A DNA stretch of 64,000 nt, taken from positions 3,658,001 to 3,722,000 of the forward strand of contig NZ_CP014546.1 of assembly GCF_001579805.1 (NCBI RefSeq). The letters are read 5' to 3'. Source of the stretch: Pseudomonas azotoformans (lineage in GTDB: Bacteria > Pseudomonadota > Gammaproteobacteria > Pseudomonadales > Pseudomonadaceae). The notes below the pieces were generated by a model, which made no database searches, had not been told where the DNA came from, and was given only the letters and a program-made list of their open reading frames with translations. The position numbers and the translations under genes were made by a program. Positions 1 to 64,000 of the stretch are shown one piece after another (positions within the stretch are counted from its first letter, which is position 1; every line of letters begins with the position of its first letter).

Positions 1-154
1 GTACCGGCGCCATCGCGTCATAGCCGCGCGGGTCATAGGGGAAACCATGCAGCAGGATCACCGGCTCACCGTCGAGAGGGCCGTGGGCTTCGTAAGCAAT
101 ATCGAGCATGGGCGTACGCACGTAGAGCAGCGGAGCGGTAATGGTCATGGTCAT
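1..154 (-). CDS. alpha/beta hydrolase, N-terminal fragment (runs off window)
   Basis: Only the first 51 codons are present; the gene continues beyond base 1. The N-terminus contains the segment VILLHGFPYDPRGYD at about residues 32-46, the strand plus oxyanion-loop HGF/HGW signature of the alpha/beta hydrolase fold (epoxide hydrolase and haloalkane dehalogenase-like group). The start is the ATG at 154; a second ATG at 148 is in frame two codons later. The nucleophile elbow and the catalytic Asp/His lie outside the window, so the substrate cannot be judged. Confidence 0.7.
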   Translation of the reverse strand, partial: MTMTITAPLLYVRTPMLDIAYEAHGPLDGEPVILLHGFPYDPRGYDAMAPV

Positions 155-238
155 GGTGAGCGTTCATCGGCTGGCCAGAGAGACTGGAACTCTAGCCGAA
201 AGCCGTGACGGGTAGGGGTGGGATTTGCGGCAGTGGGC

Positions 239-601
239 TTACTTGTCTAGACCGAGCTGGCGCAACCCGATGCAATTGCCCCACGGATCGCGCACCTGGC
301 AAATCCGATCCCCTCCTTCAATCGCCATTGGTCCGCGATACAGGATTGCCCCCAGTTTCTCCAGCCGTTGCACTGTTTGTGGCAAGTCTTCTACCCGCCA
401 ATACACAACCGACCCGGCGGCTCCGCAGGCGACCTTGCTATCGGCGTTGACGATTTCGATAGCCACGCCCTCTACATCCAGATGGCCAAAATCATCCGGC
501 TGGTGGTAGATGCGTGTCGCCAGTGGAAAGGCCACGCAGTACCACTGTGTGGCTACGCGCCAGTCCGGGACATGTATGAGCACGGAGACAATAGGTTTCA
601 A
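239..601 (-). CDS. VOC (glyoxalase/bleomycin-resistance) family protein
   Basis: A 120-residue protein with the single beta-alpha-beta-beta-beta module pair of the vicinal oxygen chelate superfamily: an N-terminal VSVLIHVPDWRVATQWY strand and helix, and a C-terminal QVRDPWGNCIGL segment typical of the family (DPdGN). I chose the TTG at 601 because the protein aligns from there and because TTGA overlaps the stop of the upstream BRCT gene by 4 nt, which suggests translational coupling; an in-frame ATG at 712 lies deep inside the BRCT gene and would add non-family sequence. Possible roles are lactoylglutathione-lyase-like, dioxygenase-like or antibiotic-binding; the sequence does not decide. Confidence 0.75.
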   Translation of the reverse strand: MKPIVSVLIHVPDWRVATQWYCVAFPLATRIYHQPDDFGHLDVEGVAIEIVNADSKVACGAAGSVVYWRVEDLPQTVQRLEKLGAILYRGPMAIEGGDRICQVRDPWGNCIGLRQLGLDK

Positions 602-1230
602 CCGAACAACACCTGCTGCCAATGGGTTTCGCTGATGATTGCGATGGGCACACCGCTGTTTCGCAATTCCACGGCTTTTTTGATTTTGGTCCCGTAGGAG
701 CTGTGCAGCCATTGCTCATTACCGATGCTGCCCACCACCAGAAAGTGCACCTTTTTGCTGACCGAATTACCGATCAGGCCGCCGCGTTCGGTGACGAGCG
801 ATTCGCAGTCTTTCCGAGGCCCGTAAGCCATGACCCCTGTAAACAGAAACACCCTATCGAGCCAGTCGAGTTCGGGAACCGGATCATTCAGCGGTAGGCT
901 GCTGGCGTTTGCAGTGCGTTGAGGCGCCCCCACGGGAAGCCCTGCAAACTGATGCAGTATTTCCAACAATTCGACTGACTCATCTTCATCCAACACTCCA
1001 TCGCTCAACATGTCAGCGAGGCGTTGGTACAGAATATTCACCACGGGATCTTCCAGATGTACCAGGTGGGTTTCTATCCAGCTCTTGAGAAACTCGGCCT
1101 CCAACTGATTGATTTTTCCATCGGCGGTCAAACCGGCGGTAATACCAATCAGTGCATCGACAGAGCGTCGATCAATACGTGCCTGATGGAAGAACACGCT
1201 TTTTTCGAATTCCTGATGAAGATCGACCAT
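598..1230 (-). CDS. BRCT-domain protein with N-terminal acidic helical domain
   Basis: A 210-residue protein. Residues about 125-205 form a BRCT domain (FLFTGVMAYGPRKDCESLV, then GGLIGNSVSKKVHFLVVG, then a C-terminal SGVPIAIISETHW), of the kind at the C-terminus of bacterial NAD-dependent DNA ligase. Residues about 15-100 form a helical acidic domain with repeated DGKINQLEAEFL and DGVLDEDESVELLEIL patterns, reminiscent of tellurite-resistance TerB domains. The ATG at 1230 has a purine-rich AAGGAG-type site upstream. Stand-alone bacterial BRCT proteins are thought to bind DNA ends or phosphoproteins; the actual partner is unknown. Confidence 0.8.
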   Translation of the reverse strand: MVDLHQEFEKSVFFHQARIDRRSVDALIGITAGLTADGKINQLEAEFLKSWIETHLVHLEDPVVNILYQRLADMLSDGVLDEDESVELLEILHQFAGLPVGAPQRTANASSLPLNDPVPELDWLDRVFLFTGVMAYGPRKDCESLVTERGGLIGNSVSKKVHFLVVGSIGNEQWLHSSYGTKIKKAVELRNSGVPIAIISETHWQQVLFG

Positions 1231-1379
1231 GCGTCCTTGCTCCTTAATTCTTCAGTTTCTATCGTCTGATTGATGTACTTGGCTTTGTCGGGAGTGAATG
1301 TGAGGTTCAACAGCATGGCGGATGCGTGAGGTCATATTCTTTCCTTGAATACCGAATGGAATGTGCGCTTCAGATACCG

Positions 1380-1940
1380 CTATATACCTTGCTTTTTCAT
1401 GTCCGACCATTCCCGCGCCAGCAGCCCCAGCACCTCAAGGTCATGCCGCTCGCCGTTCCAGAATCCGGCTTCTCGCAGTTTTCCTTCGACTTTGAAGCCC
1501 AGACGCTCCAGCAACGCGCGGGACGCGTGGTTGTGTGGATGAACCAGCGCTTCGACACGGTGCAAGTGCATCTGCATGAAACCCCATTCCAGTGTTCCAC
1601 GCAGGGCTTCGCTCATCAGGCCTTGCCCTCGGAAGTCGGGTGCAAGCTCGCAGGCCAGCGCGCAACTGTTCCATCCACGGTTCCACTTGAATAAGCCACA
1701 ACTGCCGATCAGTCTGCCCTCGAACTCCAGCCCCCAGCGAGTGCCCGGGTTAGGCTGGGTACGCCATTGAGTAAAGGTCTCGATCAGGGCTTGTGCCTGG
1801 CTGATTTCGGTCATCGGGTCAGCGCCGAACCAGCGCATGCTGTCGGTATCGCGGTAGATGGCGAACAGCGCCTGGGCATCTTGAGCCACTAATTCCCGCA
1901 ACTGCAGGCGTGGCGTGCGCAGGGTAGGGAAGGGGGTCAT
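1380..1940 (-). CDS. GNAT-family N-acetyltransferase, RimJ/RimL type
   Basis: A 186-residue protein opening with TPRLQLRELVAQDAQALFAIY, the usual RimJ/RimL (Acetyltransf_3) start. The acetyl-CoA pyrophosphate-binding loop is seen as DFRGQGLMSEALRGTLEWGF around residues 110-130, and the end motif NHASRALLERLGFKVEGKLREA around 143-164. This subgroup acetylates protein N-termini or small amines. Its ATG overlaps the stop of the isochorismatase-like gene by 4 nt (ATGA at 1937-1940), so the two are probably co-translated. The substrate is not predictable from sequence. Confidence 0.88.
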   Translation of the reverse strand: MTPFPTLRTPRLQLRELVAQDAQALFAIYRDTDSMRWFGADPMTEISQAQALIETFTQWRTQPNPGTRWGLEFEGRLIGSCGLFKWNRGWNSCALACELAPDFRGQGLMSEALRGTLEWGFMQMHLHRVEALVHPHNHASRALLERLGFKVEGKLREAGFWNGERHDLEVLGLLAREWSDMKKQGI

Positions 1941-2410
1941 AAGGTGGCAGCGACCTGGTCCCGATCAATCACTTGCCCAAAATGATGCCGCCACAGATCC
2001 ACCCCCAACTGCCCCGACCGATCCAGCGACGAACCCACCGTCAGATCGCTGATCAAGGTCGGCTGCAATCCTGCGTCAAACAGCGCAAACCCGGCCGCCA
2101 GCACGCAGGTGTCGGTCTGGATACCACACACCAGCACGCGTTGCGGCGCGAGGCTTTTGAGGTAGGCGACGGTCTCGGGTGTTGGCGCATAGCCGTGTTT
2201 GATAAAGATGCGGTCGGCGGCCACCAGGCTCTGGTCGTTCGGCGCCGGTTGCCAGCCGAGTTGCCGGGCGAAGGGCGTGACGCTCTCGTCGTGGCGCTCC
2301 ACGGTGGCGACTGACGGCATGCGCCCCAGCAGGGCATTGATGCCGTCCACCAGCCACGCGGGCGGGTTGAAGGAGGGTTGCACATCGATGATCAGCAGTA
2401 CCTGGCGCAT
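1937..2410 (-). CDS. isochorismatase-like cysteine hydrolase
   Basis: A 157-residue protein with the hydrolase triad of the isochorismatase/nicotinamidase fold: Asp in LLIIDVQPSF near the N-terminus, Lys in RIFIKHGY, and nucleophilic Cys in CGIQTDTCVLAAGF. The cis-peptide region before the Cys is conserved. I start at the ATG at 2410 (MRQVLLIIDVQ); an ATG 11 codons upstream would add a tail not seen in the family. It is coupled to the GNAT gene by a 4-nt overlap. Members cleave amides (nicotinamide, N-carbamoyl compounds, streptothricin); the substrate is unassigned here. Confidence 0.85.
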   Translation of the reverse strand: MRQVLLIIDVQPSFNPPAWLVDGINALLGRMPSVATVERHDESVTPFARQLGWQPAPNDQSLVAADRIFIKHGYAPTPETVAYLKSLAPQRVLVCGIQTDTCVLAAGFALFDAGLQPTLISDLTVGSSLDRSGQLGVDLWRHHFGQVIDRDQVAATL

Positions 2411-2458
2411 GGCGTTCCTGTCCGTGGTCGAGGGGCTGCCCATTGTGCACAGGCCACT

Positions 2459-4282
2459 TCAGGGTTGCCAGGTGGTTTTCTCCCCGCTGAGCTTGCGGTC
2501 CAGGAACGTCGCCGCGCTGATCAACGCCAGGTGACTCAAGGCCTGGGGCGTGTTACCCAGGTGACGGGCCTGATTGTCGAATTCTTCGGCGTACAAACCC
2601 AGGGGGTTGGCATAGCGCAGCAGTTGCTCGAATTCCAGGTGGGCCTTTTCCACTTGTCCGGCGCGGGCCAGGCATTCGACATACCAGAACGAGCAGGCCG
2701 CAAATGCGCCTTCGATGCCTTGCAGGCCGTCGATCTGGCTGTCGTCGTTGCGGTAGCGGTAGACCATGCCGTCGCGCACCAGGCTTTTCTGGATGGCTTC
2801 CAGGGTCGAGAGCCAGCGCGGGTCGGTGGCCGCGACAAACCTCACCAACGGCATCAATAGCATCGAACCGTCGAGCGCGGTGGTGCCGGTATGCTGCACG
2901 AAATGCCCGCGCTCTTCGTTCCAGAAGTTGCTCCAGATGTCGGCGTAGATCGCTTGGCGGGTCTGGTCCCAGCGTGCGAACGGCGCCGGCAGCGAACGTT
3001 TGGAAGCCAAACGGATGGCGCGATCCAGCGCTACCCAACACATCAGTCGTGAGTGCAGGAAGTGATGCTGCTCGCCGCGCATTTCCCAGATGCCCACGTC
3101 TTTGGTGTTCCAGATTTCACAGACTTGATCAGCCACCTCCACGGTGTGTTTCCAGCCTTCATGGGAGATGGCCTCGCCGTATTTGTTGACCAGGTACACC
3201 GCGTCCATCAGCTCGCCATAGATGTCCAGCTGGATCTGGTCGAAGGCTTCGTTGCCGATGCGTACCGGCTTGGCGCCGCCATGGCCGCTGAAGTGTTCCA
3301 ACTCGGCTTCCGGCAGTTCCTGACGCCCGTCGATGCCATAAAGAATATTGATCTTGGTCGGCTGGCCACAGCAGTCACTTACGCGGCCTTTGAGCCAGCG
3401 CATATAGGCGTTGGCTTCCTCGACAAACCCCAGGCGCATGAAGGCATAGACGGTGAAGGATGCGTCGCGGATCCAGGTGTAGCGGTAGTCCCAGTTGCGT
3501 TCACCGCCGGGGGTTTCCGGCAGGCCGAAGGTGGCGGCGGCGATGATCGCGCCGTGTTTGCGCGACGTCAGAAGCTTAAGCGCCAGGGCCGAGCGGTTGA
3601 CCATTTCGCGCCAGCGCCCACGGTAGTTCGATTGCGCGATCCAGCCGCGCCAGAACTTCAAGGTGTGGGCCAACGCCAGGTCCGTGCAGCTGCTGTCCAC
3701 CCGTTCATCCTCCTGGCCGCCGAGGACGAATTCGGCACCTTCTTCCTGCTCCAGGGTAAAGCTGGTCACGGCGGCACCGTCTTTGATCTGCAGTGGATGG
3801 CTACTGGACAAACGCAGGCCGGGCTGACCGTCGGCGCTGAAGCACACTGTGCCGTTGTCACGGGTGGTCTGGGTGGGCGTGCGCGCATAGTCATGGCGCA
3901 CCGCGCAGCGCAGATGGATATCGGCCTTGCCGCTGACCACCCGCACCCGGCGGATCAACAGCGGCAAGTCGTCGATCTCTTCGCTGATGGCCAACAGGTC
4001 GGTGATCTCTACCACGGCCTCGTCGCTGAGCCAGCGGGTTTGCAGCACGTTGGTGTCGGGCAGGTAGATCTGTTCGCGGCGCGCGTTGGGCAGGTCCGGG
4101 GTAAGTTGGAAAATGCCGGCGTCGGGGCTGTCCAGCAGCGAGCAGAAGATCGAGGGGCTGTCGAATTCCGGCCAGCAGAAGAAGTCGATACTGCCTTTGT
4201 CGTTCACCAATGCGGCACTGCGCATATCGCCAATGATGCCGTGGGCATCGATGGCGCTTTGTGGTTCGTTCAAATCAACCAT
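2459..4282 (-). CDS. glycoside hydrolase family 15 protein (glucoamylase/trehalase-like)
   Basis: A 607-residue protein with the two-domain GH15 layout: N-terminal beta-sandwich (GDMRSAALVNDKGSIDFFCWP) and a C-terminal (alpha/alpha)6 barrel holding the glutamate-bearing motifs GGERNWDYRYTWIRDASF and GLQGIEGAFAACSFW. Bacterial GH15 proteins of this shape hydrolyse alpha-glucans or trehalose. No signal peptide is visible, so it is probably cytoplasmic. The start is the ATG at 4282 (MVDLNEPQS); a GTG two codons upstream at 4288 lies close to the GGAG site and is an alternative. It overlaps the upstream glucose-dehydrogenase-like gene, which suggests one unit that releases and oxidises glucose, or supports trehalose/osmotic metabolism. 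Confidence 0.9.
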   Translation of the reverse strand: MVDLNEPQSAIDAHGIIGDMRSAALVNDKGSIDFFCWPEFDSPSIFCSLLDSPDAGIFQLTPDLPNARREQIYLPDTNVLQTRWLSDEAVVEITDLLAISEEIDDLPLLIRRVRVVSGKADIHLRCAVRHDYARTPTQTTRDNGTVCFSADGQPGLRLSSSHPLQIKDGAAVTSFTLEQEEGAEFVLGGQEDERVDSSCTDLALAHTLKFWRGWIAQSNYRGRWREMVNRSALALKLLTSRKHGAIIAAATFGLPETPGGERNWDYRYTWIRDASFTVYAFMRLGFVEEANAYMRWLKGRVSDCCGQPTKINILYGIDGRQELPEAELEHFSGHGGAKPVRIGNEAFDQIQLDIYGELMDAVYLVNKYGEAISHEGWKHTVEVADQVCEIWNTKDVGIWEMRGEQHHFLHSRLMCWVALDRAIRLASKRSLPAPFARWDQTRQAIYADIWSNFWNEERGHFVQHTGTTALDGSMLLMPLVRFVAATDPRWLSTLEAIQKSLVRDGMVYRYRNDDSQIDGLQGIEGAFAACSFWYVECLARAGQVEKAHLEFEQLLRYANPLGLYAEEFDNQARHLGNTPQALSHLALISAATFLDRKLSGEKTTWQP

Positions 4283-5075
4283 TGCCACGGAACTCCGGAT
4301 ACAGGCTCATGCCGCCGTCAATAAAGAGTGTGCTGCCGACCACATAATCGGATGCATCGCTGGCCAGCCACACCACCGCGTTGGCGACGTCTTCCACGTC
4401 GCCGATCCGCCCGTAGGGAATCAACTTGAGCAGCTCTTGTGCTGCCGCGCCTTCGGTGGCGGCTCGGTTGATCGCGGTGCGAATCGCCCCCGGCGCAATG
4501 CCGTTGATGCGGATGCGTTGCTCACTGACTTCCTGGGCGAGGGTGCGCATCAACATCTCCACGCCACCCTTGGACGCTGCGTAGTTCACGTGCCCGGCCC
4601 AGGGGATCAGTTGGTGCACCGAACTCATGTGGATGATTTTGCCCGCCGCCCGCGACACGCCTTCGCGCACGCCCTGGTGGTTGAAGATGCGCACCGCCGC
4701 ACGGGCACACAGGAATTGGCCGGTGAGGTTGACGCCGATCACCGCATTCCAGTCATCCAGGCTCATGTCCACCAGGTTGGCGTCCTTCTGCATGCCGGAA
4801 TTGGCCACCAGGATGTCCAAGTGGCCGAAGGCATCGAGGGCCTGGGCAAAAAGCCGTTCTACCTCTTCTTCTTTAGCCACGTTGGCGCCGATGGCAATCG
4901 CCCGACCACCCTCGGCGTTGATCTGTTCTGCCAGTGCCTCGGCCGGCGCGGCCTGGCTGTTGTAATTCAGCACCACCGCCGCTCCGGCTTGCGCCAGAGC
5001 CTTGGCCGCGCCGGCACCGATTCCGGAACTGGCACCGGTCACCAGCGCCACTTGTTGCTCCAACGAGATACGCAT
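4275..5075 (-). CDS. SDR-family oxidoreductase, glucose 1-dehydrogenase-like
   Basis: A 266-residue classical short-chain dehydrogenase. It shows the dinucleotide-binding TGASSGIG (residues 13-20), the NNAG-equivalent VANSG, the catalytic Ser in HMSSVHQ and YxxxK as NYAASKGG. Length, the DYVVGSTLFIDGGMSLYP ending and overall wording match Bacillus-type glucose 1-dehydrogenases (beta-D-glucose to gluconolactone with NAD(P)+), though many SDRs share this annotation. It is the first gene of a two-gene minus-strand unit with the GH15 gene, the stop and start overlapping by 8 nt. The 250-base region upstream carries the divergent promoter of the biosynthetic operon. Confidence 0.88.
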   Translation of the reverse strand: MRISLEQQVALVTGASSGIGAGAAKALAQAGAAVVLNYNSQAAPAEALAEQINAEGGRAIAIGANVAKEEEVERLFAQALDAFGHLDILVANSGMQKDANLVDMSLDDWNAVIGVNLTGQFLCARAAVRIFNHQGVREGVSRAAGKIIHMSSVHQLIPWAGHVNYAASKGGVEMLMRTLAQEVSEQRIRINGIAPGAIRTAINRAATEGAAAQELLKLIPYGRIGDVEDVANAVVWLASDASDYVVGSTLFIDGGMSLYPEFRGNG

Positions 5076-5232
5076 TGCTCACCGACCTTAAATTCGCGAG
5101 TTCAAGTAGCTGACTGATCGCGCGCAAGGGAAGTTCACCCGTGTGAAATTAGCGACTACAACCATGGTGAAAAATGGAATAACAGAACTATAAAAAATAA
5201 CCATAAGATACTAAAAAACCGCTCAAAAGCGT

Positions 5233-5261
5233 TTGACAGGCTTTTTCGCCGCGTGTCTTAT
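5233..5261 (+). promoter_or_regulatory. sigma-70-type promoter of the biosynthetic operon
   Basis: TTGACA at 5233-5238, a 17-bp spacer, and TCTTAT at 5256-5261, inside an AT-rich intergenic stretch. It lies about 70 bp upstream of the HAD gene start. A small CGCT/AGCG inverted repeat sits just upstream at 5220-5231. Confidence 0.6.
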
Positions 5262-5361
5262 AGGCACACATCAACCCGCTCCGTTGGTAGTTCGGAAGTC
5301 ATCGCGGGGCCACCTATAAGAGATTTCTATGTGCCTTTCGGCCGATATAGGGGAACTACCA
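5256..5361 (+). promoter_or_regulatory. interleaved inverted repeats around the operon leader
   Basis: Two overlapping inverted-repeat pairs are visible: TCTTATAGG (5256-5264) with CCTATAAGA (5313-5321), and TGGTAGTTC (5285-5293) with GAACTACCA (5353-5361). A shorter GGCACA (5263-5268)/TGTGCC (5330-5335) pair overlaps the start codon. The first arm coincides with the -10 region, so that pair is more likely a pair of operator sites; the second pair could form in the mRNA and enclose the start codon at 5329. Confidence 0.4.
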
Positions 5362-6033
5362 GTTCAGGTAAAAGCAGCGGCCTTAGTTGGCGTGCCTAAG
5401 TTAGTTATCTTCGATTGCGACGGTGTTCTGGTCCAAAGTGAAGAAATAACCCTGTCTGTATTGATCTCCATGCTTAATGCCCTGGCTCAGGGCGACACGC
5501 TGCTTGATGTCACACGTTTTATCGAACACTTTCGTGGGCGCAAGATTGCTGAGTGTTTGCGCGAAGCTGAGGAATTATTAAATGTCAGTGTGGACGACGC
5601 GTTTGAACAGCGTTTTCGTGAGCGGGCGCTGCATGCACTGACACTCAGTTTAAAAGCCACGGATGGAATGCTGGAAGTCCTGGAAAGTTTGGACGTGCCT
5701 TACTGCGTTGCCTCGAGTGCGCCGCGTAACAAGATCGAGCATTGCTTGCGCCTGGCGGGACTGTTTTCTTATTTCGAAGGGCGAATATTCAGTTGTTATG
5801 AATTGGGTAGTTGGAAACCTGATCCCTTGGTGTTCCTGACGGCCTGCCGGACTTACAGCATTGATGTGAGTGATGCGCTGGTGGTGGAAGACAGTGTGAC
5901 GGGTATCCAGGCTGCGGTAGCGGCCAATATAAAAGTGTTGGGCTTTGGTCCTGCGCATCGGCACTCGCAGTTGGCCGCGGCAGGGGCATTGCCGATTGCC
6001 GACATACGCGAAGTATTGACCATTTTTAATTGA
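5329..6033 (+). CDS. HAD-superfamily phosphatase (beta-phosphoglucomutase/PGP-like)
   Basis: A 234-residue HAD hydrolase: motif I DCDGVLVQSE (residues 28-37, nucleophilic DxD), a helical C1-type cap, motif II Ser in VASSAPRNK, and motif III/IV Lys and Asp in GSWKPDPLVF and VVEDSVTGIQAA. It most resembles sugar-phosphate phosphatases of the phosphoglycolate/beta-PGM subfamily. The ATG at 5329 has an AAGAGA site; a GTG near 5390 giving VPKLVIFD is an alternative and would remove a 22-residue non-family leader. It is the first gene of the eight-gene operon. Codon use is AT-richer than in the flanks. Inferred job: dephosphorylation of a phosphosugar intermediate made by the next gene. Confidence 0.87.
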   Translation: MCLSADIGELPVQVKAAALVGVPKLVIFDCDGVLVQSEEITLSVLISMLNALAQGDTLLDVTRFIEHFRGRKIAECLREAEELLNVSVDDAFEQRFRERALHALTLSLKATDGMLEVLESLDVPYCVASSAPRNKIEHCLRLAGLFSYFEGRIFSCYELGSWKPDPLVFLTACRTYSIDVSDALVVEDSVTGIQAAVAANIKVLGFGPAHRHSQLAAAGALPIADIREVLTIFN

Positions 6034-6050
6034 CTCAGGGAGGAGGCGTC

Positions 6051-7274
6051 GTGAACACACTTGGTTACCTGGAACGGCTCAAACGCAACGATCAATCTTC
6101 GCAAGTGTGGTGGGATTCATCGCCTGCCGTATACCTGCCGTATAAACAACACCTGCTGGAAAAGTACCCGGCGGCCGCGACCTATATACAAGCGTTGATG
6201 CCGGATGAGTTCTCCCAGCCCTGGGGCTTGTGCAGTGCGACCACCAACCCTCGGTTGGTGACGGCCGTCATCCTCGAAAAGCGCGAGTATTGGTCTTCAC
6301 GTTTCAACCTGGCCAAGCTGTCGCCTAATGAGTTGCGCAAGCAGCTGTACAACGAAGTCATCGTCGAAGGGGCTGCCACGCTCAAGTCGCGGTGGGTTCA
6401 ATCGGCACAGGCCGAAGGTTGGATTTCCGCCCAGGTTGACCCGGTGGACGTGCGTTGCACCGAGCGTATGACCACCCGGGGGTTGGAACTGCAGCGCCTG
6501 GCGCCGAACGTGATGGTCAAGGTGCCGGGCAGCCTGGAAGGGATGGCCACCGTCGAGCAACTGGTGGCTCAGGGCGCCTCGATCAATATCACTTTTTGCT
6601 TCACGGTTGCCCAGTTCCAGGCCGGTATCCAGGCCATCGAGCGTGGCAGGGAGACGGCGCGCAGCAACGGTATCGACACCAGCCGCTGCAAGTACGTGAT
6701 CACTTTCATGATTGGGCGTTTCGCCTGCCAGCCCGAGTTCACCCTGCAGGCTGCCGAGCGTGGCCTTGTCTTGAGCGCCGATGATCTGCGTTGGGCCGAG
6801 TTGATGATCTACGAACAGATCCAGGCGCTGGTGGCAGCCTCGAAGGTGCCGGTCAAGACCCTGCTTTCCAGCATAAAGATCGATGTGGACGAACGTGGCA
6901 ACAAGCATTGCTGGCACTTGGAAAAGACCGGGCAAACCGCGACCTGCTACACACTGACGCCGGACGTAGTGGAATTCCTGATTGAGCGCGAAAGCCACGG
7001 CAAACCGGTCGTACCCGCGCAGGAACCCCAGAAACCCCCGGCCTCGACCTTCGCGAAGCTGATCCGTATCCCGTATTTCTACGAAGCCTACTTTGTCGAT
7101 AGCATCGAACCGTACGACTTCGGCAACCACGAAGCCTTTATCAACGCCTGCAATGAAGCCAACAGCGCGCACCGGCGTCTGGCGGATTACTGCGTTCGGC
7201 TCTGCCCCGTGACGACACCGTTCAAGCGCGCATTCAACGCATTGCTCGCCGCTGAATTTGGGGTGATCGCATGA
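6051..7274 (+). CDS. transaldolase-family protein with C-terminal extension
   Basis: A 407-residue protein. The transaldolase barrel is recognisable: CSATTNPRLV (residues 61-70; compare GATTNPSL), the Schiff-base Lys in MVKVPGSLEG (Lys157), then SINITFCFTVAQ. After the barrel (about residue 310) there is a proline-rich linker and a C-terminal helical region of about 85 residues that I do not recognise. The GTG at 6051 is chosen because a strong GGGAGGAGG site (6038-6046) precedes it; a TTG at 6030 lies upstream of that site. Transaldolases move C3 dihydroxyacetone units between sugar phosphates; paralogues in antibiotic clusters build unusual sugars, as LmbR does in lincomycin. The paralogue status and an operon neighbour phosphatase argue for a secondary role. 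Confidence 0.8.
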   Translation: MNTLGYLERLKRNDQSSQVWWDSSPAVYLPYKQHLLEKYPAAATYIQALMPDEFSQPWGLCSATTNPRLVTAVILEKREYWSSRFNLAKLSPNELRKQLYNEVIVEGAATLKSRWVQSAQAEGWISAQVDPVDVRCTERMTTRGLELQRLAPNVMVKVPGSLEGMATVEQLVAQGASINITFCFTVAQFQAGIQAIERGRETARSNGIDTSRCKYVITFMIGRFACQPEFTLQAAERGLVLSADDLRWAELMIYEQIQALVAASKVPVKTLLSSIKIDVDERGNKHCWHLEKTGQTATCYTLTPDVVEFLIERESHGKPVVPAQEPQKPPASTFAKLIRIPYFYEAYFVDSIEPYDFGNHEAFINACNEANSAHRRLADYCVRLCPVTTPFKRAFNALLAAEFGVIA

Positions 7275-7999
7275 ACCGGATGATCGGGTTGTGGGCCCAC
7301 CCACGTTCGCGCTCCACGGTGCTCGAACGCGTGTTTATCGAGCGGGGCGATTTCGAGGTCTTCCATGAGCCTTTTGCGCACATGGCCTTTTCCGAGGACT
7401 CGGCGATTCCTTCGGATGAGTGGGATCACAGTTTGCCCACGACTTACCCAGGTATAAAAGAGCATCTACTGAGTGCCCGTGAGCGTGCAAACGTCTTCCA
7501 TAAAGACATGTGTTATCACTGTTTGGACGATTTGAAAGTTGATGTTGGCTTTCTCGCGCAGCAGGACAATATCTTTCTGATTCGTGAACCTGCCAGCAGT
7601 ATTATTTCCCATCATCGGGTGCATCCCGACATGCCCTTGCAGGCCATTGGGCATAAAGCACTGTATGACATATTTTGTGTGGTCACCAAACTGACCGGCA
7701 AAGTGCCCTATGTGATCAATGCGGATGATCTGGCCGCAGAGCCAGAACGAGTGATCCGTAAACTCTGTGATCATTTGAATATAGAGTTTCTGCCACACGC
7801 CATGACATGGAAGCGTGAGTGTCCTCAACAATGGAAAACGTGGCGTAGTTGGCATGCCGACGCGGAAAACAGTGAGCGGATTGTTTCTCCAAGTAATCCG
7901 AACGTTGATATCACGCTATTTGATCAATATCCGAATTTAAAGGCGATGTACGAATATCACCGTACGTATTACGCGCGCATGAATGAATTTTGCCAATAG
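7271..7999 (+). CDS. sulfotransferase-family protein
   Basis: A 242-residue protein. The N-terminus MNRMIGLWAHPRSRSTVLER carries the 5'-phosphosulfate-binding loop of PAPS-dependent sulfotransferases (PRSRST), and IFLIREPASSIISHHR around residue 100 is the 3'-phosphate-binding Arg/Ser motif. Length and wording fit the small bacterial sulfotransferase family. It starts within the transaldolase stop (ATGA, 4-nt overlap). With an APS kinase in the same operon, transfer of sulfate from PAPS to the pathway product is the simplest reading. The gene is visibly AT-richer than its neighbours, consistent with acquisition. The acceptor is unknown. Confidence 0.78.
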   Translation: MNRMIGLWAHPRSRSTVLERVFIERGDFEVFHEPFAHMAFSEDSAIPSDEWDHSLPTTYPGIKEHLLSARERANVFHKDMCYHCLDDLKVDVGFLAQQDNIFLIREPASSIISHHRVHPDMPLQAIGHKALYDIFCVVTKLTGKVPYVINADDLAAEPERVIRKLCDHLNIEFLPHAMTWKRECPQQWKTWRSWHADAENSERIVSPSNPNVDITLFDQYPNLKAMYEYHRTYYARMNEFCQ

Positions 8000-8009
8000 G
8001 GATTGTTGT

Positions 8010-8735
8010 ATGAAAAAGTTGATTGTGACCGGAGCGGCCAACGGAATTGGCCGGGCTACTGTGGAACTGGCGATTCAACAGGGTTATTTCGTTATCGGTG
8101 CGGACAAGGATGCCGAGGGTTTGAAAGTGCTGCAAGGTGTCTATGGCGCTGACGTGTTTGAAGCGCATATCGCTGACTTTTCGGAAATGGCAGTTATCAA
8201 GGGTTTTATTCCAAAACTGTATGAGCGGCATGCAAGTATTTACGGCCTGGTCAATAACGCCGGGATTTATCACGGCAAAAGTGTCTACGCCTACTCCGAT
8301 GAGCAGATCGACGAGATCCTCACCGTCAACCTCAAGGCGCTGGTCTACCTCTCCAAAGACTTTGCCGAACGGGAAATGAAGCACGAAGCCCCGCGCAGCA
8401 TCGTCAACATCGCTTCGGTGGCTGGAGAAGTGGGCAGCTGCGACGCACTCTACGGCGCCACCAAGGCCGCGGTGATCGGCCTGACCAAGGCCAACGCCTG
8501 GAACTTCGCGCCGTTCGTGCGGGTGAACGTGGTGTCCCCGGCGCTGATCCATGACACCGCGATCTACGGCACCATCCCCGAATACCGACGCGCCGAGTAC
8601 GCCCGCCAGGAAGTCCTCAAGGACCCGATCCTGCCCAGTGGGGTGGCTGAGGTCATCCTTCTGCTGGCCGGAGATGCCATGCGTCACATCACGGGCAGGG
8701 TGATTCCGGTCGACAACGGAGCCTACCCACGATGA
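8010..8735 (+). CDS. SDR-family NAD(P)-dependent oxidoreductase
   Basis: A 241-residue classical SDR with TGAANGIG (residues 7-14), VNNAGIYHG, Ser in NIASVAG and YGATKAA (YxxxK). It starts at the ATG at 8010, behind AGGGA, 10 bp after the sulfotransferase stop. The ending GRVIPVDNGAYP is family-typical. It likely oxidises or reduces a hydroxyl/keto group of the pathway intermediate. The first third is AT-rich like the preceding gene, then becomes typical GC-rich Pseudomonas sequence, which may mark a patchwork origin. Confidence 0.88.
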   Translation: MKKLIVTGAANGIGRATVELAIQQGYFVIGADKDAEGLKVLQGVYGADVFEAHIADFSEMAVIKGFIPKLYERHASIYGLVNNAGIYHGKSVYAYSDEQIDEILTVNLKALVYLSKDFAEREMKHEAPRSIVNIASVAGEVGSCDALYGATKAAVIGLTKANAWNFAPFVRVNVVSPALIHDTAIYGTIPEYRRAEYARQEVLKDPILPSGVAEVILLLAGDAMRHITGRVIPVDNGAYPR

Positions 8736-9868
8736 ACCTTCCGGTGCGCAAGAAAAAGCTGCTGCTGGTAGGCGCCGGCAACCTATGCCTGCAGATCCTG
8801 AAGATTCTGGGGCCGAAAAACGCGTTCGACTTTGTGGTGTTGGGGCGCAATGAAGAAGCCACGATCCGCTTGTGCAACCTGGTGACGTTGTCGTGTGCGC
8901 AGTTGGGCCAGTTTATCGACATCAAGCCCGTGGTTGCCGACCTGACGGATATCGGCAGGGTCACGCAGCTGCTACGTGAAGAAGCCCCGGATATGCTGGT
9001 GAACTGCGCGTCGCTGCAGTCCTGGCGGGTGATCACCGGACTGCCCAAGCTGTCGTTCGAGAAGCTCGACCAGGCCCAGTTCGGCCCCTGGCTGCCCATG
9101 CACCTGACGTTGATGCATTGCCTGATGCGGGCGGTGAAAGCCTCCGGCATCACCACTAAAACCGTGAATGCGGCGTTCCCGGATGCGGTCAACCCGATCT
9201 TGGCGCGCATCGGCCTGGCGCCGGATATTGGCGTGGGTAATGTGGCCAACCTGATTCCAGCGGTGCGTTTCTCCATCGCACGGTTGCTCGAATGTGCGCC
9301 TGCGGATGTGCAAGTGCAGCTGTATGCCCAGCATTACTTCAGCCACTACGTGCCGCGCGGTGGGTTACCTGCGCGGGCCAGCTACCGTCTGTTGTATGAA
9401 GTGCGTGACCGGCCAGAGGTGGTGCGTCTGCCAGCCGAGGCGATTTTCTCGACGGTGAAATCCGAGTTCCGTCGCCTGGGCGGAGTGGACGGGCAGTTCC
9501 TCACCGCATGCTCTGCCGTCACGGTCATCGAAGGGCTGTTCTCGCCCGTGCCGGTTCTGGTCCATGCGCCGGGGCCTCTCGGGCTTCCGGGTGGGTATCC
9601 GGTGTGGCTGCACGATGGGCAGATCCAGGTGCAGTTCTCCGACGCCTGCCCACAGGACGAGGCGGTGCGCATCAACAGCATCTGCCAGAGCCAGGATGGC
9701 ATCGACGAAATCCATTGTGATGGTTCGGTGACTTACAACCCGCAGTGCATGGCTGTCATGCAATCGATGCTGGGGTATTCCAAGAACACCATGTCCATCG
9801 AGCAGTCCGCCGAGTTTGCCCGCGAGCTGGCGAGCAAGTACCTGTCCTTCAAGAATTCAACCTGGTAG
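8732..9868 (+). CDS. saccharopine dehydrogenase-like NADP-binding protein
   Basis: A 378-residue protein that starts in the stop of the SDR gene (ATGA overlap). The N-terminal LLLVGAGNLCLQILKIL is a GxGxxx Rossmann loop, followed by VVLGRNEE and PDMLVNCAS, the arrangement seen in saccharopine-dehydrogenase/homospermidine-synthase-like oxidoreductases (Sacchrp_dh_NADP). These enzymes form or reduce C-N bonds via imines. The C-terminal half is not closely recognisable. In context it may join an amino acid to a carbonyl intermediate, or reduce an imine. The last codons use more A/T. Confidence 0.65.
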   Translation: MNLPVRKKKLLLVGAGNLCLQILKILGPKNAFDFVVLGRNEEATIRLCNLVTLSCAQLGQFIDIKPVVADLTDIGRVTQLLREEAPDMLVNCASLQSWRVITGLPKLSFEKLDQAQFGPWLPMHLTLMHCLMRAVKASGITTKTVNAAFPDAVNPILARIGLAPDIGVGNVANLIPAVRFSIARLLECAPADVQVQLYAQHYFSHYVPRGGLPARASYRLLYEVRDRPEVVRLPAEAIFSTVKSEFRRLGGVDGQFLTACSAVTVIEGLFSPVPVLVHAPGPLGLPGGYPVWLHDGQIQVQFSDACPQDEAVRINSICQSQDGIDEIHCDGSVTYNPQCMAVMQSMLGYSKNTMSIEQSAEFARELASKYLSFKNSTW

Positions 9869-9875
9869 GTGTGTG

Positions 9876-10646
9876 ATGAATCAGATATCGGGGCGCAAGC
9901 ACAACGACGTCGCCAGTTATGCCAAGCAGTACTCGGAGGATTTCGTCGAGCGCTGGGATGAATTGATCGATTGGGAAAAACGCAAAGCGGGGGAGGACGG
10001 GTTCTTCGAAAACCTGCTGCGCAGCCACGGCGTGCGGTCGGTGATCGACGTGTCGACGGGCAGCGGCTTCCATGCCGTCCAGCTCAAGCAGGCGGGCTTT
10101 GAGGTGGTGGCCACGGACGGCAGCAGCACCATGCTGACCAAGGCGCGGGCGAACTTTCGCAAGCATGGCTTGGACATTCAGTCCCACTATCGCGACTGGC
10201 ACTCACTTGATCCCCAAGAGCTTGGCCAGTTCGATGCGGTGGTGTGCCTGGGCAGTTCGTTGTGCCATGTCTTCGCTGCCCACGATCGGTTGCGGGTACT
10301 GGCGAAGTTCAGGGCTTTGCTCAAGCCGGGCGGCTTGCTGATCGTGGACCAACGCAATTTTTTCGCCATTCGTGCCGGCAACTACAAGGCCAGCGGCAAT
10401 TACTATTACTGCGGTACGAATGCTTCGGTCAGCTTGGGAGAGGTCGATGAGCACCTGTGTGAGTTCATCTATTCCTTTGATGACGCGGAACAATACCGGC
10501 TGCAGGTGTATCCCCTGTTGCCGGGCGAGTTGAAGGGGGAAGTGCTCAAGTCCGGGTTTACCGACCATGAGAGTTACGGCGACTTCGAACGTGACTACGA
10601 CATGATGGATTGCGACTTCGTCATCCACACCGCGCGCGCCGAATAA
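9876..10646 (+). CDS. class I SAM-dependent methyltransferase, glycine/sarcosine N-methyltransferase-like
   Basis: A 256-residue protein beginning YAKQYSEDFVERWDELIDWEKRKAGEDGFF, wording characteristic of bacterial glycine sarcosine N-methyltransferases. SAM motif I is VIDVSTGSGFHAVQL, motif II FEVVATDGSSTML, and the post-motif FDAVVCLGSSLCHV. A late RNFFAIRAGNY segment also fits the GSMT group. The ATG at 9876 lies 8 bp after the previous stop; a longer frame to 9816 overlaps it and is unlikely. Probable reaction: N-methylation of an amino group on the cluster product or an amino acid precursor. Confidence 0.83.
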   Translation: MNQISGRKHNDVASYAKQYSEDFVERWDELIDWEKRKAGEDGFFENLLRSHGVRSVIDVSTGSGFHAVQLKQAGFEVVATDGSSTMLTKARANFRKHGLDIQSHYRDWHSLDPQELGQFDAVVCLGSSLCHVFAAHDRLRVLAKFRALLKPGGLLIVDQRNFFAIRAGNYKASGNYYYCGTNASVSLGEVDEHLCEFIYSFDDAEQYRLQVYPLLPGELKGEVLKSGFTDHESYGDFERDYDMMDCDFVIHTARAE

Positions 10647-10656
10647 GGAGGGTTTG

Positions 10657-11886
10657 ATGAGTACACTCGTACAGAGCAATGCCCGGCCACTGGACAGCGT
10701 CGTGCTGGCGGTGGTTCTCACGGGGTTCGTGGCCAGCACCTATGGCTTTGGCGTCTACCTGTTCGCCAACCTGGTGGTCGACATGCGCCGCGACATCGGT
10801 TTTGACTACACCACGGTGGGCTTGATCACTGGCGGCGCGCAGATTGGCTTCCTGCTGTTTTCATCGGTGACCAGTTATATCAGCCGGTTTTTCGAAGGGT
10901 GGAAGATCAGCCTGGTGTCGACGGTGATGACGTCCCTGGCGCTGCTGGGGTTGAGTGTCAGCAACAGCATCTGGTTGTCGGGGGCGCTGTTGATCCTGCT
11001 CGGCGGCTGTTCCGCTTCGGTGTACATCCCGTTGGCAGAGATCGTCACCAAGGGCTTCAGCCCAGGCAATCGCTCGCGGGTCATGGGGCTGATTTCCAGC
11101 GGTACCAGCTACGGCGTATTCATCAACGGTTTGCTGGTGTCGTTCCTGACACTCAATGGTGGCTGGCGCTCGATCTGGCTCACTGCGGGGCTGATATCGG
11201 TGGCCCTGTGCGTGGTGGCCTGGTTTCTGTTGCGTAACTTCGCTGCGAGCCAAGACACCGGGTTTTCCGGGGAACGCGCCACCGCGTTTGACAGCCACCA
11301 GCCCTGGCTCAGCCGCTCGTTGTACCTGACCTGGGCCATCGCCTTTCTCAATGGCATGGCGTTGCTGCCGTTCCAGACGTACCTGGCGCCGTTCCTGCGC
11401 GATGAATTGGGTGTGTCGGTACAGGACGCCGGGTTTATCTGGACCACCATCGGCGCGGTAGGCATGGCGTCGGGCTTCCTGGTGGGGTGGATTGCCGACA
11501 AGGTCGGGGTGCGCGCGTCGCTGGCGATGTGTTTCCTGAGTGCGGGGCTGGCTGCCACCCTGGTATTCAGTTTCAACAGCCTGCCCTTGTTCTACCTGGC
11601 GGCGTTTCTGTTTGCGTTGGCGTTTTATCCCATCTTCGGACTGGTGCCCAGTTACATCGGGCAGATCGTCCCGGTCAGTCGGCTGACCCAGGCCTTTGGC
11701 ATTGCCAACGTGTTGATCGGCCTGGGAGGCGTGTGCGGCAATTTCCTGGGCGGATTTTCCAAGGACCTGACCGGGTCGTTCTCGACCGTCTACTGGGTGG
11801 TGGCGCTGTTGTTGTTCGTGCAATGCGTGATGGTGTTCCTGTTGGGCAAACAGCCTGTTTCGGTCAAGGAGGGTGAACAGTCATGA
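10657..11886 (+). CDS. MFS transporter, probable product exporter
   Basis: A 409-residue membrane protein with about twelve hydrophobic segments in two groups of six and a loop near residue 200. The segment GNRSRVMGLISSGTSYG fits a major-facilitator loop, as does VGWIADKVGVRASLAM. The start is the ATG at 10657, 5 bp after AAGGAGG; a TTG directly upstream is not used. Its stop overlaps the APS kinase start (ATGA, 11883-11886). As the only transporter of the operon it is the likely efflux and self-protection route of the cluster product. Confidence 0.9.
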   Translation: MSTLVQSNARPLDSVVLAVVLTGFVASTYGFGVYLFANLVVDMRRDIGFDYTTVGLITGGAQIGFLLFSSVTSYISRFFEGWKISLVSTVMTSLALLGLSVSNSIWLSGALLILLGGCSASVYIPLAEIVTKGFSPGNRSRVMGLISSGTSYGVFINGLLVSFLTLNGGWRSIWLTAGLISVALCVVAWFLLRNFAASQDTGFSGERATAFDSHQPWLSRSLYLTWAIAFLNGMALLPFQTYLAPFLRDELGVSVQDAGFIWTTIGAVGMASGFLVGWIADKVGVRASLAMCFLSAGLAATLVFSFNSLPLFYLAAFLFALAFYPIFGLVPSYIGQIVPVSRLTQAFGIANVLIGLGGVCGNFLGGFSKDLTGSFSTVYWVVALLLFVQCVMVFLLGKQPVSVKEGEQS

Positions 11887-12485
11887 GTTATTTTCCAGAC
11901 ACGCCGCACCGGAACCTGCACGCGTTTGCGTTCAGTCACCGCTCTGGCATGAAACATAACCCCGTGGTCATCTGGATGACCGGCCTCTCCGCGTCCGGCA
12001 AGTCGACCATTGCCGATGCGTTGGATAGTGCGCTGCAGGAACAAGGGCGGATCACCGCCATTATCGACGGCGACTCGGTGCGTGGCGGGCTGTGCCGAGA
12101 CCTGGGTTTTACCGACAGCGACCGTGACGAGAATATCCGCCGGGTCGCCGAAGTGGCGCGGTTGATGCTGGAGGCGGGGCTGATCGTGATCGTGGCGTTG
12201 ATTTCTCCCTCGTCGGCCAGCCGGCACTACGCGCGCTCGATCATCGGCAATGAGTTTTTTGTCGAAGTGCATGTGGACGCGCTGTTGGAAATCGCCGAAC
12301 AACGTGACCCCAAGGGCCTGTATAAAAAAGCCCGCGCCGGGTTGATCAAGCACTTTACCGGTATCGACTCCCACTACGATGTCCCGGTGTTTCCGGAGGT
12401 GCACCTGGATACCCAGACGCTTTCAGTGGAACAGTCGGTCGCGACGATTCTTGATTGGATCGCGCACAACGACGAGTGCACCTAG
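11883..12485 (+). CDS. cysC: adenylylsulfate (APS) kinase
   Basis: A 200-residue APS kinase: P-loop GLSASGKS (residues 34-41), IIDGDSVRGGLCRDLGF, RDENIRRVAEVARLM, the ALISP segment near residue 105 that holds the reactive Ser, and the lid DPKGLYKKARAGLIKHFTGIDSHYDVP. All core CysC motifs are present, so ATP + APS to PAPS + ADP is well supported. Unlike the housekeeping CysNC fusion it stands alone and is the last gene of the operon, with no ATP sulfurylase nearby. Its place beside a sulfotransferase implies local supply of PAPS. Confidence 0.9.
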   Translation: MSYFPDTPHRNLHAFAFSHRSGMKHNPVVIWMTGLSASGKSTIADALDSALQEQGRITAIIDGDSVRGGLCRDLGFTDSDRDENIRRVAEVARLMLEAGLIVIVALISPSSASRHYARSIIGNEFFVEVHVDALLEIAEQRDPKGLYKKARAGLIKHFTGIDSHYDVPVFPEVHLDTQTLSVEQSVATILDWIAHNDECT

Positions 12486-12581
12486 CCGTCTGTCTTTGCG
12501 CGGGGATGACAATGTCTGCAACTTGAGAAAACAGGGTAATCTGCGCCATCGCAGGGAGAACGCGTTTTTTCAGGAGCAGGC

Positions 12582-13226
12582 ATGACACATTTTACGGGCA
12601 CTGCAAAATCGATCCGTCTGATTGGTGGGGCCCGGGTATTGGACTTTATCAATACCACCAACGGCCGTCGCCCGGGCACTTCGCTCAAGGTCGTAGAGGA
12701 GCGGCTCACCAGCTTTCAGTTCTTCTTCGAATGGGCATTGCATGCGTCGTTGATCTCGGCCCGAGAGTTTGACGACTACAAACCGATGGTGTTTGCCTCC
12801 TCCATGGCTTACCAGCCGGACCTGGACGCGATCATTGCGTTCAGGGAATGCCTGTACGCGGTGTTCTATCCGTTGTCGTTACAGGGTGCCGCGCCCGATG
12901 AGGCTTTGCAGCAAATCAACCAGGTGTTCCAGCAAGGCGTTGCCTGGCGGGTGCTGCGTTCCGTGGAGGGCAAACCTGCCTGGGCGTGGAAGCCCTGCAC
13001 CACGGCGCAGGAGCTGACGGCTATGGTGCTCGGGCGCTTGGCCATCGAGGCCACGCAGTTACTGGTGTCCGGTGATCTGCACGCATTGCGCATTTGCGGC
13101 GCCGCTGACTGCGATTGGGTGTTCTTCGACATCTCCAAGAACAAGCAGCGCAAATGGTGCCAGATGAGCGTGTGTGGTAGCCGCGAAAAACTCAGCCGTC
13201 TCAAGCAGGTGGGCAGCACGCATTAG
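12582..13226 (+). CDS. CGNR zinc-finger / ABATE-domain putative transcription regulator
   Basis: A 214-residue protein. The N-terminal two thirds fit the ABATE domain (LDFINTTNGRRPGTS, then ELTAMVLGRLAIEATQLL), and the C-terminus is a CGNR-type zinc finger: CGAADCDWVFFDISKNKQRKWC, then MSVCGSREK, giving the Cys pairs and the basic helix. This family is predicted to contain stress-responsive transcription regulators. The ATG at 12582 follows AGGAG. It is separated from the operon by 96 bp with its own likely promoter, so it may be the cluster's regulator. Direct evidence for its target is lacking; the inverted repeats at 5256-5361 are a natural candidate. Confidence 0.8.
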   Translation: MTHFTGTAKSIRLIGGARVLDFINTTNGRRPGTSLKVVEERLTSFQFFFEWALHASLISAREFDDYKPMVFASSMAYQPDLDAIIAFRECLYAVFYPLSLQGAAPDEALQQINQVFQQGVAWRVLRSVEGKPAWAWKPCTTAQELTAMVLGRLAIEATQLLVSGDLHALRICGAADCDWVFFDISKNKQRKWCQMSVCGSREKLSRLKQVGSTH

Positions 13227-13262
13227 TTTCCAGGTGCGCGACGGGTAGCAATTGCTCCACTT

Positions 13263-13281
13263 AATAGGAAGCATTACTATT
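13263..13281. promoter_or_regulatory. possible Fur box upstream of fecI
   Basis: A 19-bp imperfect palindrome with AATAG/CTATT ends, ending 28 bp before the fecI start. It matches the 19-bp Fur consensus at only about half of positions, so it is weak. The gene class makes Fur control expected. Confidence 0.3.
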
Positions 13282-13309
13282 CACGCCCCGCCTCCCCAGT
13301 GCACCCGCG

Positions 13310-13810
13310 ATGATCCCTCAGCCGCCCCGCAGAACAGGCTTTTTCGAACATTACGAAGAGTTGATCGGAACCTGGACGCGTCGCCTGAGAAACCGTCAGC
13401 AGGCCGAAGACCTGGCGCATGACACCTTTGTGCGGGTGCTGGAGTCGAAATCCGATCAGGTGGAGCAACCGCGCGCCTACCTGCATCAGACCGCGCGCAA
13501 TATCGCAGTGGATGCCTATCGACGCGAAGACCGGCGTGAAGCCATCACGCTGGAAGCCTTTGATCAGCGCTCGCCCCACAGCGGCGACCCGGAGCATTTC
13601 ATGCACGCGATCCAGTTGGCGGACTCCATCGAGCGGGCCTTGGCCGAGCTGCCGCTCAACTGTCGCAAGATTTTTATCTGGCAGAAAATCGAGGGGCTCA
13701 CCCAGCAGGAAATCGCCGAACGCCTGGGGCTGTCTAAAAACATGGTGGAAAAGTATATGATCCGCACCCTGCGGCATCTGCGCGACCGCCTGGACGCGAT
13801 GGCGCCATGA
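13310..13810 (+). CDS. fecI: ECF sigma factor, FecI-like
   Basis: A 166-residue RpoE/FecI-type sigma factor. Region 2 is DLAHDTFVRVLES with PRAYLHQTARNIAVDAYRR; region 4 is IERALAELPLNCRKIFIWQKIEGLTQQEIAERLGLSKNMVEKYM, the HTH plus the FecI-subfamily signature. It directs RNA polymerase to the receptor gene when the ferric siderophore/citrate signal arrives. It overlaps fecR by 4 nt (ATGA). The ribosome-binding site is poor, so translation may be low by design. Confidence 0.9.
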   Translation: MIPQPPRRTGFFEHYEELIGTWTRRLRNRQQAEDLAHDTFVRVLESKSDQVEQPRAYLHQTARNIAVDAYRREDRREAITLEAFDQRSPHSGDPEHFMHAIQLADSIERALAELPLNCRKIFIWQKIEGLTQQEIAERLGLSKNMVEKYMIRTLRHLRDRLDAMAP

Positions 13811-14790
13811 ATGCCCGCTTTGAAACAGGATCTTCCATGATGGATAACCGTGCCCGAGACGAAGCCGCGCAATGGTTTGTGCGCCTGCAAGACGCCGAGT
13901 TGAGCGCTGCCGAGCGCCAGCGCTTTGATGCGTGGCGCAACGAGCATCCCGATCATCAATACGAATTTGATGTGCTACAAGGCCTGTGGAGTGCCACCGA
14001 CTTGCTGCCCAAGGCCCGCTTGCAGGCGTTATGCGAGGCCCCGGTGGAACGGCCCAAGCGCCGCGGCGTGTTGCGTTACGCGGTGGCCGCCAGTGTGGTC
14101 GCCGTCGCGTTGGGCTTGGGCCTGTTCAGCGGGCTCGATCATCCAAAACCCTACAGTGCCGAGTTCAGCACGCGCTTGGGTGAACATCGCCAGGTGGCCT
14201 TGCCCGACGGTTCGGTGATGGACCTCAACAGCCGCAGCGTGGTTGCGGTGCATTATGAAAAGGGCCGGCGCGGCGTGGAACTCAAGCAGGGCGAGGCAAT
14301 GTTCAGCGTCGAGCATGACACCAGCCGGCCGTTCGTTGTGGCCGCCGGGGCAGGGCAGGTGACGGTGACCGGCACGCGCTTTGATGTGCGTCGTGATGAC
14401 GACCAGACTCGCGTGATGGTCGAGGCCGGCACTGTGAAAGTGCAAGGTCATTCACCGGACAAGGTGGTCACGTTGACGGCAGGCCTGGGGACCCACGTCG
14501 ACAACAAAGGATCGGTGGCAGCGGCCTACGCTGTGAACACTGAAGAATTGACCGCCTGGCGCACGGGCAAGCTGGTCTTCAACAACGCTTCGCTGGGCGA
14601 AGTGGCGCGGGAGGTTTCGCGCTATCGCGAGCAACCGCTGCGGGTCAGTACGCCCGCGGTGGGCAACCTGCGCCTGACCAGCGTGTTCAAGGCCAATGAC
14701 ACCGACGCCTTGCTCAAGGCCTTGCCGCATATCCTGCCGGTGGCCTTGCGCACCTTGCCGGACGGCAGCCAGGAAATAATTTCACGCTGA
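13807..14790 (+). CDS. fecR: FecR-family anti-sigma/sigma regulator
   Basis: A 327-residue transmembrane regulator. Residues about 10-60 form the cytoplasmic DUF4880 domain (RDEAAQWFVRLQDAELSAAERQRFDAW), residues about 80-105 the single membrane helix, and residues about 115-210 the periplasmic FecR domain (TRLGEHRQVALPDGSVMDLNSRS). The C-terminal STN-like part (VFNNASLGEVAREVSRY) contacts the receptor's signalling domain. It transmits receptor occupancy to FecI. It sits in the standard order sigma, FecR, receptor. Confidence 0.93.
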   Translation: MNARFETGSSMMDNRARDEAAQWFVRLQDAELSAAERQRFDAWRNEHPDHQYEFDVLQGLWSATDLLPKARLQALCEAPVERPKRRGVLRYAVAASVVAVALGLGLFSGLDHPKPYSAEFSTRLGEHRQVALPDGSVMDLNSRSVVAVHYEKGRRGVELKQGEAMFSVEHDTSRPFVVAAGAGQVTVTGTRFDVRRDDDQTRVMVEAGTVKVQGHSPDKVVTLTAGLGTHVDNKGSVAAAYAVNTEELTAWRTGKLVFNNASLGEVAREVSRYREQPLRVSTPAVGNLRLTSVFKANDTDALLKALPHILPVALRTLPDGSQEIISR

Positions 14791-14887
14791 CATTCAGGTT
14801 TTTTTCGAGTTCTTCGTCTTCTCCTGCAACTGCAACTGGTTTGCATTAACAGCCGCATACTCTTGCGATCACAGGACTAGGTTCGAC

Positions 14888-17293
14888 GTGAAAAAACTTG
14901 CCGTTAACAACAATAAAATCTCCCGCTGGGCGCCGCTGGCCCTGGCGCTTGCGGTCAGTGCCGCGCTGCCTACGGCCTACGCCGCCGACGCCATTCACAT
15001 CCAGGCCCAGCCCTTGGGCGCGGCGCTGAGCCAATTGGGCCAGCAGACTTCCCTGCAAGTGTTCTTCAGCCCCGAGTTGGTCGCGGGCAAGCGGGCACCG
15101 GCGGTAGACGGCAACCTTTCCCCCGAACAAGCCCTGCGCCAATTGCTGCAAGGCAGCGGCCTGGACTACCAGATCGACGCCGGTTCCGTGACCCTGCGCC
15201 CGTTGAACAGCGGCACCGGTGAAGCCGGCTCGCCCCTGGAACTGGGCGCCACCGATATCAAGGTGGTCGGCGACTGGCTTGGCGATGCCAACGCTGAAGT
15301 GGTGCAGAACCATCCCGGCGCACGCACGGTGATCCGTCGCGAAGCCATGGTGGAGCAAGGCGCAATGAACGTCGGCGACGTACTGCGTCGCGTGCCTGGC
15401 GTGCAGGTGCAGGAATCCAACGGCACTGGCGGCAGTGATATTTCCCTCAACGTCGGCGTACGTGGCCTGACGTCGCGCCTGTCGCCACGTTCTACCGTGC
15501 TGATCGACGGCGTGCCGGCTGCGTTTGCGCCTTATGGCCAGCCGCAACTGTCGATGGCGCCGATTTCCGCCGGCAACCTGGAGAGTATCGACGTGGTGCG
15601 CGGTGCCGGTTCCGTGCGTTATGGGCCACAAAACGTCGGCGGCGTGATCAACTTCGTGACCCGTGCCATCCCCGAGAAATTCTCCGGGGAAGTCGGCACC
15701 ACCCTGCAAACCTCCGCCCACGGCGGCTGGAAGCACGTGGACAACGCCTTTATCGGCGGCACCGCCGACAATGGCATCGGCGCCGCTTTGCTGTACTCCG
15801 GGGTCAATGGCAACGGTTACCGCAACAGCAACAATTCCAACGACATCGACGACGTGATCTTCAAGACCCATTGGGCGCCGACCGATCAAGACGACTTCTC
15901 GCTGAACTTCCACTACTACGACGCCAGCGCCGACATGCCCGGCGGCCTGACCCAGAAGCAGTTCGATGCCAACCCGTACCAATCGGTGCGTGACTGGGAC
16001 AATTTCAGCGGACGCCGCAAGGACGTGTCCTTCAAGTACATCCGCCAGATCGACGACCGCACCCAGGCCGAAGTGCTGACTTACTATTCCGACAGCTTCC
16101 GCGGCAGCAACATCGCCAACCGCGACCTCAAGACGATCGGCTCCTATCCGCGTACCTACTACACCTTTGGCATCGAGCCACGGGTGTCCCATGTGTTCGA
16201 CGTAGGCCCGAGCACCCAGGAAGTCAGCCTGGGCTATCGCTACCTCAAGGAAGGCATGCATGAGCAGGCCACCAGCCTGAACCTGGTCAACAATGTGCCG
16301 ACGCCGGGTGGGCAGAGCGACGGTCACGTCTACCAGGACCGCACCGGGGGCACCGAGGCCAACGCGTTCTATATCGATAACAAGGTCGATATCGGCAAGT
16401 GGACCATCACGCCGGGCATCCGCTTCGAAGACATCCGTACTGAATGGCACGATCGCCCGGTGGTTGCCTTGAACGGCACGCGTACCCAGGAAAAACGCCG
16501 CGAAGTCCACAACAACGAACCACTGCCGGCCCTGAGCGTGATGTACCACGTCTCCGACGCCTGGAAACTGTTCGCCAACTACGAGACGTCGTTTGGCAGC
16601 CTGCAATATTTCCAACTGGGCCAGGGCGGCACCGGCGACCAGACCGCGAATGGTCTGAACCCCGAAAAGGCCAAGACCTACGAGGTGGGTACGCGCTACA
16701 ACGACAATGTGTGGGGCGGCGAGCTGACGTTCTTCTACATCGACTTCTCGGATGAGCTGCAATACGTCAGCAACGATGTGGGCTGGACCAACCTCGGTGC
16801 GACCAAGCACACCGGCATCGAAGCGTCCGCCCACTATGACCTGTCGAACCTGGACCCGCGCCTGGACGGCCTGACCGCCAATGCCGGCTTCACCTACACC
16901 AAGGCCACCTCGGAAGGCGACGTACCGTTCAAGGGCCGTGACCTGCCGCTGTACTCCCGTGAAGTGGCCACCTTGGGCCTGCGCTATGACGTCAACCGTT
17001 GGACCCACAACCTGGATGTGTACGCTCAGTCGGGCCAGCGTGCGCCAGGCACGACCAGCACCTACGTCACCCAGGGCACGGCTGACGGTCAGTACGGTGA
17101 TATCCCCGGTTATGTCTCGGTCAACGTGCGTAGTGGTTATGACTTTGGCGAACAGTTGTCCAACCTGAAGTTGGGCGTGGGCGTGAAAAACGTGTTCGAC
17201 CAGCAGCACTACACCCGTTCCAGCGACAACAATGCCGGGCTGTACCTGGGCGAGCCTCGTACGTTCTTCGTACAGGCCAGTGTCGGGTTCTGA
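14888..17293 (+). CDS. fecA: TonB-dependent receptor, FecA-type (ferric dicitrate-like)
   Basis: An 801-residue outer-membrane transducer. Signal peptide residues 1-32 (ending AYAAD), STN signalling domain about 38-110 (IHIQAQPLGAALSQLGQQT), plug about 150-270 (DVLRRVPGVQVQESNGTGG, RLSPRSTVLIDGVP, APYGQPQLSMAPIS, RYGPQNVGGVINF), then a 22-strand barrel ending in Phe. Several stretches match remembered E. coli FecA closely (GGTADNG, ALLYSGV, ADMPGGL, GVKNVFDQ), so ferric citrate is the likely ligand, though related Pseudomonas receptors take other chelates. The STN domain plus fecIR upstream indicate cell-surface signalling autoregulation. A 97-bp gap with a plausible FecI-dependent promoter separates it from fecR. 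Confidence 0.9.
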   Translation: MKKLAVNNNKISRWAPLALALAVSAALPTAYAADAIHIQAQPLGAALSQLGQQTSLQVFFSPELVAGKRAPAVDGNLSPEQALRQLLQGSGLDYQIDAGSVTLRPLNSGTGEAGSPLELGATDIKVVGDWLGDANAEVVQNHPGARTVIRREAMVEQGAMNVGDVLRRVPGVQVQESNGTGGSDISLNVGVRGLTSRLSPRSTVLIDGVPAAFAPYGQPQLSMAPISAGNLESIDVVRGAGSVRYGPQNVGGVINFVTRAIPEKFSGEVGTTLQTSAHGGWKHVDNAFIGGTADNGIGAALLYSGVNGNGYRNSNNSNDIDDVIFKTHWAPTDQDDFSLNFHYYDASADMPGGLTQKQFDANPYQSVRDWDNFSGRRKDVSFKYIRQIDDRTQAEVLTYYSDSFRGSNIANRDLKTIGSYPRTYYTFGIEPRVSHVFDVGPSTQEVSLGYRYLKEGMHEQATSLNLVNNVPTPGGQSDGHVYQDRTGGTEANAFYIDNKVDIGKWTITPGIRFEDIRTEWHDRPVVALNGTRTQEKRREVHNNEPLPALSVMYHVSDAWKLFANYETSFGSLQYFQLGQGGTGDQTANGLNPEKAKTYEVGTRYNDNVWGGELTFFYIDFSDELQYVSNDVGWTNLGATKHTGIEASAHYDLSNLDPRLDGLTANAGFTYTKATSEGDVPFKGRDLPLYSREVATLGLRYDVNRWTHNLDVYAQSGQRAPGTTSTYVTQGTADGQYGDIPGYVSVNVRSGYDFGEQLSNLKLGVGVKNVFDQQHYTRSSDNNAGLYLGEPRTFFVQASVGF

Positions 17294-17302
17294 TTGAAAT
17301 AT

Positions 17303-17332
17303 TGCCGCTCTTCCTGCTTAGGGAGAGCGGCA
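17303..17332 (+). terminator. hairpin downstream of fecA
   Basis: A 12-bp stem (TGCCGCTCTTCC with GGGAGAGCGGCA, one G-U pair) and a 6-nt loop, starting 9 bp after the fecA stop. No T-run follows, so it may be a weak terminator or an mRNA-end stabiliser. Confidence 0.5.
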
Positions 17333-17413
17333 CTGCCTGCCGATAGAGTGGCTTGTCTCTCACTCGATCAGATGTTCTTCCTACTTCGATTCTGGATACT
17401 TTCAGCGGTCTCA

Positions 17414-17442
17414 GGAACCGGTTCCCACCGTTCGGCCACACA
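17414..17442 (+). promoter_or_regulatory. hrp box (HrpL-dependent promoter) 1
   Basis: GGAACC (17414-17419), 16-bp spacer, CCACACA (17436-17442): an exact match to the GGAACC-N15/16-CCACNNA consensus for the ECF sigma factor HrpL of plant-associated Pseudomonas. It lies 75 bp before the start of the 269-residue protein. Confidence 0.82.
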
Positions 17443-17517
17443 GGATATGCCTGCCTTCGCTGGTTTCCTTGACGACTCAAGGCCAGGCACCTGAATAGAC
17501 CGAACTGGAGAACTGGA

Positions 17518-18327
17518 ATGTCGGTATCAGCATACAATCAGAGCGTTGCTCCTTCCCTCGATAACGCCTCCCTTGGAGATGCAAAACCCGCTGCCGAGCG
17601 GTCTGTCACCGGGTCAAATGTCCAGGTCACGGTAGGCGTCAATTTCACTGCGCAGTCCAATCAAGCCGGACCGATATTCGGTGGCCCGCCGCCGCGGCCG
17701 TTGCCCGGAAACCTGCGTCCGAATCCTGGCCCGCCGCCGCGTCCGACGCCGACGTTGCCGGACTCTTATTACTCGAAACAGAGCAACGAACAACTGGCGC
17801 AGGGCATCTTGAATAATTATGACGCGTTCAAGGGGCGCTGGCCCTCGCGTTACGTCACGCAACAGAGCCTGCAGCAAACAGCTAATCAACCATTGACCGA
17901 CAACCCTTACAAGGACCCGAATATTCGATTGGCGAACGAAGTGCTGAAGCGTCCAGGGTTGCTGCAATCCCTTGATCGCAATGGCAGTACCGGTGCAGTG
18001 GATGGCCGTCTGACCAAGGGCGATATCACCAGCTTCGTTCGTTCGGACAATCCGCTGAAACTGAGTGACGACAAGCAAATCGTCCAAGACGTGCTGAATA
18101 ATTTCAATGCGTTGAAGGGGGGATACTTCAGCAGCACGATAAAACTCAGGGATCTTAATGCGCGTGCGATTCAACCGTTGACCGGCAATCCGTACAACGA
18201 CCATCTCACCCAGCTTTCGCGGGAGGTCATGACGCGTTCCGATCTGAGGTCAGCGATGGACAACATTTACAGCTGGCAACGCGATGGCAAGATTTCTCGC
18301 CAGGAGTTGTACACATTGCTTGGTTAG
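17518..18327 (+). CDS. putative HrpL-regulated type III secretion substrate with tandem helical repeats
   Basis: A 269-residue protein with no signal peptide or membrane segment. Residues 1-85 are a disordered Ser/Asn/Gln/Pro-rich region, typical of type III export leaders and containing PPPRPLPGN and PPPRPTPTL. Two related repeats follow: about 88-160 (LAQGILNNYDAFKG..., QPLTDNPYKD, LANEVLKRPGLLQSLD) and about 183-260 (IVQDVLNNFNALKG..., QPLTGNPYND, LSREVMTRSDLRSAMD), each ending in an acidic DG[KR][LI] loop resembling an EF hand. An hrp box lies upstream and a GGAG site at 17507. Effector or helper (harpin/HrpK-like) is inference; I do not recognise a named family. Confidence 0.65.
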   Translation: MSVSAYNQSVAPSLDNASLGDAKPAAERSVTGSNVQVTVGVNFTAQSNQAGPIFGGPPPRPLPGNLRPNPGPPPRPTPTLPDSYYSKQSNEQLAQGILNNYDAFKGRWPSRYVTQQSLQQTANQPLTDNPYKDPNIRLANEVLKRPGLLQSLDRNGSTGAVDGRLTKGDITSFVRSDNPLKLSDDKQIVQDVLNNFNALKGGYFSSTIKLRDLNARAIQPLTGNPYNDHLTQLSREVMTRSDLRSAMDNIYSWQRDGKISRQELYTLLG

Positions 18328-18403
18328 GGCCTGGGCCCCCTGCTGCGCATGACGCGGCAGGGGAGGCAAACATTTGGCGCAGCCAGTTACACCCTAAGCA
18401 TGC

Positions 18404-18431
18404 GGAACTGTTTGCGAAGATCTACCACAAA
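18404..18431 (+). promoter_or_regulatory. hrp box (HrpL-dependent promoter) 2
   Basis: GGAACT (18404-18409), 15-bp spacer, CCACAAA (18425-18431): one transition from the strict consensus in the first half-site, and within known GGAACY variants. It lies 63 bp before the 82-residue gene. Confidence 0.72.
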
Positions 18432-18494
18432 GACAATATCCACCGGCCATTGAATGCCGATGGGGGCCTTCATCTACCGGATTAGGTCTGGACC

Positions 18495-18743
18495 ATGAAC
18501 TCGACATCATTTGATTCCCGTCACTCTCCGTATACCGCATCAACCGTGACTGCACTATCGCATGAGGCGCAAAACTCAAGAAAACCTCAAGAGCTGAACC
18601 TCACATCCTCACCCAGGTTCAGCTTCAAGGCGCCCACCGCCGAGGATTTTGACAAAGGTTCTCGTTTGTTTACGGAGCAGTCGGCGCCCAACCCTGTGTT
18701 TTCAATGTTAGCGAACCTTTGGAGTAAGGTGTCCCGGCGCTAG
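18495..18743 (+). CDS. small HrpL-regulated protein, possible type III helper/substrate
   Basis: An 82-residue protein, Ser/Thr/Asn/Gln-rich in the first 45 residues (11 Ser) and with a short amphipathic C-terminal helix (NPVFSMLANLWSKVSRR). The middle APTAEDFDKGSRLF looks like the segment of small type III structural subunits, but the match is too short to assign. Its own hrp box supports it as a real gene despite a weak ribosome-binding site. No homologue is recognised. Confidence 0.5.
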   Translation: MNSTSFDSRHSPYTASTVTALSHEAQNSRKPQELNLTSSPRFSFKAPTAEDFDKGSRLFTEQSAPNPVFSMLANLWSKVSRR

Positions 18744-18857
18744 TTTTCACCGTGTCACACAGCAGGATTTTCCAGAGCATGGATGCACGGCAGGGCAGAT
18801 GGTTACAAGCGCTTAAGATTCCGAGGGGTATATCCAGTGTTTTGGACGACCTTCTTC

Positions 18858-18885
18858 GGAACCGTTGTTTTCTCAGGACCACTCA
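18858..18885 (+). promoter_or_regulatory. hrp box (HrpL-dependent promoter) 3
   Basis: GGAACC (18858-18863), 15-bp spacer, CCACTCA (18879-18885): an exact consensus match. It lies 93 bp before the 305-residue gene. Confidence 0.82.
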
Positions 18886-18978
18886 ATCGCTGCTTGTGCC
18901 ATCTTGATTTCGAGGCCCTTTCGAGGATCAGGCAATCAAGGCCCAGGCTACGAAATCTAGATAGGGTGGAGGTGAGTC

Positions 18979-19896
18979 ATGATTGGTAGTGTCAATAATC
19001 TGAGCTATACGCAAGCAGCTGGGTCCAACACACCTGAGCCAACGGGGAGTGGTCAGTCTCGCTTTGAGGTCGATGCCCGTGCACTGGGTAGGCCGCTGCC
19101 GGCCACGCAGCCAATCAACCCCCGTTTCGCGAACGGCGCCGACCGGCACTTCGACGGCCAGAACCTGTATGGAGGCATGACGAAAGTTGGCAACCCCTTC
19201 GTCAGCTCGGACGACCATCTGCTGGCGACCGACTTGAAAAACAACCTGTCATTGCTGGACGCTTTCAAGAAGGATGGCCGACTGACCCAAGGTTCATTGC
19301 AGGAAATCGCCAAAGAAGAACCCAGCAGTAGCAAAGTATCTGAGCGCACCATCATGTTGGTGCGAGAGATACTCAACCGTCCTCGATTGAACGATGCGAT
19401 CACCGCGAGGGGTGGTGAAATCACGCATGACAGCTTGACTAAGGCTGGCGACTCGCAGATTGGCAATACCAACCCCAATACGCAGAGCGCGGACCCGTTC
19501 CATGCGAAAACCGATGCTCAGGTTGTCCAGGCGTTCAAGGGCATGTTTGATGACTGGCGGGACAAATCGGAAGACCGCACGTTCTTTTTCGGTACACAAA
19601 GACATCGGTACGTGAATAAAGACACGATTATTGAAATCGCCAAGGACCCCAATCAAATAGGCAACAACGGTGAACCTCTGCGGGATGTGCGCACCGGGTT
19701 TCCTTTGAAAAAGTACAGCGAGCAACAGGTGTACCTGGCCAAGAACCTGATGGAGAGGCCGGGTTTGATGGCCTCTCTGGACAGTTACAAAGCCAATGGT
19801 TACAGCCCTTTCGGAAGCCTGAATGACGATGGCTGGCTGAAGAACTACAGCATTGATCGCTGGCTTGAAAACGACAAAGAAGAGAAGGGGAAGTAG
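18979..19896 (+). CDS. putative HrpL-regulated type III secretion substrate, repeat family
   Basis: A 305-residue soluble protein without a Sec signal. The first 75 residues are low-complexity (Ser, Asn, Gln, Pro, Gly). Two copies of a helical module follow, at about 77-155 (DDHLLATDLKNNLSLLDAF, VREILNRPRLNDAIT, GGEITHDSL) and about 178-300 (DAQVVQAFKGMFDDW, LAKNLMERPGLMASLD, DGWLKNYSIDRWL). The pattern is that of the 269-residue neighbour, so the two are paralogues. The second repeat carries an insertion of about 30 residues. It has its own hrp box. Function is not recognised; translocated effector or apoplastic helper is inferred from regulation only. Confidence 0.65.
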   Translation: MIGSVNNLSYTQAAGSNTPEPTGSGQSRFEVDARALGRPLPATQPINPRFANGADRHFDGQNLYGGMTKVGNPFVSSDDHLLATDLKNNLSLLDAFKKDGRLTQGSLQEIAKEEPSSSKVSERTIMLVREILNRPRLNDAITARGGEITHDSLTKAGDSQIGNTNPNTQSADPFHAKTDAQVVQAFKGMFDDWRDKSEDRTFFFGTQRHRYVNKDTIIEIAKDPNQIGNNGEPLRDVRTGFPLKKYSEQQVYLAKNLMERPGLMASLDSYKANGYSPFGSLNDDGWLKNYSIDRWLENDKEEKGK

Positions 19897-19954
19897 TCTA
19901 CGCAAGCCCGCATGAGCCGCTTGAAGGACACAATCTGCTCATGCCGCTTGGTGT

Positions 19955-21106
19955 TCATACGCGCAGTATCTTTCCGCTGATTGCCACCGCCGCCAGCAGC
20001 ACACCGATCAACAGGAACGCGGTCGCCAGGCTGCTGCCATGGGCGATGAACCCGATCACGGCCGGTCCAGCCAATATCCCCGCATAGCCCAGGGTGGTGA
20101 TGGCCGGCACGGCGATATGTTCTGGCATGACCTTCTGCTTGCCGACAGCGGTATAGAGCACCGGCACGATGTTGGAGCAACCGGCGCCTATCAATGCATA
20201 ACCCAGCAGGGCCATTTCCCAGGCCGGTGACAAGGTGGCGAGGAATGTGCCGGCGGCCGCCAGCGCGCCGCCGGCCACAATCACCCGGGTAGCGCCCAGC
20301 CGACGCACGATGGCATCTCCGGTCAATCGACCCGCAGTCATGGTCAAGGCAAAGGCCGCGTAACCCAGTCCCGCATAGGCTTCGTCCAAGCCGCGTTCGG
20401 CACTGAGGAACACCGCGCTCCAGTCGAGTACCGCACCTTCGGCCAGGAACACGATAAAACACAGGCAACCGATGAACAGCACCACGCCGTGGGGCACGGC
20501 AAACGCCGGGCCCGAACTCTCGCTGCCGTAGGGCAGCAGGTGCGGCGCGGCCTTGAGCAGTGCCGCCAGCGTGATGACGATCACCACCAGGGTCGCTTGC
20601 AGTGGCGAAAGTCCTAGTCCCAGTAACGCTGAAACGCCCGCTGCACCGACAATCCCACCCAGGCTGAACAGCCCGTGAAAGCCTGACATCATGGTCTTGC
20701 CGCTGGCCCGCTCGACGATCACCGCCTGTAGGTTGACTGTGGAATCTACCGTTCCCAGGCCGGCGCCAAACAGAAACAACCCTGCCATCAATAACGGAAT
20801 AGAACTGACCGTCGCCAGCATCGGCAATGCCAGGCAGATCATGATCGTCCCGGCGCTGAGCACGCGTCGGCAGCCAAAACGTGAGGCCAACGCACCGGCG
20901 GCAGGCATGGCGATGATCGAACCGACGCCCAGGCACAACAGCAGCAGGCCAAGAGTGCCTTCGCTCAAATCGGCACGGGCCTTGGCATAGGGCACCAGCG
21001 GCGCCCAGGCTGCGATGCCGAAGCCGGCAATGAAGAAAGCGATACGGGTCGACATTTGCTCCAGCCGCCCGGGAACCACGGGCGCTGAGGTGGGGATGGC
21101 AGTCAT
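19955..21106 (-). CDS. MFS transporter
   Basis: A 383-residue membrane protein with about twelve hydrophobic segments. The loop ASRFGCRRVLSAG between segments 2 and 3 fits the major-facilitator motif A, and GLGTVDSTVNLQAVIVERA and SGFHGLFSLGGIVGA recall the fucose-permease-like/YbjJ subgroup. The start is the ATG at 21106 (MTAIPTSAP), preceded by AAGGA; an in-frame extension to 21259 would add a Cys/His-rich tail foreign to the family. The substrate is not assigned. It is convergent with the type III substrate gene, 58 bp apart. Confidence 0.87.
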   Translation of the reverse strand: MTAIPTSAPVVPGRLEQMSTRIAFFIAGFGIAAWAPLVPYAKARADLSEGTLGLLLLCLGVGSIIAMPAAGALASRFGCRRVLSAGTIMICLALPMLATVSSIPLLMAGLFLFGAGLGTVDSTVNLQAVIVERASGKTMMSGFHGLFSLGGIVGAAGVSALLGLGLSPLQATLVVIVITLAALLKAAPHLLPYGSESSGPAFAVPHGVVLFIGCLCFIVFLAEGAVLDWSAVFLSAERGLDEAYAGLGYAAFALTMTAGRLTGDAIVRRLGATRVIVAGGALAAAGTFLATLSPAWEMALLGYALIGAGCSNIVPVLYTAVGKQKVMPEHIAVPAITTLGYAGILAGPAVIGFIAHGSSLATAFLLIGVLLAAVAISGKILRV

Positions 21107-21278
21107 GAAAAATCCTTGGTTTTGCGTTCTACGAACGATGTCCGGCGTGACATCCTTGCACATCAGGCCATGGGGCGCGAGCCGCGTTCCCTTGAGATGG
21201 CGATGGTCATGAATTTTATTTTTACACATCTGGAACGTCACGACGGTTCGTCGCCACACAAGCAGTATCGAGTGCGTA

Positions 21279-21366
21279 GGAGACGGTCTGGAAGGTGCGT
21301 AATCCCTGTGGGGGCTTTTGAACCCCTGGGTTCTTGCGGTGGATTACCACCTTCCAGGCCGCCTCC
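21279..21366. repeat. long imperfect inverted repeat upstream of the DapF-like gene
   Basis: The region 21107-21430 has no gene apart from divergent promoter space. Its main feature is two arms, 21279-21305 (27 nt) and 21341-21366 (26 nt), that pair along nearly their whole length; the inner GGTGCGTAATCC/GGATTACCACC part has one bulge and the outer part two non-Watson-Crick positions. The 35-nt loop has its own GGGG/CCCC and AACCC/GGGTT pairings. It could be an RNA leader, a palindromic genomic repeat, or a binding region. Confidence 0.6.
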
Positions 21367-21430
21367 CGCTGTAGGTCGCTTCTGTAATACGCTGTTGTCT
21401 CAATATTCAGGCAACGACAAGGACCCACCG

Positions 21431-21460
21431 ATGAAGAACTTCAGGCGCACAGCGGCATGA
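21431..21460 (+). CDS. nine-residue leader ORF coupled to the DapF-like gene
   Basis: ATG at 21431 preceded by AAGGA with about 7-nt spacing, encoding MKNFRRTAA and stopping at TGA inside the ATGA that starts the DapF-like gene. The downstream ATG has no ribosome-binding site of its own, so translational coupling through this mini-ORF is plausible. Confidence 0.35.
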   Translation: MKNFRRTAA

Positions 21461-22431
21461 CCCTTTTCTACGACGCCCGCGGCAACATCTACGGTGTGGT
21501 CAGCCCGACCTCATTGAGAAACATGGGCATTGATGTGCCCGAGAACGCTGCACAGGCCGCGTACACTCGCAACGACTGGACCTCGTCGGCCATCGCGTCC
21601 GAATGCGAGTGGGGCTCAATGCCAAGTCCGGCCGGTGCCAAGGCCCATCGCTGTGATGGCTTGCTGGTCGGGCCGTTCCAGGCCGAGCCGCCATTTGACC
21701 TGCTGATCGTCAACACCGACGGTTCCCTGGCCGAGCGTAGTGGCAACGGCCTGACGATTTTCGCCCAGGCACTCACCGACCAGGCCCTGATGAGTGGGGC
21801 CTGTGAGTTGCGGGTGCACCACGACAAATCGGACGCGGTCTCACCTGTGTCGACTTGGGTTGAACCGGCAGTCCGTGAACAGGTTTCAGGGTTCTGGCTT
21901 GAGTTGGGAGCACCCGCTTTCGGGGCTGCGGCAGTGGGGGCGCAGGCGGATGTGAATGACACTGAACGGGGCCATGTGAGCGAGTTGGCGGCGATCAACC
22001 CTCAGTGGGCAACCAGCCAATTCGTGCGGGTGGGCAACCCCCATTGTGTGACGCTGGTCGAGCGGGTATCTGCATTGCCGGATAACGCACAGATGCAGCA
22101 GCCAGCCCTGTTCGAGCCCTTGAAGAACATTGCGTTTGCGCCCCCGGCGGGTGGTGGTCGGCCTTGTGCGGCAGGCGTCAACTTGCAATGGGCGGCACGC
22201 CAGCCCGGCAATCGAGTCATCGCGCGGGTCTTCGAGCGAGGAGAGGGACCCACCGCGTCTTCCGGAACCAGCGCCAGTGCGGTGGCTTGTGCGGCGTGGC
22301 GGGCGGGCTGGGTCGAGAGTGGCGAGGTAGCAGTGGTGATGCCTGGTGGCATTGCGCCGGTTCGCTTGCACACTGAGGGCGAGACGGTACTGAACGTCAG
22401 TCTGTTCGGGGCCGCAGAGCCGCAACCGTGA
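21457..22431 (+). CDS. diaminopimelate-epimerase-like protein lacking both catalytic cysteines
   Basis: A 324-residue protein with the DapF double-domain fold: FDLLIVNTDGSLAERSGNGLTIFA (residues about 80-103), RVGNPHCVTLVE, and the C-terminal FERGEGPTASSGTSASAVACAAW. In true DapF the two motifs read CGNGAR and ACGTGAC, and the cysteines are the acid/base pair. Here both are Ser (SGNG and SSGTSAS). LL/meso-DAP epimerisation by the usual mechanism is therefore unlikely. Cys-to-Ser/Thr changes occur in the related proline-racemase superfamily, where they go with dehydratase or altered epimerase activity. Genes around it (MFS transporter, T6SS module) give no pathway hint. Confidence 0.8.
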   Translation: MTLFYDARGNIYGVVSPTSLRNMGIDVPENAAQAAYTRNDWTSSAIASECEWGSMPSPAGAKAHRCDGLLVGPFQAEPPFDLLIVNTDGSLAERSGNGLTIFAQALTDQALMSGACELRVHHDKSDAVSPVSTWVEPAVREQVSGFWLELGAPAFGAAAVGAQADVNDTERGHVSELAAINPQWATSQFVRVGNPHCVTLVERVSALPDNAQMQQPALFEPLKNIAFAPPAGGGRPCAAGVNLQWAARQPGNRVIARVFERGEGPTASSGTSASAVACAAWRAGWVESGEVAVVMPGGIAPVRLHTEGETVLNVSLFGAAEPQP

Positions 22432-22736
22432 AGTTGTTTAACGGCTGATGCTGTGATTCGGTGTCGGCTGTTTCTTTATCGGTTAGTCATGTTGATGAAT
22501 TGCGGTGTAGGGCGTTTCTTGTTCATAAACAGTGTTACATGGGTTTGTTTTATTATCTTGTAAAAGACACTTCTAACTTCGTCGTACGAAACTTCTGTTT
22601 TATTTTGGAATGGCCGATTTTTGCCCGGAATGGCTAAGCTTTGAGATATTCAAGCGTTTGCTCTTGCTGACTGATTCGATGTCCAGCAAGGGGAAGTATC
22701 TCAGGGTTTTCATTCATTAACGGCGGGTGCCCACGG
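22432..22736. other. AT-rich intergenic region before vgrG
   Basis: About 300 bases clearly richer in A/T than the flanks, with T-runs and no convincing gene. It probably holds the vgrG promoter; no operator or sigma-54 site with correct spacing could be confirmed. The vgrG ATG at 22737 has only a weak ribosome-binding site. Confidence 0.5.
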
Positions 22737-24755
22737 ATGGTTAACGCGTTTGTTTCGTCACGTTTCAATTTGGTTCTTCCACATATAAACACTGCCTTGC
22801 AAGTCCTGGCATTCAAAGGTAATGAAGTCCTCGATCAACCCTTTTTCATCCATATACAGGTGGTCAGCGAAAACCCTTCCCTTGATCTGGAGGCGCTACT
22901 CCACCAGCCCGCCTACCTGGATCTTGGTGAAGCGAACGAAGGCTTGCATGGGCAGGTTTACGCTATCGGGCGGGACGACCCAGGTCGGCGCATCACGCGT
23001 TATCACCTGACCCTGGCGCCCCGGCTGGCCTGTCTTGCACATCGGCATGACCAGAGGATTTTCCAGCAACGCAGTGTGCCGCAGATCATTGCGCAGGTCC
23101 TTGAGCAGCATGGCATCCTGGCGGATGCCTACGTGTTTGAACTTGGCCCGGTGGTTTATCCGGCGCGTACGTTCTGCGTGCAGTACGCAGAAAGCGACCT
23201 GCACTTCATCCAGCGGCTCTGTGAAGAGGAGGGCATTCACTACCATTTTCGTCACAGCCTAGACAATCATCTGCTGGTATTTGGTGATGACCAGACGGTG
23301 TTTGGGCGTTTACCCGGGCAACGCTATAGCGCTCCCGGCGGACCCCAAGTCGAGACAAGGGTTATCCAGCGATTCAACGTGCGCTTGGCCACCCGCAGCC
23401 AAAAGACGGTGCGCCGTGATTACGACTTCGAACATCCTTCCTTGCACCTGCACGACAGCGCGGGTGTCGCGTCGACACTCCCGCTTGAGGACTATCAGTA
23501 CCCGGCAGGATTCACCGGTCATGCCCGTGGCAAGCAATTGGCGCGGCGGGGCCTGGAGCGTCACCAGCGCGACCGGCATCGGGCATTGGGCAAGAGTGAT
23601 CAGCCAGTGCTGCGCAGTGGGCACTTCCTTGAGATACGAGATCATCCCGATCCAACCTGCAACGACCTGTGGCTGATCACGTCGGTGCGTCATGAGGGTT
23701 ATCAACCCCAGGTGCTGGAGGAAGCAACACCGGCAACCGACGCGTTCCACGGATATCGCAATCGCTTTACCGCAACACCTTGGCAGGCCGTGCATCGGCC
23801 GTCTCTCAGGCATCCCAAGCCGACCATCAATGGCAGCCAGACTGCAACCGTGACCGGTCCGGCCGGTGAGGACGTGCATTGCGACGCTTATGGCCGGGTG
23901 AAGGTGCGCTTTCACTGGGACCGCCGGGACAAGGCGGATGATAAAAGCAGTTGCTGGGTGCGGGTGGCGTCCGGGTGGGCCGGTGACGGGTTTGGCGCAA
24001 CGATGATCCCGCGTGTGGGCATGGAGGTGTTGGTGACCTTCCTGGACGGGGATCCCGACCGCCCGTTGATCAACGGCTGCCTGCCGAATGCGTTGCACCG
24101 GCCGTCCTATCCCTTGCCGCAATACAATACCCGTAGCGTTTTGCGCAGCCGCAGTTCCCTTGGGGGGGAAGGCGCCAACGAGGTGTACCTGGAAGACCGC
24201 CGTGGCGAGGAGCTTGTCTACCTGCGTGCACAGCGAGACCTGGAGCAAAGGGTCGGCCATGACAGTCGGCTGGAGGTTGTGGGGGAGCGGCGAGAAGTCA
24301 TCCATGGCTTGAGCACGGCTCACTTGGAAAGCGAAGAGCATCGCCACGTCACCGGCGACCGCAAAGTGGTGCTCAAGGCCAACGACTACCTTGATGTACA
24401 AGGCGATAGTCGGACCCAGGTGGCGCAGACCCTGGTCATCGAGGCTGGGCAGCAACTTCACCTCAAGTCCGGTGCCAGCCTGGTGATCGATGCCGGTGCG
24501 CAACTGAGCCTCAAGGCAGGTGGAGAGCATCTGGTCATCCAGGCCGGTGGCATTTTCAGCAGTCGTCCAATAGCCCTTGGCGGTTTACCGTCTGCGACCC
24601 CGTTGGCGAGCGCCTTGAGAATGGCCGGTGCGCCAGAGGTCTCCAAGGTACAAGGCTCGACCATGAACCTGGCCCGACAACTGGGGGCGGACTACTGCCC
24701 AGTGTGCGAACGCTGCCGTGAAGGCCTCTGTGATCTGCCGGGGAGGGCTGCCTGA
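22737..24755 (+). CDS. vgrG: type VI secretion tip protein VgrG/TssI
   Basis: A 672-residue VgrG. The gp27-like part covers residues 1-380 (LFHQPAYLDL-type start, HGQVYAIGRDDPGRRITRYHLTLAPRL, QYAESDLHFIQRLCEEEGIHYHF); the OB-fold/gp5 part is at about 385-460 (GRVKVRFHWDRRDKADDKSSCWVRVASGWAG, GMEVLVTFLDGDPDRPLINGCL); then the beta-helical needle to about 610. A C-terminal tail of about 60 residues ends in a CPVCERCREGLC cluster. VgrG caps the Hcp tube and carries effectors. It is coupled (TGATG) to the adaptor gene. The genes 22737-28525 form one tip-adaptor-immunity-effector module; the T6SS core machinery is elsewhere. Confidence 0.95.
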   Translation: MVNAFVSSRFNLVLPHINTALQVLAFKGNEVLDQPFFIHIQVVSENPSLDLEALLHQPAYLDLGEANEGLHGQVYAIGRDDPGRRITRYHLTLAPRLACLAHRHDQRIFQQRSVPQIIAQVLEQHGILADAYVFELGPVVYPARTFCVQYAESDLHFIQRLCEEEGIHYHFRHSLDNHLLVFGDDQTVFGRLPGQRYSAPGGPQVETRVIQRFNVRLATRSQKTVRRDYDFEHPSLHLHDSAGVASTLPLEDYQYPAGFTGHARGKQLARRGLERHQRDRHRALGKSDQPVLRSGHFLEIRDHPDPTCNDLWLITSVRHEGYQPQVLEEATPATDAFHGYRNRFTATPWQAVHRPSLRHPKPTINGSQTATVTGPAGEDVHCDAYGRVKVRFHWDRRDKADDKSSCWVRVASGWAGDGFGATMIPRVGMEVLVTFLDGDPDRPLINGCLPNALHRPSYPLPQYNTRSVLRSRSSLGGEGANEVYLEDRRGEELVYLRAQRDLEQRVGHDSRLEVVGERREVIHGLSTAHLESEEHRHVTGDRKVVLKANDYLDVQGDSRTQVAQTLVIEAGQQLHLKSGASLVIDAGAQLSLKAGGEHLVIQAGGIFSSRPIALGGLPSATPLASALRMAGAPEVSKVQGSTMNLARQLGADYCPVCERCREGLCDLPGRAA

Positions 24756-25591
24756 TGCAGGACATGCCAGGCCAATGGATGGCCCAACAACAGCAGGCAG
24801 GGCGGCACCTGTGTTTGATCCTCGACGGGCAGAGCGCTGCGCGCGAACCGCTGCTGGCGGTGCGCAGCTTGTCGGACTACCGCAGCTTCTATGGTGAGAC
24901 TGTGCTGGCGGAACTCATGATGGAAGGTCCCGTCATCCTACTGCTGAAGCAGATGAGCGAGCCTGCATTACGCGACCTCTTGCAACAGCCCGAGGGTCAC
25001 TGGGGTTGGCTGGGCAGCTTGCCAGGCGAGGACCTGACAAGCGTGACCCGGCACTGGCGCGACCGTTTGCTGACGGGGCCGGAGGGCGAGCAATCACTGT
25101 ACCGCTTTCACGACAACCGTACCCTGGCGCGTGCGCTGGACTATCTATGTCCTGAGCACTGGCCGGTATTCCTCGGCCCCTTGATCAGCCTGTGTTACTG
25201 GTACGAAGACCGCTGGCGAATGGCTGATAACCCTGCTCCCGGCGAGTATCCGCTGCCTGATCCGGTCCCTTGGCTGAACACACCCAACCCAAACGCCGAA
25301 GCGATCCTGCACGCCAATATCCTGCGTTATCTGTTGGCCGAACACAGCGAAGACCTGGTCGCATTGGTGGAATTCCAGGACCCGAAAATCTGGCTGAGCC
25401 AGGTGCTGGAGCAGGCACGTGCCTGGCAATGGCGGGGGCCGGAGCGATTGGAGTTTCTGGTGGTACGACGGTTGGAGGAGGCCACCCGAAGCAGTGTCAT
25501 TCGGTGGCAACCGTTGGTTGGGGAAGCACCGGCGGATCACTTTGAGCGGGTGGTGGAGCAGTGGCGAACAATGGAAGGAAAGGATGAATAA
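24755..25591 (+). CDS. DUF4123-domain T6SS adaptor (Tap/TEC)
   Basis: A 278-residue protein with the DUF4123 pattern: CLILDGQSA near the N-terminus, GPVILLLKQMSEPALRDLLQQPEGHWGWL, and the LYRFHDNRTLARALDYL/FLGPLISLCYWYED region. DUF4123 proteins are chaperones that load a specific effector onto its VgrG. The gene begins in the vgrG stop codon (1-nt overlap) and overlaps the next gene by 8 nt. It should bind the lipase encoded two genes on. Confidence 0.9.
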   Translation: MQDMPGQWMAQQQQAGRHLCLILDGQSAAREPLLAVRSLSDYRSFYGETVLAELMMEGPVILLLKQMSEPALRDLLQQPEGHWGWLGSLPGEDLTSVTRHWRDRLLTGPEGEQSLYRFHDNRTLARALDYLCPEHWPVFLGPLISLCYWYEDRWRMADNPAPGEYPLPDPVPWLNTPNPNAEAILHANILRYLLAEHSEDLVALVEFQDPKIWLSQVLEQARAWQWRGPERLEFLVVRRLEEATRSSVIRWQPLVGEAPADHFERVVEQWRTMEGKDE

Positions 25592-26360
25592 AGGAAGCCT
25601 AGTTGTATGGGGTGTGGTGGGGATGCTGGGGCTGACAGGGTGTGCGGGCAAGCCGGTTGATAGCTTTACGCTGGAGGTGGATCTGCCGGCGGAGTTTGAG
25701 CTCAAAACTGCCGCAAATTATTTGCCCGCTACGGGTGAAATCTGCACTTTGCCGCGACGCCGAGGAAAGAGGCCTGAGCGAAAAGTCTTTTTTACCGACT
25801 ACCAACCTCTGGCAAGTCGGGTGAGTTATGAGTTGCCGCTGAGTGAAAAAATCGAGGGCTGCCCTTCGGTACTGCGAAGTCTGGAGTTTGAGTTTTATGC
25901 GAAGTGGGGAAAGCGTGATACGGACGTAGGTGGAGATCGTGCAGGTATCGCCATTCGAGATCGCGGAGATGATCAATCTGGAATGCCTGAGTCGGGTGTC
26001 CAGGAATTGGTTGGGCAATGTCATTGGCGGTTCAGGACGGTGGGGCCGTTTCATGCGATCAGGAAACTCCTGCAATGTCGCTCGATGAGTGCAATGGGAG
26101 AGTTGCAGAAGTCCGTGGCAGGGGGGGCCGCTCAGCGTGATCAGTTAGCGGGGAAAACGCTCAGGTTGGTGTTGACAGTCACTGATCGGGAAGAACCGGC
26201 TGTTGGTGATAACTGGGTAGTCGTTCCAGGCGGCTGGAAGCGTTGTAGAGGTAAAAGCTTTGAGGACCCTTATGCGTTTTGTAACGGCAACACCTCCGAC
26301 TTTAAACCTATAAAAATGCCGGATGGTCGCGTTTGTGATGTCTATCCATCGTGTAAATGA
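25584..26360 (+). CDS. lipoprotein, probable T6SS lipase immunity protein (Tli-like)
   Basis: A 258-residue protein with a lipoprotein signal peptide: MNKGSLVVWGVVGMLGLTGC, lipobox LTGC with Cys20. Residue +2 after Cys is Ala, so outer-membrane or outer-leaflet sorting is possible. The body is unrecognised but Cys-containing (C54, C86 and later pairs). Its position between adaptor and lipase, and the periplasmic location, match immunity proteins of periplasmic phospholipase effectors. The start is the ATG at 25584, inside the end of the adaptor gene and behind GGAAAGG. Confidence 0.75.
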   Translation: MNKGSLVVWGVVGMLGLTGCAGKPVDSFTLEVDLPAEFELKTAANYLPATGEICTLPRRRGKRPERKVFFTDYQPLASRVSYELPLSEKIEGCPSVLRSLEFEFYAKWGKRDTDVGGDRAGIAIRDRGDDQSGMPESGVQELVGQCHWRFRTVGPFHAIRKLLQCRSMSAMGELQKSVAGGAAQRDQLAGKTLRLVLTVTDREEPAVGDNWVVVPGGWKRCRGKSFEDPYAFCNGNTSDFKPIKMPDGRVCDVYPSCK

Positions 26361-26374
26361 CAAGGAGCAAGGCC

Positions 26375-28525
26375 ATGAAGCTGGATGCAAGGAAGCAGTC
26401 TTTTTTCAGTGATAGCAAGCCGGCCTGTGCATTGCGCGGGCATTGGGTGAGCTTTTGCCTCGTCGATGAAGTGGGCGTGGGAACGGCATACGGTGGCCTG
26501 CCTTATACGGTCTACGATAGTGCAGGGCAGCAATACAAGGGCAGGCTCAATGGAGACGGGTTTGCCAAGCTGCAGGATATATATTGTGGGCCCGTGGTAC
26601 TTGTTTTTGATGACCTGTATTCCGGCGCAGAGCAGCCATATCAATGGCTGATGGAGCGCTCCACCTACAAGCTCCCTATTACCGAGCTTCAGGCTCGGGC
26701 TGAGCAGACGCGGTTTGCCGCCTCTGATGGGCGGCGCCTCGAAAGTAATCCTGCTCAGCAAAAGGCCAACCGGTTCTATCAGGTCGAAGTGCGTGATTTA
26801 GTCCGCCATGTCGCCCACTTGCCACCGATTGCGCCTCGGAGTCATCAACCCCAGCGGCATGCATTAAAAATGATGGGCGACTTGGGGTTTGGACCGCCCG
26901 AATCAAACTTGGCAGGAATCGTGTTGTTTCCCAACAACCACGCTGCTTTGGAGGTCCGGCCACTGCGAGCCTTCCGTCCGATGCTTTCAATCGAAGACGG
27001 TTTCTGCGCTTTGAACCTTTATCAGTTGGCATTGATGGCCACCTTGAGTTATTGCAACTTCGGCCAAGAGCCACCTAAAAAACCCCAGGACCAAGTTCGT
27101 TTCCCCCTTGATCCCAGCGTCGGTCATCTATTTGCCGAACAGCTTTCGGGTTTCCACGAGGCTTGGCGTTTTGATGCAGAACAAGTGCAGCGTTTTTACC
27201 CCCTTTACGAAGAGGTCCCTTACTCCCAGCGATTTGAGATCCTGCCCTTCGATCCAGAGCTGTATCCACAAAACCAACCCGAGCTGGGGGAGAAACAGGA
27301 ACATCCGGCGAACCTGCATTTTTTCGATGATGACAAATTTGATACGGATACCCAGGCGTTTATCACCCATCACGATGACGTAATCCTGATCGCGGTGCGT
27401 GGCACCGCCAGCGCCGCAGATGGGATGCGCGATGCAAACGCCCATCAGGTAGCTTTTGTGGAAGGTGTCGGCAAGGCACATGAAGGTTTCTACCAAGCGT
27501 ACCGCGCAATGCGCAATTTCGTGCTGAGCTACCTCGACCAATTCCACACAGGCCAACGAATTATCATCTGCGGCCACAGCCTGGGCGGCGCAATCGCCTT
27601 GCTCCTGGCGGAAGGGTTACGCCGAGCACCTGAGGGCAACTACAACATCCTCCTCTACACCTACGGCGCCCCCCGTGCCGCCGACTCCGAATTTACCGAG
27701 GGCGCCTCAACCCTGGTCCACCATCGCATCGTCAATCACAACGACCCCGTCCCCAGCGTGCCGGCCCCGTGGATGAACACCACCGCCAAACTCTGGATCC
27801 CAGGCGCCATCACCCTGTTCAGCGCCCCCGCGCCGGGCGGCCTGTTGTTCGCCGCCGGTTTGGTTCGCCTTGGTGGAAACCCTTACCAACACCACGGCGA
27901 ACAACACCACTTCATGCCGATTATGCTGCCAGACGGCATACAGTCTTCGGTGTTGTGGAAGCCCGGTTGTGAGTCCATCCAGGAGGCGGGTTGCAACCGA
28001 GCCTTGCAACTCCATGGCGATATGCCCGAGCGGGATAACCTGCTGAAACAGCTGTTCCAGGCCAACCAGCACTTCATGACTGCCAGCTACATCCCGGCGG
28101 CCTGGGCGACGCTCCGTCGCTGGCAACAAACCCAGGAAAGCAACGGCCCGCTGGTCACGCCAAGAGAGTTCGAGTTGCTCGACCTGGCACTTGAAACCAT
28201 GCGCGAGCAACTGCGCAACAAGCGTCGGGAGCTGGCCCGTCTCAGGCCCGCCAACGATCGGGGCTATGAACATCATGATGCCTTGAACAGCGAGATCGAC
28301 CGCTTGCACACCAGCCGTGAGCGCCTTGCGACCCTACGTTGGCGACGCCTGGAAGCCCGTGATGTCTACGGCAGCCAGGCCCATAGCGCCCACTTGCAAC
28401 CCAGCCTCAAGCGCTGGTTCAGCCACCGTGAAAACCGTGAACTGTCGCAAGTCGCCCGCATTCCTCCCGCGTTGCATCACGAATGGGGGAGGGCGCAAAC
28501 GCTGGATATCGACTCGATCGTCTGA
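26375..28525 (+). CDS. T6SS lipase effector, class 3 lipase fold (Tle-type)
   Basis: A 716-residue protein. Residues about 10-75 are an N-terminal domain shared by Pseudomonas VgrG-linked lipases (WVSFCLVDEVGVGTAYGGLPYTVYD, GRLNGDGFAKLQDIYCGPVVL). The lipase_3 core spans about 325-480: VRGTASAADGMRDANAH, the nucleophile elbow CGHSLGGAIALLLAEGL (Ser402), YTYGAPRAAD, and NHNDPVPSVP containing the catalytic Asp. A hydrophobic patch (ALTLFSAPAPGGLLFAAGLV-like) follows, then a long charged helical C-terminus. It starts at the ATG at 26375, 7 bp after AAGGAG; an ATG at 26357 overlaps the immunity gene but lacks a site. It probably hydrolyses membrane phospholipids of competitors. Confidence 0.88.
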   Translation: MKLDARKQSFFSDSKPACALRGHWVSFCLVDEVGVGTAYGGLPYTVYDSAGQQYKGRLNGDGFAKLQDIYCGPVVLVFDDLYSGAEQPYQWLMERSTYKLPITELQARAEQTRFAASDGRRLESNPAQQKANRFYQVEVRDLVRHVAHLPPIAPRSHQPQRHALKMMGDLGFGPPESNLAGIVLFPNNHAALEVRPLRAFRPMLSIEDGFCALNLYQLALMATLSYCNFGQEPPKKPQDQVRFPLDPSVGHLFAEQLSGFHEAWRFDAEQVQRFYPLYEEVPYSQRFEILPFDPELYPQNQPELGEKQEHPANLHFFDDDKFDTDTQAFITHHDDVILIAVRGTASAADGMRDANAHQVAFVEGVGKAHEGFYQAYRAMRNFVLSYLDQFHTGQRIIICGHSLGGAIALLLAEGLRRAPEGNYNILLYTYGAPRAADSEFTEGASTLVHHRIVNHNDPVPSVPAPWMNTTAKLWIPGAITLFSAPAPGGLLFAAGLVRLGGNPYQHHGEQHHFMPIMLPDGIQSSVLWKPGCESIQEAGCNRALQLHGDMPERDNLLKQLFQANQHFMTASYIPAAWATLRRWQQTQESNGPLVTPREFELLDLALETMREQLRNKRRELARLRPANDRGYEHHDALNSEIDRLHTSRERLATLRWRRLEARDVYGSQAHSAHLQPSLKRWFSHRENRELSQVARIPPALHHEWGRAQTLDIDSIV

Positions 28526-28534
28526 GCCTGGCGT

Positions 28535-29770
28535 TTACACAAACTCCACCTGCGCCGGCTGACGCTTCATCAACACCTTGCCGTTGCGGATCGAGTACAG
28601 CGGCAAGCCCTGGCTGCGAATGACCTCATAGTCGCTGTCCGCCGAGAGTATCAACAGGTTGGCTGGCCGCCCGGGCTCCAGGCCGTAACGCTCACCCAGG
28701 GCCATGGCCTTGGCGCTGTTGTCGGTCACCAGGTCCAAGGCGCTTTGCAGGTTGCGGTAGCCGAGCATGTGGCAGATGTGCAAACCGGCTTCCAATACCC
28801 GCAGGATGTTGCCGTTGCCCAGGGGATACCAGGGATCGACGATGGAGTCCTGGCCGAAACACACGTTCATGCCGGCTTCCAATAGTTCATTGACCCGGGT
28901 GACACCACGGCGTTTCGGGAAGCTGTCGAAGCGGCCTTGCAGGTGAATGCTCTCGGTGGGGCAAGAGACGAAGCTGATCCCCGAGTGCCCCAGCAGACGG
29001 AAGAGTTTGGCGCAGTAGGCGTTGTCGTAGGAGCCCATGGCGGTGGTGTGGCTGGCGGTGACGCGGGCCCCCATGTCGCGGCTGCGGGCTTCTTCGGCCA
29101 GCACTTCGAGAAAGCGCGAGTGCGGGTCGTCGGTTTCGTCGCAATGCACGTCCACCAGGCAGCCGGTACGTTCGGCCAGGTCCATCAGGAACTTCACCGA
29201 ACTCACGCCCTGGTCGCGGGTGTATTCAAAGTGGGGGATGCCACCGATCACGTCGGCGCCCAGGCGGATGGCTTCTTCCATCAGTTCGCGGCCGTTGCGA
29301 TAGGACTCGATGCCTTCCTGGGGGAATGCGACGATCTGCAGGTCGATCAGGTGCGTGCTTTCTTCACGCACTTGCAGCATGGCCTTGAGCGCGGTGAGGT
29401 CCGGGTCGGTGACGTCAACGTGGGTGCGCACATGCTGGATCCCGTGGGCGGCGAGGGCCTGGATCGTCTTCTTGGCGCGGGTCTTGGTGTCTTCCTGGGT
29501 GATGGTGGCTTTGCGTTCGCCCCAGCACTCGATGCCTTCGAACAGGGTGCCGCTCATGTTCCAGCGCGGTTCGCCAGCGGTCAGGGTGGCGTCGAGATGG
29601 ATATGCGGTTCGACAAAGGGTGGAGTCACCAGGTTACCGGCGGCGTCCAGGTCGTCGGCCGCCGCAATCGGTGACCCCGATTGCAACGTGATACTGGCGA
29701 TCCGGCCATGTTCCAGGTGCAGATCATGCAGGCCTTCACGGTTGCGCAGGCGGGCGTTGATGATGTGCAT
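28535..29770 (-). CDS. codA: cytosine deaminase
   Basis: A 411-residue amidohydrolase: metal ligands in PPFVEPHIHLDATLTAG, then VRTHVDVTDP, VDVHCDETDDPHSRF, ASHTTAMGSYDNAYCAKLF and CFGQDSIVDPWYPLG, which are near-identical in wording to E. coli CodA. It converts cytosine to uracil + NH3 (also isoguanine and 5-fluorocytosine). The start is the ATG at 29770 behind GAGGAA; an upstream in-frame codon at 29797 would add nine residues. It is the last gene of the codB-pucR-codA unit and is convergent with the lipase gene, only 9 bp apart with no terminator. Confidence 0.95.
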   Translation of the reverse strand: MHIINARLRNREGLHDLHLEHGRIASITLQSGSPIAAADDLDAAGNLVTPPFVEPHIHLDATLTAGEPRWNMSGTLFEGIECWGERKATITQEDTKTRAKKTIQALAAHGIQHVRTHVDVTDPDLTALKAMLQVREESTHLIDLQIVAFPQEGIESYRNGRELMEEAIRLGADVIGGIPHFEYTRDQGVSSVKFLMDLAERTGCLVDVHCDETDDPHSRFLEVLAEEARSRDMGARVTASHTTAMGSYDNAYCAKLFRLLGHSGISFVSCPTESIHLQGRFDSFPKRRGVTRVNELLEAGMNVCFGQDSIVDPWYPLGNGNILRVLEAGLHICHMLGYRNLQSALDLVTDNSAKAMALGERYGLEPGRPANLLILSADSDYEVIRSQGLPLYSIRNGKVLMKRQPAQVEFV

Positions 29771-29797
29771 GGGCAAGTTCCTCTTGGCTAAAAACAA

Positions 29798-31003
29798 TCA
29801 GGCGGACAGTCGCCAGATCATCAGCGCTATACCGATGTCCAGGCGATCATAAGCATTATCCAGCGTCAGCCCGCACAGGGCTTCGATGCGCTGGACGCGG
29901 TGTGTCAGGGTGTTGCGGTGCACGGCCAGCCGCTGGGCGGCGGCCACAAGGTTACCATTCTCATGGAACCAGGCTTCCAGGGTGGGCATCAGGCTGGGGC
30001 CGTGGTGCAGGTCGTGGCGCAGCAATGGACCCAGGCGTTCATTCAGGAATTGGTCGAGCAGGGCGCGATCACGCACGCCGCTGAGCAATTTGAGTACGCC
30101 CAGTTCGTCGTACACGCATAACCCGGCGCGTTCGCTGAAGCGTCGTGCAGCCGCCAGCGCCTGGCGGGCCTCATCCTGCCCCTGGGCCAGGCGTGCCGGT
30201 GGGTGAGCGGCGGCGCTCAGGCCGATAAACAATTTGAGCGGTGCCAGGCGCAGGTTCAATGGGTTGAGCCAGTTGGCCAATTGCTGGCGGTTAGCCAACG
30301 CTGCGACAGCATCCGGAGCCGGGAGCAGCATCGTCCATTGCCCGGCTCGCCCCAGTACCGGTAAACCTATCGAGAGTTGACGCAAGCGGCGGCTGATGCC
30401 GTCATGTTGGCGGGCCAGTTGCGCCTCCACAGAGGCTGCATCACCCTGGGCAAACAGCAACTCACTGCCTTCCAGTTGCAGTTGAACCACCTGCAAATGC
30501 TCAGCTAACGGCATGCCCAACTGCGTGGCCCGGTGCAACAAAAGATCCAGGGATTGGTAATCGCCGGTCAGCAAGCGCTCCAGCACATCGTGCCGCGAGC
30601 GTCCCAACTGCTCGGACTGGATCAGCGCCGAGCCAATGGCTTGGGTCACCAGCACCATTTTCAACGAATAGGGCTGTTCGATCAGCGGCATGCCGGCAGC
30701 TTCGGCGGCGTCGAGCAAACGCTGCGGAATCGCCTGGATATAAGCGGGCCCCGTCAGAATCACCAGTCCGGCCACCTGACGTTCGCAGGCTTCCTCCAGC
30801 AGTTGCAGCAGGTTGGTTTCGTCGCGTGGGTGATTGATCCCGGTGACGAACACCAACTCACCTCCCAACACCCACTCGGCGATCCCGCTGTTTTCCGCCA
30901 CATAGGGCCAACGCACGCGATTATCCAGGCCAGCGGCGCCGGCACGCAGGTGCATGGACTCCAGGCCCGGCAAGGCCAGCACATCGGCGAGGGTCAGGCT
31001 CAT
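29798..31003 (-). CDS. PucR-family transcriptional regulator
   Basis: A 401-residue regulator: PucR N-terminal domain (LTLADVLALPGLESMHLRAGAAGLDNRVRWPYVAE, GELVFVTGINHP), a GGDEF-like/CdaR middle domain, and the C-terminal HTH_30 (LEAWFHENGNLVAAAQRLAVHRNTLTHRVQRIEALCGL). Such proteins regulate purine or pyrimidine catabolism in response to the substrate. It lies between the permease and the deaminase and overlaps codB by 4 nt (ATGA), so it is probably a pathway-specific regulator that is co-transcribed with its targets. Confidence 0.9.
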   Translation of the reverse strand: MSLTLADVLALPGLESMHLRAGAAGLDNRVRWPYVAENSGIAEWVLGGELVFVTGINHPRDETNLLQLLEEACERQVAGLVILTGPAYIQAIPQRLLDAAEAAGMPLIEQPYSLKMVLVTQAIGSALIQSEQLGRSRHDVLERLLTGDYQSLDLLLHRATQLGMPLAEHLQVVQLQLEGSELLFAQGDAASVEAQLARQHDGISRRLRQLSIGLPVLGRAGQWTMLLPAPDAVAALANRQQLANWLNPLNLRLAPLKLFIGLSAAAHPPARLAQGQDEARQALAAARRFSERAGLCVYDELGVLKLLSGVRDRALLDQFLNERLGPLLRHDLHHGPSLMPTLEAWFHENGNLVAAAQRLAVHRNTLTHRVQRIEALCGLTLDNAYDRLDIGIALMIWRLSA

Positions 31004-32268
31004 GCCTGGGCGTCAGCCAAGGGCGCACGCACGCGCAGTACGGCGGTGAGCACGATGTAGGTCAACGACGCGGCCACGATACCCACCAACGGTGCGACCC
31101 AAGGTGAGTTGAACGCCAGCACCGTGCCCACCCCATAGGCCACCAACCCTGGCCAGTTGAATGCCGGCAGTCGCGCATCCGCCAGGCGTGGGTAGTGGCC
31201 GCGATAGCGATAGAAGAAGTCCGCCATGATCACCCCGCCAATCGGCGGAATCACCGTGCCCAGTAGAATCAAGTACGGCACCAGCATGTCGTACATGCCA
31301 AGCAACGCCAGCAGCGTGCCGATCACCGCGCCGGCCAGGGTCACGGTCTTGCGGCGTTTGGTGCGCAGCAGGTTGCAGCCGGCCACCGCGAAGTTGTAGA
31401 TGGTGTTGTCCTGGGTGCTCCAGATGTTGAGCAGCAACATGGCCATCGCCGCCATGGCGAAGCCTTGCAGCAGCAATACTTCGACCACATCCGGTTGCTG
31501 ATAGACGATGGCACCGTAGGCGCCGATCAGCACCATCAAACCGTTGCCGATAAAGAAACCGATCAGGCTGGCCAGCACGGCCACCTTGGCGGAACGCGAA
31601 AAACGCGTCCAGTTGGTGGCCTGGGTCGCGCCGCTGACAAAGGTGCCGAACACCAGGGTGATCGCCGTGGACAAGTCCAGTTCGCCAGTCGGCACCACCG
31701 CCAGCAACCCATCCAGCCCGCCGACTTTGACCGTGGCCACCCACATCGACAGAAACAGCAGGATACCCATCGCCGGCACCGCGATGTAGGACAGGATCTC
31801 CAGCCCGCGATAGCCAATGTAGGCCGTGGCGCAGAACACCAGGCCGAACAGCACCATCAACGCAAGGACGCTGCCCTGGCCCAGCTCGAAATACTTGCCC
31901 AGCACCACGGCGGCCGTGGCGGTGCCCCAGGCGTACCAGCCGATCTGGGTGAAACCGAGGATCAAGTCACTGAGCTTGCTGCCCACTTCGCCAAAGCAGA
32001 AGCGCCCCATCAACACCGAATTCAGCCCGCTCTTGAAGGCAATGTAACCCAGGCCTGCGGCGTAGATACCCAGCAGCAGGTTACCCAAGGCTACGACGCC
32101 AAGCATGTCGGTGAAGCTGAACGCCACACCCAGTTTGCCGCCAGCAAACATGGTCGCGGTAAAAAAGGTAAAGCCCAGCAGCACCATGGCGGTAGACGCC
32201 AGGCCTTTGCGCGCATGCATCGGGACTTCGCTGAGGGGGTAATCGTTGCCCGGTTCTTGCTGCGTCAT
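31000..32268 (-). CDS. codB: cytosine permease (NCS1 family)
   Basis: A 422-residue integral membrane protein with about twelve hydrophobic segments, starting NDYPLSEVPMHARKGLASTAMVLLGFTFFTATMFAGGKLG. This and the WGTATAAVVLGKYF and NIWSTQDNTIYNFAVAG segments match E. coli CodB wording. It imports cytosine by cation symport for CodA. It is the first gene of the unit; a 17-bp perfect palindrome lies 83 bp upstream. Confidence 0.93.
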   Translation of the reverse strand: MTQQEPGNDYPLSEVPMHARKGLASTAMVLLGFTFFTATMFAGGKLGVAFSFTDMLGVVALGNLLLGIYAAGLGYIAFKSGLNSVLMGRFCFGEVGSKLSDLILGFTQIGWYAWGTATAAVVLGKYFELGQGSVLALMVLFGLVFCATAYIGYRGLEILSYIAVPAMGILLFLSMWVATVKVGGLDGLLAVVPTGELDLSTAITLVFGTFVSGATQATNWTRFSRSAKVAVLASLIGFFIGNGLMVLIGAYGAIVYQQPDVVEVLLLQGFAMAAMAMLLLNIWSTQDNTIYNFAVAGCNLLRTKRRKTVTLAGAVIGTLLALLGMYDMLVPYLILLGTVIPPIGGVIMADFFYRYRGHYPRLADARLPAFNWPGLVAYGVGTVLAFNSPWVAPLVGIVAASLTYIVLTAVLRVRAPLADAQA

Positions 32269-32350
32269 GTGCTTGCTCCCTGAGTGAGTGACGCAGGCCT
32301 ATTGCACCGCGCGTGCCAAACCGGCGGCAGTGATGTGCGCACGGCGGGCG

Positions 32351-32367
32351 CTGTGCACCGTGCACAG
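32351..32367. promoter_or_regulatory. 17-bp palindrome upstream of codB, operator candidate
   Basis: CTGTGCAC, one central C, GTGCACAG. Reading toward codB (minus strand) it lies just downstream of a TATAAAT -10-like sequence, overlapping the likely transcription start. The PucR-family protein of the operon is a natural candidate to bind it. Confidence 0.5.
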
Positions 32368-32458
32368 TATTTATAGCCAAACAGGGGAGAAACGCTGGAG
32401 GGAATGTTCGCCGTGCCCAATCGGGCACGAAAGCGGTGCAGCAGTGATACAAATTGGA

Positions 32459-33082
32459 TCAGTCGAACAGCGTCTGGGTGGTCTCGCCACGATGGAAGGC
32501 GAATGCGGCTTCCAGGTCACTTTCAATGGTGCGCCCGCGGGACAGCGGCGGCAGCTCGTCCAGGCGGAAAAAGCCCACCTCGGTGGTCTCGAACCCCGCC
32601 ATCGGCGCCGACTGGTCTACCGGTTCACAGAGGAAGTACAGTTTGTAGAAGTCGCGCACATCCGGTCGATACAAGCCCTTGGCCTTGTGCGTCAAGCTGT
32701 ACAGGGCCCGCGCGGTCACCGTCAGTCCGGCTTCTTCGCGAATCTCCTTGACGATGTTTTCCGCCGCCGACAAGCCGATATCAGCGTAACCACCCGGCAA
32801 CGCCCAGCAACCATCAGTCAACTCCCGCACTAGCAGAATCCGATCGCCTTGAATGACCGCACCGCGCACATCGATCATCGGCGTCGAGTAGCGTTTGGCG
32901 AAGTCCGTAACCAACCCAGTGATGCGCTCCAAGGGCACATTGCCCAACTGCGCGAGCATGCTGTGGGCAATCTCGGCAATCTCTTCCAGGCGCTCGCGCT
33001 CGAAATCATCGGTGCAAAAGTGCAGCCCCGTGGACGCCAACGCCTGCAAGCGTTTGGCCTGGGCCAGCCAAGTGTTCTCCAT
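32459..33082 (-). CDS. Nudix hydrolase with N-terminal helical domain
   Basis: A 207-residue protein. Residues 1-65 match the Nudix_N_2-like helical leader (TWLAQAKRLQALASTGLHF...ERLEEIAEIAHSMLAQL) and residues 68-195 are the Nudix fold. The Nudix box GGYADIGLSAAENIVKEIREEAGL has all key Gly, Glu and Arg residues. Relatives hydrolyse ADP-ribose or related nucleoside diphosphate derivatives. It is followed on the same strand by nothing close and preceded by the GNAT gene 3 bp upstream, so both are probably one transcript. Substrate uncertain. Confidence 0.9.
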   Translation of the reverse strand: MENTWLAQAKRLQALASTGLHFCTDDFERERLEEIAEIAHSMLAQLGNVPLERITGLVTDFAKRYSTPMIDVRGAVIQGDRILLVRELTDGCWALPGGYADIGLSAAENIVKEIREEAGLTVTARALYSLTHKAKGLYRPDVRDFYKLYFLCEPVDQSAPMAGFETTEVGFFRLDELPPLSRGRTIESDLEAAFAFHRGETTQTLFD

Positions 33083-33085
33083 GGG

Positions 33086-33532
33086 TTACTCCGCGAGTTG
33101 TTTGGTCATGTACACCCGGCGCAGGCCGTGTTCTTCGGCCCGGTGGGTCTCGACATAGCCTCGACGGGTGTACAGCGTGATGTTCTCGGTCATGGCTTCG
33201 TTGGTGTACAGCCGAATGGCCATGAAGCCGGCATCGAGCGCCTGGTGCTCGGCAAAGTCCATCAGCAATCGCCCAAAGCCCAGCCCTTGGGCATCCGGGG
33301 CAATCGCCAGGTTATCCAGCAACAGCGCGTTGCCATCATCCAGCAGGATAATAAAACCCTGAACTCTCCCGGCATTTTCCAGCACATGTACGCCACCGGC
33401 CTGCACCCACTGGCGGTAATCCTCCAGCATCGGGCCGGGCTTGCGGCCGATCCGTTCGATGTACGGCGAGTAGGCGGCCTGGGCGATAGCCTCAATGGCA
33501 GCAACATCAGCAGCAGTGGCGGGGCGCATCAT
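33086..33532 (-). CDS. GNAT-family N-acetyltransferase
   Basis: A 148-residue single-domain GNAT: RPATAADVAAIEAIAQAAY at the start, the CoA-binding PDAQGLGFGRLLMDFAEHQAL around residues 82-100, and ENITLYTRRGYVETHR. It is the first gene of a two-gene minus-strand unit with the Nudix gene. The upstream region ends at a bidirectional terminator shared with queD. The acceptor substrate is unknown. Confidence 0.87.
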   Translation of the reverse strand: MMRPATAADVAAIEAIAQAAYSPYIERIGRKPGPMLEDYRQWVQAGGVHVLENAGRVQGFIILLDDGNALLLDNLAIAPDAQGLGFGRLLMDFAEHQALDAGFMAIRLYTNEAMTENITLYTRRGYVETHRAEEHGLRRVYMTKQLAE

Positions 33533-33584
33533 TGCAGCGGGCTCCTTGCGGGCAGGAAGTCACGACTGTAAGGGAGGCAGGTAC

Positions 33585-33613
33585 AAAAAAACCACCGCGC
33601 AGGGTGGTTTTTT
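33585..33613. terminator. intrinsic terminator hairpin with A/T tails on both sides
   Basis: A-run, ACCACC, gcgcag loop region, GGTGGT, T-run. It lies just after queD (minus strand), for which the A-run on the plus strand reads as the U-tail. It sits 50 bp upstream of the GNAT start, so it isolates the two units. Confidence 0.8.
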
Positions 33614-33625
33614 CACATCGCAGGT

Positions 33626-33982
33626 TTATTCGCCGCGATAGATGCAACCGCTGGTGCAGGTTTCGTGGATACGAATTGCACTGAGCTCAGGCAGCAGGGG
33701 CTTCAACTCGTTCCAGATCCACTTGGCCAGCACTTCGCTGGTGGGGTTTTCCAGGCCTGGGATGTCATTGAGGTAGTTGTGGTCGAGGCGTTCATAGAGC
33801 GGCTTGAAAATCGCCTTGATCTCCGAGAAGTCGCGAATCCAGCCGGTATGGGGATCCAGGTCGCCGCTCAGGTGGATCGCCACCTTGAACGAATGCCCAT
33901 GCAGGCGCCCGCATTTGTGGCCTTCCGGTACGTGGGGCAGGCGGTGGGCGGACTCGAAGGTAAATTCTTTGAAGATTTCCAC
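33626..33982 (-). CDS. queD: 6-carboxy-5,6,7,8-tetrahydropterin synthase
   Basis: A 118-residue protein with the PTPS/QueD fold: [26 protein letters not shown], giving the three Zn-binding His residues and the catalytic Cys, then [43 protein letters not shown] and the terminal [15 protein letters not shown]. It makes 6-carboxytetrahydropterin in the preQ0/queuosine tRNA pathway. I start at the GTG at 33982 (VEIFKEF), which gives the family length; an in-frame ATG at 34096 would add a 38-residue basic tail reaching into a REP element. Confidence 0.92.
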
Positions 33983-34095
33983 AGTGTTTTCAGCTCGGTC
34001 AGGTATCTGGCAGGCGGCGAGTTTAACAGCTTGAGCCCTTGCCGCGCATACCGTCCCTCTGTAGGTACCGGCTGGCTGGCGAAATATAGATTGCA

Positions 34096-34125
34096 TGTGG
34101 TGAGGGAGCTTGCTCCCGCTGGCGG
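34096..34125. repeat. solitary REP sequence
   Basis: TGTGGTGAGGGAGCTTGCTC followed by CCGCTGGCGG; it shares the core GGGAGCTTGCTCCC and leading TGTGG with the pair at 57998-58117. P. fluorescens-group REPs have this form. Confidence 0.75.
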
Positions 34126-34189
34126 TCTGACAGGCGAACTGGATGTTGGAGGTGGGCGGGGTACATATCCGTTATTTGGATGACGCCTG

Positions 34190-34440
34190 ATATTGGTTCC
34201 GCCCTTACGGCGGGTCACTTTCGAAAAGCGCGAAAGTAACCAAAGCGCTCTTGCCCCAACACTCGGCACCTCGCCTAGGCTCGGTGTGCCCGAACGAAGG
34301 CTTGAATCCGTGGGCCGCCGCGATGGGCCATCCTTGGCCCAGCGCGGCTAACCCGGCGTCCTGCCGGGTTACCCACGGATTCAAGCCTGCGTTCGGCCAG
34401 CGTGTTTGACGGGGCGCCTGAGATCAAAAGCAAGATCAAG
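34190..34440. repeat. structured intergenic repeat, about 250 bp
   Basis: The gene-free stretch 33983-34492 holds, besides the REP, this element. Visible foldbacks are CGCCCTTACGGCGGG, ACTTTCG/CGAAAGT (34217-34237), and a very strong 24-bp stem (34291-34314 with 34372-34395, one mismatch). Inside that stem sit two further hairpins, GGGCCATCCTTGGCCC and CCCGGCGTCCTGCCGGG. I recall near-identical copies between genes in many P. fluorescens-group genomes; function is not known to me. A run of GATCAAGATCACGATCAAGA repeats follows at about 34430-34453. Confidence 0.65.
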
Positions 34441-34492
34441 ATCACGATCAAGAGCGGCTCGCTTCGCATCGTGGTTAGTGGGGGGACGGCGG

Positions 34493-35572
34493 CTACAGGG
34501 GCTGTAGGCGCTCGCCCAATTGGCCGTTATCCGCCAGTTGCAGAAACTCATCGCCTAGCCGCTGGCTCTCGCTCATCGCGGTCTGCCAGTACTTGTTACG
34601 GCTTGGGTCGTCGCCCATGAAGCGCTTGAAGTCGCTGCGGTCCGGCAGTTTGCCGTGGGGCAGGCGGGCGAGGTAGTCCTTGGAAGGCGCCAGCAGCAAT
34701 ACATCCTGCAAACCCTGCGGGTTGCTGCGTCGCCACGGCAGGCCCTTGTCGAACCAGCCGGGGATGACCCGATCGGTGAAGTGCGGGTACAGCACGATGT
34801 CGTCGCCGTGGTAAGGCAGGTCGAGGTGATAGTCCAACAGGCCGCCGTCGCGGTAGGTGCCGGCGCCTGCACCCGGCAGGTCGCGCACGCCTTGCATCAC
34901 CATGGGAATCGAGCCCGAGGCCAGCAGGGCCTGGCGCAGGTTGCCCAGTTCCAGGGCCAGGAAGCGCGAGGGGAAATCCTTTAAGGGATGCACCGGTGGC
35001 GCCTGGCGTGGGTCGTGGATGATCAGCCGTTCAAAGTGCCGCGACAGCCGCGCGCGGCCGCGCAGGTTGTCGGCGATCACCGACGACAGGCCGAGTCCCA
35101 GGCGCCCACGGTGGTCATCAGCGAGCAGGCCGTGGCTCTTGACCACCATGATGTTCAGGCGATAGTTCGGGTTGTCCAGCACCCGCGCATCGCGACCGGC
35201 CAGCAGGTCGTCGAGCATGCGCTGGCAGCTCTGGCTGACCTCGGCCATGGTCACGCCCTTGGCAAAGCTTTGTTCGTTGTACAGGCGGCCGAGGTCCAGC
35301 AGGCCTTGCACCGGGTCGGGCAGGCACGCACTGGCAAACCGCCAGGAGCCGATGGACGCGCCGACCAATGCCCGTTCCCGTGGCGCGCGGGGTAGCCAAT
35401 CACCGAACAGCGCCAGGTCCAGGCCCTGGATGCCCAATGCCTTGGGGCCGCCGGCCGCGCCGGGCAGGATGCCGACGTCGGCCGGCGTGAGGCCTTGCTC
35501 GCGAATGCGGGTAAAGGCGCGTTTGCCGGCCTTGAGGGTCAGGGCGGGAAACTTGATGTGGATGGCTGTCAT
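34493..35572 (-). CDS. patatin-like phospholipase family protein
   Basis: A 359-residue protein. Patatin features: the oxyanion-type glycine run GILPGAAGGPKALGIQG (about residues 34-50), the nucleophile elbow LVGASIGSWR (GxSxG, Ser about 73), and the second dyad residue in YRDGGLLDYHLDLPY (DGG motif). The family hydrolyses acyl esters of membrane lipids. No signal peptide or secretion marker is visible, so it is probably cytoplasmic or membrane-associated. It stands alone between the structured repeat and the divergent PepSY operon. Confidence 0.85.
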   Translation of the reverse strand: MTAIHIKFPALTLKAGKRAFTRIREQGLTPADVGILPGAAGGPKALGIQGLDLALFGDWLPRAPRERALVGASIGSWRFASACLPDPVQGLLDLGRLYNEQSFAKGVTMAEVSQSCQRMLDDLLAGRDARVLDNPNYRLNIMVVKSHGLLADDHRGRLGLGLSSVIADNLRGRARLSRHFERLIIHDPRQAPPVHPLKDFPSRFLALELGNLRQALLASGSIPMVMQGVRDLPGAGAGTYRDGGLLDYHLDLPYHGDDIVLYPHFTDRVIPGWFDKGLPWRRSNPQGLQDVLLLAPSKDYLARLPHGKLPDRSDFKRFMGDDPSRNKYWQTAMSESQRLGDEFLQLADNGQLGERLQPL

Positions 35573-35661
35573 TCCGGTCTCTCATGCAACGAGCGGGGCA
35601 GTATAGGAAATCTCTCACGGCGATGGGTGAAGAGGCTTGTGGGAAATTGCCATGGTGGCAA

Positions 35662-35677
35662 TTCAGTTTCAGTTAAG
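35662..35677 (+). promoter_or_regulatory. candidate BqsR box
   Basis: TTCAG (35662-35666), six bases, TTAAG (35673-35677), one mismatch from the TTAAG-N6-TTAAG repeat reported for P. aeruginosa BqsR. It lies 53 bp upstream of the first PepSY gene, where autoregulation would be expected. Confidence 0.55.
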
Positions 35678-35730
35678 TTGCAGACGGTACGGTGGCGGAC
35701 GTAGGAAAAATCTTGAAACGGAGACTCTCC

Positions 35731-36033
35731 ATGAAGCGCCTCACAGTGCTGGTCGCCGCCGGTATCATCGTCCTCACGGCGACCCAGGCCCGAGCCGTGG
35801 ACCCCGACAAGCCACTGAAAGTGCCTGCCACTGTTACTATTGTCGCCTTTGATCAACTGGAAGCCACGGCCCTGGCCCTGCATCCTGGCTCGACGCTGCT
35901 GGATACCGACCTGGACGAAGAGTACGGCAAGTACCTGTACCAAGTTGAACTGGAAGACACCAACGGCATCGAGTGGGAGATTGAATTGGACGCGCTCACT
36001 GGGCAGGTTCTCAAGAATCATCAGGAAACGTAA
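35731..36033 (+). CDS. secreted PepSY-domain protein (first of two)
   Basis: A 100-residue protein with a signal peptide (residues 1-22, MKRLTVLVAAGIIVLTATQARA) and one PepSY unit (ATALALHPGSTLLDTDLDEEYGKYLYQVELEDTNGIEWEIELDALTGQVL). The mature part is very acidic. Small periplasmic PepSY proteins often accompany two-component systems and may bind cations or inhibit proteolysis. The ATG at 35731 follows GGAGA. It starts a four-gene operon whose order equals bqsP-bqsQ-bqsR-bqsS of P. aeruginosa; whether the P. aeruginosa small proteins are also PepSY I could not verify. Confidence 0.88.
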   Translation: MKRLTVLVAAGIIVLTATQARAVDPDKPLKVPATVTIVAFDQLEATALALHPGSTLLDTDLDEEYGKYLYQVELEDTNGIEWEIELDALTGQVLKNHQET

Positions 36034-36344
36034 TGAAGGTAAATTTAAACACCGGCAGTCGAGTGGCGTTGGTGCTCCTGGTTTTTTGCTCAAGCCTGGC
36101 GGCCCGCGATCTTGATCAGGATGAGGCCTTGGCACTGCGCCAGCAGGGGATCATCTTGCCGTTGGAGCAGTTGCTGGAGCAGGCCATGGGGCGTCATCCC
36201 GGTTCGCGTCTGCTGGAAGCCGAGCTTGAAAAAAAGCATGGCAAATATGCTTATGAAGTGGAACTGGTCACCGCCGACGGCGTGGTGCGCGAGATCAAGC
36301 TGGACGCATCCACGGGTGTGCTGATCAAAGACGAGGAAGACTGA
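36033..36344 (+). CDS. secreted PepSY-domain protein (second of two)
   Basis: A 103-residue paralogue of the preceding gene, starting at the last base of its stop (TAATG). Signal peptide residues 1-23 (ending SLAA), then a PepSY unit ([52 protein letters not shown]). It keeps the same HPGSxLL...E..KYxYxVEL core as its neighbour, so the pair arose by duplication. It is coupled to the response regulator by TGATG. Likely periplasmic accessory factor of the sensor kinase. Confidence 0.87.
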
Positions 36345-37012
36345 TGCGCCTGCTCTTGGTGGAAGACAACGTTCCCCTGGCCGATGAACTGCTGGCCGGG
36401 CTGCAACGCCAGGGTTATGCCGTCGATTGGCTCGCCGATGGTCGCGACGCCGCGTACCAGGGGCGCAGCGAACCCTATGACCTGATCATTCTTGATCTGG
36501 GCCTGCCGGGTTTGCCTGGGCTTGAGGTACTGGCGCATTGGCGTGCCGCCGCCCTGGCCATCCCGGTGCTGATCCTCACGGCCCGCGATTCCTGGGCCGA
36601 GCGCATCGAAGGGCTCAAGGCGGGCGCCGATGATTACCTGAGCAAACCCTTTCACCCCGAGGAACTGCACCTGCGCATCCAGGCGCTGTTGCGCCGCTCC
36701 CACGGTCATGCGAATCAACCGACCCTGCAGGCCGCCGGCCTGCACCTGGATGAAGGCCGCCAGTGCGTGCTGCGCGAGGGCGCGGAGATCCAACTGACCG
36801 CCGCCGAATTCCGTCTGTTGCGCTACTTCATGTTGCACCCCGAACAGATCCTGTCGAAAAGCCACCTGGCCGAGCATCTGTATGACGGCGAAACCGAGCG
36901 CGACTCCAATGTGCTGGAAGTCCACGTCAACCACCTGCGTCGCAAGCTGGGCCGCAGTGTGATCGAGACCCGGCGCGGCCAGGGTTACCGGTTCGGCGCC
37001 AGCGGCGCATGA
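36344..37012 (+). CDS. bqsR: OmpR-family response regulator, BqsR/CarR-like
   Basis: A 222-residue regulator: receiver residues 1-115 with acidic pair E7 D8, phosphoacceptor Asp51 ([10 protein letters not shown]), Thr in ILTARD and Lys in LSKPF; winged helix residues 130-218 ending RRGQGYRFG. The assignment to BqsR/CarR rests on the flanking gene order (PepSY x2, kinase, TlpQ-like, transporter, CtpM-like), which follows PA2659 to PA2652. In P. aeruginosa this system responds to Fe(II) and Ca(II) and induces cation-stress genes. It overlaps the kinase by 4 nt. Confidence 0.8.
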
Positions 37013-38328
37013 GGTCGATCCAACGGCGCTTGAGCCTGGGCCTGGTCAGCGTGATGGTGGTCGTCGGCGTAGCGCTGGCGCAAACCAGCCTGTGGTTATT
37101 CGAAACGGGGTTGCAGCGCTATCTGGAAGCCGGCTTGCGCAACGACAGCGAGAGCTTGTTGGTGGCGTTGGTACGTGGCCCTGAAGGTTTGCAACTGCAT
37201 GAGAAACGCCTGTCGCCGGCCTATCAACGGCCGTTTTCGGGGCACTATTTCCGCATTGATTTCGCCGATAAGCACTGGCGCTCCCGCTCGTTGTGGGACC
37301 AGGACCTGCCGCATCTTCCCGAGGCGGGACTCAAGGGCAACCTGCAACTGGGGCCGGAAGGCCAGCAACTGTTGGTGTTGCGCGAGGACTACAAACGCTT
37401 CGGCCAGTCGATTTCCATCAGCGTGGCCCAGGACTACACGCCAGTGCGGGAAAGCTTCCGCTTGATGCGCCAGATCGGCCTGGTGCTGGGGCTGGCGGCG
37501 CTGCTGCTGGTGCTGATCCTGCAACGGATCACTGTGCGCCGCGCCTTGCGCCCGCTGGAAACCGCGCGTAACCAGATCGCCCAACTGCAACAGGGCCAGC
37601 GTTCACAACTCGACACCCAGGTGCCGCAGGAGCTGGAGCCGCTGGTGGCGCAGATCAACCATCTGCTGGCTCACACCGAAGACAGCCTCAAGCGTTCACG
37701 CAATGCCCTGGGCAACCTCGGCCATGCCCTCAAGACCCCGCTGGCGGTGCTGTTGAGCGCTGCGTCGAGCGACGCGCTGAAGGATCATCCTGAGCTGGGT
37801 AAGCTGTTGCGCGATCACCTGGAGCAGGTGCAGCACCGCCTTAACCGCGAGCTCAATCGTGCTCGCCTGGCGGGCGAAACCCTGCCGGGCGCGCTGTTTG
37901 ATTGCGAAAAAGAACTGCCCGGCTTGCTCGCTATCCTCAACATGATCCACGGTGAACACCTGGACCTGAGCTCCCATGCCGCGCCCGGCTTGCAGCTGCC
38001 CTGGGACCGAGAAGACCTCTTGGAGTTGCTCGGCAATCTATTGGATAACGCCTGCAAATGGGCGGATGCCGAGGTGCGCTTGACCGTTACCGAGGCCGAG
38101 CACAGCTACTTGTTGGCGGTAGAAGATGACGGCCCCGGCATTCCTGAAACCCAGCGTGACCAGGTCTTCAGCCGTGGCACGCGCCTGGATGAACAGATCC
38201 ATGGTCATGGCCTGGGGCTGGGGATCGTGCGGGATATCGTCGAGGTGTGGGGCGGGGTGCTGCAGTTGCAGGAAAGCGACTTGGGCGGGCTGAAAGTGCT
38301 GATCGAATTGCCGAAGCGCCAGGGATAA
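37009..38328 (+). CDS. bqsS: sensor histidine kinase, BqsS/CarS-like
   Basis: A 439-residue kinase: membrane helix residues about 10-30, periplasmic domain about 31-150, second helix about 154-172, HAMP-like linker, H-box [13 protein letters not shown] (His about 239), N-box [14 protein letters not shown]1 VEDDGPGIP and G2 GHGLGLGIV. The periplasmic part has LREDYKRF and VRESFRLM but no RExxE, the motif I recall as needed for Fe(II) sensing in P. aeruginosa BqsS. Ligand specificity may therefore differ. It is the last gene of the operon, convergent with the chemoreceptor gene. Confidence 0.82.
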
Positions 38329-38353
38329 GCCTGTCGCTTCGGCAAGGGGCTGA

Positions 38354-40501
38354 TCACACCCTGAACTGATCCATCAACCCCTGCTGCTGATTCGCCAGGC
38401 TGTTCAACGCCTGGCTCACCCGTGCCGATTCATTCGCCTGCTCCGACAGCGACTCGGTCACATCGCGAATGGTTGCCACGTTGCTGTTGATCTCCTCGGC
38501 CACGGCGCTTTGCTCTTCGGCGGCGCTGGCGATCTGCAGGTTCATGTCGCTGATCACCGTCACGGCATCGCCAATCTGGCGCAGGGCCGTCACGGCTTGC
38601 CCCACCTGCTCGACGCTGCCCTGGGCCTGGCGATAGCTGTTGCCCATGGAGCCGACCACCTCTTCGGTGCCGCTTTGCAGGTGTTCGATGACCAGGCGGG
38701 TTTCTTCCACCGATTCCTGGGTGCGCTGCGCCAGGTTGCGTACTTCGTCGGCCACCACCGCAAAGCCACGGCCGGCCTCACCCGCGCGGGCGGCTTCGAT
38801 GGCAGCATTGAGGGCCAGCAGGTTGGTCTGTTCGGCAATGCCGCGAATCACTTCAAGCACCGAACCGATTTTTTCGCTGTTGGCGGCCAGGCCTTCGACC
38901 TGGGTCATGGCCGTGCTCATGTCGGCCGCCAACTCGCCGATATTGCGCGTGGTGCGGTCGATCACCTTCAGGCCATCACGGGTGGCCTGGTCGGCGTCGC
39001 GGGCGGCTTGTGCGGCCTGGGCAGCGCTGCGCGCCACGTCCTGGGCAGTGGCGCTCATTTCATGGGACGCGGTGGCTACCTGGTCGACCTGGCGATACTG
39101 CTGTTCCATGCCGGCGCTGGTTTCAGTGGCAATCGCAGCGGATTGATCGGCTGTGCCACGGGCGTCCTGCACCGAGCGTTTCACCTCGGCAATGATCGGT
39201 TGCAGCTTGTCGAGGAAGCGGTTGAACCAGCCGGCCAGTTGGCCCAGCTCGTCCTGTTTGTCGTAGGCCAGGCGCCGGGTCAGGTCGCCTTCGCCGCTGG
39301 CGATGTCTTCGAGCATGCGGGCCACGCCGAGGATCGGGCGGGTCACGCTGCGGGCCATCAACCACACCAGGATCAAGCCGACCACCGCAGCCAGCAGGCC
39401 AAGGCCCAGTTCCAGCAAGGTGCCGCGGGTGTTATCGGCGTCCATCTGTGCTTTCAATGCTTCAGCTGGGCCGACCAGGACTTTCTCCGGCACATCCAGC
39501 AACACGCCCCAGGACTTGCCGTCCGGGATTGGCGCGAACGGTGCCAGTACCTTCAGTTGGTGGTCGGTGCGCAGGCTACGGATTTGCGTACTGCTGGCCA
39601 GGGCGCTGATCAATTGCGCACCGTTGGCGGTATCGACCTGGTCCAGGCGCTGGCTGAGCTTGCTCGCGTCCGGGCTGTAGCCGGCGAGCAAACCGGTGGG
39701 GCTGAGGATGCTGACTTGGGTCTGGCCGTCGTACAGCTTCTGGCTGGCCTGTTGGCTCACGGCCTGCAGGCTGTTGAGGTTGATGTCCACCGACAGCGAG
39801 GCGATGACTTTGCCGTTGACCATCAACGGGAACACGATGCTGGTCATCAGCACGTTTTGCCCGTTGATCCTGTAGAAATACGGTTCGATCACGCACGGCT
39901 TGAGTGTGGTGCGGGGGCAGGTGAACCAGGCGTTGGCCTTTTCACCGCTGGGGCCGACGCGGGTGTCGGACATGTCGCTTTCCGGCAACGCCATCGACTC
40001 CAGCTTGCCGGGTGTCGGCTGCGACCAGTACAGGGCGAAGCGACCTTTGTCGTTACTGCCCAGCTCGGCCTGGCCGGCGAACAGCTCATCCTTGCCGTCC
40101 AGGGCATTGGCTTCGAACACCAGGGACAGGCCGAGCAAATCCGGGTTGGCCTGCAACGCGGCCTTGACCTGGCGGGTCAGGTCTTCGCGGGTGTCGAAGG
40201 CATCGAGGAAGCGCTTCTCGGCCTGCTCACGCAAGAACAGCACCTGGCGGGAAAAACCGTGACCGTATTGGTAGGCGTCCATGAACTGGCGGCGAATGCC
40301 CAATGCCTGCACTTCGCCTTGGGCCTCGATGCGCGCCTGGGCGGCTTCATCCAGCATCTGCATGCTGGACGCCTTGACCTGCTGCGAACTCTGCTCCATG
40401 CGATACAACGACAGACCCACCAGCAGGGTCACGATTCCCAGCAGGCAGAGGCCAGCGAGCAGGGTGATTTTCCATTGAATGGAGAGCTGTCTGAGGGACA
40501 T
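38354..40501 (-). CDS. tlpQ: methyl-accepting chemotaxis protein with dCACHE sensor, TlpQ-like
   Basis: A 715-residue chemoreceptor: membrane helix about 12-32, a large periplasmic double-CACHE domain about 35-365 ([23 protein letters not shown] segment, [23 protein letters not shown]), second helix about 372-392, HAMP, and a signalling domain with the hairpin tip [41 protein letters not shown]. Size, domain type and location beside bqsRS match PA2654 TlpQ, a receptor for histamine and polyamines. It is transcribed from a sigma-28 promoter at 40541-40567. Confidence 0.82.
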
Positions 40502-40540
40502 CGAGGAGCATCCTTAAACCTGAAAACACAGAGAGTCAGG

Positions 40541-40567
40541 CTATCGGCCACTTTTTCCGAATCTTTA
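40541..40567 (-). promoter_or_regulatory. sigma-28 (FliA) promoter of the TlpQ-like gene
   Basis: On the minus strand TAAA, 15-bp spacer, GCCGATAG: one base from the flagellar consensus TAAA-N15-GCCGATAA. It ends 40 bp upstream of the start codon. Confidence 0.78.
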
Positions 40568-40744
40568 TTATTTAAACGTTCAATTGAAATCTGAAAGCGG
40601 CGCCGTTTTTTGACATGCGACGCCACCTGCTGCAAAGTGCGCGCCCTCTAATAAGACCTCCTTCAAGCCTGCACGCTGGCTGCCACCCCATGGCCGCCTG
40701 GGCGCGGGCATGCCTGTTTTTTTGTTTTTCTGCTTGAGGTAACC

Positions 40745-42067
40745 ATGATTAACGCAGTCATTGCCGCGGTCGGCACCATGCTGGTGCTCAGTTTGTCCCG
40801 CGTGCATGTGGTCATCGCCATCATCGTCGGCGCCCTGGTGGGTGGCTTGACCGGTGGCCTGGGCATCGACGCCACGCTCAAAGCCTTCAACGGCGGCTTG
40901 GGCGGTGGTGCAACCGTTGCATTGTCCTACGCCTTGCTCGGCGCTTTCGCCGTGGCGATTGCCAAATCCGGCCTGGCCCACGCCTTGGCTGACAAGGCGC
41001 TGTTGCTGGTGGACCGTCAGGAGGCCAGCGGCGGCAATCACGTCAAATGGCTGCTGATCGGCTTGCTGTGGGTGGTGGCGATTGCCTCGCAGAATATTCT
41101 GCCGATCCACATCGCGTTCATTCCGTTGCTGGTGCCGCCGCTGCTGTACGTGCTGACCAAGCTGCAACTGGACCGCCGCCTGATCGCCTGCGTGATGACC
41201 TTCGGCCTGATCACGCCCTACATGTTCCTACCGGTAGGCTTTGGCAATATCTTCCTCAACCAGATCCTGCTGGCCAACGTGGCCAAGAGCGGGGTGGACA
41301 TCAGCCAGGTCAACGTCACTCACGCCATGAGCCTGCCGGCGCTGGGCATGGTGGTGGGTCTGCTGGTGGCGGTGTTTATCAGCTACCGCAAGAAGCGCGT
41401 GTACGACCTGGAAAAAATCGAGCGCGTCGAGCAAGTGGCGGTGCAATACAACCCGCTGACCCTGCTGGTGGCCGGCCTGGCGATTGCCTCGGCGTTCATC
41501 ATCCAGCTGTGGCTGGACTCGATGATCATCGGCGCCCTGGCCGGCTTCCTGATCTTCTCGGTGTCGGGCATCGTGCGCTGGCGCGATACCGACGACCTGT
41601 TCACCGAAGGCATGAAGATGATGGCTATGATCGGCTTCATCATGATCGCCTCGTCAGGCTTTGCCGAAGTACTCAAGGCCACGGGCGACGTGCGCTCGCT
41701 AGTGGAAACCTCGGCGGCGTTCATCGGCCATAACCGTGGGGTCGGCGCGTTGCTGATGTTGCTGGTGGGCCTGCTGGTGACCATGGGCATCGGCTCGTCG
41801 TTCTCCACGGTGCCGATCCTGGCCGCGATCTTTGTACCGCTGTGCGTGCAGCTGGGCTTCAGCCCGGTGGCCATCGTGTGCATTGTCGGCACGGCCGGTG
41901 CCCTGGGTGATGCTGGTTCGCCTGCTTCGGACTCCACCCTCGGCCCGACCTCCGGCCTGAATGTCGACGGTCAGCATCACCATATCTGGGACACGGTGGT
42001 ACCGACGTTCCTGCACTACAACATCCCGTTGCTGGCGTTTGGCTGGCTGGCGGCGATGACCCTCTGA
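40745..42067 (+). CDS. Na+/H+ antiporter-family (NhaC-like) transporter
   Basis: A 440-residue membrane protein with about eleven hydrophobic segments. It has the N-terminal INAVIAAVGTMLVLSLSRVHVVIAIIVGALVGGLTGGLG and C-terminal GIGSSFSTVPILAAIFVPLCVQLGFS...AGALGDAGSPASDSTLGPTSGLN segments of the Na+/H+ antiporter (PF03553) group. Histidine/arginine-type amino acid antiporters share this fold, so the true substrate may be an amine or amino acid. It sits between two chemoreceptors like PA2653. The ATG at 40745 follows GAGG. Confidence 0.85.
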   Translation: MINAVIAAVGTMLVLSLSRVHVVIAIIVGALVGGLTGGLGIDATLKAFNGGLGGGATVALSYALLGAFAVAIAKSGLAHALADKALLLVDRQEASGGNHVKWLLIGLLWVVAIASQNILPIHIAFIPLLVPPLLYVLTKLQLDRRLIACVMTFGLITPYMFLPVGFGNIFLNQILLANVAKSGVDISQVNVTHAMSLPALGMVVGLLVAVFISYRKKRVYDLEKIERVEQVAVQYNPLTLLVAGLAIASAFIIQLWLDSMIIGALAGFLIFSVSGIVRWRDTDDLFTEGMKMMAMIGFIMIASSGFAEVLKATGDVRSLVETSAAFIGHNRGVGALLMLLVGLLVTMGIGSSFSTVPILAAIFVPLCVQLGFSPVAIVCIVGTAGALGDAGSPASDSTLGPTSGLNVDGQHHHIWDTVVPTFLHYNIPLLAFGWLAAMTL

Positions 42068-42069
42068 TC

Positions 42070-42096
42070 TACAGGTTCAGCGTAACCGGCCGATAA
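42070..42096 (+). promoter_or_regulatory. sigma-28 (FliA) promoter of the CtpM-like gene
   Basis: TACA, 15-bp spacer, perfect GCCGATAA (42089-42096). It begins 3 bp after the transporter stop and ends 36 bp before the chemoreceptor start. Confidence 0.75.
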
Positions 42097-42132
42097 CCTC
42101 TCCAGTCGCCACTAATAAGAGAGAGAAAAGCC

Positions 42133-43812
42133 ATGCGTCTGAGCCTCAAGGCCAAAGTCCTGTCCCTCGCCGTAGTGCCGGTGTTGCTGTTTGCCGTGGT
42201 CATCAGCCTGACCACCGTGTGGATCCTGCAGGGGCAGGCGCGCAATGAGGTGGATGAAACCCGCCAGCGCCTGCTCAACGACGCCAAGGCCACGCTGCAA
42301 AGTTATGTCGAAGTGGCCATGACCACCGTCAAGCCGCTCTACGACGCGGCGGCCCCCGGTGATACCGCCGCCCGCGCCCAAGTGGTCAAGCTCCTGTCGA
42401 ACACCAGCTACGGCAAGGACGGTTACTTCTTCGGCTACGACTCCGAGACCATCCGCCTGTTCAAGGGCAACAGCCCCGACGGCGTGGGCAAGAGCTTCAA
42501 GGACAACCGCGACCCCAATGGTGTGTACGTCAATCGCGACCTGGTCAAGGTCGGCAAGGACGGCACCCACTACCTGCAATACAGCTCGACCCAGCCGGGC
42601 CAGACCGAACTGGTGCCCAAGCTCGGCTACACCGAATACCTGCCGAAATGGGACATGGTCATCGGTACGTCGGTGAACCTGGACGGCATTGAAGCCCAGG
42701 TGGCGGTGGTCGAAGCCAAGGTGCAGAAACGCATGGAAGGCGTGCTGCTGAGTATCCTGGGCGTGGCGGTGGTGGTGCTGTTGGTGATCGCGGCCGTGGG
42801 CATGCTGCTGGCCAATACCATCCTGCGTCCGCTGCACCTGATGAAAGCCAACCTCGACGACATCGCCGCCGGCGAAGGTGACTTGACCCGCCGCCTGGCC
42901 ATCACCAGTCAGGACGAGCTGGGCGACCTGGCGGGCGCGTTCAACCGGTTTGTCGACAAGATCCACGGCCTGGTGCGCCAGATTACCGAGATGACCAGCC
43001 AGCTCACCGGCCTGGTCAGCCAGGTCTCCGATCAGGCCCAGCGCTCCGAACAAGCCATGGAACGCCAGCGCCACGAGACCGATCAGGTCGCCACCGCGAT
43101 CAATGAGATGTCATCGGCTGCGCAAGAAGTGGCGCGCAGTGCCCAGGGTGCCTCGGTCGCGGCCCAGCAGACCGACGCCGAAGGCCAGGCCGCCAAGCGT
43201 GTGGTAGATGGCAGCATTGCGCAGATCCATGCGCTGGTGAACGACATCCGTAACAGCGGTGTGTCCCTCGACAGCCTGCAGCAGGACGTGTCCTCCATCG
43301 TCAGTGTGCTCAGCGTGATCCGCTCCATCGCCGAACAGACCAACTTGCTGGCGCTCAACGCCGCCATCGAAGCGGCGCGAGCAGGGGAGGCCGGGCGTGG
43401 TTTTGCGGTCGTCGCCGATGAAGTGCGCGCCCTGGCCAGTCGCACCCAGACCAGCACCCAGGAAATCCAGGGCATGATCGACCGCCTGCAAAAAGGCACC
43501 GAGGCTGCGGTGGAGGCCATGCGCCGTTCCAGCGATGCCGGCGACGGCACCTCGGCCCAGGCCAACGAAGCCGGGGCGTCCCTGGACACCATGGCCCAGT
43601 TGATCGGCACCATCAATTCGATGAACGCCCAGATCGCCAGCGCCGCCGAGGAGCAGACCGCCGTGGCCGAAGAGATCAACCGCAGCGTGCATCAGATTGC
43701 CGTGGCGGTGGACAGCGTGGCCGATGAGACCCAACTGGGCGCCCAGACCTCTCGCAGCCTGGCGGATCTGGGCCAGCGCCTGGGGCAGTTGGTCGGCCAG
43801 TTCCGGATCTGA
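42133..43812 (+). CDS. ctpM: methyl-accepting chemotaxis protein with single CACHE sensor, CtpM-like
   Basis: A 559-residue chemoreceptor: helix about 10-30, a periplasmic sCACHE_2 domain about 35-195 (VKLLSNTSYGKDGYFFGYDSETIRLFKGNSPDGVGKSFKDNRDPNGVYVNRDLV, typical of this domain), helix about 200-222, HAMP, and the conserved signalling hairpin ([41 protein letters not shown]). The context and size match PA2652 CtpM, a receptor for malate and related C4 acids. Own sigma-28 promoter. Confidence 0.85.
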   Translation: MRLSLKAKVLSLAVVPVLLFAVVISLTTVWILQGQARNEVDETRQRLLNDAKATLQSYVEVAMTTVKPLYDAAAPGDTAARAQVVKLLSNTSYGKDGYFFGYDSETIRLFKGNSPDGVGKSFKDNRDPNGVYVNRDLVKVGKDGTHYLQYSSTQPGQTELVPKLGYTEYLPKWDMVIGTSVNLDGIEAQVAVVEAKVQKRMEGVLLSILGVAVVVLLVIAAVGMLLANTILRPLHLMKANLDDIAAGEGDLTRRLAITSQDELGDLAGAFNRFVDKIHGLVRQITEMTSQLTGLVSQVSDQAQRSEQAMERQRHETDQVATAINEMSSAAQEVARSAQGASVAAQQTDAEGQAAKRVVDGSIAQIHALVNDIRNSGVSLDSLQQDVSSIVSVLSVIRSIAEQTNLLALNAAIEAARAGEAGRGFAVVADEVRALASRTQTSTQEIQGMIDRLQKGTEAAVEAMRRSSDAGDGTSAQANEAGASLDTMAQLIGTINSMNAQIASAAEEQTAVAEEINRSVHQIAVAVDSVADETQLGAQTSRSLADLGQRLGQLVGQFRI

Positions 43813-43884
43813 TCTTTCATAGGTAAAGCGTATGTTTGCCTAACGTTAATACGAATATACCGATCACCACCCCTCAGTGAGACT

Positions 43885-43910
43885 TGAGCCCCAACCACAA
43901 CAGGGGCTCA
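43885..43910 (+). promoter_or_regulatory. hairpin covering the ribosome-binding region of the first RraA-like gene
   Basis: TGAGCCCC (43885-43892) pairs with GGGGCTCA (43903-43910) around a 10-nt loop. The only SD-like run (AGGGG) lies in the 3' arm, four bases before the ATG at 43915. It could gate translation, or be the terminator of the chemoreceptor gene (a short TTTC follows). Confidence 0.5.
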
Positions 43911-43914
43911 TTTC

Positions 43915-44583
43915 ATGTCACTTGTCGACCCGCTTCAGCGCCTGGCTGAACTCGATACCAACACGGTTTCCGACGCACTGGATTTCCTGCAACTGACGGG
44001 CGCGGTGGTCGGCATCCGGCCATTGTGGGACTGTCCCAAAGTGGTCGGCCGGGCCAGCACGGTCAAACTGGCCCCCAAGACCGATGACGCGCCCACGACG
44101 CATCTGATTTCCCCGGTGATCGACGCGATTACCACCGATGACCGCGTGCTGGTGATTGCAGGGGGCATCGATGGCATTTCCTGCTGGGGCGACATCATCG
44201 CCAACGCCGCCGTCGCCAAACATATCCGGGGTTCGGTGATCGACGGTTTCAGCCGTGACATCGACGGCAGCGCGTCCATTGGTTATCCGGTGTACGGCCG
44301 TGGCGTGACCATGATCAGCGCGCGTAACCGAGTGGTGCAGGTGGACGCCGGCGTCACCCTTAACGTAGGCGGTGTCGACGTCGCGCAAGATGACTTCGTG
44401 ATCGCTGACCGCTGCGGCACGGTGTTCATCCCGGCTGCGGTGATCGAGGAAGTGCTCGACCTGGGCGAGCGCATCGCTGCCCGTGAAGCCGGCATGGTCG
44501 ACGCCGTGCGCAGCGGCCGCGCGGTCGCCGATGTGATGCACGACAGCCAATTCGAAGCCATCCACGTGGAGTCTGCCCGATGA
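43915..44583 (+). CDS. RraA-family protein (HMG/CHA aldolase-oxaloacetate decarboxylase type), A
   Basis: A 222-residue RraA-fold protein: NTVSDALDFLQLTG at the start, GISCWGDIIANAAVAKHIRGSVIDGFSRDIDG in the middle and VIADRCGTVFIP. The Arg-Asp pair in SRDID (about residue 118) that binds substrate and Mg in 4-hydroxy-4-methyl-2-oxoglutarate aldolase is kept, as is the CWGD loop. So an aldolase/decarboxylase is more likely than a pure RNase E inhibitor. It overlaps the second paralogue by 4 nt (ATGA). Confidence 0.83.
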   Translation: MSLVDPLQRLAELDTNTVSDALDFLQLTGAVVGIRPLWDCPKVVGRASTVKLAPKTDDAPTTHLISPVIDAITTDDRVLVIAGGIDGISCWGDIIANAAVAKHIRGSVIDGFSRDIDGSASIGYPVYGRGVTMISARNRVVQVDAGVTLNVGGVDVAQDDFVIADRCGTVFIPAAVIEEVLDLGERIAAREAGMVDAVRSGRAVADVMHDSQFEAIHVESAR

Positions 44584-45239
44584 ACGATCAACAGTTGGTC
44601 GCCCTGTTCGAAGGGCTGGACACCCCTGGCGTCTCGGATGCCATGGACAAGCTGGGCATCCCCGGCCAATGCCTGGGCATCGCGCCGCTGGATAACTACT
44701 GTGGCACCGTCGTGGGCCCGGCATTTACCGTGCAATACGTGCCGGCCAACACGCCGCCGGGCTCGGTGGGCGATTTTATCGAAGATGTGCTGCCAGGGGA
44801 CGTGGTGGTCATCGCCAACGCCGGGCGCACCGATTGCACGGTGTGGGGCGACATCATGACCCAGTACGCCGGCACGCGCGGGATAGCCGCCACGGTGATC
44901 GACGGCGTGTGCCGCGACGTCAGCAAAGCCCTGGGCGATGGCTACCCGTTGTTCACCCGTGGCCGCTACATGCGCACCGGCAAGGACCGCGTCGAAGTGC
45001 TGTCGGTGAACCAGCCGGTGGCAATCAGCGAAACCCGCGTGTGCGCCCGGGACATCGTAGTGGCCGACGCCAATGGCGTACTGGTGGTGCCCCGCGCCCG
45101 TGCCGCTGAGGTGGCGCAGGTGGCACGGCAGATCGAAGCGGTGGAATCGCAGATCCGCGCGCAGATCGAGGCGGGCAAGACGCTGAAGCAGGCCCGTGAA
45201 TCCCTGGGTTATCACACCTTGCAGAGGAAGGGCTCATGA
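44580..45239 (+). CDS. RraA-family protein (HMG/CHA aldolase-oxaloacetate decarboxylase type), B
   Basis: A 219-residue paralogue of the previous gene: TPGVSDAMDKLGIPGQ, TVWGDIMTQYAGTRGIAATVIDGVCRDVSKA (Arg-Asp pair kept) and DIVVADANGVLVVPRARA. The tail has an extra charged helix. Two adjacent, clearly diverged copies suggest a hetero-oligomer or two consecutive steps. It is coupled to the aminotransferase by a 4-nt overlap. Expected chemistry: retro-aldol cleavage of a 4-hydroxy-2-oxo acid to pyruvate, or decarboxylation of oxaloacetate. Confidence 0.83.
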   Translation: MNDQQLVALFEGLDTPGVSDAMDKLGIPGQCLGIAPLDNYCGTVVGPAFTVQYVPANTPPGSVGDFIEDVLPGDVVVIANAGRTDCTVWGDIMTQYAGTRGIAATVIDGVCRDVSKALGDGYPLFTRGRYMRTGKDRVEVLSVNQPVAISETRVCARDIVVADANGVLVVPRARAAEVAQVARQIEAVESQIRAQIEAGKTLKQARESLGYHTLQRKGS

Positions 45240-46438
45240 ATACCCTGAACAAGCGCCTGGCCCAGGCGCAACCGTCCGCCACCTACCGCATCATCGACCG
45301 CGTCGCCGCGCGCCGGGCCGAAGGCGCAACCGTCATTTCGTTGTGCGCTGGCGAGCCGGATTTCGATACGCCGGAGCATGTCCGCCAGGCCGGCATCGAG
45401 GCGATCCGCAATGGCCATACGCGCTACACCCAGGTCGCTGGCGTGCGCGCCCTGCGCGAAGCGGTGGCGGAGAAATTCCGTCGCGAAAACGGCCTGGACG
45501 TGACCTGGCAAGACACCCTCGTCAGCAACGGCGGCAAGCATGTGATCTACAACGCACTCGCCGCCACCCTCAACGAAGGCGACGAAGTGATCGTGCCCGC
45601 GCCGTACTGGGTCAGTTATCCGGAAATGGTCGAGCTGTGTGGCGGCACGTCGAAGATTGTGCCGTGCAACGCCGAGGACGGCTTCAAACTGACCCCGGCC
45701 GCCCTCGACCAGGCGATCAACCCCAGCACCCGCTGGCTGATCCTCAATTCACCGTCCAACCCGACGGGCGCTGTCTACAATCGCCCGCAATTGCAGGCGC
45801 TGGCCGACGTGTTGCTCAAGCATCCCCATGTGCTGGTGCTGGCGGATGACATCTACGAGCATCTGCTGTTCGACGGCCAGGCGTTCCACACCTTGGCCCA
45901 GGTCGAGCCGCGCCTGGCGCCTCGGGTGCTGACCATGAACGGCGTCTCCAAGGCCTATGCCATGACCGGCTGGCGCATCGGCTTCGCCACCGGCCCGCGC
46001 TGGCTGCTGGAGGCCATGGAAAAACTCCAAGGCCAGCAGACCTCGGGGGCCAGCGCGATTTCCCAGCACGCTGCCATTGCTGCCTTGAACGGGCCACAGG
46101 ACTTTATCCGCCAGTCACGGGCGGTCTTCGAGAGGCGCCGCGACCTGGTCGTGTCCTTGCTCAACGCCATACCTGGCTTGGCATGCATCAGCCCGAGCGG
46201 CGCGTTTTACGCCTTTGCCTCTTGCGCTGGCCTACTGGGGCGCACCTCGGCCGCCGGCAGGTTGCTTGAGACGGACGAGGACGTCGCCCACGCCTTGCTC
46301 GACGAAGCCAATGTGGCCGTGGTGCACGGCAGCGCCTTCGGCCTGGCGCCGTACCTGCGCATCGCCTATGCCCTGGATGACGACTCGTTGCGCCAGGCCT
46401 GCGCGGCGATCCACCGGTTCTGCGCGGCGACGCGTTAG
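45236..46438 (+). CDS. PLP-dependent class I/II aminotransferase
   Basis: A 400-residue fold-type I aminotransferase, AspC-Ib subgroup: ISLCAGEPDFDTPEH, GHTRYTQVAGVRALREAV, APYWVSYPEMV, LNSPSNPTGAVYNR (substrate Asn), LADDIYEHLLFDG (Asp and Tyr for PLP), and the PLP Lys in NGVSKAYAMTGWRIGF (Lys about 239), ending PYLRIAYA. It probably converts an amino acid (aspartate, glutamate analogue, or 4-hydroxy derivative) to the 2-oxo acid cleaved by the RraA pair. A strong AGAGGAAGG site precedes the ATG. Its stop overlaps the convergent trhP stop. Confidence 0.92.
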   Translation: MNTLNKRLAQAQPSATYRIIDRVAARRAEGATVISLCAGEPDFDTPEHVRQAGIEAIRNGHTRYTQVAGVRALREAVAEKFRRENGLDVTWQDTLVSNGGKHVIYNALAATLNEGDEVIVPAPYWVSYPEMVELCGGTSKIVPCNAEDGFKLTPAALDQAINPSTRWLILNSPSNPTGAVYNRPQLQALADVLLKHPHVLVLADDIYEHLLFDGQAFHTLAQVEPRLAPRVLTMNGVSKAYAMTGWRIGFATGPRWLLEAMEKLQGQQTSGASAISQHAAIAALNGPQDFIRQSRAVFERRRDLVVSLLNAIPGLACISPSGAFYAFASCAGLLGRTSAAGRLLETDEDVAHALLDEANVAVVHGSAFGLAPYLRIAYALDDDSLRQACAAIHRFCAATR

Positions 46439-47748
46439 AGGTCGCGCATCAGCAAGCCAAAGCGCAGGTCCATCTGCGCCGGGAGCGGCACATACACGGT
46501 GTGCCCATCCCCCGGCGCGACGTCGATGGCGTCGCCTTTGGCGTTGTGCAAAGTGGCCAGGTCGAAGTGGAAGTTGCCGGCAGGGGTCATCAATTCCAGG
46601 TGATTGCCTACGGCAAAACGGTTTTTCACCTTGACCTCGGCCAGCTCGCCCCGGCGTTCGCCGGTCAGCTCGCCGACGAACTGCTGGCGCTCTGACACGG
46701 AGCTGCCGTTCTGGTAGTTCTGGTATTCATCGTGCACATGACGGCGCAGAAAACCTTCGGTGTAGCCGCGCTGGGCCAGGGATTCAAGGTCGGTCATCAG
46801 GGTGCGGTCGAAGGCGCGACCGGCCACCGCATCATCGATGGCCTGGCGATACACCTGGGTGGTGCGCGCGCAGTAGAAGTGCGACTTGGTGCGGCCTTCG
46901 ATCTTCAGTGAGTGCACACCCATCCGGGTCAGGCGCTCCACGTGCTGCACGGCGCGCAGGTCCTTGGCGTTCATGATGTAGGTGCCATGCTCGTCTTCGA
47001 AGGCGGGCATCTGTTCATCGGGGCGGTTGGCTTCCTGAAGCAAGAACACCTGATCGGTGGGCGCGCCAATGCCCAGGGTAGGCTGGCAGTGCTGGACGAT
47101 TTCCCCCGTGGCGTTTTCCACCGCCGGGGTGGCCTGGTACTTCCAGCGACAGGCATTGGTGCAGGTGCCCTGGTTGGCGTCGCGCTTGTTCATGTAGCCC
47201 GAGAGCAGGCAACGCCCGGAATAGGCCATGCACAACGCACCGTGCACAAACACTTCCAGCTCCATGGCCGGCACCTGCTGGCGGATCTCGTCGATCTCTT
47301 CCAGCGACAACTCCCGCGACAGGATCACCCGACAGATCCCTTGCTGTTGCCAGAACTCCACGCTGGCCCAGTTCACCGTGTTGGCTTGCACCGACAGATG
47401 GATCGGCATCTGGGGGAAATGCCGGCGCACCAGCATGATCAGCCCAGGGTCGGACATGATCAGCGCGTCCGGGCCCATGGCGATCACCGGCGCCAGGTCC
47501 TTGAGGAAGGTCTTCAGCTTGGCGTTGTGCGGCGCGATGTTCACCACCACATAAAAGCGCTTGCCCAGGGCGTGGGCTTCCTGGATGCCAAGGGCCAGGT
47601 TGGCGTGATCGAACTCGTTATTGCGCACCCGCAGGCTGTAGCGCGGCTGGCCGGCGTAGACCGCATCGGCGCCGTAGACAAAGGCGTAGCGCATGTTTTT
47701 CAGGGTGCCGGCGGGGGCGAGCAGTTCGGGGGCGAGGATCGGAGGCAT
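46435..47748 (-). CDS. trhP: U32-family peptidase, tRNA hydroxylation protein TrhP (YegQ)
   Basis: A 437-residue U32 protein: PELLAPAGTLKNMRYAFVYGADAVYAGQPRYSLR at the N-terminus, HLSVQANTVNWASVEFWQQ, the Cys-rich centre HGALCMAYSGRCLLSGYMNKRDANQGTCTNACRW and the C-terminal barrel. Size and wording match YegQ, which with TrhO supports 5-hydroxyuridine formation at tRNA position 34 and takes prephenate-linked chemistry. The start is the ATG at 47748 (MPPILAPELL); the longer frame to 47892 would add 48 unrelated residues. Confidence 0.9.
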   Translation of the reverse strand: MPPILAPELLAPAGTLKNMRYAFVYGADAVYAGQPRYSLRVRNNEFDHANLALGIQEAHALGKRFYVVVNIAPHNAKLKTFLKDLAPVIAMGPDALIMSDPGLIMLVRRHFPQMPIHLSVQANTVNWASVEFWQQQGICRVILSRELSLEEIDEIRQQVPAMELEVFVHGALCMAYSGRCLLSGYMNKRDANQGTCTNACRWKYQATPAVENATGEIVQHCQPTLGIGAPTDQVFLLQEANRPDEQMPAFEDEHGTYIMNAKDLRAVQHVERLTRMGVHSLKIEGRTKSHFYCARTTQVYRQAIDDAVAGRAFDRTLMTDLESLAQRGYTEGFLRRHVHDEYQNYQNGSSVSERQQFVGELTGERRGELAEVKVKNRFAVGNHLELMTPAGNFHFDLATLHNAKGDAIDVAPGDGHTVYVPLPAQMDLRFGLLMRDL

Positions 47749-47972
47749 GGGCACGGGTCGCAAAAGGTCGCGAAGGTAGCCGAGCGGCGAGGGCGGTTTA
47801 TTGATCCAGGTCGTCCTTTGGGCTTTTTGTATCGCTGTGTATCGGCGGGGGCTGTGGATACGTATCGATTTATCCGCGCGGTTTTCCGACACAGGCGCGA
47901 TACCTCAGGGGCTTTTAATTGATTCCAACGAGGCACACCGCCTCCCACCCTGAGAACCTGGAGCCAACCACC

Positions 47973-48236
47973 ATGAACACCAAAGCCATCTACGCCGCCT
48001 GCCTGTTTGCCGCCCTGAACATCTGCACCTTGTCGGCCCGCGCCGAAGCCGCCGTTACCGCGCAGACCTACCACTACGGCACTCACCTGGACATCAAGCA
48101 AGTGGTATCGATGAGCCAGGACTCCAAGCCCACCTGCGGCGTGGTGAATGCGCGCATGACCTACCTGGACTCCCACGACAAGACCCAGGTACTGGATTAC
48201 CTCAAGTTCGGCGACGGTTGCGTCGGCGATAACTGA
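47973..48236 (+). CDS. DUF2790-domain secreted protein
   Basis: An 87-residue protein with a signal peptide (residues 1-24, ending SARAEA) and the DUF2790 pattern (TYHYGTHLDIKQVVSM, CGVVNARMTYLDSHDKTQVLDYLKFGDGC). The family is small, periplasmic and almost confined to Pseudomonas; several members are copper-induced, but function is not established. It starts at the ATG at 47973 with GGAG nearby and may be co-transcribed with the dipZ-like gene, 26 bp downstream. Confidence 0.87.
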   Translation: MNTKAIYAACLFAALNICTLSARAEAAVTAQTYHYGTHLDIKQVVSMSQDSKPTCGVVNARMTYLDSHDKTQVLDYLKFGDGCVGDN

Positions 48237-48262
48237 GTCCTTCCAGCCATAAGGTGAACGTC

Positions 48263-49472
48263 ATGCTACTGATCGCATTCCTGGGCGGCATCCTGACCGT
48301 CCTCAGCCCTTGTATCCTGCCGGTGGTGCCGTTTCTGTTCGCCTGCGTCGACCGCTCCCGCCGGTCGATCCTGCTGACGCTCGGCGGCATGGTCCTGACC
48401 TTCGCGCTGGTGTCCAGCCTTGCGGTGGTCAGCACGGAATGGGTGATACAGGCCAATAACACCGGCCGCCATGTAGCGCTGATCGTGATGGGGCTGTTTG
48501 CGCTGTCGCTGATCTCGGCGCGGGTCGGTGGCTGGCTGGCACGCCCCTTTGTGTTGTTGGGCAACCGTATCGATCCTGACAGCCGCACGCTGTCCGGCCC
48601 GCTGAAGTCGGTGATGATCGGCGTCGCCACAGGCCTGCTGTGGGCGCCGTGCGCCGGGCCGATCCTGGGAGTGATCCTGACCAGCGCAATGCTGCAAGGC
48701 GCCAATGCGCAGACCAGCCTGTTGCTGGTGGCCTACGGCCTGGGTAGCGCCTTGTCCCTTGGCGCGCTGATTTTTGCCGGGCGTGGCCTGGTCAATCGAC
48801 TCAAGGCCTCCATTCCGGTGACCGGCTGGCTGCGCCGTGGGGCCGGCGTGGCGGTACTGGCGGCGGCGGTGGTGATTTCCACTGGCGCCGACAAAACCCT
48901 GCTGGCCGGTACTTCGTCCGAAGGCGTCAGCAGCCTGGAGCAAGGCGTGCTGGAAACCGTCCCCAAAGTGCTGGATTACGTGGTGAGCAAGGTCAAGGCC
49001 CGACCCGGCCCAGGACAATGCCCAAGGCGCCATGCCGTCGCTGGCCGGCGCGGTCGAGTGGCTCAACTCACCGGAACTCACCCGCGAGTCCTTGAAAGGC
49101 AAAGTGGTGCTGGTGGATTTCTGGACCTATGACTGCATCAACTGCCAGCACACGCTGCCGTATGTGAAGCAATGGGCGAAGAAATACGAGAAGGACGGCT
49201 TGGTGGTGATCGGCGTGCACACCCCGGAATACGGTTACGAGCGCATCATCGGCAACGTCAAGGACCAGGTGCGCAAGCTGGGCATCACCTATCCGGTGGC
49301 CATCGACAACAACTATGCGATCTGGCGCAACTTCGACAACCAGTACTGGCCCGCCCATTACCTGGTCGACGCCAAGGGGCAGGTGCGTTACACCCATTTT
49401 GGCGAAGGTCGTTATGACGCCCAGGAGCAGATGATCCAGACACTGTTGAAGGAGGCGAAGGGTATTCAGTGA
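48263..49472 (+). pseudogene. dipZ: dipZ-like CcdA-thioredoxin fusion, apparently frameshifted
   Basis: Frame 1 (start ATG 48263 behind AAGG) encodes a CcdA/DsbD-beta-like protein with six hydrophobic segments and the redox cysteines in LTVLSPCILPVVPF and LLWAPCAGPILG. Near 49005 the family-like sequence stops and continues one frame over, through ATG 49032, as a TlpA/thioredoxin domain (VLVDFWTYDCINCQHTLPYVKQW with CxxC). Removing one C from the CCC run at about 49005-49007 joins both parts into one product of about 400 residues, the CcdA-redoxin layout of DipZ. As given, frame 1 runs on to a stop at 49132. This is either a real lesion, a sequencing error, or two separately translated proteins. 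Confidence 0.65.
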
Positions 49473-49527
49473 GGCGGTCTATGCTTGTTCGATAACCGAG
49501 GGCACTCCCAGGTTTCGCTGCGGACTA

Positions 49528-49559
49528 AGCAACAGGGCCTACATGGGCCCGTTGCTTTT
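49528..49559 (+). terminator. intrinsic terminator after the dipZ-like gene
   Basis: AGCAAC-A-GGGCC and GGCCC-GTTGCT form an 11-bp stem with one bulged A, followed by TTTT. It ends 17 bp before the next start codon. Confidence 0.75.
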
Positions 49560-49575
49560 CTGACATGGACCGGAC

Positions 49576-50643
49576 ATGAATCAAACCAACCTGCAATTCA
49601 AGACCTTGCTGTTATTGCTCGGCCTGGTGACCATCGCGTTTATCTGGATACTGCTACCGTTCTACGGCGCGGTGTTCTGGGCGGTGATCCTCGGCATCAT
49701 CTTTGCCCCGATGCAGCGCCGCTTGCAGCAGCGCTTTGGCTGGAACCGCAACCTCACTTCCCTGGCCACCTTGAGTGCTTGCCTGATCATCGCGATCCTG
49801 CCGGTGATCATTACCAGTGCCTTGTTGGTGCAGGAAGGCGCGACGCTCTACAAGAACATCGAAAGCGGCAAGCTGGACGTGGCGGGGTATATCGAGCAGT
49901 TCAAGAATGTGTTGCCGCCGTACTTCCAGCACCTGCTGGACCGTTTCGGCATGGGCAACCTGGAAGGCTTGCGCGAGAAGATCGTCAAGAGCGCGATGCA
50001 GGGCAGCCAGTTCTTCGCCACCCAGGCGTTCAGCTTCGGCCAGGGCACGTTTGATTTCCTGGTGAGCTTTTTCATCATGCTGTACCTGCTGTATTTCCTG
50101 CTGCGCGACGGCCCGGAGCTGGTGCGCAAGGTGCGCACGGCGGTGCCGTTGGCCGAGCCGCAGAAGCGCCGGTTACAACTCAAGTTCAATCGTGTGGTGC
50201 GGGCCACGGTCAAGGGCAATGTGCTGGTGGCCGTGACACAGGGTGCGCTCGGCGGGCTTATCTTCTGGTTCCTGGATATTCCCAGTGCATTGCTCTGGGC
50301 GGTACTGATGGCGTTTCTGTCGCTGTTGCCGGCGGTGGGCGCGGGGATTGTGTGGGGGCCGGTGGCCGCCTACTTCCTGTTGAGCGGCGCCATCTGGCAA
50401 GGCGTGGTGCTGGCGTTGTTTGGCGTGTTTGTGATCGGCCTGGTGGACAACGTGCTGCGTCCGATCCTGGTGGGCAAGGACACCAAGATGCCGGATTACC
50501 TGATCCTGATCTCGACCCTGGGCGGTTTGTCGGTGTTTGGCTTGAACGGCTTTGTGATCGGGCCTTTGGTGGCGGCGTTGTTTATGTCCAGCTGGGCGTT
50601 GTTCGTGGAGAGCAAGCCGCGAGTCAAGTTGCCATTACCCTGA
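49576..50643 (+). CDS. AI-2E transporter-family (TerC/PerM-like) membrane protein
   Basis: A 355-residue protein with about eight hydrophobic segments. The AI-2E_transport signature is seen as FDFLVSFFIMLYLLYFLLRDGPEL near residue 160, GALGGLIFWFLDIPSALLWAVLMAFLSLLPAVGAGIVWGP and GLVDNVLRPILVGKDTKMPDYLILISTLGGLSVFGLNGFVIGP. Despite the name, most members are permeases or Na+/H+ antiporters of unknown specificity. It is separated from the dipZ-like gene by a terminator. Confidence 0.9.
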   Translation: MNQTNLQFKTLLLLLGLVTIAFIWILLPFYGAVFWAVILGIIFAPMQRRLQQRFGWNRNLTSLATLSACLIIAILPVIITSALLVQEGATLYKNIESGKLDVAGYIEQFKNVLPPYFQHLLDRFGMGNLEGLREKIVKSAMQGSQFFATQAFSFGQGTFDFLVSFFIMLYLLYFLLRDGPELVRKVRTAVPLAEPQKRRLQLKFNRVVRATVKGNVLVAVTQGALGGLIFWFLDIPSALLWAVLMAFLSLLPAVGAGIVWGPVAAYFLLSGAIWQGVVLALFGVFVIGLVDNVLRPILVGKDTKMPDYLILISTLGGLSVFGLNGFVIGPLVAALFMSSWALFVESKPRVKLPLP

Positions 50644-50646
50644 GCC

Positions 50647-50829
50647 TCAGGCGTGGAGCCTGAAGTTCGAGGCGTGTTGCAGTTGTTTTTCGGCGTCGGA
50701 CAGGGATGTCAGCGGGCCGCTGATGGTTTCGCCATCGCGTACCAAGTACCAGCAGGCAAGCAGACCCAGCTTGCGCAGAGGGGCGGGAACGGCGCTGCCG
50801 ATGACGGACATGATTTGAACAGTGTGCAT
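50647..50829 (-). CDS. small protein, 60 residues, unknown
   Basis: MHTVQIMSVIGS at the start, then a Leu-rich helix (PLRKLGLLACWYLVRDG) and a charged end (SLSDAEKQLQHASNF). A strong GGAGG lies 5 nt before the ATG at 50829, which supports real translation. No family recognised. Convergent with the AI-2E permease gene, 3 bp apart. Confidence 0.6.
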   Translation of the reverse strand: MHTVQIMSVIGSAVPAPLRKLGLLACWYLVRDGETISGPLTSLSDAEKQLQHASNFRLHA

Positions 50830-50920
50830 AAGGACCTCCAATCGCTATGGTGGTCACTTTACGGGGCGGGGTGATGCAGGAAAAATCACCTGTCTCGATA
50901 GTCGTCATCGACGCGAGGCG

Positions 50921-51115
50921 TCAGTCCACCACTTGATCGAGCATGTGCACCACTTCCTGCTCACTGAGCAGACCCTTGCGCACCAGGTTTTCCGCCAGCA
51001 GCGCGAGAAACTTGGCGCTGCGGTGGCCTTCCAGGTGCTTGAGCTCGGTGAGGGCGCTATAGACCTTGCTGGACGTACAAAGGCCAGCGGTGCGGTGCGG
51101 GTTTTGCGTGGGCAT
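50921..51115 (-). CDS. small protein, 64 residues, unknown
   Basis: MPTQNPHRTAG start, then two amphipathic helices (KVYSALTELKHLEGHRSAKFLALLAENLVRKGLL and SEQEVVHMLDQVVD). AAGGA precedes the ATG at 51115. No signal peptide. The composition looks like a small helical regulatory or helper protein; no family recognised. Confidence 0.6.
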   Translation of the reverse strand: MPTQNPHRTAGLCTSSKVYSALTELKHLEGHRSAKFLALLAENLVRKGLLSEQEVVHMLDQVVD

Positions 51116-51294
51116 GGTCAGTCGTCCTTGTTGTTATTGGGTGGACAGGATCGATAGTGGAAGTATGTCGTGACACAAACATGACAGCGCAAGGCCTGTT
51201 CGGGCAAGTAGACATTGGTGTCGATGATGCGCGATTGGGCGCCGGGTATTGTCCCCAGAACGACCTCGACCCCCTGAATCCGGACTTTGCAGGC

Positions 51295-51324
51295 AAAAAA
51301 AGGCCCCGCAACGCTGCGAGGCCT
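51295..51324 (-). terminator. intrinsic terminator of the Pro/Tyr-rich protein gene
   Basis: Read on the minus strand: AGGCCTCGCA, 4-nt loop, TGCGGGGCCT (one mismatch), followed by seven T. It lies 20 bp after the stop codon at 51344. Confidence 0.82.
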
Positions 51325-51343
51325 GTTTTGTCAGACGATCCGA

Positions 51344-51709
51344 TTACCAGCCGCGACCGTAGTAGCCGTGGGGAGGGCCGTAGTAACCGCGTGGTGGACC
51401 GTAATAGCCACGCGGTGGGCCGTAATACACCGGCGCCGGGCGGTAATACACCTGCTGCTGCACATACACCGGTGGTGGCGGTGCGTAGTAGACCGGCGGC
51501 GCGGCATACACCGGCTGCGGTTGCACATACACCGGCTGCTGCACGTAGACCTCACGTGGCTGGCTGGCAACCACGGAGCCCACGACGGCGGCGCCGACTA
51601 AAGCACCCAATACGGCCGGGCCACCCCAACCACCACCGTGGGCGGAGGCTTGGCCTGCCATCGCGAGTGCGCCAACCAGCAAGGCGATCTTGGGGATTGT
51701 ACGAATCAT
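51344..51709 (-). CDS. exported Pro/Tyr/Gly-rich repeat protein
   Basis: A 121-residue protein: signal peptide residues 1-22 (ending GQASA), then a glycine-rich hydrophobic stretch (GGPAVLGALVGAAVVGSVVA) and a low-complexity tail with PVYVQP/PPVYY blocks and three tandem PP[RH]GYYG units. The start is the ATG at 51709, 8 nt after GAGGA; an ATG two codons upstream sits on that site. Similar proteins are common in Pseudomonas as surface or cell-envelope proteins of unknown role. Confidence 0.8.
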   Translation of the reverse strand: MIRTIPKIALLVGALAMAGQASAHGGGWGGPAVLGALVGAAVVGSVVASQPREVYVQQPVYVQPQPVYAAPPVYYAPPPPVYVQQQVYYRPAPVYYGPPRGYYGPPRGYYGPPHGYYGRGW

Positions 51710-51871
51710 GGTCATTCCTCGGTTAGCCCCAGCGCTTGTGGTCTGCAATCAATAGACTCAAGTAATGTCGCGGGGATACTTTTAAGACAACGTATTTCTG
51801 AAAAACAGCACAGCCGCTAGGTAAAGGTTGTGTAAGGTCTGTACCCAATTGCTTACTCAAAGGAGTTACCC

Positions 51872-52690
51872 ATGCAGATGCACCCCAACAAGGACACCCA
51901 ACTGTGCATGTCTCTGTCGGCGCGCCCCGGGAATTTCGGCCTGCGGTTTCATAACCACCTGTACGAGCAGTTGGGTCTGAACTTCTACTATAAGGCCTTC
52001 AGCAGCCAGGATTTGCCCGGCGCGATCGGTGGTATCCGCGCGCTGGGCGTCCGTGGTTGCGGGGTGTCCATGCCGTTCAAAGAGGCTGCCATTGCCTTGG
52101 TGGACGAACTCGACGATTCGGTTCAAGCCATCGACTCGCTGAACACCATCGTCAACACTGACGGGCACCTCAAGGCTTACAACACCGATTACATCGCCAT
52201 CGAGCAACTGCTGAAAAAGCACGCGGTGCCGCAGGACTCGACCTTCGCCCTGCGCGGCAGCGGCGGCATGGCCAAAGCCGTGGCCAGTGCCTTGCGCGAT
52301 GGCGGCTACGCCAATGGCGTGATCGTGGCGCGCAATGAAACCGCAGGCCGGGCATTGGCGCAAAACCTGGAGTATGAGTGGCTGGCCGAACTGGGTGACC
52401 TGCGCCCGCAAATGCTGATCAACGTCACCCCCATCGGCATGACCGGCGGCGCTGAAGCGGACGCACTGGCGTTTGATGCAGAGGCGGTGGACTCTGCCGA
52501 GACTGTATTCGATGTGGTAGCGATACCCGCCGAAACACCGCTGATCGTGCGTGGCCGTGCCAAGGGCAAACGGGTGATTACTGGACTGGAAGTGATCGCC
52601 ATCCAGGCCCTGGAGCAGTTCGTGCTCTACACCGGAGTGCGTCCTACCCCGGAGCAGTTTGAGAAAGCCGTGGCCTTTGCCCGTGCCTGA
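51872..52690 (+). CDS. shikimate dehydrogenase-like protein (SDH-L type)
   Basis: A 272-residue AroE-fold protein. It keeps the catalytic Lys and Asp (GVSMPFKEAA, YNTDYIAIEQLL), the nucleotide-binding RGSGGMAKAVASAL and IVARNETAGRAL, and the INVTPIGM segment. The usual N-terminal shikimate-binding GxPIxHSxSP is replaced by LSARPGNFGLRFHN, as in the SDH-like group, which has low or different activity. So it is probably not the housekeeping AroE. AAGGAG precedes the ATG at 51872. It is a single-gene unit. Confidence 0.85.
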   Translation: MQMHPNKDTQLCMSLSARPGNFGLRFHNHLYEQLGLNFYYKAFSSQDLPGAIGGIRALGVRGCGVSMPFKEAAIALVDELDDSVQAIDSLNTIVNTDGHLKAYNTDYIAIEQLLKKHAVPQDSTFALRGSGGMAKAVASALRDGGYANGVIVARNETAGRALAQNLEYEWLAELGDLRPQMLINVTPIGMTGGAEADALAFDAEAVDSAETVFDVVAIPAETPLIVRGRAKGKRVITGLEVIAIQALEQFVLYTGVRPTPEQFEKAVAFARA

Positions 52691-52785
52691 CGCTTCATCC
52701 CATCGCATCCCCGACCCAGTACCCAAGTAGCATAGGTCTCCCCCCTGGCCCTTCGTAAACTGGTGCTTCAGAGGGGGAGCCAACG

Positions 52786-53931
52786 ATGCACAACAGTGAA
52801 GGCGTAGTCAGTGCCATGTCCCAGGCCACGGATGCCGGGCAGGCCGCCGAAGAGCTGGCCCGGCAGCTGTTGCATCCGTACCTGGGTTTCGTGCTGTTTT
52901 TTTGCTCGGCCTCCTATGACTTGCAGGCCTTGGGCCAGGCGCTGCAACAATGCTTCGGCAGCGTGCGCGTGGTGGGCTGCACCAGCGCCGGCGAGATCAC
53001 CGCCCACGGTTATGGGCGCAATTGCATCACGGCCGTGGGCTTCAACCACGCGCACTTTTCAATCGCCACCGAACTCATCGACCAGGTGGAGCACTTCAGC
53101 CTGATCAACGCCCAGGAGATGGTCGAGCGCCTGGTCGGCGGCTGTCGCAGCAATACGTTGGCGCCGATCAAGGGCAATACCTTTGCACTGACCTTGCTCG
53201 ATGGCCTGTCCAGCCGTGAAGAAATGGTGCTGGCCGCCCTCAGTGCCGCCCTGGGCGATATCCCGCACTTCGGCGGCTCGGCCGGTGACGACAACTTCCT
53301 CACCCAAACCCACGTGTACTTCAACGGTGATTTCCACAGCGGCGCGGCGGTGGTGGTGCTGGTCAATACCTGGCTGGATTTCGAGGTGTTCACCACGCAC
53401 CACATCCTGCCGCGCACGGAAAAACTGGTGGTGACCGGCGCCGACAGCCCGTCACGTCGCGTCTTCGAACTCAACGCCGAGCCCGCCGCCGAAGAGTACG
53501 CACGGCATATCGGCGTGGCCGTGGCCGACCTCGATCACCGCGTCTTCGCCGCCCACCCGCTGGCGGTGCGCATTCACGACCAGTACTACGTGCGCTCGAT
53601 CCAGCAGGTGCACGCCGACCTCAGCCTGAGTTTCTACTGCGCGGTGGAAAACGGCATCGTGCTCACCGTCATGCAGCCTGGCCCGATCCTGCCCAACCTG
53701 AAAGGCCTGTTCGACGGCCTGCAAGCGCGCCTTGGCGACCTGTTGCTGACCATCGGCTGCGATTGCTTCCTGCGCCGCCTGGAGCTGGAAGACACCGGCC
53801 AGCTGGAACCGATCGGTGCTTATTTGCGCGACCAACGGGTGATGGGCTTCAACACCTACGGAGAACAGTTCAATGGCATGCACATCAACCAGACCTTCAC
53901 CGGGGTCGCCATTGCCCGAGGCCGGCGCTGA
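52786..53931 (+). CDS. nosP: FIST-domain nitric oxide-sensing protein NosP
   Basis: A 381-residue soluble protein with FIST N (LGFVLFFCSASYDLQALGQALQQCF, VVGCTSAGEI, GGSAGDDNFL) and FIST C (FELNAEPAAEEYARHIGV, FAAHPLAVRIHDQYYVRSI, LEDTGQLEPIGAYLRDQRVMGFNTYGEQFNG) domains. In P. aeruginosa PA1975 binds haem and NO and controls the adjacent kinase NahK. The same adjacency holds here, with a 20-nt overlap to the kinase. An excellent GAGGGGGA site precedes the ATG at 52786. Confidence 0.88.
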   Translation: MHNSEGVVSAMSQATDAGQAAEELARQLLHPYLGFVLFFCSASYDLQALGQALQQCFGSVRVVGCTSAGEITAHGYGRNCITAVGFNHAHFSIATELIDQVEHFSLINAQEMVERLVGGCRSNTLAPIKGNTFALTLLDGLSSREEMVLAALSAALGDIPHFGGSAGDDNFLTQTHVYFNGDFHSGAAVVVLVNTWLDFEVFTTHHILPRTEKLVVTGADSPSRRVFELNAEPAAEEYARHIGVAVADLDHRVFAAHPLAVRIHDQYYVRSIQQVHADLSLSFYCAVENGIVLTVMQPGPILPNLKGLFDGLQARLGDLLLTIGCDCFLRRLELEDTGQLEPIGAYLRDQRVMGFNTYGEQFNGMHINQTFTGVAIARGRR

Positions 53932-55306
53932 CCTGTCCGCTCAAGTGACCCGGCTGCAACAGGACAACCACAAGCTGATGCGGATCAACGCGGCGCTGAT
54001 CGAGCGCATCGAGTCCGGCATGACCCAGGGCAATAACCCGTACACCATCTTCCAGCATTCAGTGGTGCTGGCCGAGCAAGTGCGCGAACGCACCGACGCG
54101 CTGAACCAGGCGATGGCCGAACTCAAGGCCAGCAACCACCTGCTGATCAACGCCCGGCTGCGCGCTGAGGCCTTGTGCCGGCAGCAGGTGGCGGCGCAAA
54201 GGGAGGCCGAGCAGGCCAACCTGTCGAAGACGAAATTCCTGGCCGCCGTCAGCCATGACCTGCTGCAACCGCTGAATGCGGCCCGGCTGTTCACCAGTGC
54301 CTTGCTGGAGCGCCCGAGCGAAACCCTGGTGCGTAACGTGAGTAACTCCCTGGAAGACGTGGAAAATCTGTTGGGCACCCTGGTGGATATTTCCAAGCTG
54401 GACGCTGGGGTGATCAAGGCGGATATCGCGCCGTTCGCCCTGAGTGAACTGCTCGACAACCTGGCCGCCGAATACACCGAACTGGCCCGCAGCGAGGGGC
54501 TTGAACTGCACTTCATCGGCTGCTCGGCGCTGGTGCACAGCGACATCCAGCTGCTGGCGCGGATCCTGCGCAACCTGCTGAGCAACGCGCTTCGCTATAC
54601 CTACAAAGGCCGTGTGGTGCTGGGCTGTCGGCGTCAGCAGCAGCGCGTGCTGATTCAGGTGTGGGACAGCGGCATGGGCATTGCCGAAGACCGGCTGGAG
54701 GAAATTTTCCAGGAGTTCAAGCGCGGCGATGTGCAGCGTCCGGATCAGGATCGCGGGCTGGGGTTGGGCCTGGCTATCGTGGAAAAGATTGCCGGCATCC
54801 TCGGCCACCGGATCAGCGTCAAGTCCTGGCCGGGTCAGGGTTCGATGTTTTCGGTAGAAGTGCCGTTGAGCGCGACCGCGCCCAAGGCATTGCCGACGCC
54901 GTGCATGAGCGAGCCGATGCTCGAACGCCTGCAAGGCGCGCGGGTGTGGGTGCTGGATAACGACGCGGCAATCTGCGCCGGCATGCGCACCTTGCTCGAA
55001 GGCTGGGGCTGCCGTGTGATCACCGCGCTCTCGGAACAGGACCTGGCGCGCCAGGTAGACAACTACCATGCCGAGGTGGACCTGCTGATTGCCGATTACC
55101 ACCTCGACGACAACCAGAACGGCGTGGATGCCGTGGCGCGGATCAACGCCCACCGCGGCCGTGCGATTCCGGCGATGATGATCACGGCGAACTACAGCAA
55201 CGAGTTAAAGCAGCAAATTCGTGAGTTGGGGCATACGTTGATGCATAAGCCGGTAAGGCCAATGAAGTTGAAAACCGCGATGAGTCACCTGCTCAGCCGA
55301 CCCTGA
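53912..55306 (+). CDS. nahK: hybrid histidine kinase/response regulator NahK (ErcS'-like)
   Basis: A soluble hybrid kinase of about 464 residues: N-terminal coiled coil (about 5-100, LSAQVTRLQQDNHKLMRINAALIERI), H-box KFLAAVSHDLLQPLNAARLF, N-box LARILRNLLSNALRYT, G1 VWDSGMGIAEDRL, G2 GLGLGLAIVEKIAG, and a receiver (about 345-460) with phosphoacceptor Asp in LLIADYHLDD. The TTG at 53912 is chosen (LPEAGADLSAQ), overlapping nosP by 20 nt; an in-frame ATG at 53873 is the alternative. NahK feeds phosphotransfer networks for biofilm, and ErcS' acts in ethanol-oxidation control. PAS domains are absent, unlike the longer kinase I recall from P. aeruginosa. Confidence 0.85.
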   Translation: MPEAGADLSAQVTRLQQDNHKLMRINAALIERIESGMTQGNNPYTIFQHSVVLAEQVRERTDALNQAMAELKASNHLLINARLRAEALCRQQVAAQREAEQANLSKTKFLAAVSHDLLQPLNAARLFTSALLERPSETLVRNVSNSLEDVENLLGTLVDISKLDAGVIKADIAPFALSELLDNLAAEYTELARSEGLELHFIGCSALVHSDIQLLARILRNLLSNALRYTYKGRVVLGCRRQQQRVLIQVWDSGMGIAEDRLEEIFQEFKRGDVQRPDQDRGLGLGLAIVEKIAGILGHRISVKSWPGQGSMFSVEVPLSATAPKALPTPCMSEPMLERLQGARVWVLDNDAAICAGMRTLLEGWGCRVITALSEQDLARQVDNYHAEVDLLIADYHLDDNQNGVDAVARINAHRGRAIPAMMITANYSNELKQQIRELGHTLMHKPVRPMKLKTAMSHLLSRP

Positions 55307-55310
55307 GGGT

Positions 55311-55976
55311 TCAGCGACGCAGGTACGAGCCGAAATCGATGTCTCCCGCACTCAAGATCGCCTGTACCCGATTATGCACATTCAACTTGCGCAGAATCGC
55401 TGACACATGGGCCTTCACCGTGGTCTCGGCAATCTCCAGGGTATAGGCGATCTGCTTGTTTGACTCGCCCTTGGTCATGCGTTCCAGCACCAGCAACTGT
55501 TTGCGCGTGAGGGCCTGCAGCAGCTCCGGGGCAAACCCCGGGCTGTCGTGCATGCGCCGTTGCCCGGGGTTTTTCTGGGTGCGGATGATGTCCGGCGGCA
55601 GGTACACGTTACCGTTGAGAATCTGCTGGATGGCTTCGGTCATTTGCAGGCGCGGTGATGACTTGGTGATGAAACCCACGGCGCCGTAGGTGATGGCTTG
55701 CAGCACGATCTGCTTGTCCTGCTCGGCCGAGACGATCACCACCGGGATGGTCGGCGACTCGTTGCGCAGGTTGATCAGGCCGTTGAGGCCGTGCATGCCG
55801 GGCATGTTCAGGTCCAGCAGGATCAGGTCGAGGTCGTCGTGTTCCTGGGTCAGGGCGAGGGCGCTGTCCAGGTCGGCGGTTTCCATTACGTCGCTGCCGG
55901 GGAAGCCGTCGCTGATGACGTTATGAATCGCCTCGCGAAACAGCGGGTGATCGTCGGCAATCAAAATTTTGTACAT
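55311..55976 (-). CDS. agmR: NarL/LuxR-family response regulator AgmR/ErbR/PedR1
   Basis: A 221-residue regulator starting [21 protein letters not shown], with phosphoacceptor Asp55 ([10 protein letters not shown]), Lys in FITKSS, and a C-terminal LuxR HTH ([45 protein letters not shown]). In P. aeruginosa and P. putida this protein activates the PQQ alcohol dehydrogenase and pqq genes. It lies between nahK (convergent, 4 bp apart) and the CxxxCW protein gene, 27 bp upstream on the same strand. Confidence 0.9.
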
Positions 55977-56003
55977 GGCCGTTCACCTTCTTGTTGTGGT
56001 TTT

Positions 56004-56543
56004 TTATTCAAAGGGTTCGGGTGTCGCAGCCATCACTGGCAGTTTTGCCGCTTCCCATGCATCCAAGCCATCGCGGTACCAATACACAGAGGTATAGCCC
56101 AGGCTGGCGGCTCGTTTTACCGCGTTCCAACTCAGCCAGCAATCGGAGCGGCAGTAGAACACGAGCGGGCGTGCCAGCTGGCCGTCGGTGAACTTGTACA
56201 GGTGGCGCACGAAGTAGCCCTGCCATTCCGGGGTGAGGTCGCCGTCGCCGGTATTGGCCAGCCAGTGGCTGCCGGGCAGGTTGGCGTGGGGCTGGTCTTC
56301 GATGAAGCGGCCTTGCAGCCATTGGCGGCGGTACACATCGATGAGTACCGGTGCGGGCGTCTGGTTGAGCAGGGTCTGCAGGGCTGGGGTGTCGACGATG
56401 GTTACGCCGGGCAGATTATCGGGCGTAGGGCTTCGATACAGGCTGGTGCGGTAGCCCTCGGCGGAAAACAATGGGGTGTCGGCCTGTACGTGGCTGATGA
56501 ACAGGCACAACAGTGCCGCAAGGGGCAGTCGAGCGGGCAGCAT
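56004..56543 (-). CDS. PQQ-dependent catabolism-associated CxxxCW-motif protein
   Basis: A 179-residue protein with a signal peptide (residues 1-21, ending HVQA) and a rhodanese-like domain. The hallmark is VFYCRSDCWLSWNAVKRAASLGY, the Cys-x3-Cys-Trp motif of a family that occurs only beside PQQ dehydrogenase genes. The ATG at 56543 (MLPARLPLAALL) is chosen; the frame upstream to 56687 has no family sequence. It is probably periplasmic, with an undefined redox or sulfur-relay role. Likely co-transcribed with agmR. Confidence 0.85.
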   Translation of the reverse strand: MLPARLPLAALLCLFISHVQADTPLFSAEGYRTSLYRSPTPDNLPGVTIVDTPALQTLLNQTPAPVLIDVYRRQWLQGRFIEDQPHANLPGSHWLANTGDGDLTPEWQGYFVRHLYKFTDGQLARPLVFYCRSDCWLSWNAVKRAASLGYTSVYWYRDGLDAWEAAKLPVMAATPEPFE

Positions 56544-56698
56544 GGCGGGTCCAATCCTTATCGTTATGCGCCCATTACACGCGACTCCCGCTGCCTTGGG
56601 AATGCGACGATAGACAGCAAAACCAGTACCAAAGTAGTAGGTCGCCGCAGGCCTTCGGGTTCTAGCATGCACAGCAAGCACTGCCATTGGAGGCCGCT

Positions 56699-57325
56699 AT
56701 GAACATCCTGTTGGTCGACGATCACGCCGTGGTCCGCCTGGGCTATGCCGGGCTGTTGCGCAGCGGCTTGCCGGGTGTAGACGTGCGCGAAGCGGCCAGC
56801 GGCGAAGAGGCCCTGGCGCGGGTGCATGAGGCGGTGCCTAACCTGGTGATCATCGGCTTTGGGCTGCCCGGTATCAGTGGCCTGGAAACCACCCGCCGCC
56901 TGCGTCAGCGCCTGCCGCAATTACGCGTGCTGTTTTTCAGCCAGCATGCCGAACTGCCCCTGGTGCGCCAGGCTCTGGAGGCGGGCGCGTCGGGTTATCT
57001 CACCAAGCGCGCTTCGCCTGCGGTGATGCTTGAAGCGGTAGAGCGCATCCTCGATGGCCACACCTATATCGAACAGGACCTGGCTACCCACCTGGCGTAC
57101 CACCCCACCGATCGCCGCCTGCACAGCATGACCCAACGCGAGCTGGAGATTTTCCTGATGCTCGCCAAGGGCACCCCGGCCCGTTCGATTGCGGTCCAGC
57201 TGAGTATCAGCAACAAGACCGTGTCCAACCACCTGACCTTGCTCAAGAGCAAGTTGCAGGTGAGTTCCCATGCCGAACTGGTGCACCTGGGCATCGACAT
57301 GGGCGTGGTGCGGGTGGCGGGTTAG
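56699..57325 (+). CDS. exaE: LuxR-family response regulator (ExaE-like) lacking the phosphoacceptor Asp
   Basis: A 208-residue protein: receiver with acidic pair D7-D8 (LLVDDHAVVRLGY), Lys103 in LTKRAS, and a LuxR HTH (MTQREL, LAKGTPARSIAVQLSISNKTVSNHLTLLKSKL). At residue 53, where the phosphoacceptor Asp belongs (LVIxDFGLPG), this sequence has Gly (codon GGC at 56855-56857). A single A-to-G change from GAC explains it. ExaE-type regulators switch on exaA in response to kinase ExaD; here phosphorylation would be blocked unless an alternative residue is used. The ATG at 56699 follows GGAGG. The stop overlaps the convergent pentapeptide gene by 4 nt. Confidence 0.85.
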   Translation: MNILLVDDHAVVRLGYAGLLRSGLPGVDVREAASGEEALARVHEAVPNLVIIGFGLPGISGLETTRRLRQRLPQLRVLFFSQHAELPLVRQALEAGASGYLTKRASPAVMLEAVERILDGHTYIEQDLATHLAYHPTDRRLHSMTQRELEIFLMLAKGTPARSIAVQLSISNKTVSNHLTLLKSKLQVSSHAELVHLGIDMGVVRVAG

Positions 57326-57969
57326 CGGTCCCAGGTGGTGGGGCAGTCTTTGCAGCCCTCCATATTCGCGTCCTGAAAGTTGGCATAGTGCTGGCGGCTG
57401 CCGCTGAGGGTGGCTTTTTCCAGGTTGCTTTCACCGAACTTGGCTTCTTGCAGGTTGGCGTCGCTGAGGTCCGCGCCTTGCAGGTCAGCCTTGCTCAGCC
57501 AGGTCATTTCCAGGTCGGCCGCGCGCAGGTTGGCCTTGTGCATTTTGGCCCCCGACAACCGCGCAAATTGCAGGTAGGCGGCGCTCAGGTTGGCGTTTTC
57601 AAATTGCGCGCCCTGGGCAAACATCCCCCAGCCTTGCACGGCCATCAATGTGGCGTCGGTGAAGTCGGCCAGGCGCAGGTTGGCTTGTTGCAGGCTGGCG
57701 CGGGTCAGGTTGGCGCCTTGCAACTGGGCTTTTTCCAGGTTGGCAAGGTCCAGGTTGGCGTGGCGCAAGTCGGCATCGCGCAGATCGGCACCGGCCAGGT
57801 TCATGCCGCTCAGGTTCTGGTTGCGCAGGTTGGCGCCCTTGAGATTGGCGCCGGGGCATTGGCTGTGCTCGGCAAGCGTGCAACCGTTGATGACCAGGGG
57901 GGCGTCGTCGCCGTCGTCGGCGTGGGCGAAGGGTAGGGACAGTAGAAGTAACAACGGCAGATATCTCAT
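57322..57969 (-). CDS. pentapeptide-repeat protein, exported
   Basis: A 215-residue protein: signal peptide residues 1-18 (ending AHA), then a long run of A(D/N)LxxAxL pentapeptide repeats (about residues 40-200: GANLKGANLRNQNLSGMNLAG, and on to LEKATLSGS), forming a right-handed quadrilateral helix, ending in a CKDC pair. The start is the ATG at 57969 behind CGAGG. P. putida has a pentapeptide protein at the same place between exaE and pedE (PP_2673 as I recall). Role unknown. It is 3' of exaA, across a REP pair. Confidence 0.87.
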   Translation of the reverse strand: MRYLPLLLLLSLPFAHADDGDDAPLVINGCTLAEHSQCPGANLKGANLRNQNLSGMNLAGADLRDADLRHANLDLANLEKAQLQGANLTRASLQQANLRLADFTDATLMAVQGWGMFAQGAQFENANLSAAYLQFARLSGAKMHKANLRAADLEMTWLSKADLQGADLSDANLQEAKFGESNLEKATLSGSRQHYANFQDANMEGCKDCPTTWDR

Positions 57970-57997
57970 CAAAAAACCTCGAAGGTGGCGGGGTACC

Positions 57998-58117
57998 TGT
58001 GGCGAGGGAGCTTGCTCCCGCTCGGCTGCGCAGCAGTCGTAAACCTGGCTGCGCAGTGCCACAGGAGGAATGCCGGGGCCGCTTCGCAGCCCAGCGGGAG
58101 CAAGCTCCCTCGCCACA
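57998..58117. repeat. inverted REP pair (REPIN)
   Basis: One REP in forward orientation at 57998-58040 (TGTGGCGAGGGAGCTTGCTC core onward) and its inverse at 58085-58117 (ending GCAAGCTCCCTCGCCACA). The two can pair over about 27 bp. It separates the exaA 3' end from the pentapeptide gene start. Confidence 0.85.
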
Positions 58118-58144
58118 AAAGGCGGCCCCCGCATATTCCATGGG

Positions 58145-60043
58145 TTATTTTTGGGCAGTTTTCTGATCCCAACTCGGAATCTTGAACACCCAGAACGACC
58201 CACCCTGTGCCACCGGCTTGGTCAGCTCGGCCATGTCGCCACCCCACAGCGGCACTGCGCCGCCATAGCCGACGGTGACGCCGATGTACTGCTCGCCATC
58301 CTGTTCCCAGGTGATCGGCGGCGAGACGATGCCGCTGCCGGTCTGGAACTTCCACAGTTCCTTGCCGGTTTTTGCGTCAAAGGCCTTGAAGAAACCGTCG
58401 CCGGTGCCGGTGAACACCAGGTTACCCTTGGTTGCCAGCACGCCAGCCCACAGTGGCAGGTGCTCCTTGTGCTCCCACACCACCTTGCCGGTGGTCGGGT
58501 TCATCGCCCGCAAGGTGCCGACGTGATCGTCATACATGCGCTTGATGCGGAAACCCATGCCCAGGTACGCCGAGCCCTTCTTGTAGTTGACCTCTTCGGT
58601 CCAGTATTCCTCTTTCCACTGGTTGCCCGGAATGTAGAACAGACCGGTGTCCTGGCTGTAGGCCATGGGGTTCCAGTTCTTGCCACCCAGGAACGGCGGC
58701 GAGACTTCCACCGGCTTGCCCTTGGTTTCACCCGGCAGCGGCTTGGCCGGACGCTGGCCTTCGTTTTCCACAGGGCGGCCGGTCTTCAGGTCAATGTGGC
58801 TGGCCCAGGTGATGTTGTCGACGAAGGGGAAGGCGTTTTGCAGCTTGCCGTTGTTGCGGTCGACCACATAGAAGAAGCCGTTGCGGTCGGCGTGGCCGGT
58901 GGCCTTGATGACCTTGCCGTCCTTGTCCTTGTAGTCGAACAGCACCAGTTCGTTGTTGCCGGAGAAGTCCCAGGCATCGTTCGGGGTGTGTTGGTAGAAC
59001 CATTTCACTTCGCCGGTACTGGGGTCGACGCCGACCTGGCCCGAGGTGTAGAGGCTGTCGAAGTCGTGGGGGTTGCCGTCCTTTGACGTGCGCGCCCAGG
59101 TATTCCACGGGCCGGGGTTGCCGGCGCCGACGATGATGGTGTTGGTCTCGGCATCGAAGCTCGCGCTCTGCCAAGGGGCGCCACCGCCGTGGCTCCAGGC
59201 TTCGACCTTGCCGGTTTCGGTGGTCGGGTCATCTGGCCACGACGGCGCCTTCACATCGCCGGTCGGGGTGCTGTCCTTGCCGTTCAAGCGGCCCATGTGG
59301 CCTTCCACGAACGGACGCATCCAGACTTCTTCACCGGTGTCGGGGTCGCGCGCATATAGCTGGCCGACCACGCCGAATTCATCGCCGGAGCTGCCGTGGA
59401 TCAGCAGCACCTTGCCGCTGACCTTGTCTTTGATCAGCACCGGGGCGCCGGTCATGGTGTAGCCGGCGGCGTGGTCGCCGAATTTCTTGTTCCACACCAC
59501 TTTGCCGGTGTTTTTGTCGAGGGCGATCAGGCGCGCGTCGAGGGTGCCGAAGTAGATCTTGTCGCCGAAGATCGCGGCGCCGCGGTTGACCACGTCACAG
59601 CACGGGCGAATGTTGTCGGGCAGGCGGTGGTTGTAGGTCCACAGGCGTTTGCCGGTCTTCGCATCGAGGGCGAACACACGGGAGTAGGAACCGGTGACGT
59701 AGACCACACCGTCGCTGACGATGGCCTGGGATTCCTGGCCGCGTTGTTTCTCGTCGCCGAACGAATAGGACCAGGCTGGCGTGAGCTTGAACACGTTCTT
59801 GTCGTTGACCTGCGCTAGAGGGCTCCAGCGCTGGGCGTTGGTGCCCATGCCGTATTGCAGCACGTCCTTGGTGGTCAGGTGATCGTTGGCGATGTCTTCC
59901 CAAGTGACATTACGGGTTTGCTTGGCGACGGCAGGTTCGGCGGCTGCAAAGCTCGCAGCACTGAGGCACAGGCTGCCCACCAGCACAAAAGCTTGCACGG
60001 CAAGGCTTAGCGGTGAGCGGGCGGGTAGCGATCTTATTGTCAT
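58145..60043 (-). CDS. exaA: PQQ-dependent alcohol dehydrogenase, calcium type (ExaA/PedE)
   Basis: A 632-residue type I quinoprotein: Sec signal residues 1-36 (ending SFAAAE), eight-bladed propeller with W-motifs (GKVVWNKKFG, GKELWKFQTGSG). The vicinal-disulfide CC is in NIRPCCDVVNRG. The catalytic Asp is in NDAWDFSGNNE (Asp about 359); the residue two beyond is Ser, not the extra Asp of lanthanide enzymes, so it is the Ca-dependent PedE/ExaA type. The start is ATG 60043; the frame upstream to 60172 has no signal. It oxidises alcohols to aldehydes in the periplasm, passing electrons to cytochrome c550. It is divergent from the cytochrome gene. Confidence 0.95.
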   Translation of the reverse strand: MTIRSLPARSPLSLAVQAFVLVGSLCLSAASFAAAEPAVAKQTRNVTWEDIANDHLTTKDVLQYGMGTNAQRWSPLAQVNDKNVFKLTPAWSYSFGDEKQRGQESQAIVSDGVVYVTGSYSRVFALDAKTGKRLWTYNHRLPDNIRPCCDVVNRGAAIFGDKIYFGTLDARLIALDKNTGKVVWNKKFGDHAAGYTMTGAPVLIKDKVSGKVLLIHGSSGDEFGVVGQLYARDPDTGEEVWMRPFVEGHMGRLNGKDSTPTGDVKAPSWPDDPTTETGKVEAWSHGGGAPWQSASFDAETNTIIVGAGNPGPWNTWARTSKDGNPHDFDSLYTSGQVGVDPSTGEVKWFYQHTPNDAWDFSGNNELVLFDYKDKDGKVIKATGHADRNGFFYVVDRNNGKLQNAFPFVDNITWASHIDLKTGRPVENEGQRPAKPLPGETKGKPVEVSPPFLGGKNWNPMAYSQDTGLFYIPGNQWKEEYWTEEVNYKKGSAYLGMGFRIKRMYDDHVGTLRAMNPTTGKVVWEHKEHLPLWAGVLATKGNLVFTGTGDGFFKAFDAKTGKELWKFQTGSGIVSPPITWEQDGEQYIGVTVGYGGAVPLWGGDMAELTKPVAQGGSFWVFKIPSWDQKTAQK

Positions 60044-60296
60044 GGTTGCAGTTCCCAGTGGAGGTTTTGGCCTGCACAGGTTGCTGCCTGGCTGGGTTGG
60101 CGAATACGGAAAAAGTCCCGGTGTTGCCGGGACAATTTCCCGAACCGCCTCTGATTTAGGAGTGCCCCACAAGGCCTGCTACCAACGGATGAGAACCCGC
60201 CCACCAAAGCAGCATACGGGCGCTGCCGGGGGCTTCCTAAGATGGTCGCCATAGCCTCTGCCAAGAGGTTTTGCGTGCACTCCTGAGGGAAAAATA

Positions 60297-60758
60297 ATGA
60301 CAACAAAACGCAACGCCTTGATCACCGCCTGCCTGCTCGCCGGTGCAATCAATACCGGTTCGGTCTGGGCCCATGGCAACGTGACGCCCACCGCCGTGGA
60401 AACCAAAGGCCTCACCCCGATCAAGGATGCCGGCGTGCCGCTGGACGCCGATGGCTGGGCCGCCACCAACCCCTATCGCACCACCGCCGAGCATGACAAG
60501 GCCGTCGAAGTCGGCGCCTCGGCGTACAACCAGAACTGCGCGGCGTGCCATGGCCTGGAAGCCAAGTCCGGTGGCATCGCCCCCGACCTGCGCATGCTCG
60601 ATGCCGGTGACGCCGGCGATGAGTGGTTCGTGGAAAGGGTGCGCCACGGCGCCGTGCGCGATGGCCGGGTGTACATGCCGAAAATGGCCGATTACCTGAG
60701 CCAGGAAGCCCTGTGGGCGGTGCGTACCTACCTCGACAGCGTGCACGTCGAGGAGTAA
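60297..60758 (+). CDS. pedF: cytochrome c550, electron acceptor of the PQQ dehydrogenase (PedF/ExaB-like)
   Basis: A 153-residue periplasmic cytochrome: signal peptide residues 1-25 (ending SVWAHG), haem site CAACH (about residues 79-83) and a Met ligand in VYMPKMADYL. It matches the PedF-type c550 that accepts electrons from ExaA/PedE. The ATG at 60297 follows GAGGGAA. It begins the plus-strand block cytochrome, SoxYZ-like, metallohydrolase, aldehyde dehydrogenase. Confidence 0.9.
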   Translation: MTTKRNALITACLLAGAINTGSVWAHGNVTPTAVETKGLTPIKDAGVPLDADGWAATNPYRTTAEHDKAVEVGASAYNQNCAACHGLEAKSGGIAPDLRMLDAGDAGDEWFVERVRHGAVRDGRVYMPKMADYLSQEALWAVRTYLDSVHVEE

Positions 60759-60761
60759 GCC

Positions 60762-61505
60762 GTGGGCCTGCGCGGGTGGTGGGTATGCTGTTTGCCGATG
60801 TTGGCCTGGGGCGCGCCTGTCGACCCGGTGCCCTCGGTGATGTGGGCCTACTATCACCAGCGTTTTCTCGACAACGCGCCGTTCGTGTTCGACGAGCGGG
60901 TGAAGGTCCTGGCGCCGCCGTTCGCCGAGGACGCACGCCAGGTGCCGTTGGAACTCGACGCCCGTGCGTTCAAGGGTGACGTGGTCAAGATCCTCGCCTG
61001 GGCCGAGCTGAATCCGCTGCCGCAGATCGTCGATTTCCAGCCCATGGAAGGCGTGCTGCCGTGGCTGTCGATCCGGATTCGCATCGAACAGGCCACGCCG
61101 TTACGCGCGGCGGTGCTGACCCGTGATGGCTTGTGGCATGTTGGCTCGACCCTGATTGATGCCAGCGGCGGCGGTTGCACGGCGCCCAGCGTGGTGCGCA
61201 CCCAATCCGGTTGGGAAGACCACTTCGGCGAGGTGCTCGGCGGGCGTTACCCGCGCGCCGAATTCAGCCGCGTGAAGCTGCAAGTCGCCCATCCGATGGA
61301 TAACGGCATGGTCAGCGGCATTCCCGAATTCTTCATCAACCAGGCCGAACTGCACGGTGCGAATAACCAACTGTTGGCGCGGCTGGCGCTGTTCCCTGCG
61401 GTCAGCGAAAACCCCAACCTGGCCTTCGACATCGAAGGCTCCGGGCCCACACGCCTGACCCTGCGCGACACCAGCGGCAGCCAGTTCGAGGCGGCCATCC
61501 CATGA
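60762..61505 (+). CDS. quinoprotein-associated SoxYZ-like carrier protein
   Basis: A 247-residue protein with a signal peptide (residues 1-18, ending AWGA). The SoxY-like half includes AEDARQVPLELDA and, near residue 138, a GGGCTAP motif resembling the SoxY carrier GGCGG with its Cys; the SoxZ-like half is HPMDNGMVSGIPEFFINQAELH. It is a fused SoxYZ found next to quinoprotein dehydrogenases. The start is the GTG at 60762 behind GAGGAG. It overlaps the metallohydrolase by 4 nt (ATGA). It probably carries a substrate or sulfur group on its Cys in the relay. Confidence 0.82.
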   Translation: MGLRGWWVCCLPMLAWGAPVDPVPSVMWAYYHQRFLDNAPFVFDERVKVLAPPFAEDARQVPLELDARAFKGDVVKILAWAELNPLPQIVDFQPMEGVLPWLSIRIRIEQATPLRAAVLTRDGLWHVGSTLIDASGGGCTAPSVVRTQSGWEDHFGEVLGGRYPRAEFSRVKLQVAHPMDNGMVSGIPEFFINQAELHGANNQLLARLALFPAVSENPNLAFDIEGSGPTRLTLRDTSGSQFEAAIP

Positions 61506-62440
61506 CCCAGCGCTGGATTCTGCTGTGGCTGCTGCTGTTCAGCCTGCCGGTGCTGGCCGAGTTGGACTACGGCCTCAAGCCGCGTTTGATTGCCGACAAC
61601 ACCTGGCTTTTGGAAGGCAGCACCGACAACTTTGCCAAGGACAACGGCGGCAATATCGTCAACGTCGGGTTCATCGTCACCGAACCTGGCGTGGTGGTGA
61701 TCGACACCGGGCCGTCCAAACGCTACGGCGAAGCCCTGCGCCAGGCCATCGCCCGTGTCACCGAAAAACCGGTGATCCAGGTGCTGCTGACTCACCATCA
61801 CCCCGACCACGCCTTGGGCAACCAAGCCTTCAAGGACGTGCCGATCGGCGCCCTGGCCGGCACCACCGAGCTATTGCATGAGCAAGGCGACAGCCTGGCC
61901 GAGAACCTGTACCGCATGGTCGGTGACTGGATGCGCGGCACCGAAGTGGTGTTGCCCAACCAGACCCTGCAGCCCGGCGTAAAAAGCTTCGGCAGCCACG
62001 ACCTGCAACTGCTGCAGCTGCGCGGCCATACCGGTGACGACCTGGCGATCTTCGACCAGAAGACTGGCGTGCTGTTTGCCGGTGACCTGGTGTTCTACCA
62101 GCGTGCGCTCACCACGCCTCATTCACCGGGGCTGTCGATCTGGTTGGCGGATCTTGCCACCCTGCAAGGCTTGCCCTGGACCCTGATTGTGCCCGGCCAC
62201 GGCCCTGTCGCGAGCGACGCCAAACCCTTGGAGCAGATGCGCGACTACCTCGCCTGGCTCGACCAGTTGCTGCGTGACGGTGCGGCCCAGGGCAGCGACA
62301 TGCCCGAGCTGATCCGCAGCCCGATCCCCGAGCGATTCGCCGCGATCAGCCTCAGCCGCTATGAACTGATCCGCAGCGTGACCCACCTGTACCCCCACTA
62401 CGAACGCACCCAGATGCAGCCCATCCACACCCAACAATAA
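61502..62440 (+). CDS. quinoprotein-relay zinc metallohydrolase (MBL fold)
   Basis: A 312-residue metallo-beta-lactamase-fold protein with signal peptide (residues 1-18, ending VLAE). Metal motifs: [13 protein letters not shown] (HxHxDH variant HHHPDH, about residues 98-103), [19 protein letters not shown] and VPGHGPV. It belongs to the group that accompanies the SoxYZ-like carrier beside PQQ dehydrogenases (PP_2678 in P. putida as I recall). The hydrolysed bond is unknown. It lies 14 bp before exaC. Confidence 0.87.
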
Positions 62441-62454
62441 GCAGAGGCCTCACC

Positions 62455-63975
62455 ATGATCTACGCCCAACCTGGCACCCCCGGCGCCATCGTCAGCTTCA
62501 AGCCGCGCTACGGCAATTACATCGGCGGTGAGTTTGTCGCGCCGATCAAGGGTGAGTACTTCACCAATACTTCGCCGGTGACGGGTGAAGTGATTGCCGA
62601 GTTCCCGCGCTCCAGCGCCGCCGATGTCGACAAGGCCCTCGACGCCGCCCACGCCGCCGCCGATGCCTGGGGCAAGACCTCGGCCCAGGACCGTGCCCTG
62701 GTGCTGCTGAAAATCGCCGACCGCATCGAGCAACACCTCGAAGTGCTGGCCGTGGCCGAGACCTGGGACAATGGCAAGGCCGTGCGCGAAACCCTCAACG
62801 CCGACGTGCCCCTGGCCGCCGACCATTTCCGCTACTTCGCCGGGTGCATCCGCGCCCAGGAAGGCGGCGCCGCTGAGATCAATGAACACACCGCGGCTTA
62901 TCACTTCCATGAACCCTTGGGCGTGGTCGGGCAGATCATCCCGTGGAATTTTCCGTTGCTGATGGCCGCCTGGAAACTCGCCCCCGCCTTGGCGGCCGGT
63001 AATTGCATCGTGCTTAAACCGGCCGAGCAGACGCCGTTGTCGATCATGGTCTTCGCCGAGCTGATCGGCGACCTGCTGCCGCCTGGCGTGCTCAACATCG
63101 TGCAGGGCTTTGGCCGCGAAGCCGGGGAGGCGCTGGCCACCAGCAAGCGCATCGCCAAGATCGCCTTCACCGGCTCCACCCCGGTGGGTGCGCACATCAT
63201 GCATGCGGCCGCCGAGAACATCATTCCGTCCACCGTGGAGTTGGGCGGCAAGTCGCCGAATATCTTCTTCGAAGACATCATGCAGGCCGAGCCGCAATTC
63301 ATCGAAAAAGCCGCCGAAGGCCTGGTGCTGGCGTTCTTCAACCAGGGCGAAGTGTGCACCTGCCCGTCGCGGGCGCTGGTGCAGGAGTCGATCTACGAGG
63401 CGTTCATGGCGGAGGTGATGAAGAAGATCGTCAAGATCAAGCGCGGCAACCCGCTCGACACCGAGACCATGGTCGGTGCCCAGGCGTCCGAGCAGCAATA
63501 CGACAAGATCCTCTCCTACCTGAAGATCGCCCAGGAGGAGGGCGCGGTGCTGTTGACCGGCGGCGCGGCCGAGCGCTTGGAGGGCGACCTGTCCAGCGGT
63601 TATTACATCCAGCCGACCCTGCTCAAAGGCCACAACAAGATGCGCGTGTTCCAGGAGGAAATCTTCGGGCCGGTGGTGGGCGTGACCACCTTCAAGGACG
63701 AAGCTGAAGCCTTGGCGATTGCCAACGACAGCGAGTTCGGCCTCGGCGCCGGCCTGTGGACCCGTGACATCAACCGTGCGTACCGCATGGGCCGGGCCAT
63801 CAAGGCCGGGCGTGTGTGGACCAACTGTTATCACCTGTACCCGGCGCATGCGGCATTTGGTGGGTACAAGAAATCCGGGGTAGGGCGTGAGAACCACAAG
63901 ATGATGCTCGACCATTACCAACAGACCAAGAACCTGCTGGTGAGCTACGACATCAATCCCTTGGGCTTCTTCTAA
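62455..63975 (+). CDS. exaC: NAD-dependent aldehyde dehydrogenase (ExaC/PedI)
   Basis: A 506-residue class-I aldehyde dehydrogenase: NAD-binding [21 protein letters not shown] and FTGSTPVG, catalytic Glu in [12 protein letters not shown], catalytic Cys in [11 protein letters not shown] (about residue 303), ending [15 protein letters not shown], the usual C-terminus of ExaC/AcoD. It oxidises the aldehyde from ExaA to the acid in the cytoplasm. AGAGG precedes the ATG at 62455. The last 25 bases of the window hold no gene start I can support. Confidence 0.93.
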
Positions 63976-64000
63976 GCCATGGGGGGGCGACGAATGCACC

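Follow-up and report, generated by a model that had tools for sequence, protein, structure and literature searches.

A conserved islet of three hrp-boxed genes in a fluorescens-group Pseudomonas that likely belongs to the RspL type III regulon

Introduction

Three neighboring genes in a fluorescens-group Pseudomonas genome, each preceded by its own exact hrp box (Table 1), are probably transcribed by the sigma factor RspL and their products exported by the Rsp type III secretion system, with two of these products, P1 and P3, acting outside the bacterium as EF-hand-like proteins. Type III systems are widespread in plant-associated, nonpathogenic Pseudomonas, but little is known of what they secrete or of the parts that deliver it. 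A conserved hrp-boxed trio, with two members that are relatives of one another and show a weak relationship to known translocators, supplies a set of defined genes for study. In favor of our explanation we count a boxed relative of P1 at 4.09 Mb, an AvrE-family gene, the relatedness of P1 and P3, and the disordered leaders; against it stand a box motif at genome background, a co-occurrence with rspL that is confounded by clade and has exceptions in both directions, an aliphatic-residue rule that P2 and P3 fail, and weak fold matches. The window, by which we mean the whole 64-kb stretch of DNA analyzed, is part of a single 6.86-Mb contig.

Table 1. Promoter boxes and genes of the islet, in window positions
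Feature	Position	Strand	Description
hrp box 1	17414..17442	+	spacer 16; ends 75 bp before P1 start codon
P1, 269 aa	17518..18327	+	disordered proline-rich leader 1-80, then four EF-hand-like modules 80-269 (predicted)
hrp box 2	18404..18431	+	spacer 15, GGAACT; ends 63 bp before P2 start codon
P2, 82 aa	18495..18743	+	small serine-rich protein, kept motif F-K/Q-AP-x-A-x-DF
hrp box 3	18858..18885	+	spacer 15; ends 93 bp before P3 start codon
P3, 305 aa	18979..19896	+	distant P1 relative, same order of four modules

Clustered hrp boxes

The window contains three exact matches to GGAACY-N15/16-CCACNNA, all on the plus strand and at the positions that the initial annotation had listed, and their measured distances to the start codons fall within the 60-95 bp that it gave. 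Only 0.11 such matches are expected in the window, and none of 100 shuffles reached three. Across the genome, the exact pattern occurs 28 times (18 GGAACC and 10 GGAACT) vs 38 times for the reversed pattern, that is, without enrichment; the evidence therefore resides in the clustering, position, and conservation of the boxes. When 16 plus-strand and 12 minus-strand sites were scattered at random over the genome, 2 of 20,000 trials placed three of them on one strand within 1,450 bp, in keeping with the earlier judgment that three oriented matches are unlikely to arise by chance. Dismissing the three boxes as coincidence, a reading to which the unenriched genome-wide count lends itself, is scarcely credible in view of this clustering and of the exact box found upstream of P3 in every one of the 33 islets compared below. 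A box at promoter distance, the mark of an HrpL (RspL) regulon gene, precedes all three islet genes, and we regard the islet as a likely part of that regulon.

Elsewhere in the genome, two further genes with a box encode relatives of P1. One product, of 361 aa (G000:C1:4092795-4093877), matches the P1 profile with a probability of 98.9% (E 1.7e-17); an exact hrp box lies 70 bp ahead of its gene. A 135-aa P1-like protein (E 5.6e-14; L113 12418-12882, genome coordinates 5657418-5657882) is encoded in or beside a second type III cluster; an exact GGAACT box lies 31 bp upstream of its gene and could be there by chance.

The genome has further boxed genes. At locus L014 (4865-5448; genome positions 2892864 and 2893420), two exact boxes lie 556 bp apart, the first of them 60 bp before a gene for a 113-aa glycine- and glutamine-rich, harpin-like protein; the second was assigned no clear gene. 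Exact boxes also precede genes for proteins of 460, 137, 128, 154, and 350 aa (L015, L019, L020, L023, and L149, respectively), for which no Pfam family reached E 1. These five are possible further regulon members, some of which may be chance matches at background density. Within the window, about 2.8 kb after the islet, a 672-aa open reading frame (22737-24755) reads by eye like a type VI VgrG.

Sigma factor and Rsp apparatus

An ECF sigma factor gene with Sigma70_r2 and r4 domains is located at 2.35 Mb, adjoining rspJ- and sctV-type apparatus genes, and this Rsp cluster is 1.3 Mb from the islet. None of the listed matches to the sigma factor bears the source name HrpL, their names reading RNA polymerase sigma factor or similar; the label RspL/HrpL is ours, on the basis of the gene layout and of the available portions of papers on SBW25 and the WCS strains. 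In the scanned part of the Rsp cluster, which comprises a subset of its genes, NCBIfam models for SctV, SctR, SctS, SctT, SctC, and SctJ score above cut-off, SctN is seen via the FliI/YscN subfamily with the SctN model itself just below cut-off, and only the TyeA portion of SctW is recognized. Exact hrp boxes also mark this region: one stands before a short pilin-like gene, and another before the rspJ (sctW)-like gene, provided that translation of the latter begins at the in-frame ATG that follows the box. The surroundings of the sigma factor gene also include a sigma-54 activator gene and an AvrE-family effector gene (PF11725, E 1.2e-159; L012 1563-5873, genome coordinates 2341563-2345873); an AvrE-family gene product, RopE, is described at such a place in SBW25 and WCS417 in the portions of the literature available. 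The second type III cluster, which includes an FHIPEP gene, is located near 5.66 Mb.

The initial annotation, made from the window, had called for a search of the genome for hrpL and a type III system, whose joint absence would speak against it. An HrpL/RspL-like sigma factor beside Rsp-type apparatus genes was found, and this genome-level objection therefore does not apply. Of its description of the islet as encoding HrpL-controlled type III substrates, what stands is the genomic part, namely, the sigma factor, the boxed apparatus genes, and the kept islet boxes; HrpL control of the promoters and export of the products are predictions, if likely ones. Its assignment to the fluorescens group accords with the nearest named carriers of P3, P. 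canadensis and P. simiae, at 90% (P3 only).

Conservation of the islet

Among 199 Pseudomonas genomes, relatives of P3 occur in 33, our own genome included. On the gene strand, the 33 islet stretches (266,533 bp) hold 88 exact matches to the box; the opposite strand has none, and the reversed pattern, counted on either strand, matches once in the same length. Two of the 88 boxes (in G121 and G040) fall outside the islet, close to where the next gene begins. P1 is present at 30 of the 33 islets (missing in G171, G176, and G197), in all 30 of which the first box upstream of it is exact. Eight further loci, drawn from 29 other P3 carriers, add 19 gene-strand boxes and, again, none on the opposite strand. 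The box cores are invariant in this comparison because exact matches were sought. Around them, the commonest base per column of spacer and flank averages only 0.46-0.64 (measured on the first box in 32 genomes and on the P3 box in 33), such that the boxes are kept while their surroundings vary.

The neighborhood is kept as well. In all 33 genomes, the islet is followed by a gene that was named by eye as an MFS-like transporter, and a TonB receptor gene was seen before the islet in 26 of 33, a count that may be lowered by stretches ending short. The kept boxes and shared neighbors indicate that the locus is old and fixed and was not inserted recently. A search for P3 in a plasmid collection did not find it. 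Judged by these sequence comparisons, the islet is real and old.

The three genes vary in different ways. By a text rule, a P2-like gene with its box is present in 23 of 33 islets, two of which (G090 and G099) have one box mismatch; two further cases (G171 and G197) were spotted by eye, and in G136 and G031 the P2-like gene and its box are located after P3. In 17 of the 33 genomes a single reading frame encodes P3, and in the other 16 it is divided over two, as sorted by eye. In the two-frame form, a possible second start overlaps the first stop by 11 bases (eight genomes), 4 bases (two), or 13 bases (two), or else follows after a one-base gap (the remaining four). This layout suggests translational coupling of two products, which are fused in the lineage of the window. 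We also considered the split form as a decayed gene; the recurrence of the overlapping or abutting layout speaks for a genuine two-gene form. A possible rearrangement is seen in G176 (L107, ~3516-3911), which lacks P1: there, a box and leader of the P1 type continue straight into the first P3 frame, as though a deletion had fused the two.

The distribution of P3 parallels that of rspL. Close rspL genes (at least 72% identity) occur in 34 of the 199 genomes. In a larger draw of 398 genomes (P3 at E<=1e-10, rspL at E<=1e-60), P3 is present in 62, close rspL in 67, and both in 61. The P3 carriers form one clade by identity of at least 83% in a dxr-like gene (named by eye), with 64 members: 63 assigned by this gene, and G206, a carrier of both P3 and rspL for which no dxr-like match is listed. 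Sixty-one members have both genes, G234 has P3 only, and G304 and G310 have rspL only; none lacks both, and there is therefore no co-loss signal. Outside the clade, four genomes (G198, G244, G256, and G343) carry rspL, at 68-72% identity, and lack P3. We set aside this co-occurrence as functional proof, since carriers that make up a single clade may share it by ancestry. In two genomes, G358 and G373, a single in-frame stop codon interrupts the rspL match, and two islet boxes remain in each.

G234 has P3 with three intact boxes but no close rspL, and its one FHIPEP gene presumably belongs to the flagellum; from this gene content, it seems to have lost its Rsp system. An islet kept in a genome without rspL is what one might see if the three genes were HrpL-controlled and their products were never exported, as with the non-effector members of the P. 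syringae HrpL regulon reported in the available part of one study (PMC3879358). We consider this improbable for the present islet, whose products have serine-rich, disordered N-termini and a relation to translocator-type proteins, and we adopt export through the Rsp system as the best, and a likely, reading of the islet products.

Predicted architecture of the encoded proteins

P1 and P3 are related to each other (probability 98.2%) and are predicted to share an architecture, a disordered leader followed by four helix-loop-strand-helix modules. Structure prediction gives pLDDT <50 at residues 1-58 and 63-67 of P1 and at 1-23, 41-55, and 58-64 of P3, which bears out for these two proteins the description "leader-disordered". 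All three products also appear soluble, as had been claimed, with highest 19-residue Kyte-Doolittle means of 0.38 (P1), 0.33 (P2), and 0.25 (P3); P1 and P3 have no membrane segment. The N-terminus of P1 fits the pattern of type III secreted effectors, which is serine-rich, with few acidic residues in the first 12, and aliphatic at position 3 or 4; P2 and P3 have no aliphatic residue at either position.

Family-profile scans assigned no family to P2 and found no enzyme signature in P1 or P3, the NCBIfam scan of all three proteins returned no family at E<=1, and the P1 profile had no match at E<=1 among sequences of solved structures. P1 itself scores below the curated cut-offs of PF16937 (13.5 vs 30.9 bits), PF05819 (13.1 vs 26.1), and EF-hand_7 (16.4 vs 30). 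Weak matches over ~65 residues to the HrpK1 and NolX profiles occur at E<=0.01 in five and two of 20 P1 homologues, respectively, and EF-hand_6 matches at the same threshold in four of 20; precomputed PF16937 assignments appear on 10 of 71 homologues, among the matches listed. For P3, neither the protein nor any of 22 homologues matches the HrpK1/NolX profiles, and its fold matches are very weak, none of them clear. Most of 50 Foldseek rows for P1, among the matches listed, are named as EF-hand-type calcium-binding proteins, with weak scores; for some of the match names, membership in this class is our assumption.

A canonical EF-hand calcium loop has 12 residues, and the putative P1 loops D153-D169 and D248-E263 have 17 and 16. 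Among the sequences compared, D248 is kept in 45 of 45 sequences and D256 in 44 of 45, with glutamate at the E263 position in 25 of 45. P1 is predicted to resemble EF-hand proteins and, weakly, the HrpK1/NolX translocators. HrpK1, HrpF, and NolX translocators possess a hydrophobic, membrane-inserting region, for which the maximal hydropathy of P1 leaves no place; given the missing membrane segment and the scores below cut-off, we do not count P1 and P3 as members of the translocator families. The sole gene of the genome above the PF16937 cut-off encodes a 1107-aa protein (at 638224), has no exact hrp box near it, and aligns with P1 over 38 columns only (probability 19.6%) and unconvincingly with P3.

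A proposed path from promoter to host

In the course of events that we envisage, host contact would raise RspL, which would fire the three separate islet promoters together; the disordered leaders would feed the products into the secretion channel, and the modules of P1 and P3 would fold outside the cell, perhaps aided by calcium. Once exported, the proteins would either assist delivery from outside the host cell or enter it and act as effectors.

It is possible, and we put it forward tentatively, that P1 and P3 are effectors whose target, after injection, lies within the host cell, for instance in calcium-dependent signaling, in which case their likeness to HrpK1 and NolX would reflect a shared module only. 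Soluble proteins free of hydrophobic segments, built of a predicted disordered leader and a compact domain, suit this role, some homologues bear source names as type III secretion or effector proteins, and a gene with a similar box in strain WH6 is a listed candidate effector in the part of the report available. The want of an enzyme signature argues the other way, as does the maintenance of P3 at a fixed site in 62 of 64 clade genomes, which would be more typical of machinery. Core effectors such as AvrE exist too.

Alternatively, P1 and P3 would be secreted helpers that stay outside the host cell and replace the translocators reported missing from Rsp clusters, which we consider somewhat unlikely. 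Besides the HrpK1/NolX and PF16937 matches of P1 homologues, this idea draws on the Rsp clusters of WCS417, WCS374, and ORh26, described as free of translocator genes in the available text, and on HrpF, whose imperfect repeats of ~110 aa are reported in the accessible part of one study (PMC5483457). It has to contend with the low PF16937 score of P1, the silence of all P3 homologues in the same comparison, the lack of membrane segments, and the two clade members, G304 and G310, that carry rspL and apparatus genes (three FHIPEP genes each) without P3. A more specific version, that P1, P3, and the relative at 4.09 Mb are stand-alone HrpF/NolX/HrpK1 repeat modules, calcium-responsive and soluble, that form the missing Rsp delivery tip, is a long shot. 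If true, modules that fold outside the cell would serve a syringe reported to lack any translocator.

Relationship to known systems

Searches within the papers available turned up none on HrpK and EF-hands in Pseudomonas fluorescens and none that joins NolX to calcium binding and type III secretion. Hypothetical-protein genes with Hrp boxes are reported in several related strains, according to the parts of the sources available: 14-15 each in A506, SS101, and BG33R (PMC3390384), 15 in WCS374, and 11 in WCS417 (PMC6647874; see also PMC4509608). In WH6, the box AGGAACCGATTCCGACAGATGGGCCAC lies 77 bp before PFWH6_1942, a published candidate effector, as given in the available portion of that report (PMC2997014). 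Because this box resembles those found before P1 in relatives, such as GGAACCGATTCCGACACAAACGCCACACA in G165, the family of P1 is probably already on a candidate-effector list. Like such orphan candidates, the islet genes are hypothetical genes with a Hrp box closely upstream, away from the type III cluster; unlike them, they comprise three boxed genes in one conserved islet, with P1 and P3 interrelated and a related boxed, P1-like gene elsewhere.

With the HrpK1/HrpF/NolX proteins (PF16937 and PF05819), P1 and some homologues share the weak profile matches of ~65 residues, whereas P1 falls below the curated cut-offs, has no hydrophobic membrane segment, and is much shorter. With calmodulin, troponin C, and centrin, it may share helix-loop-helix modules arranged in pairs, a predicted likeness with weak fold scores, and it differs from them in the length of its putative loops, which exceed the canonical 12 residues.
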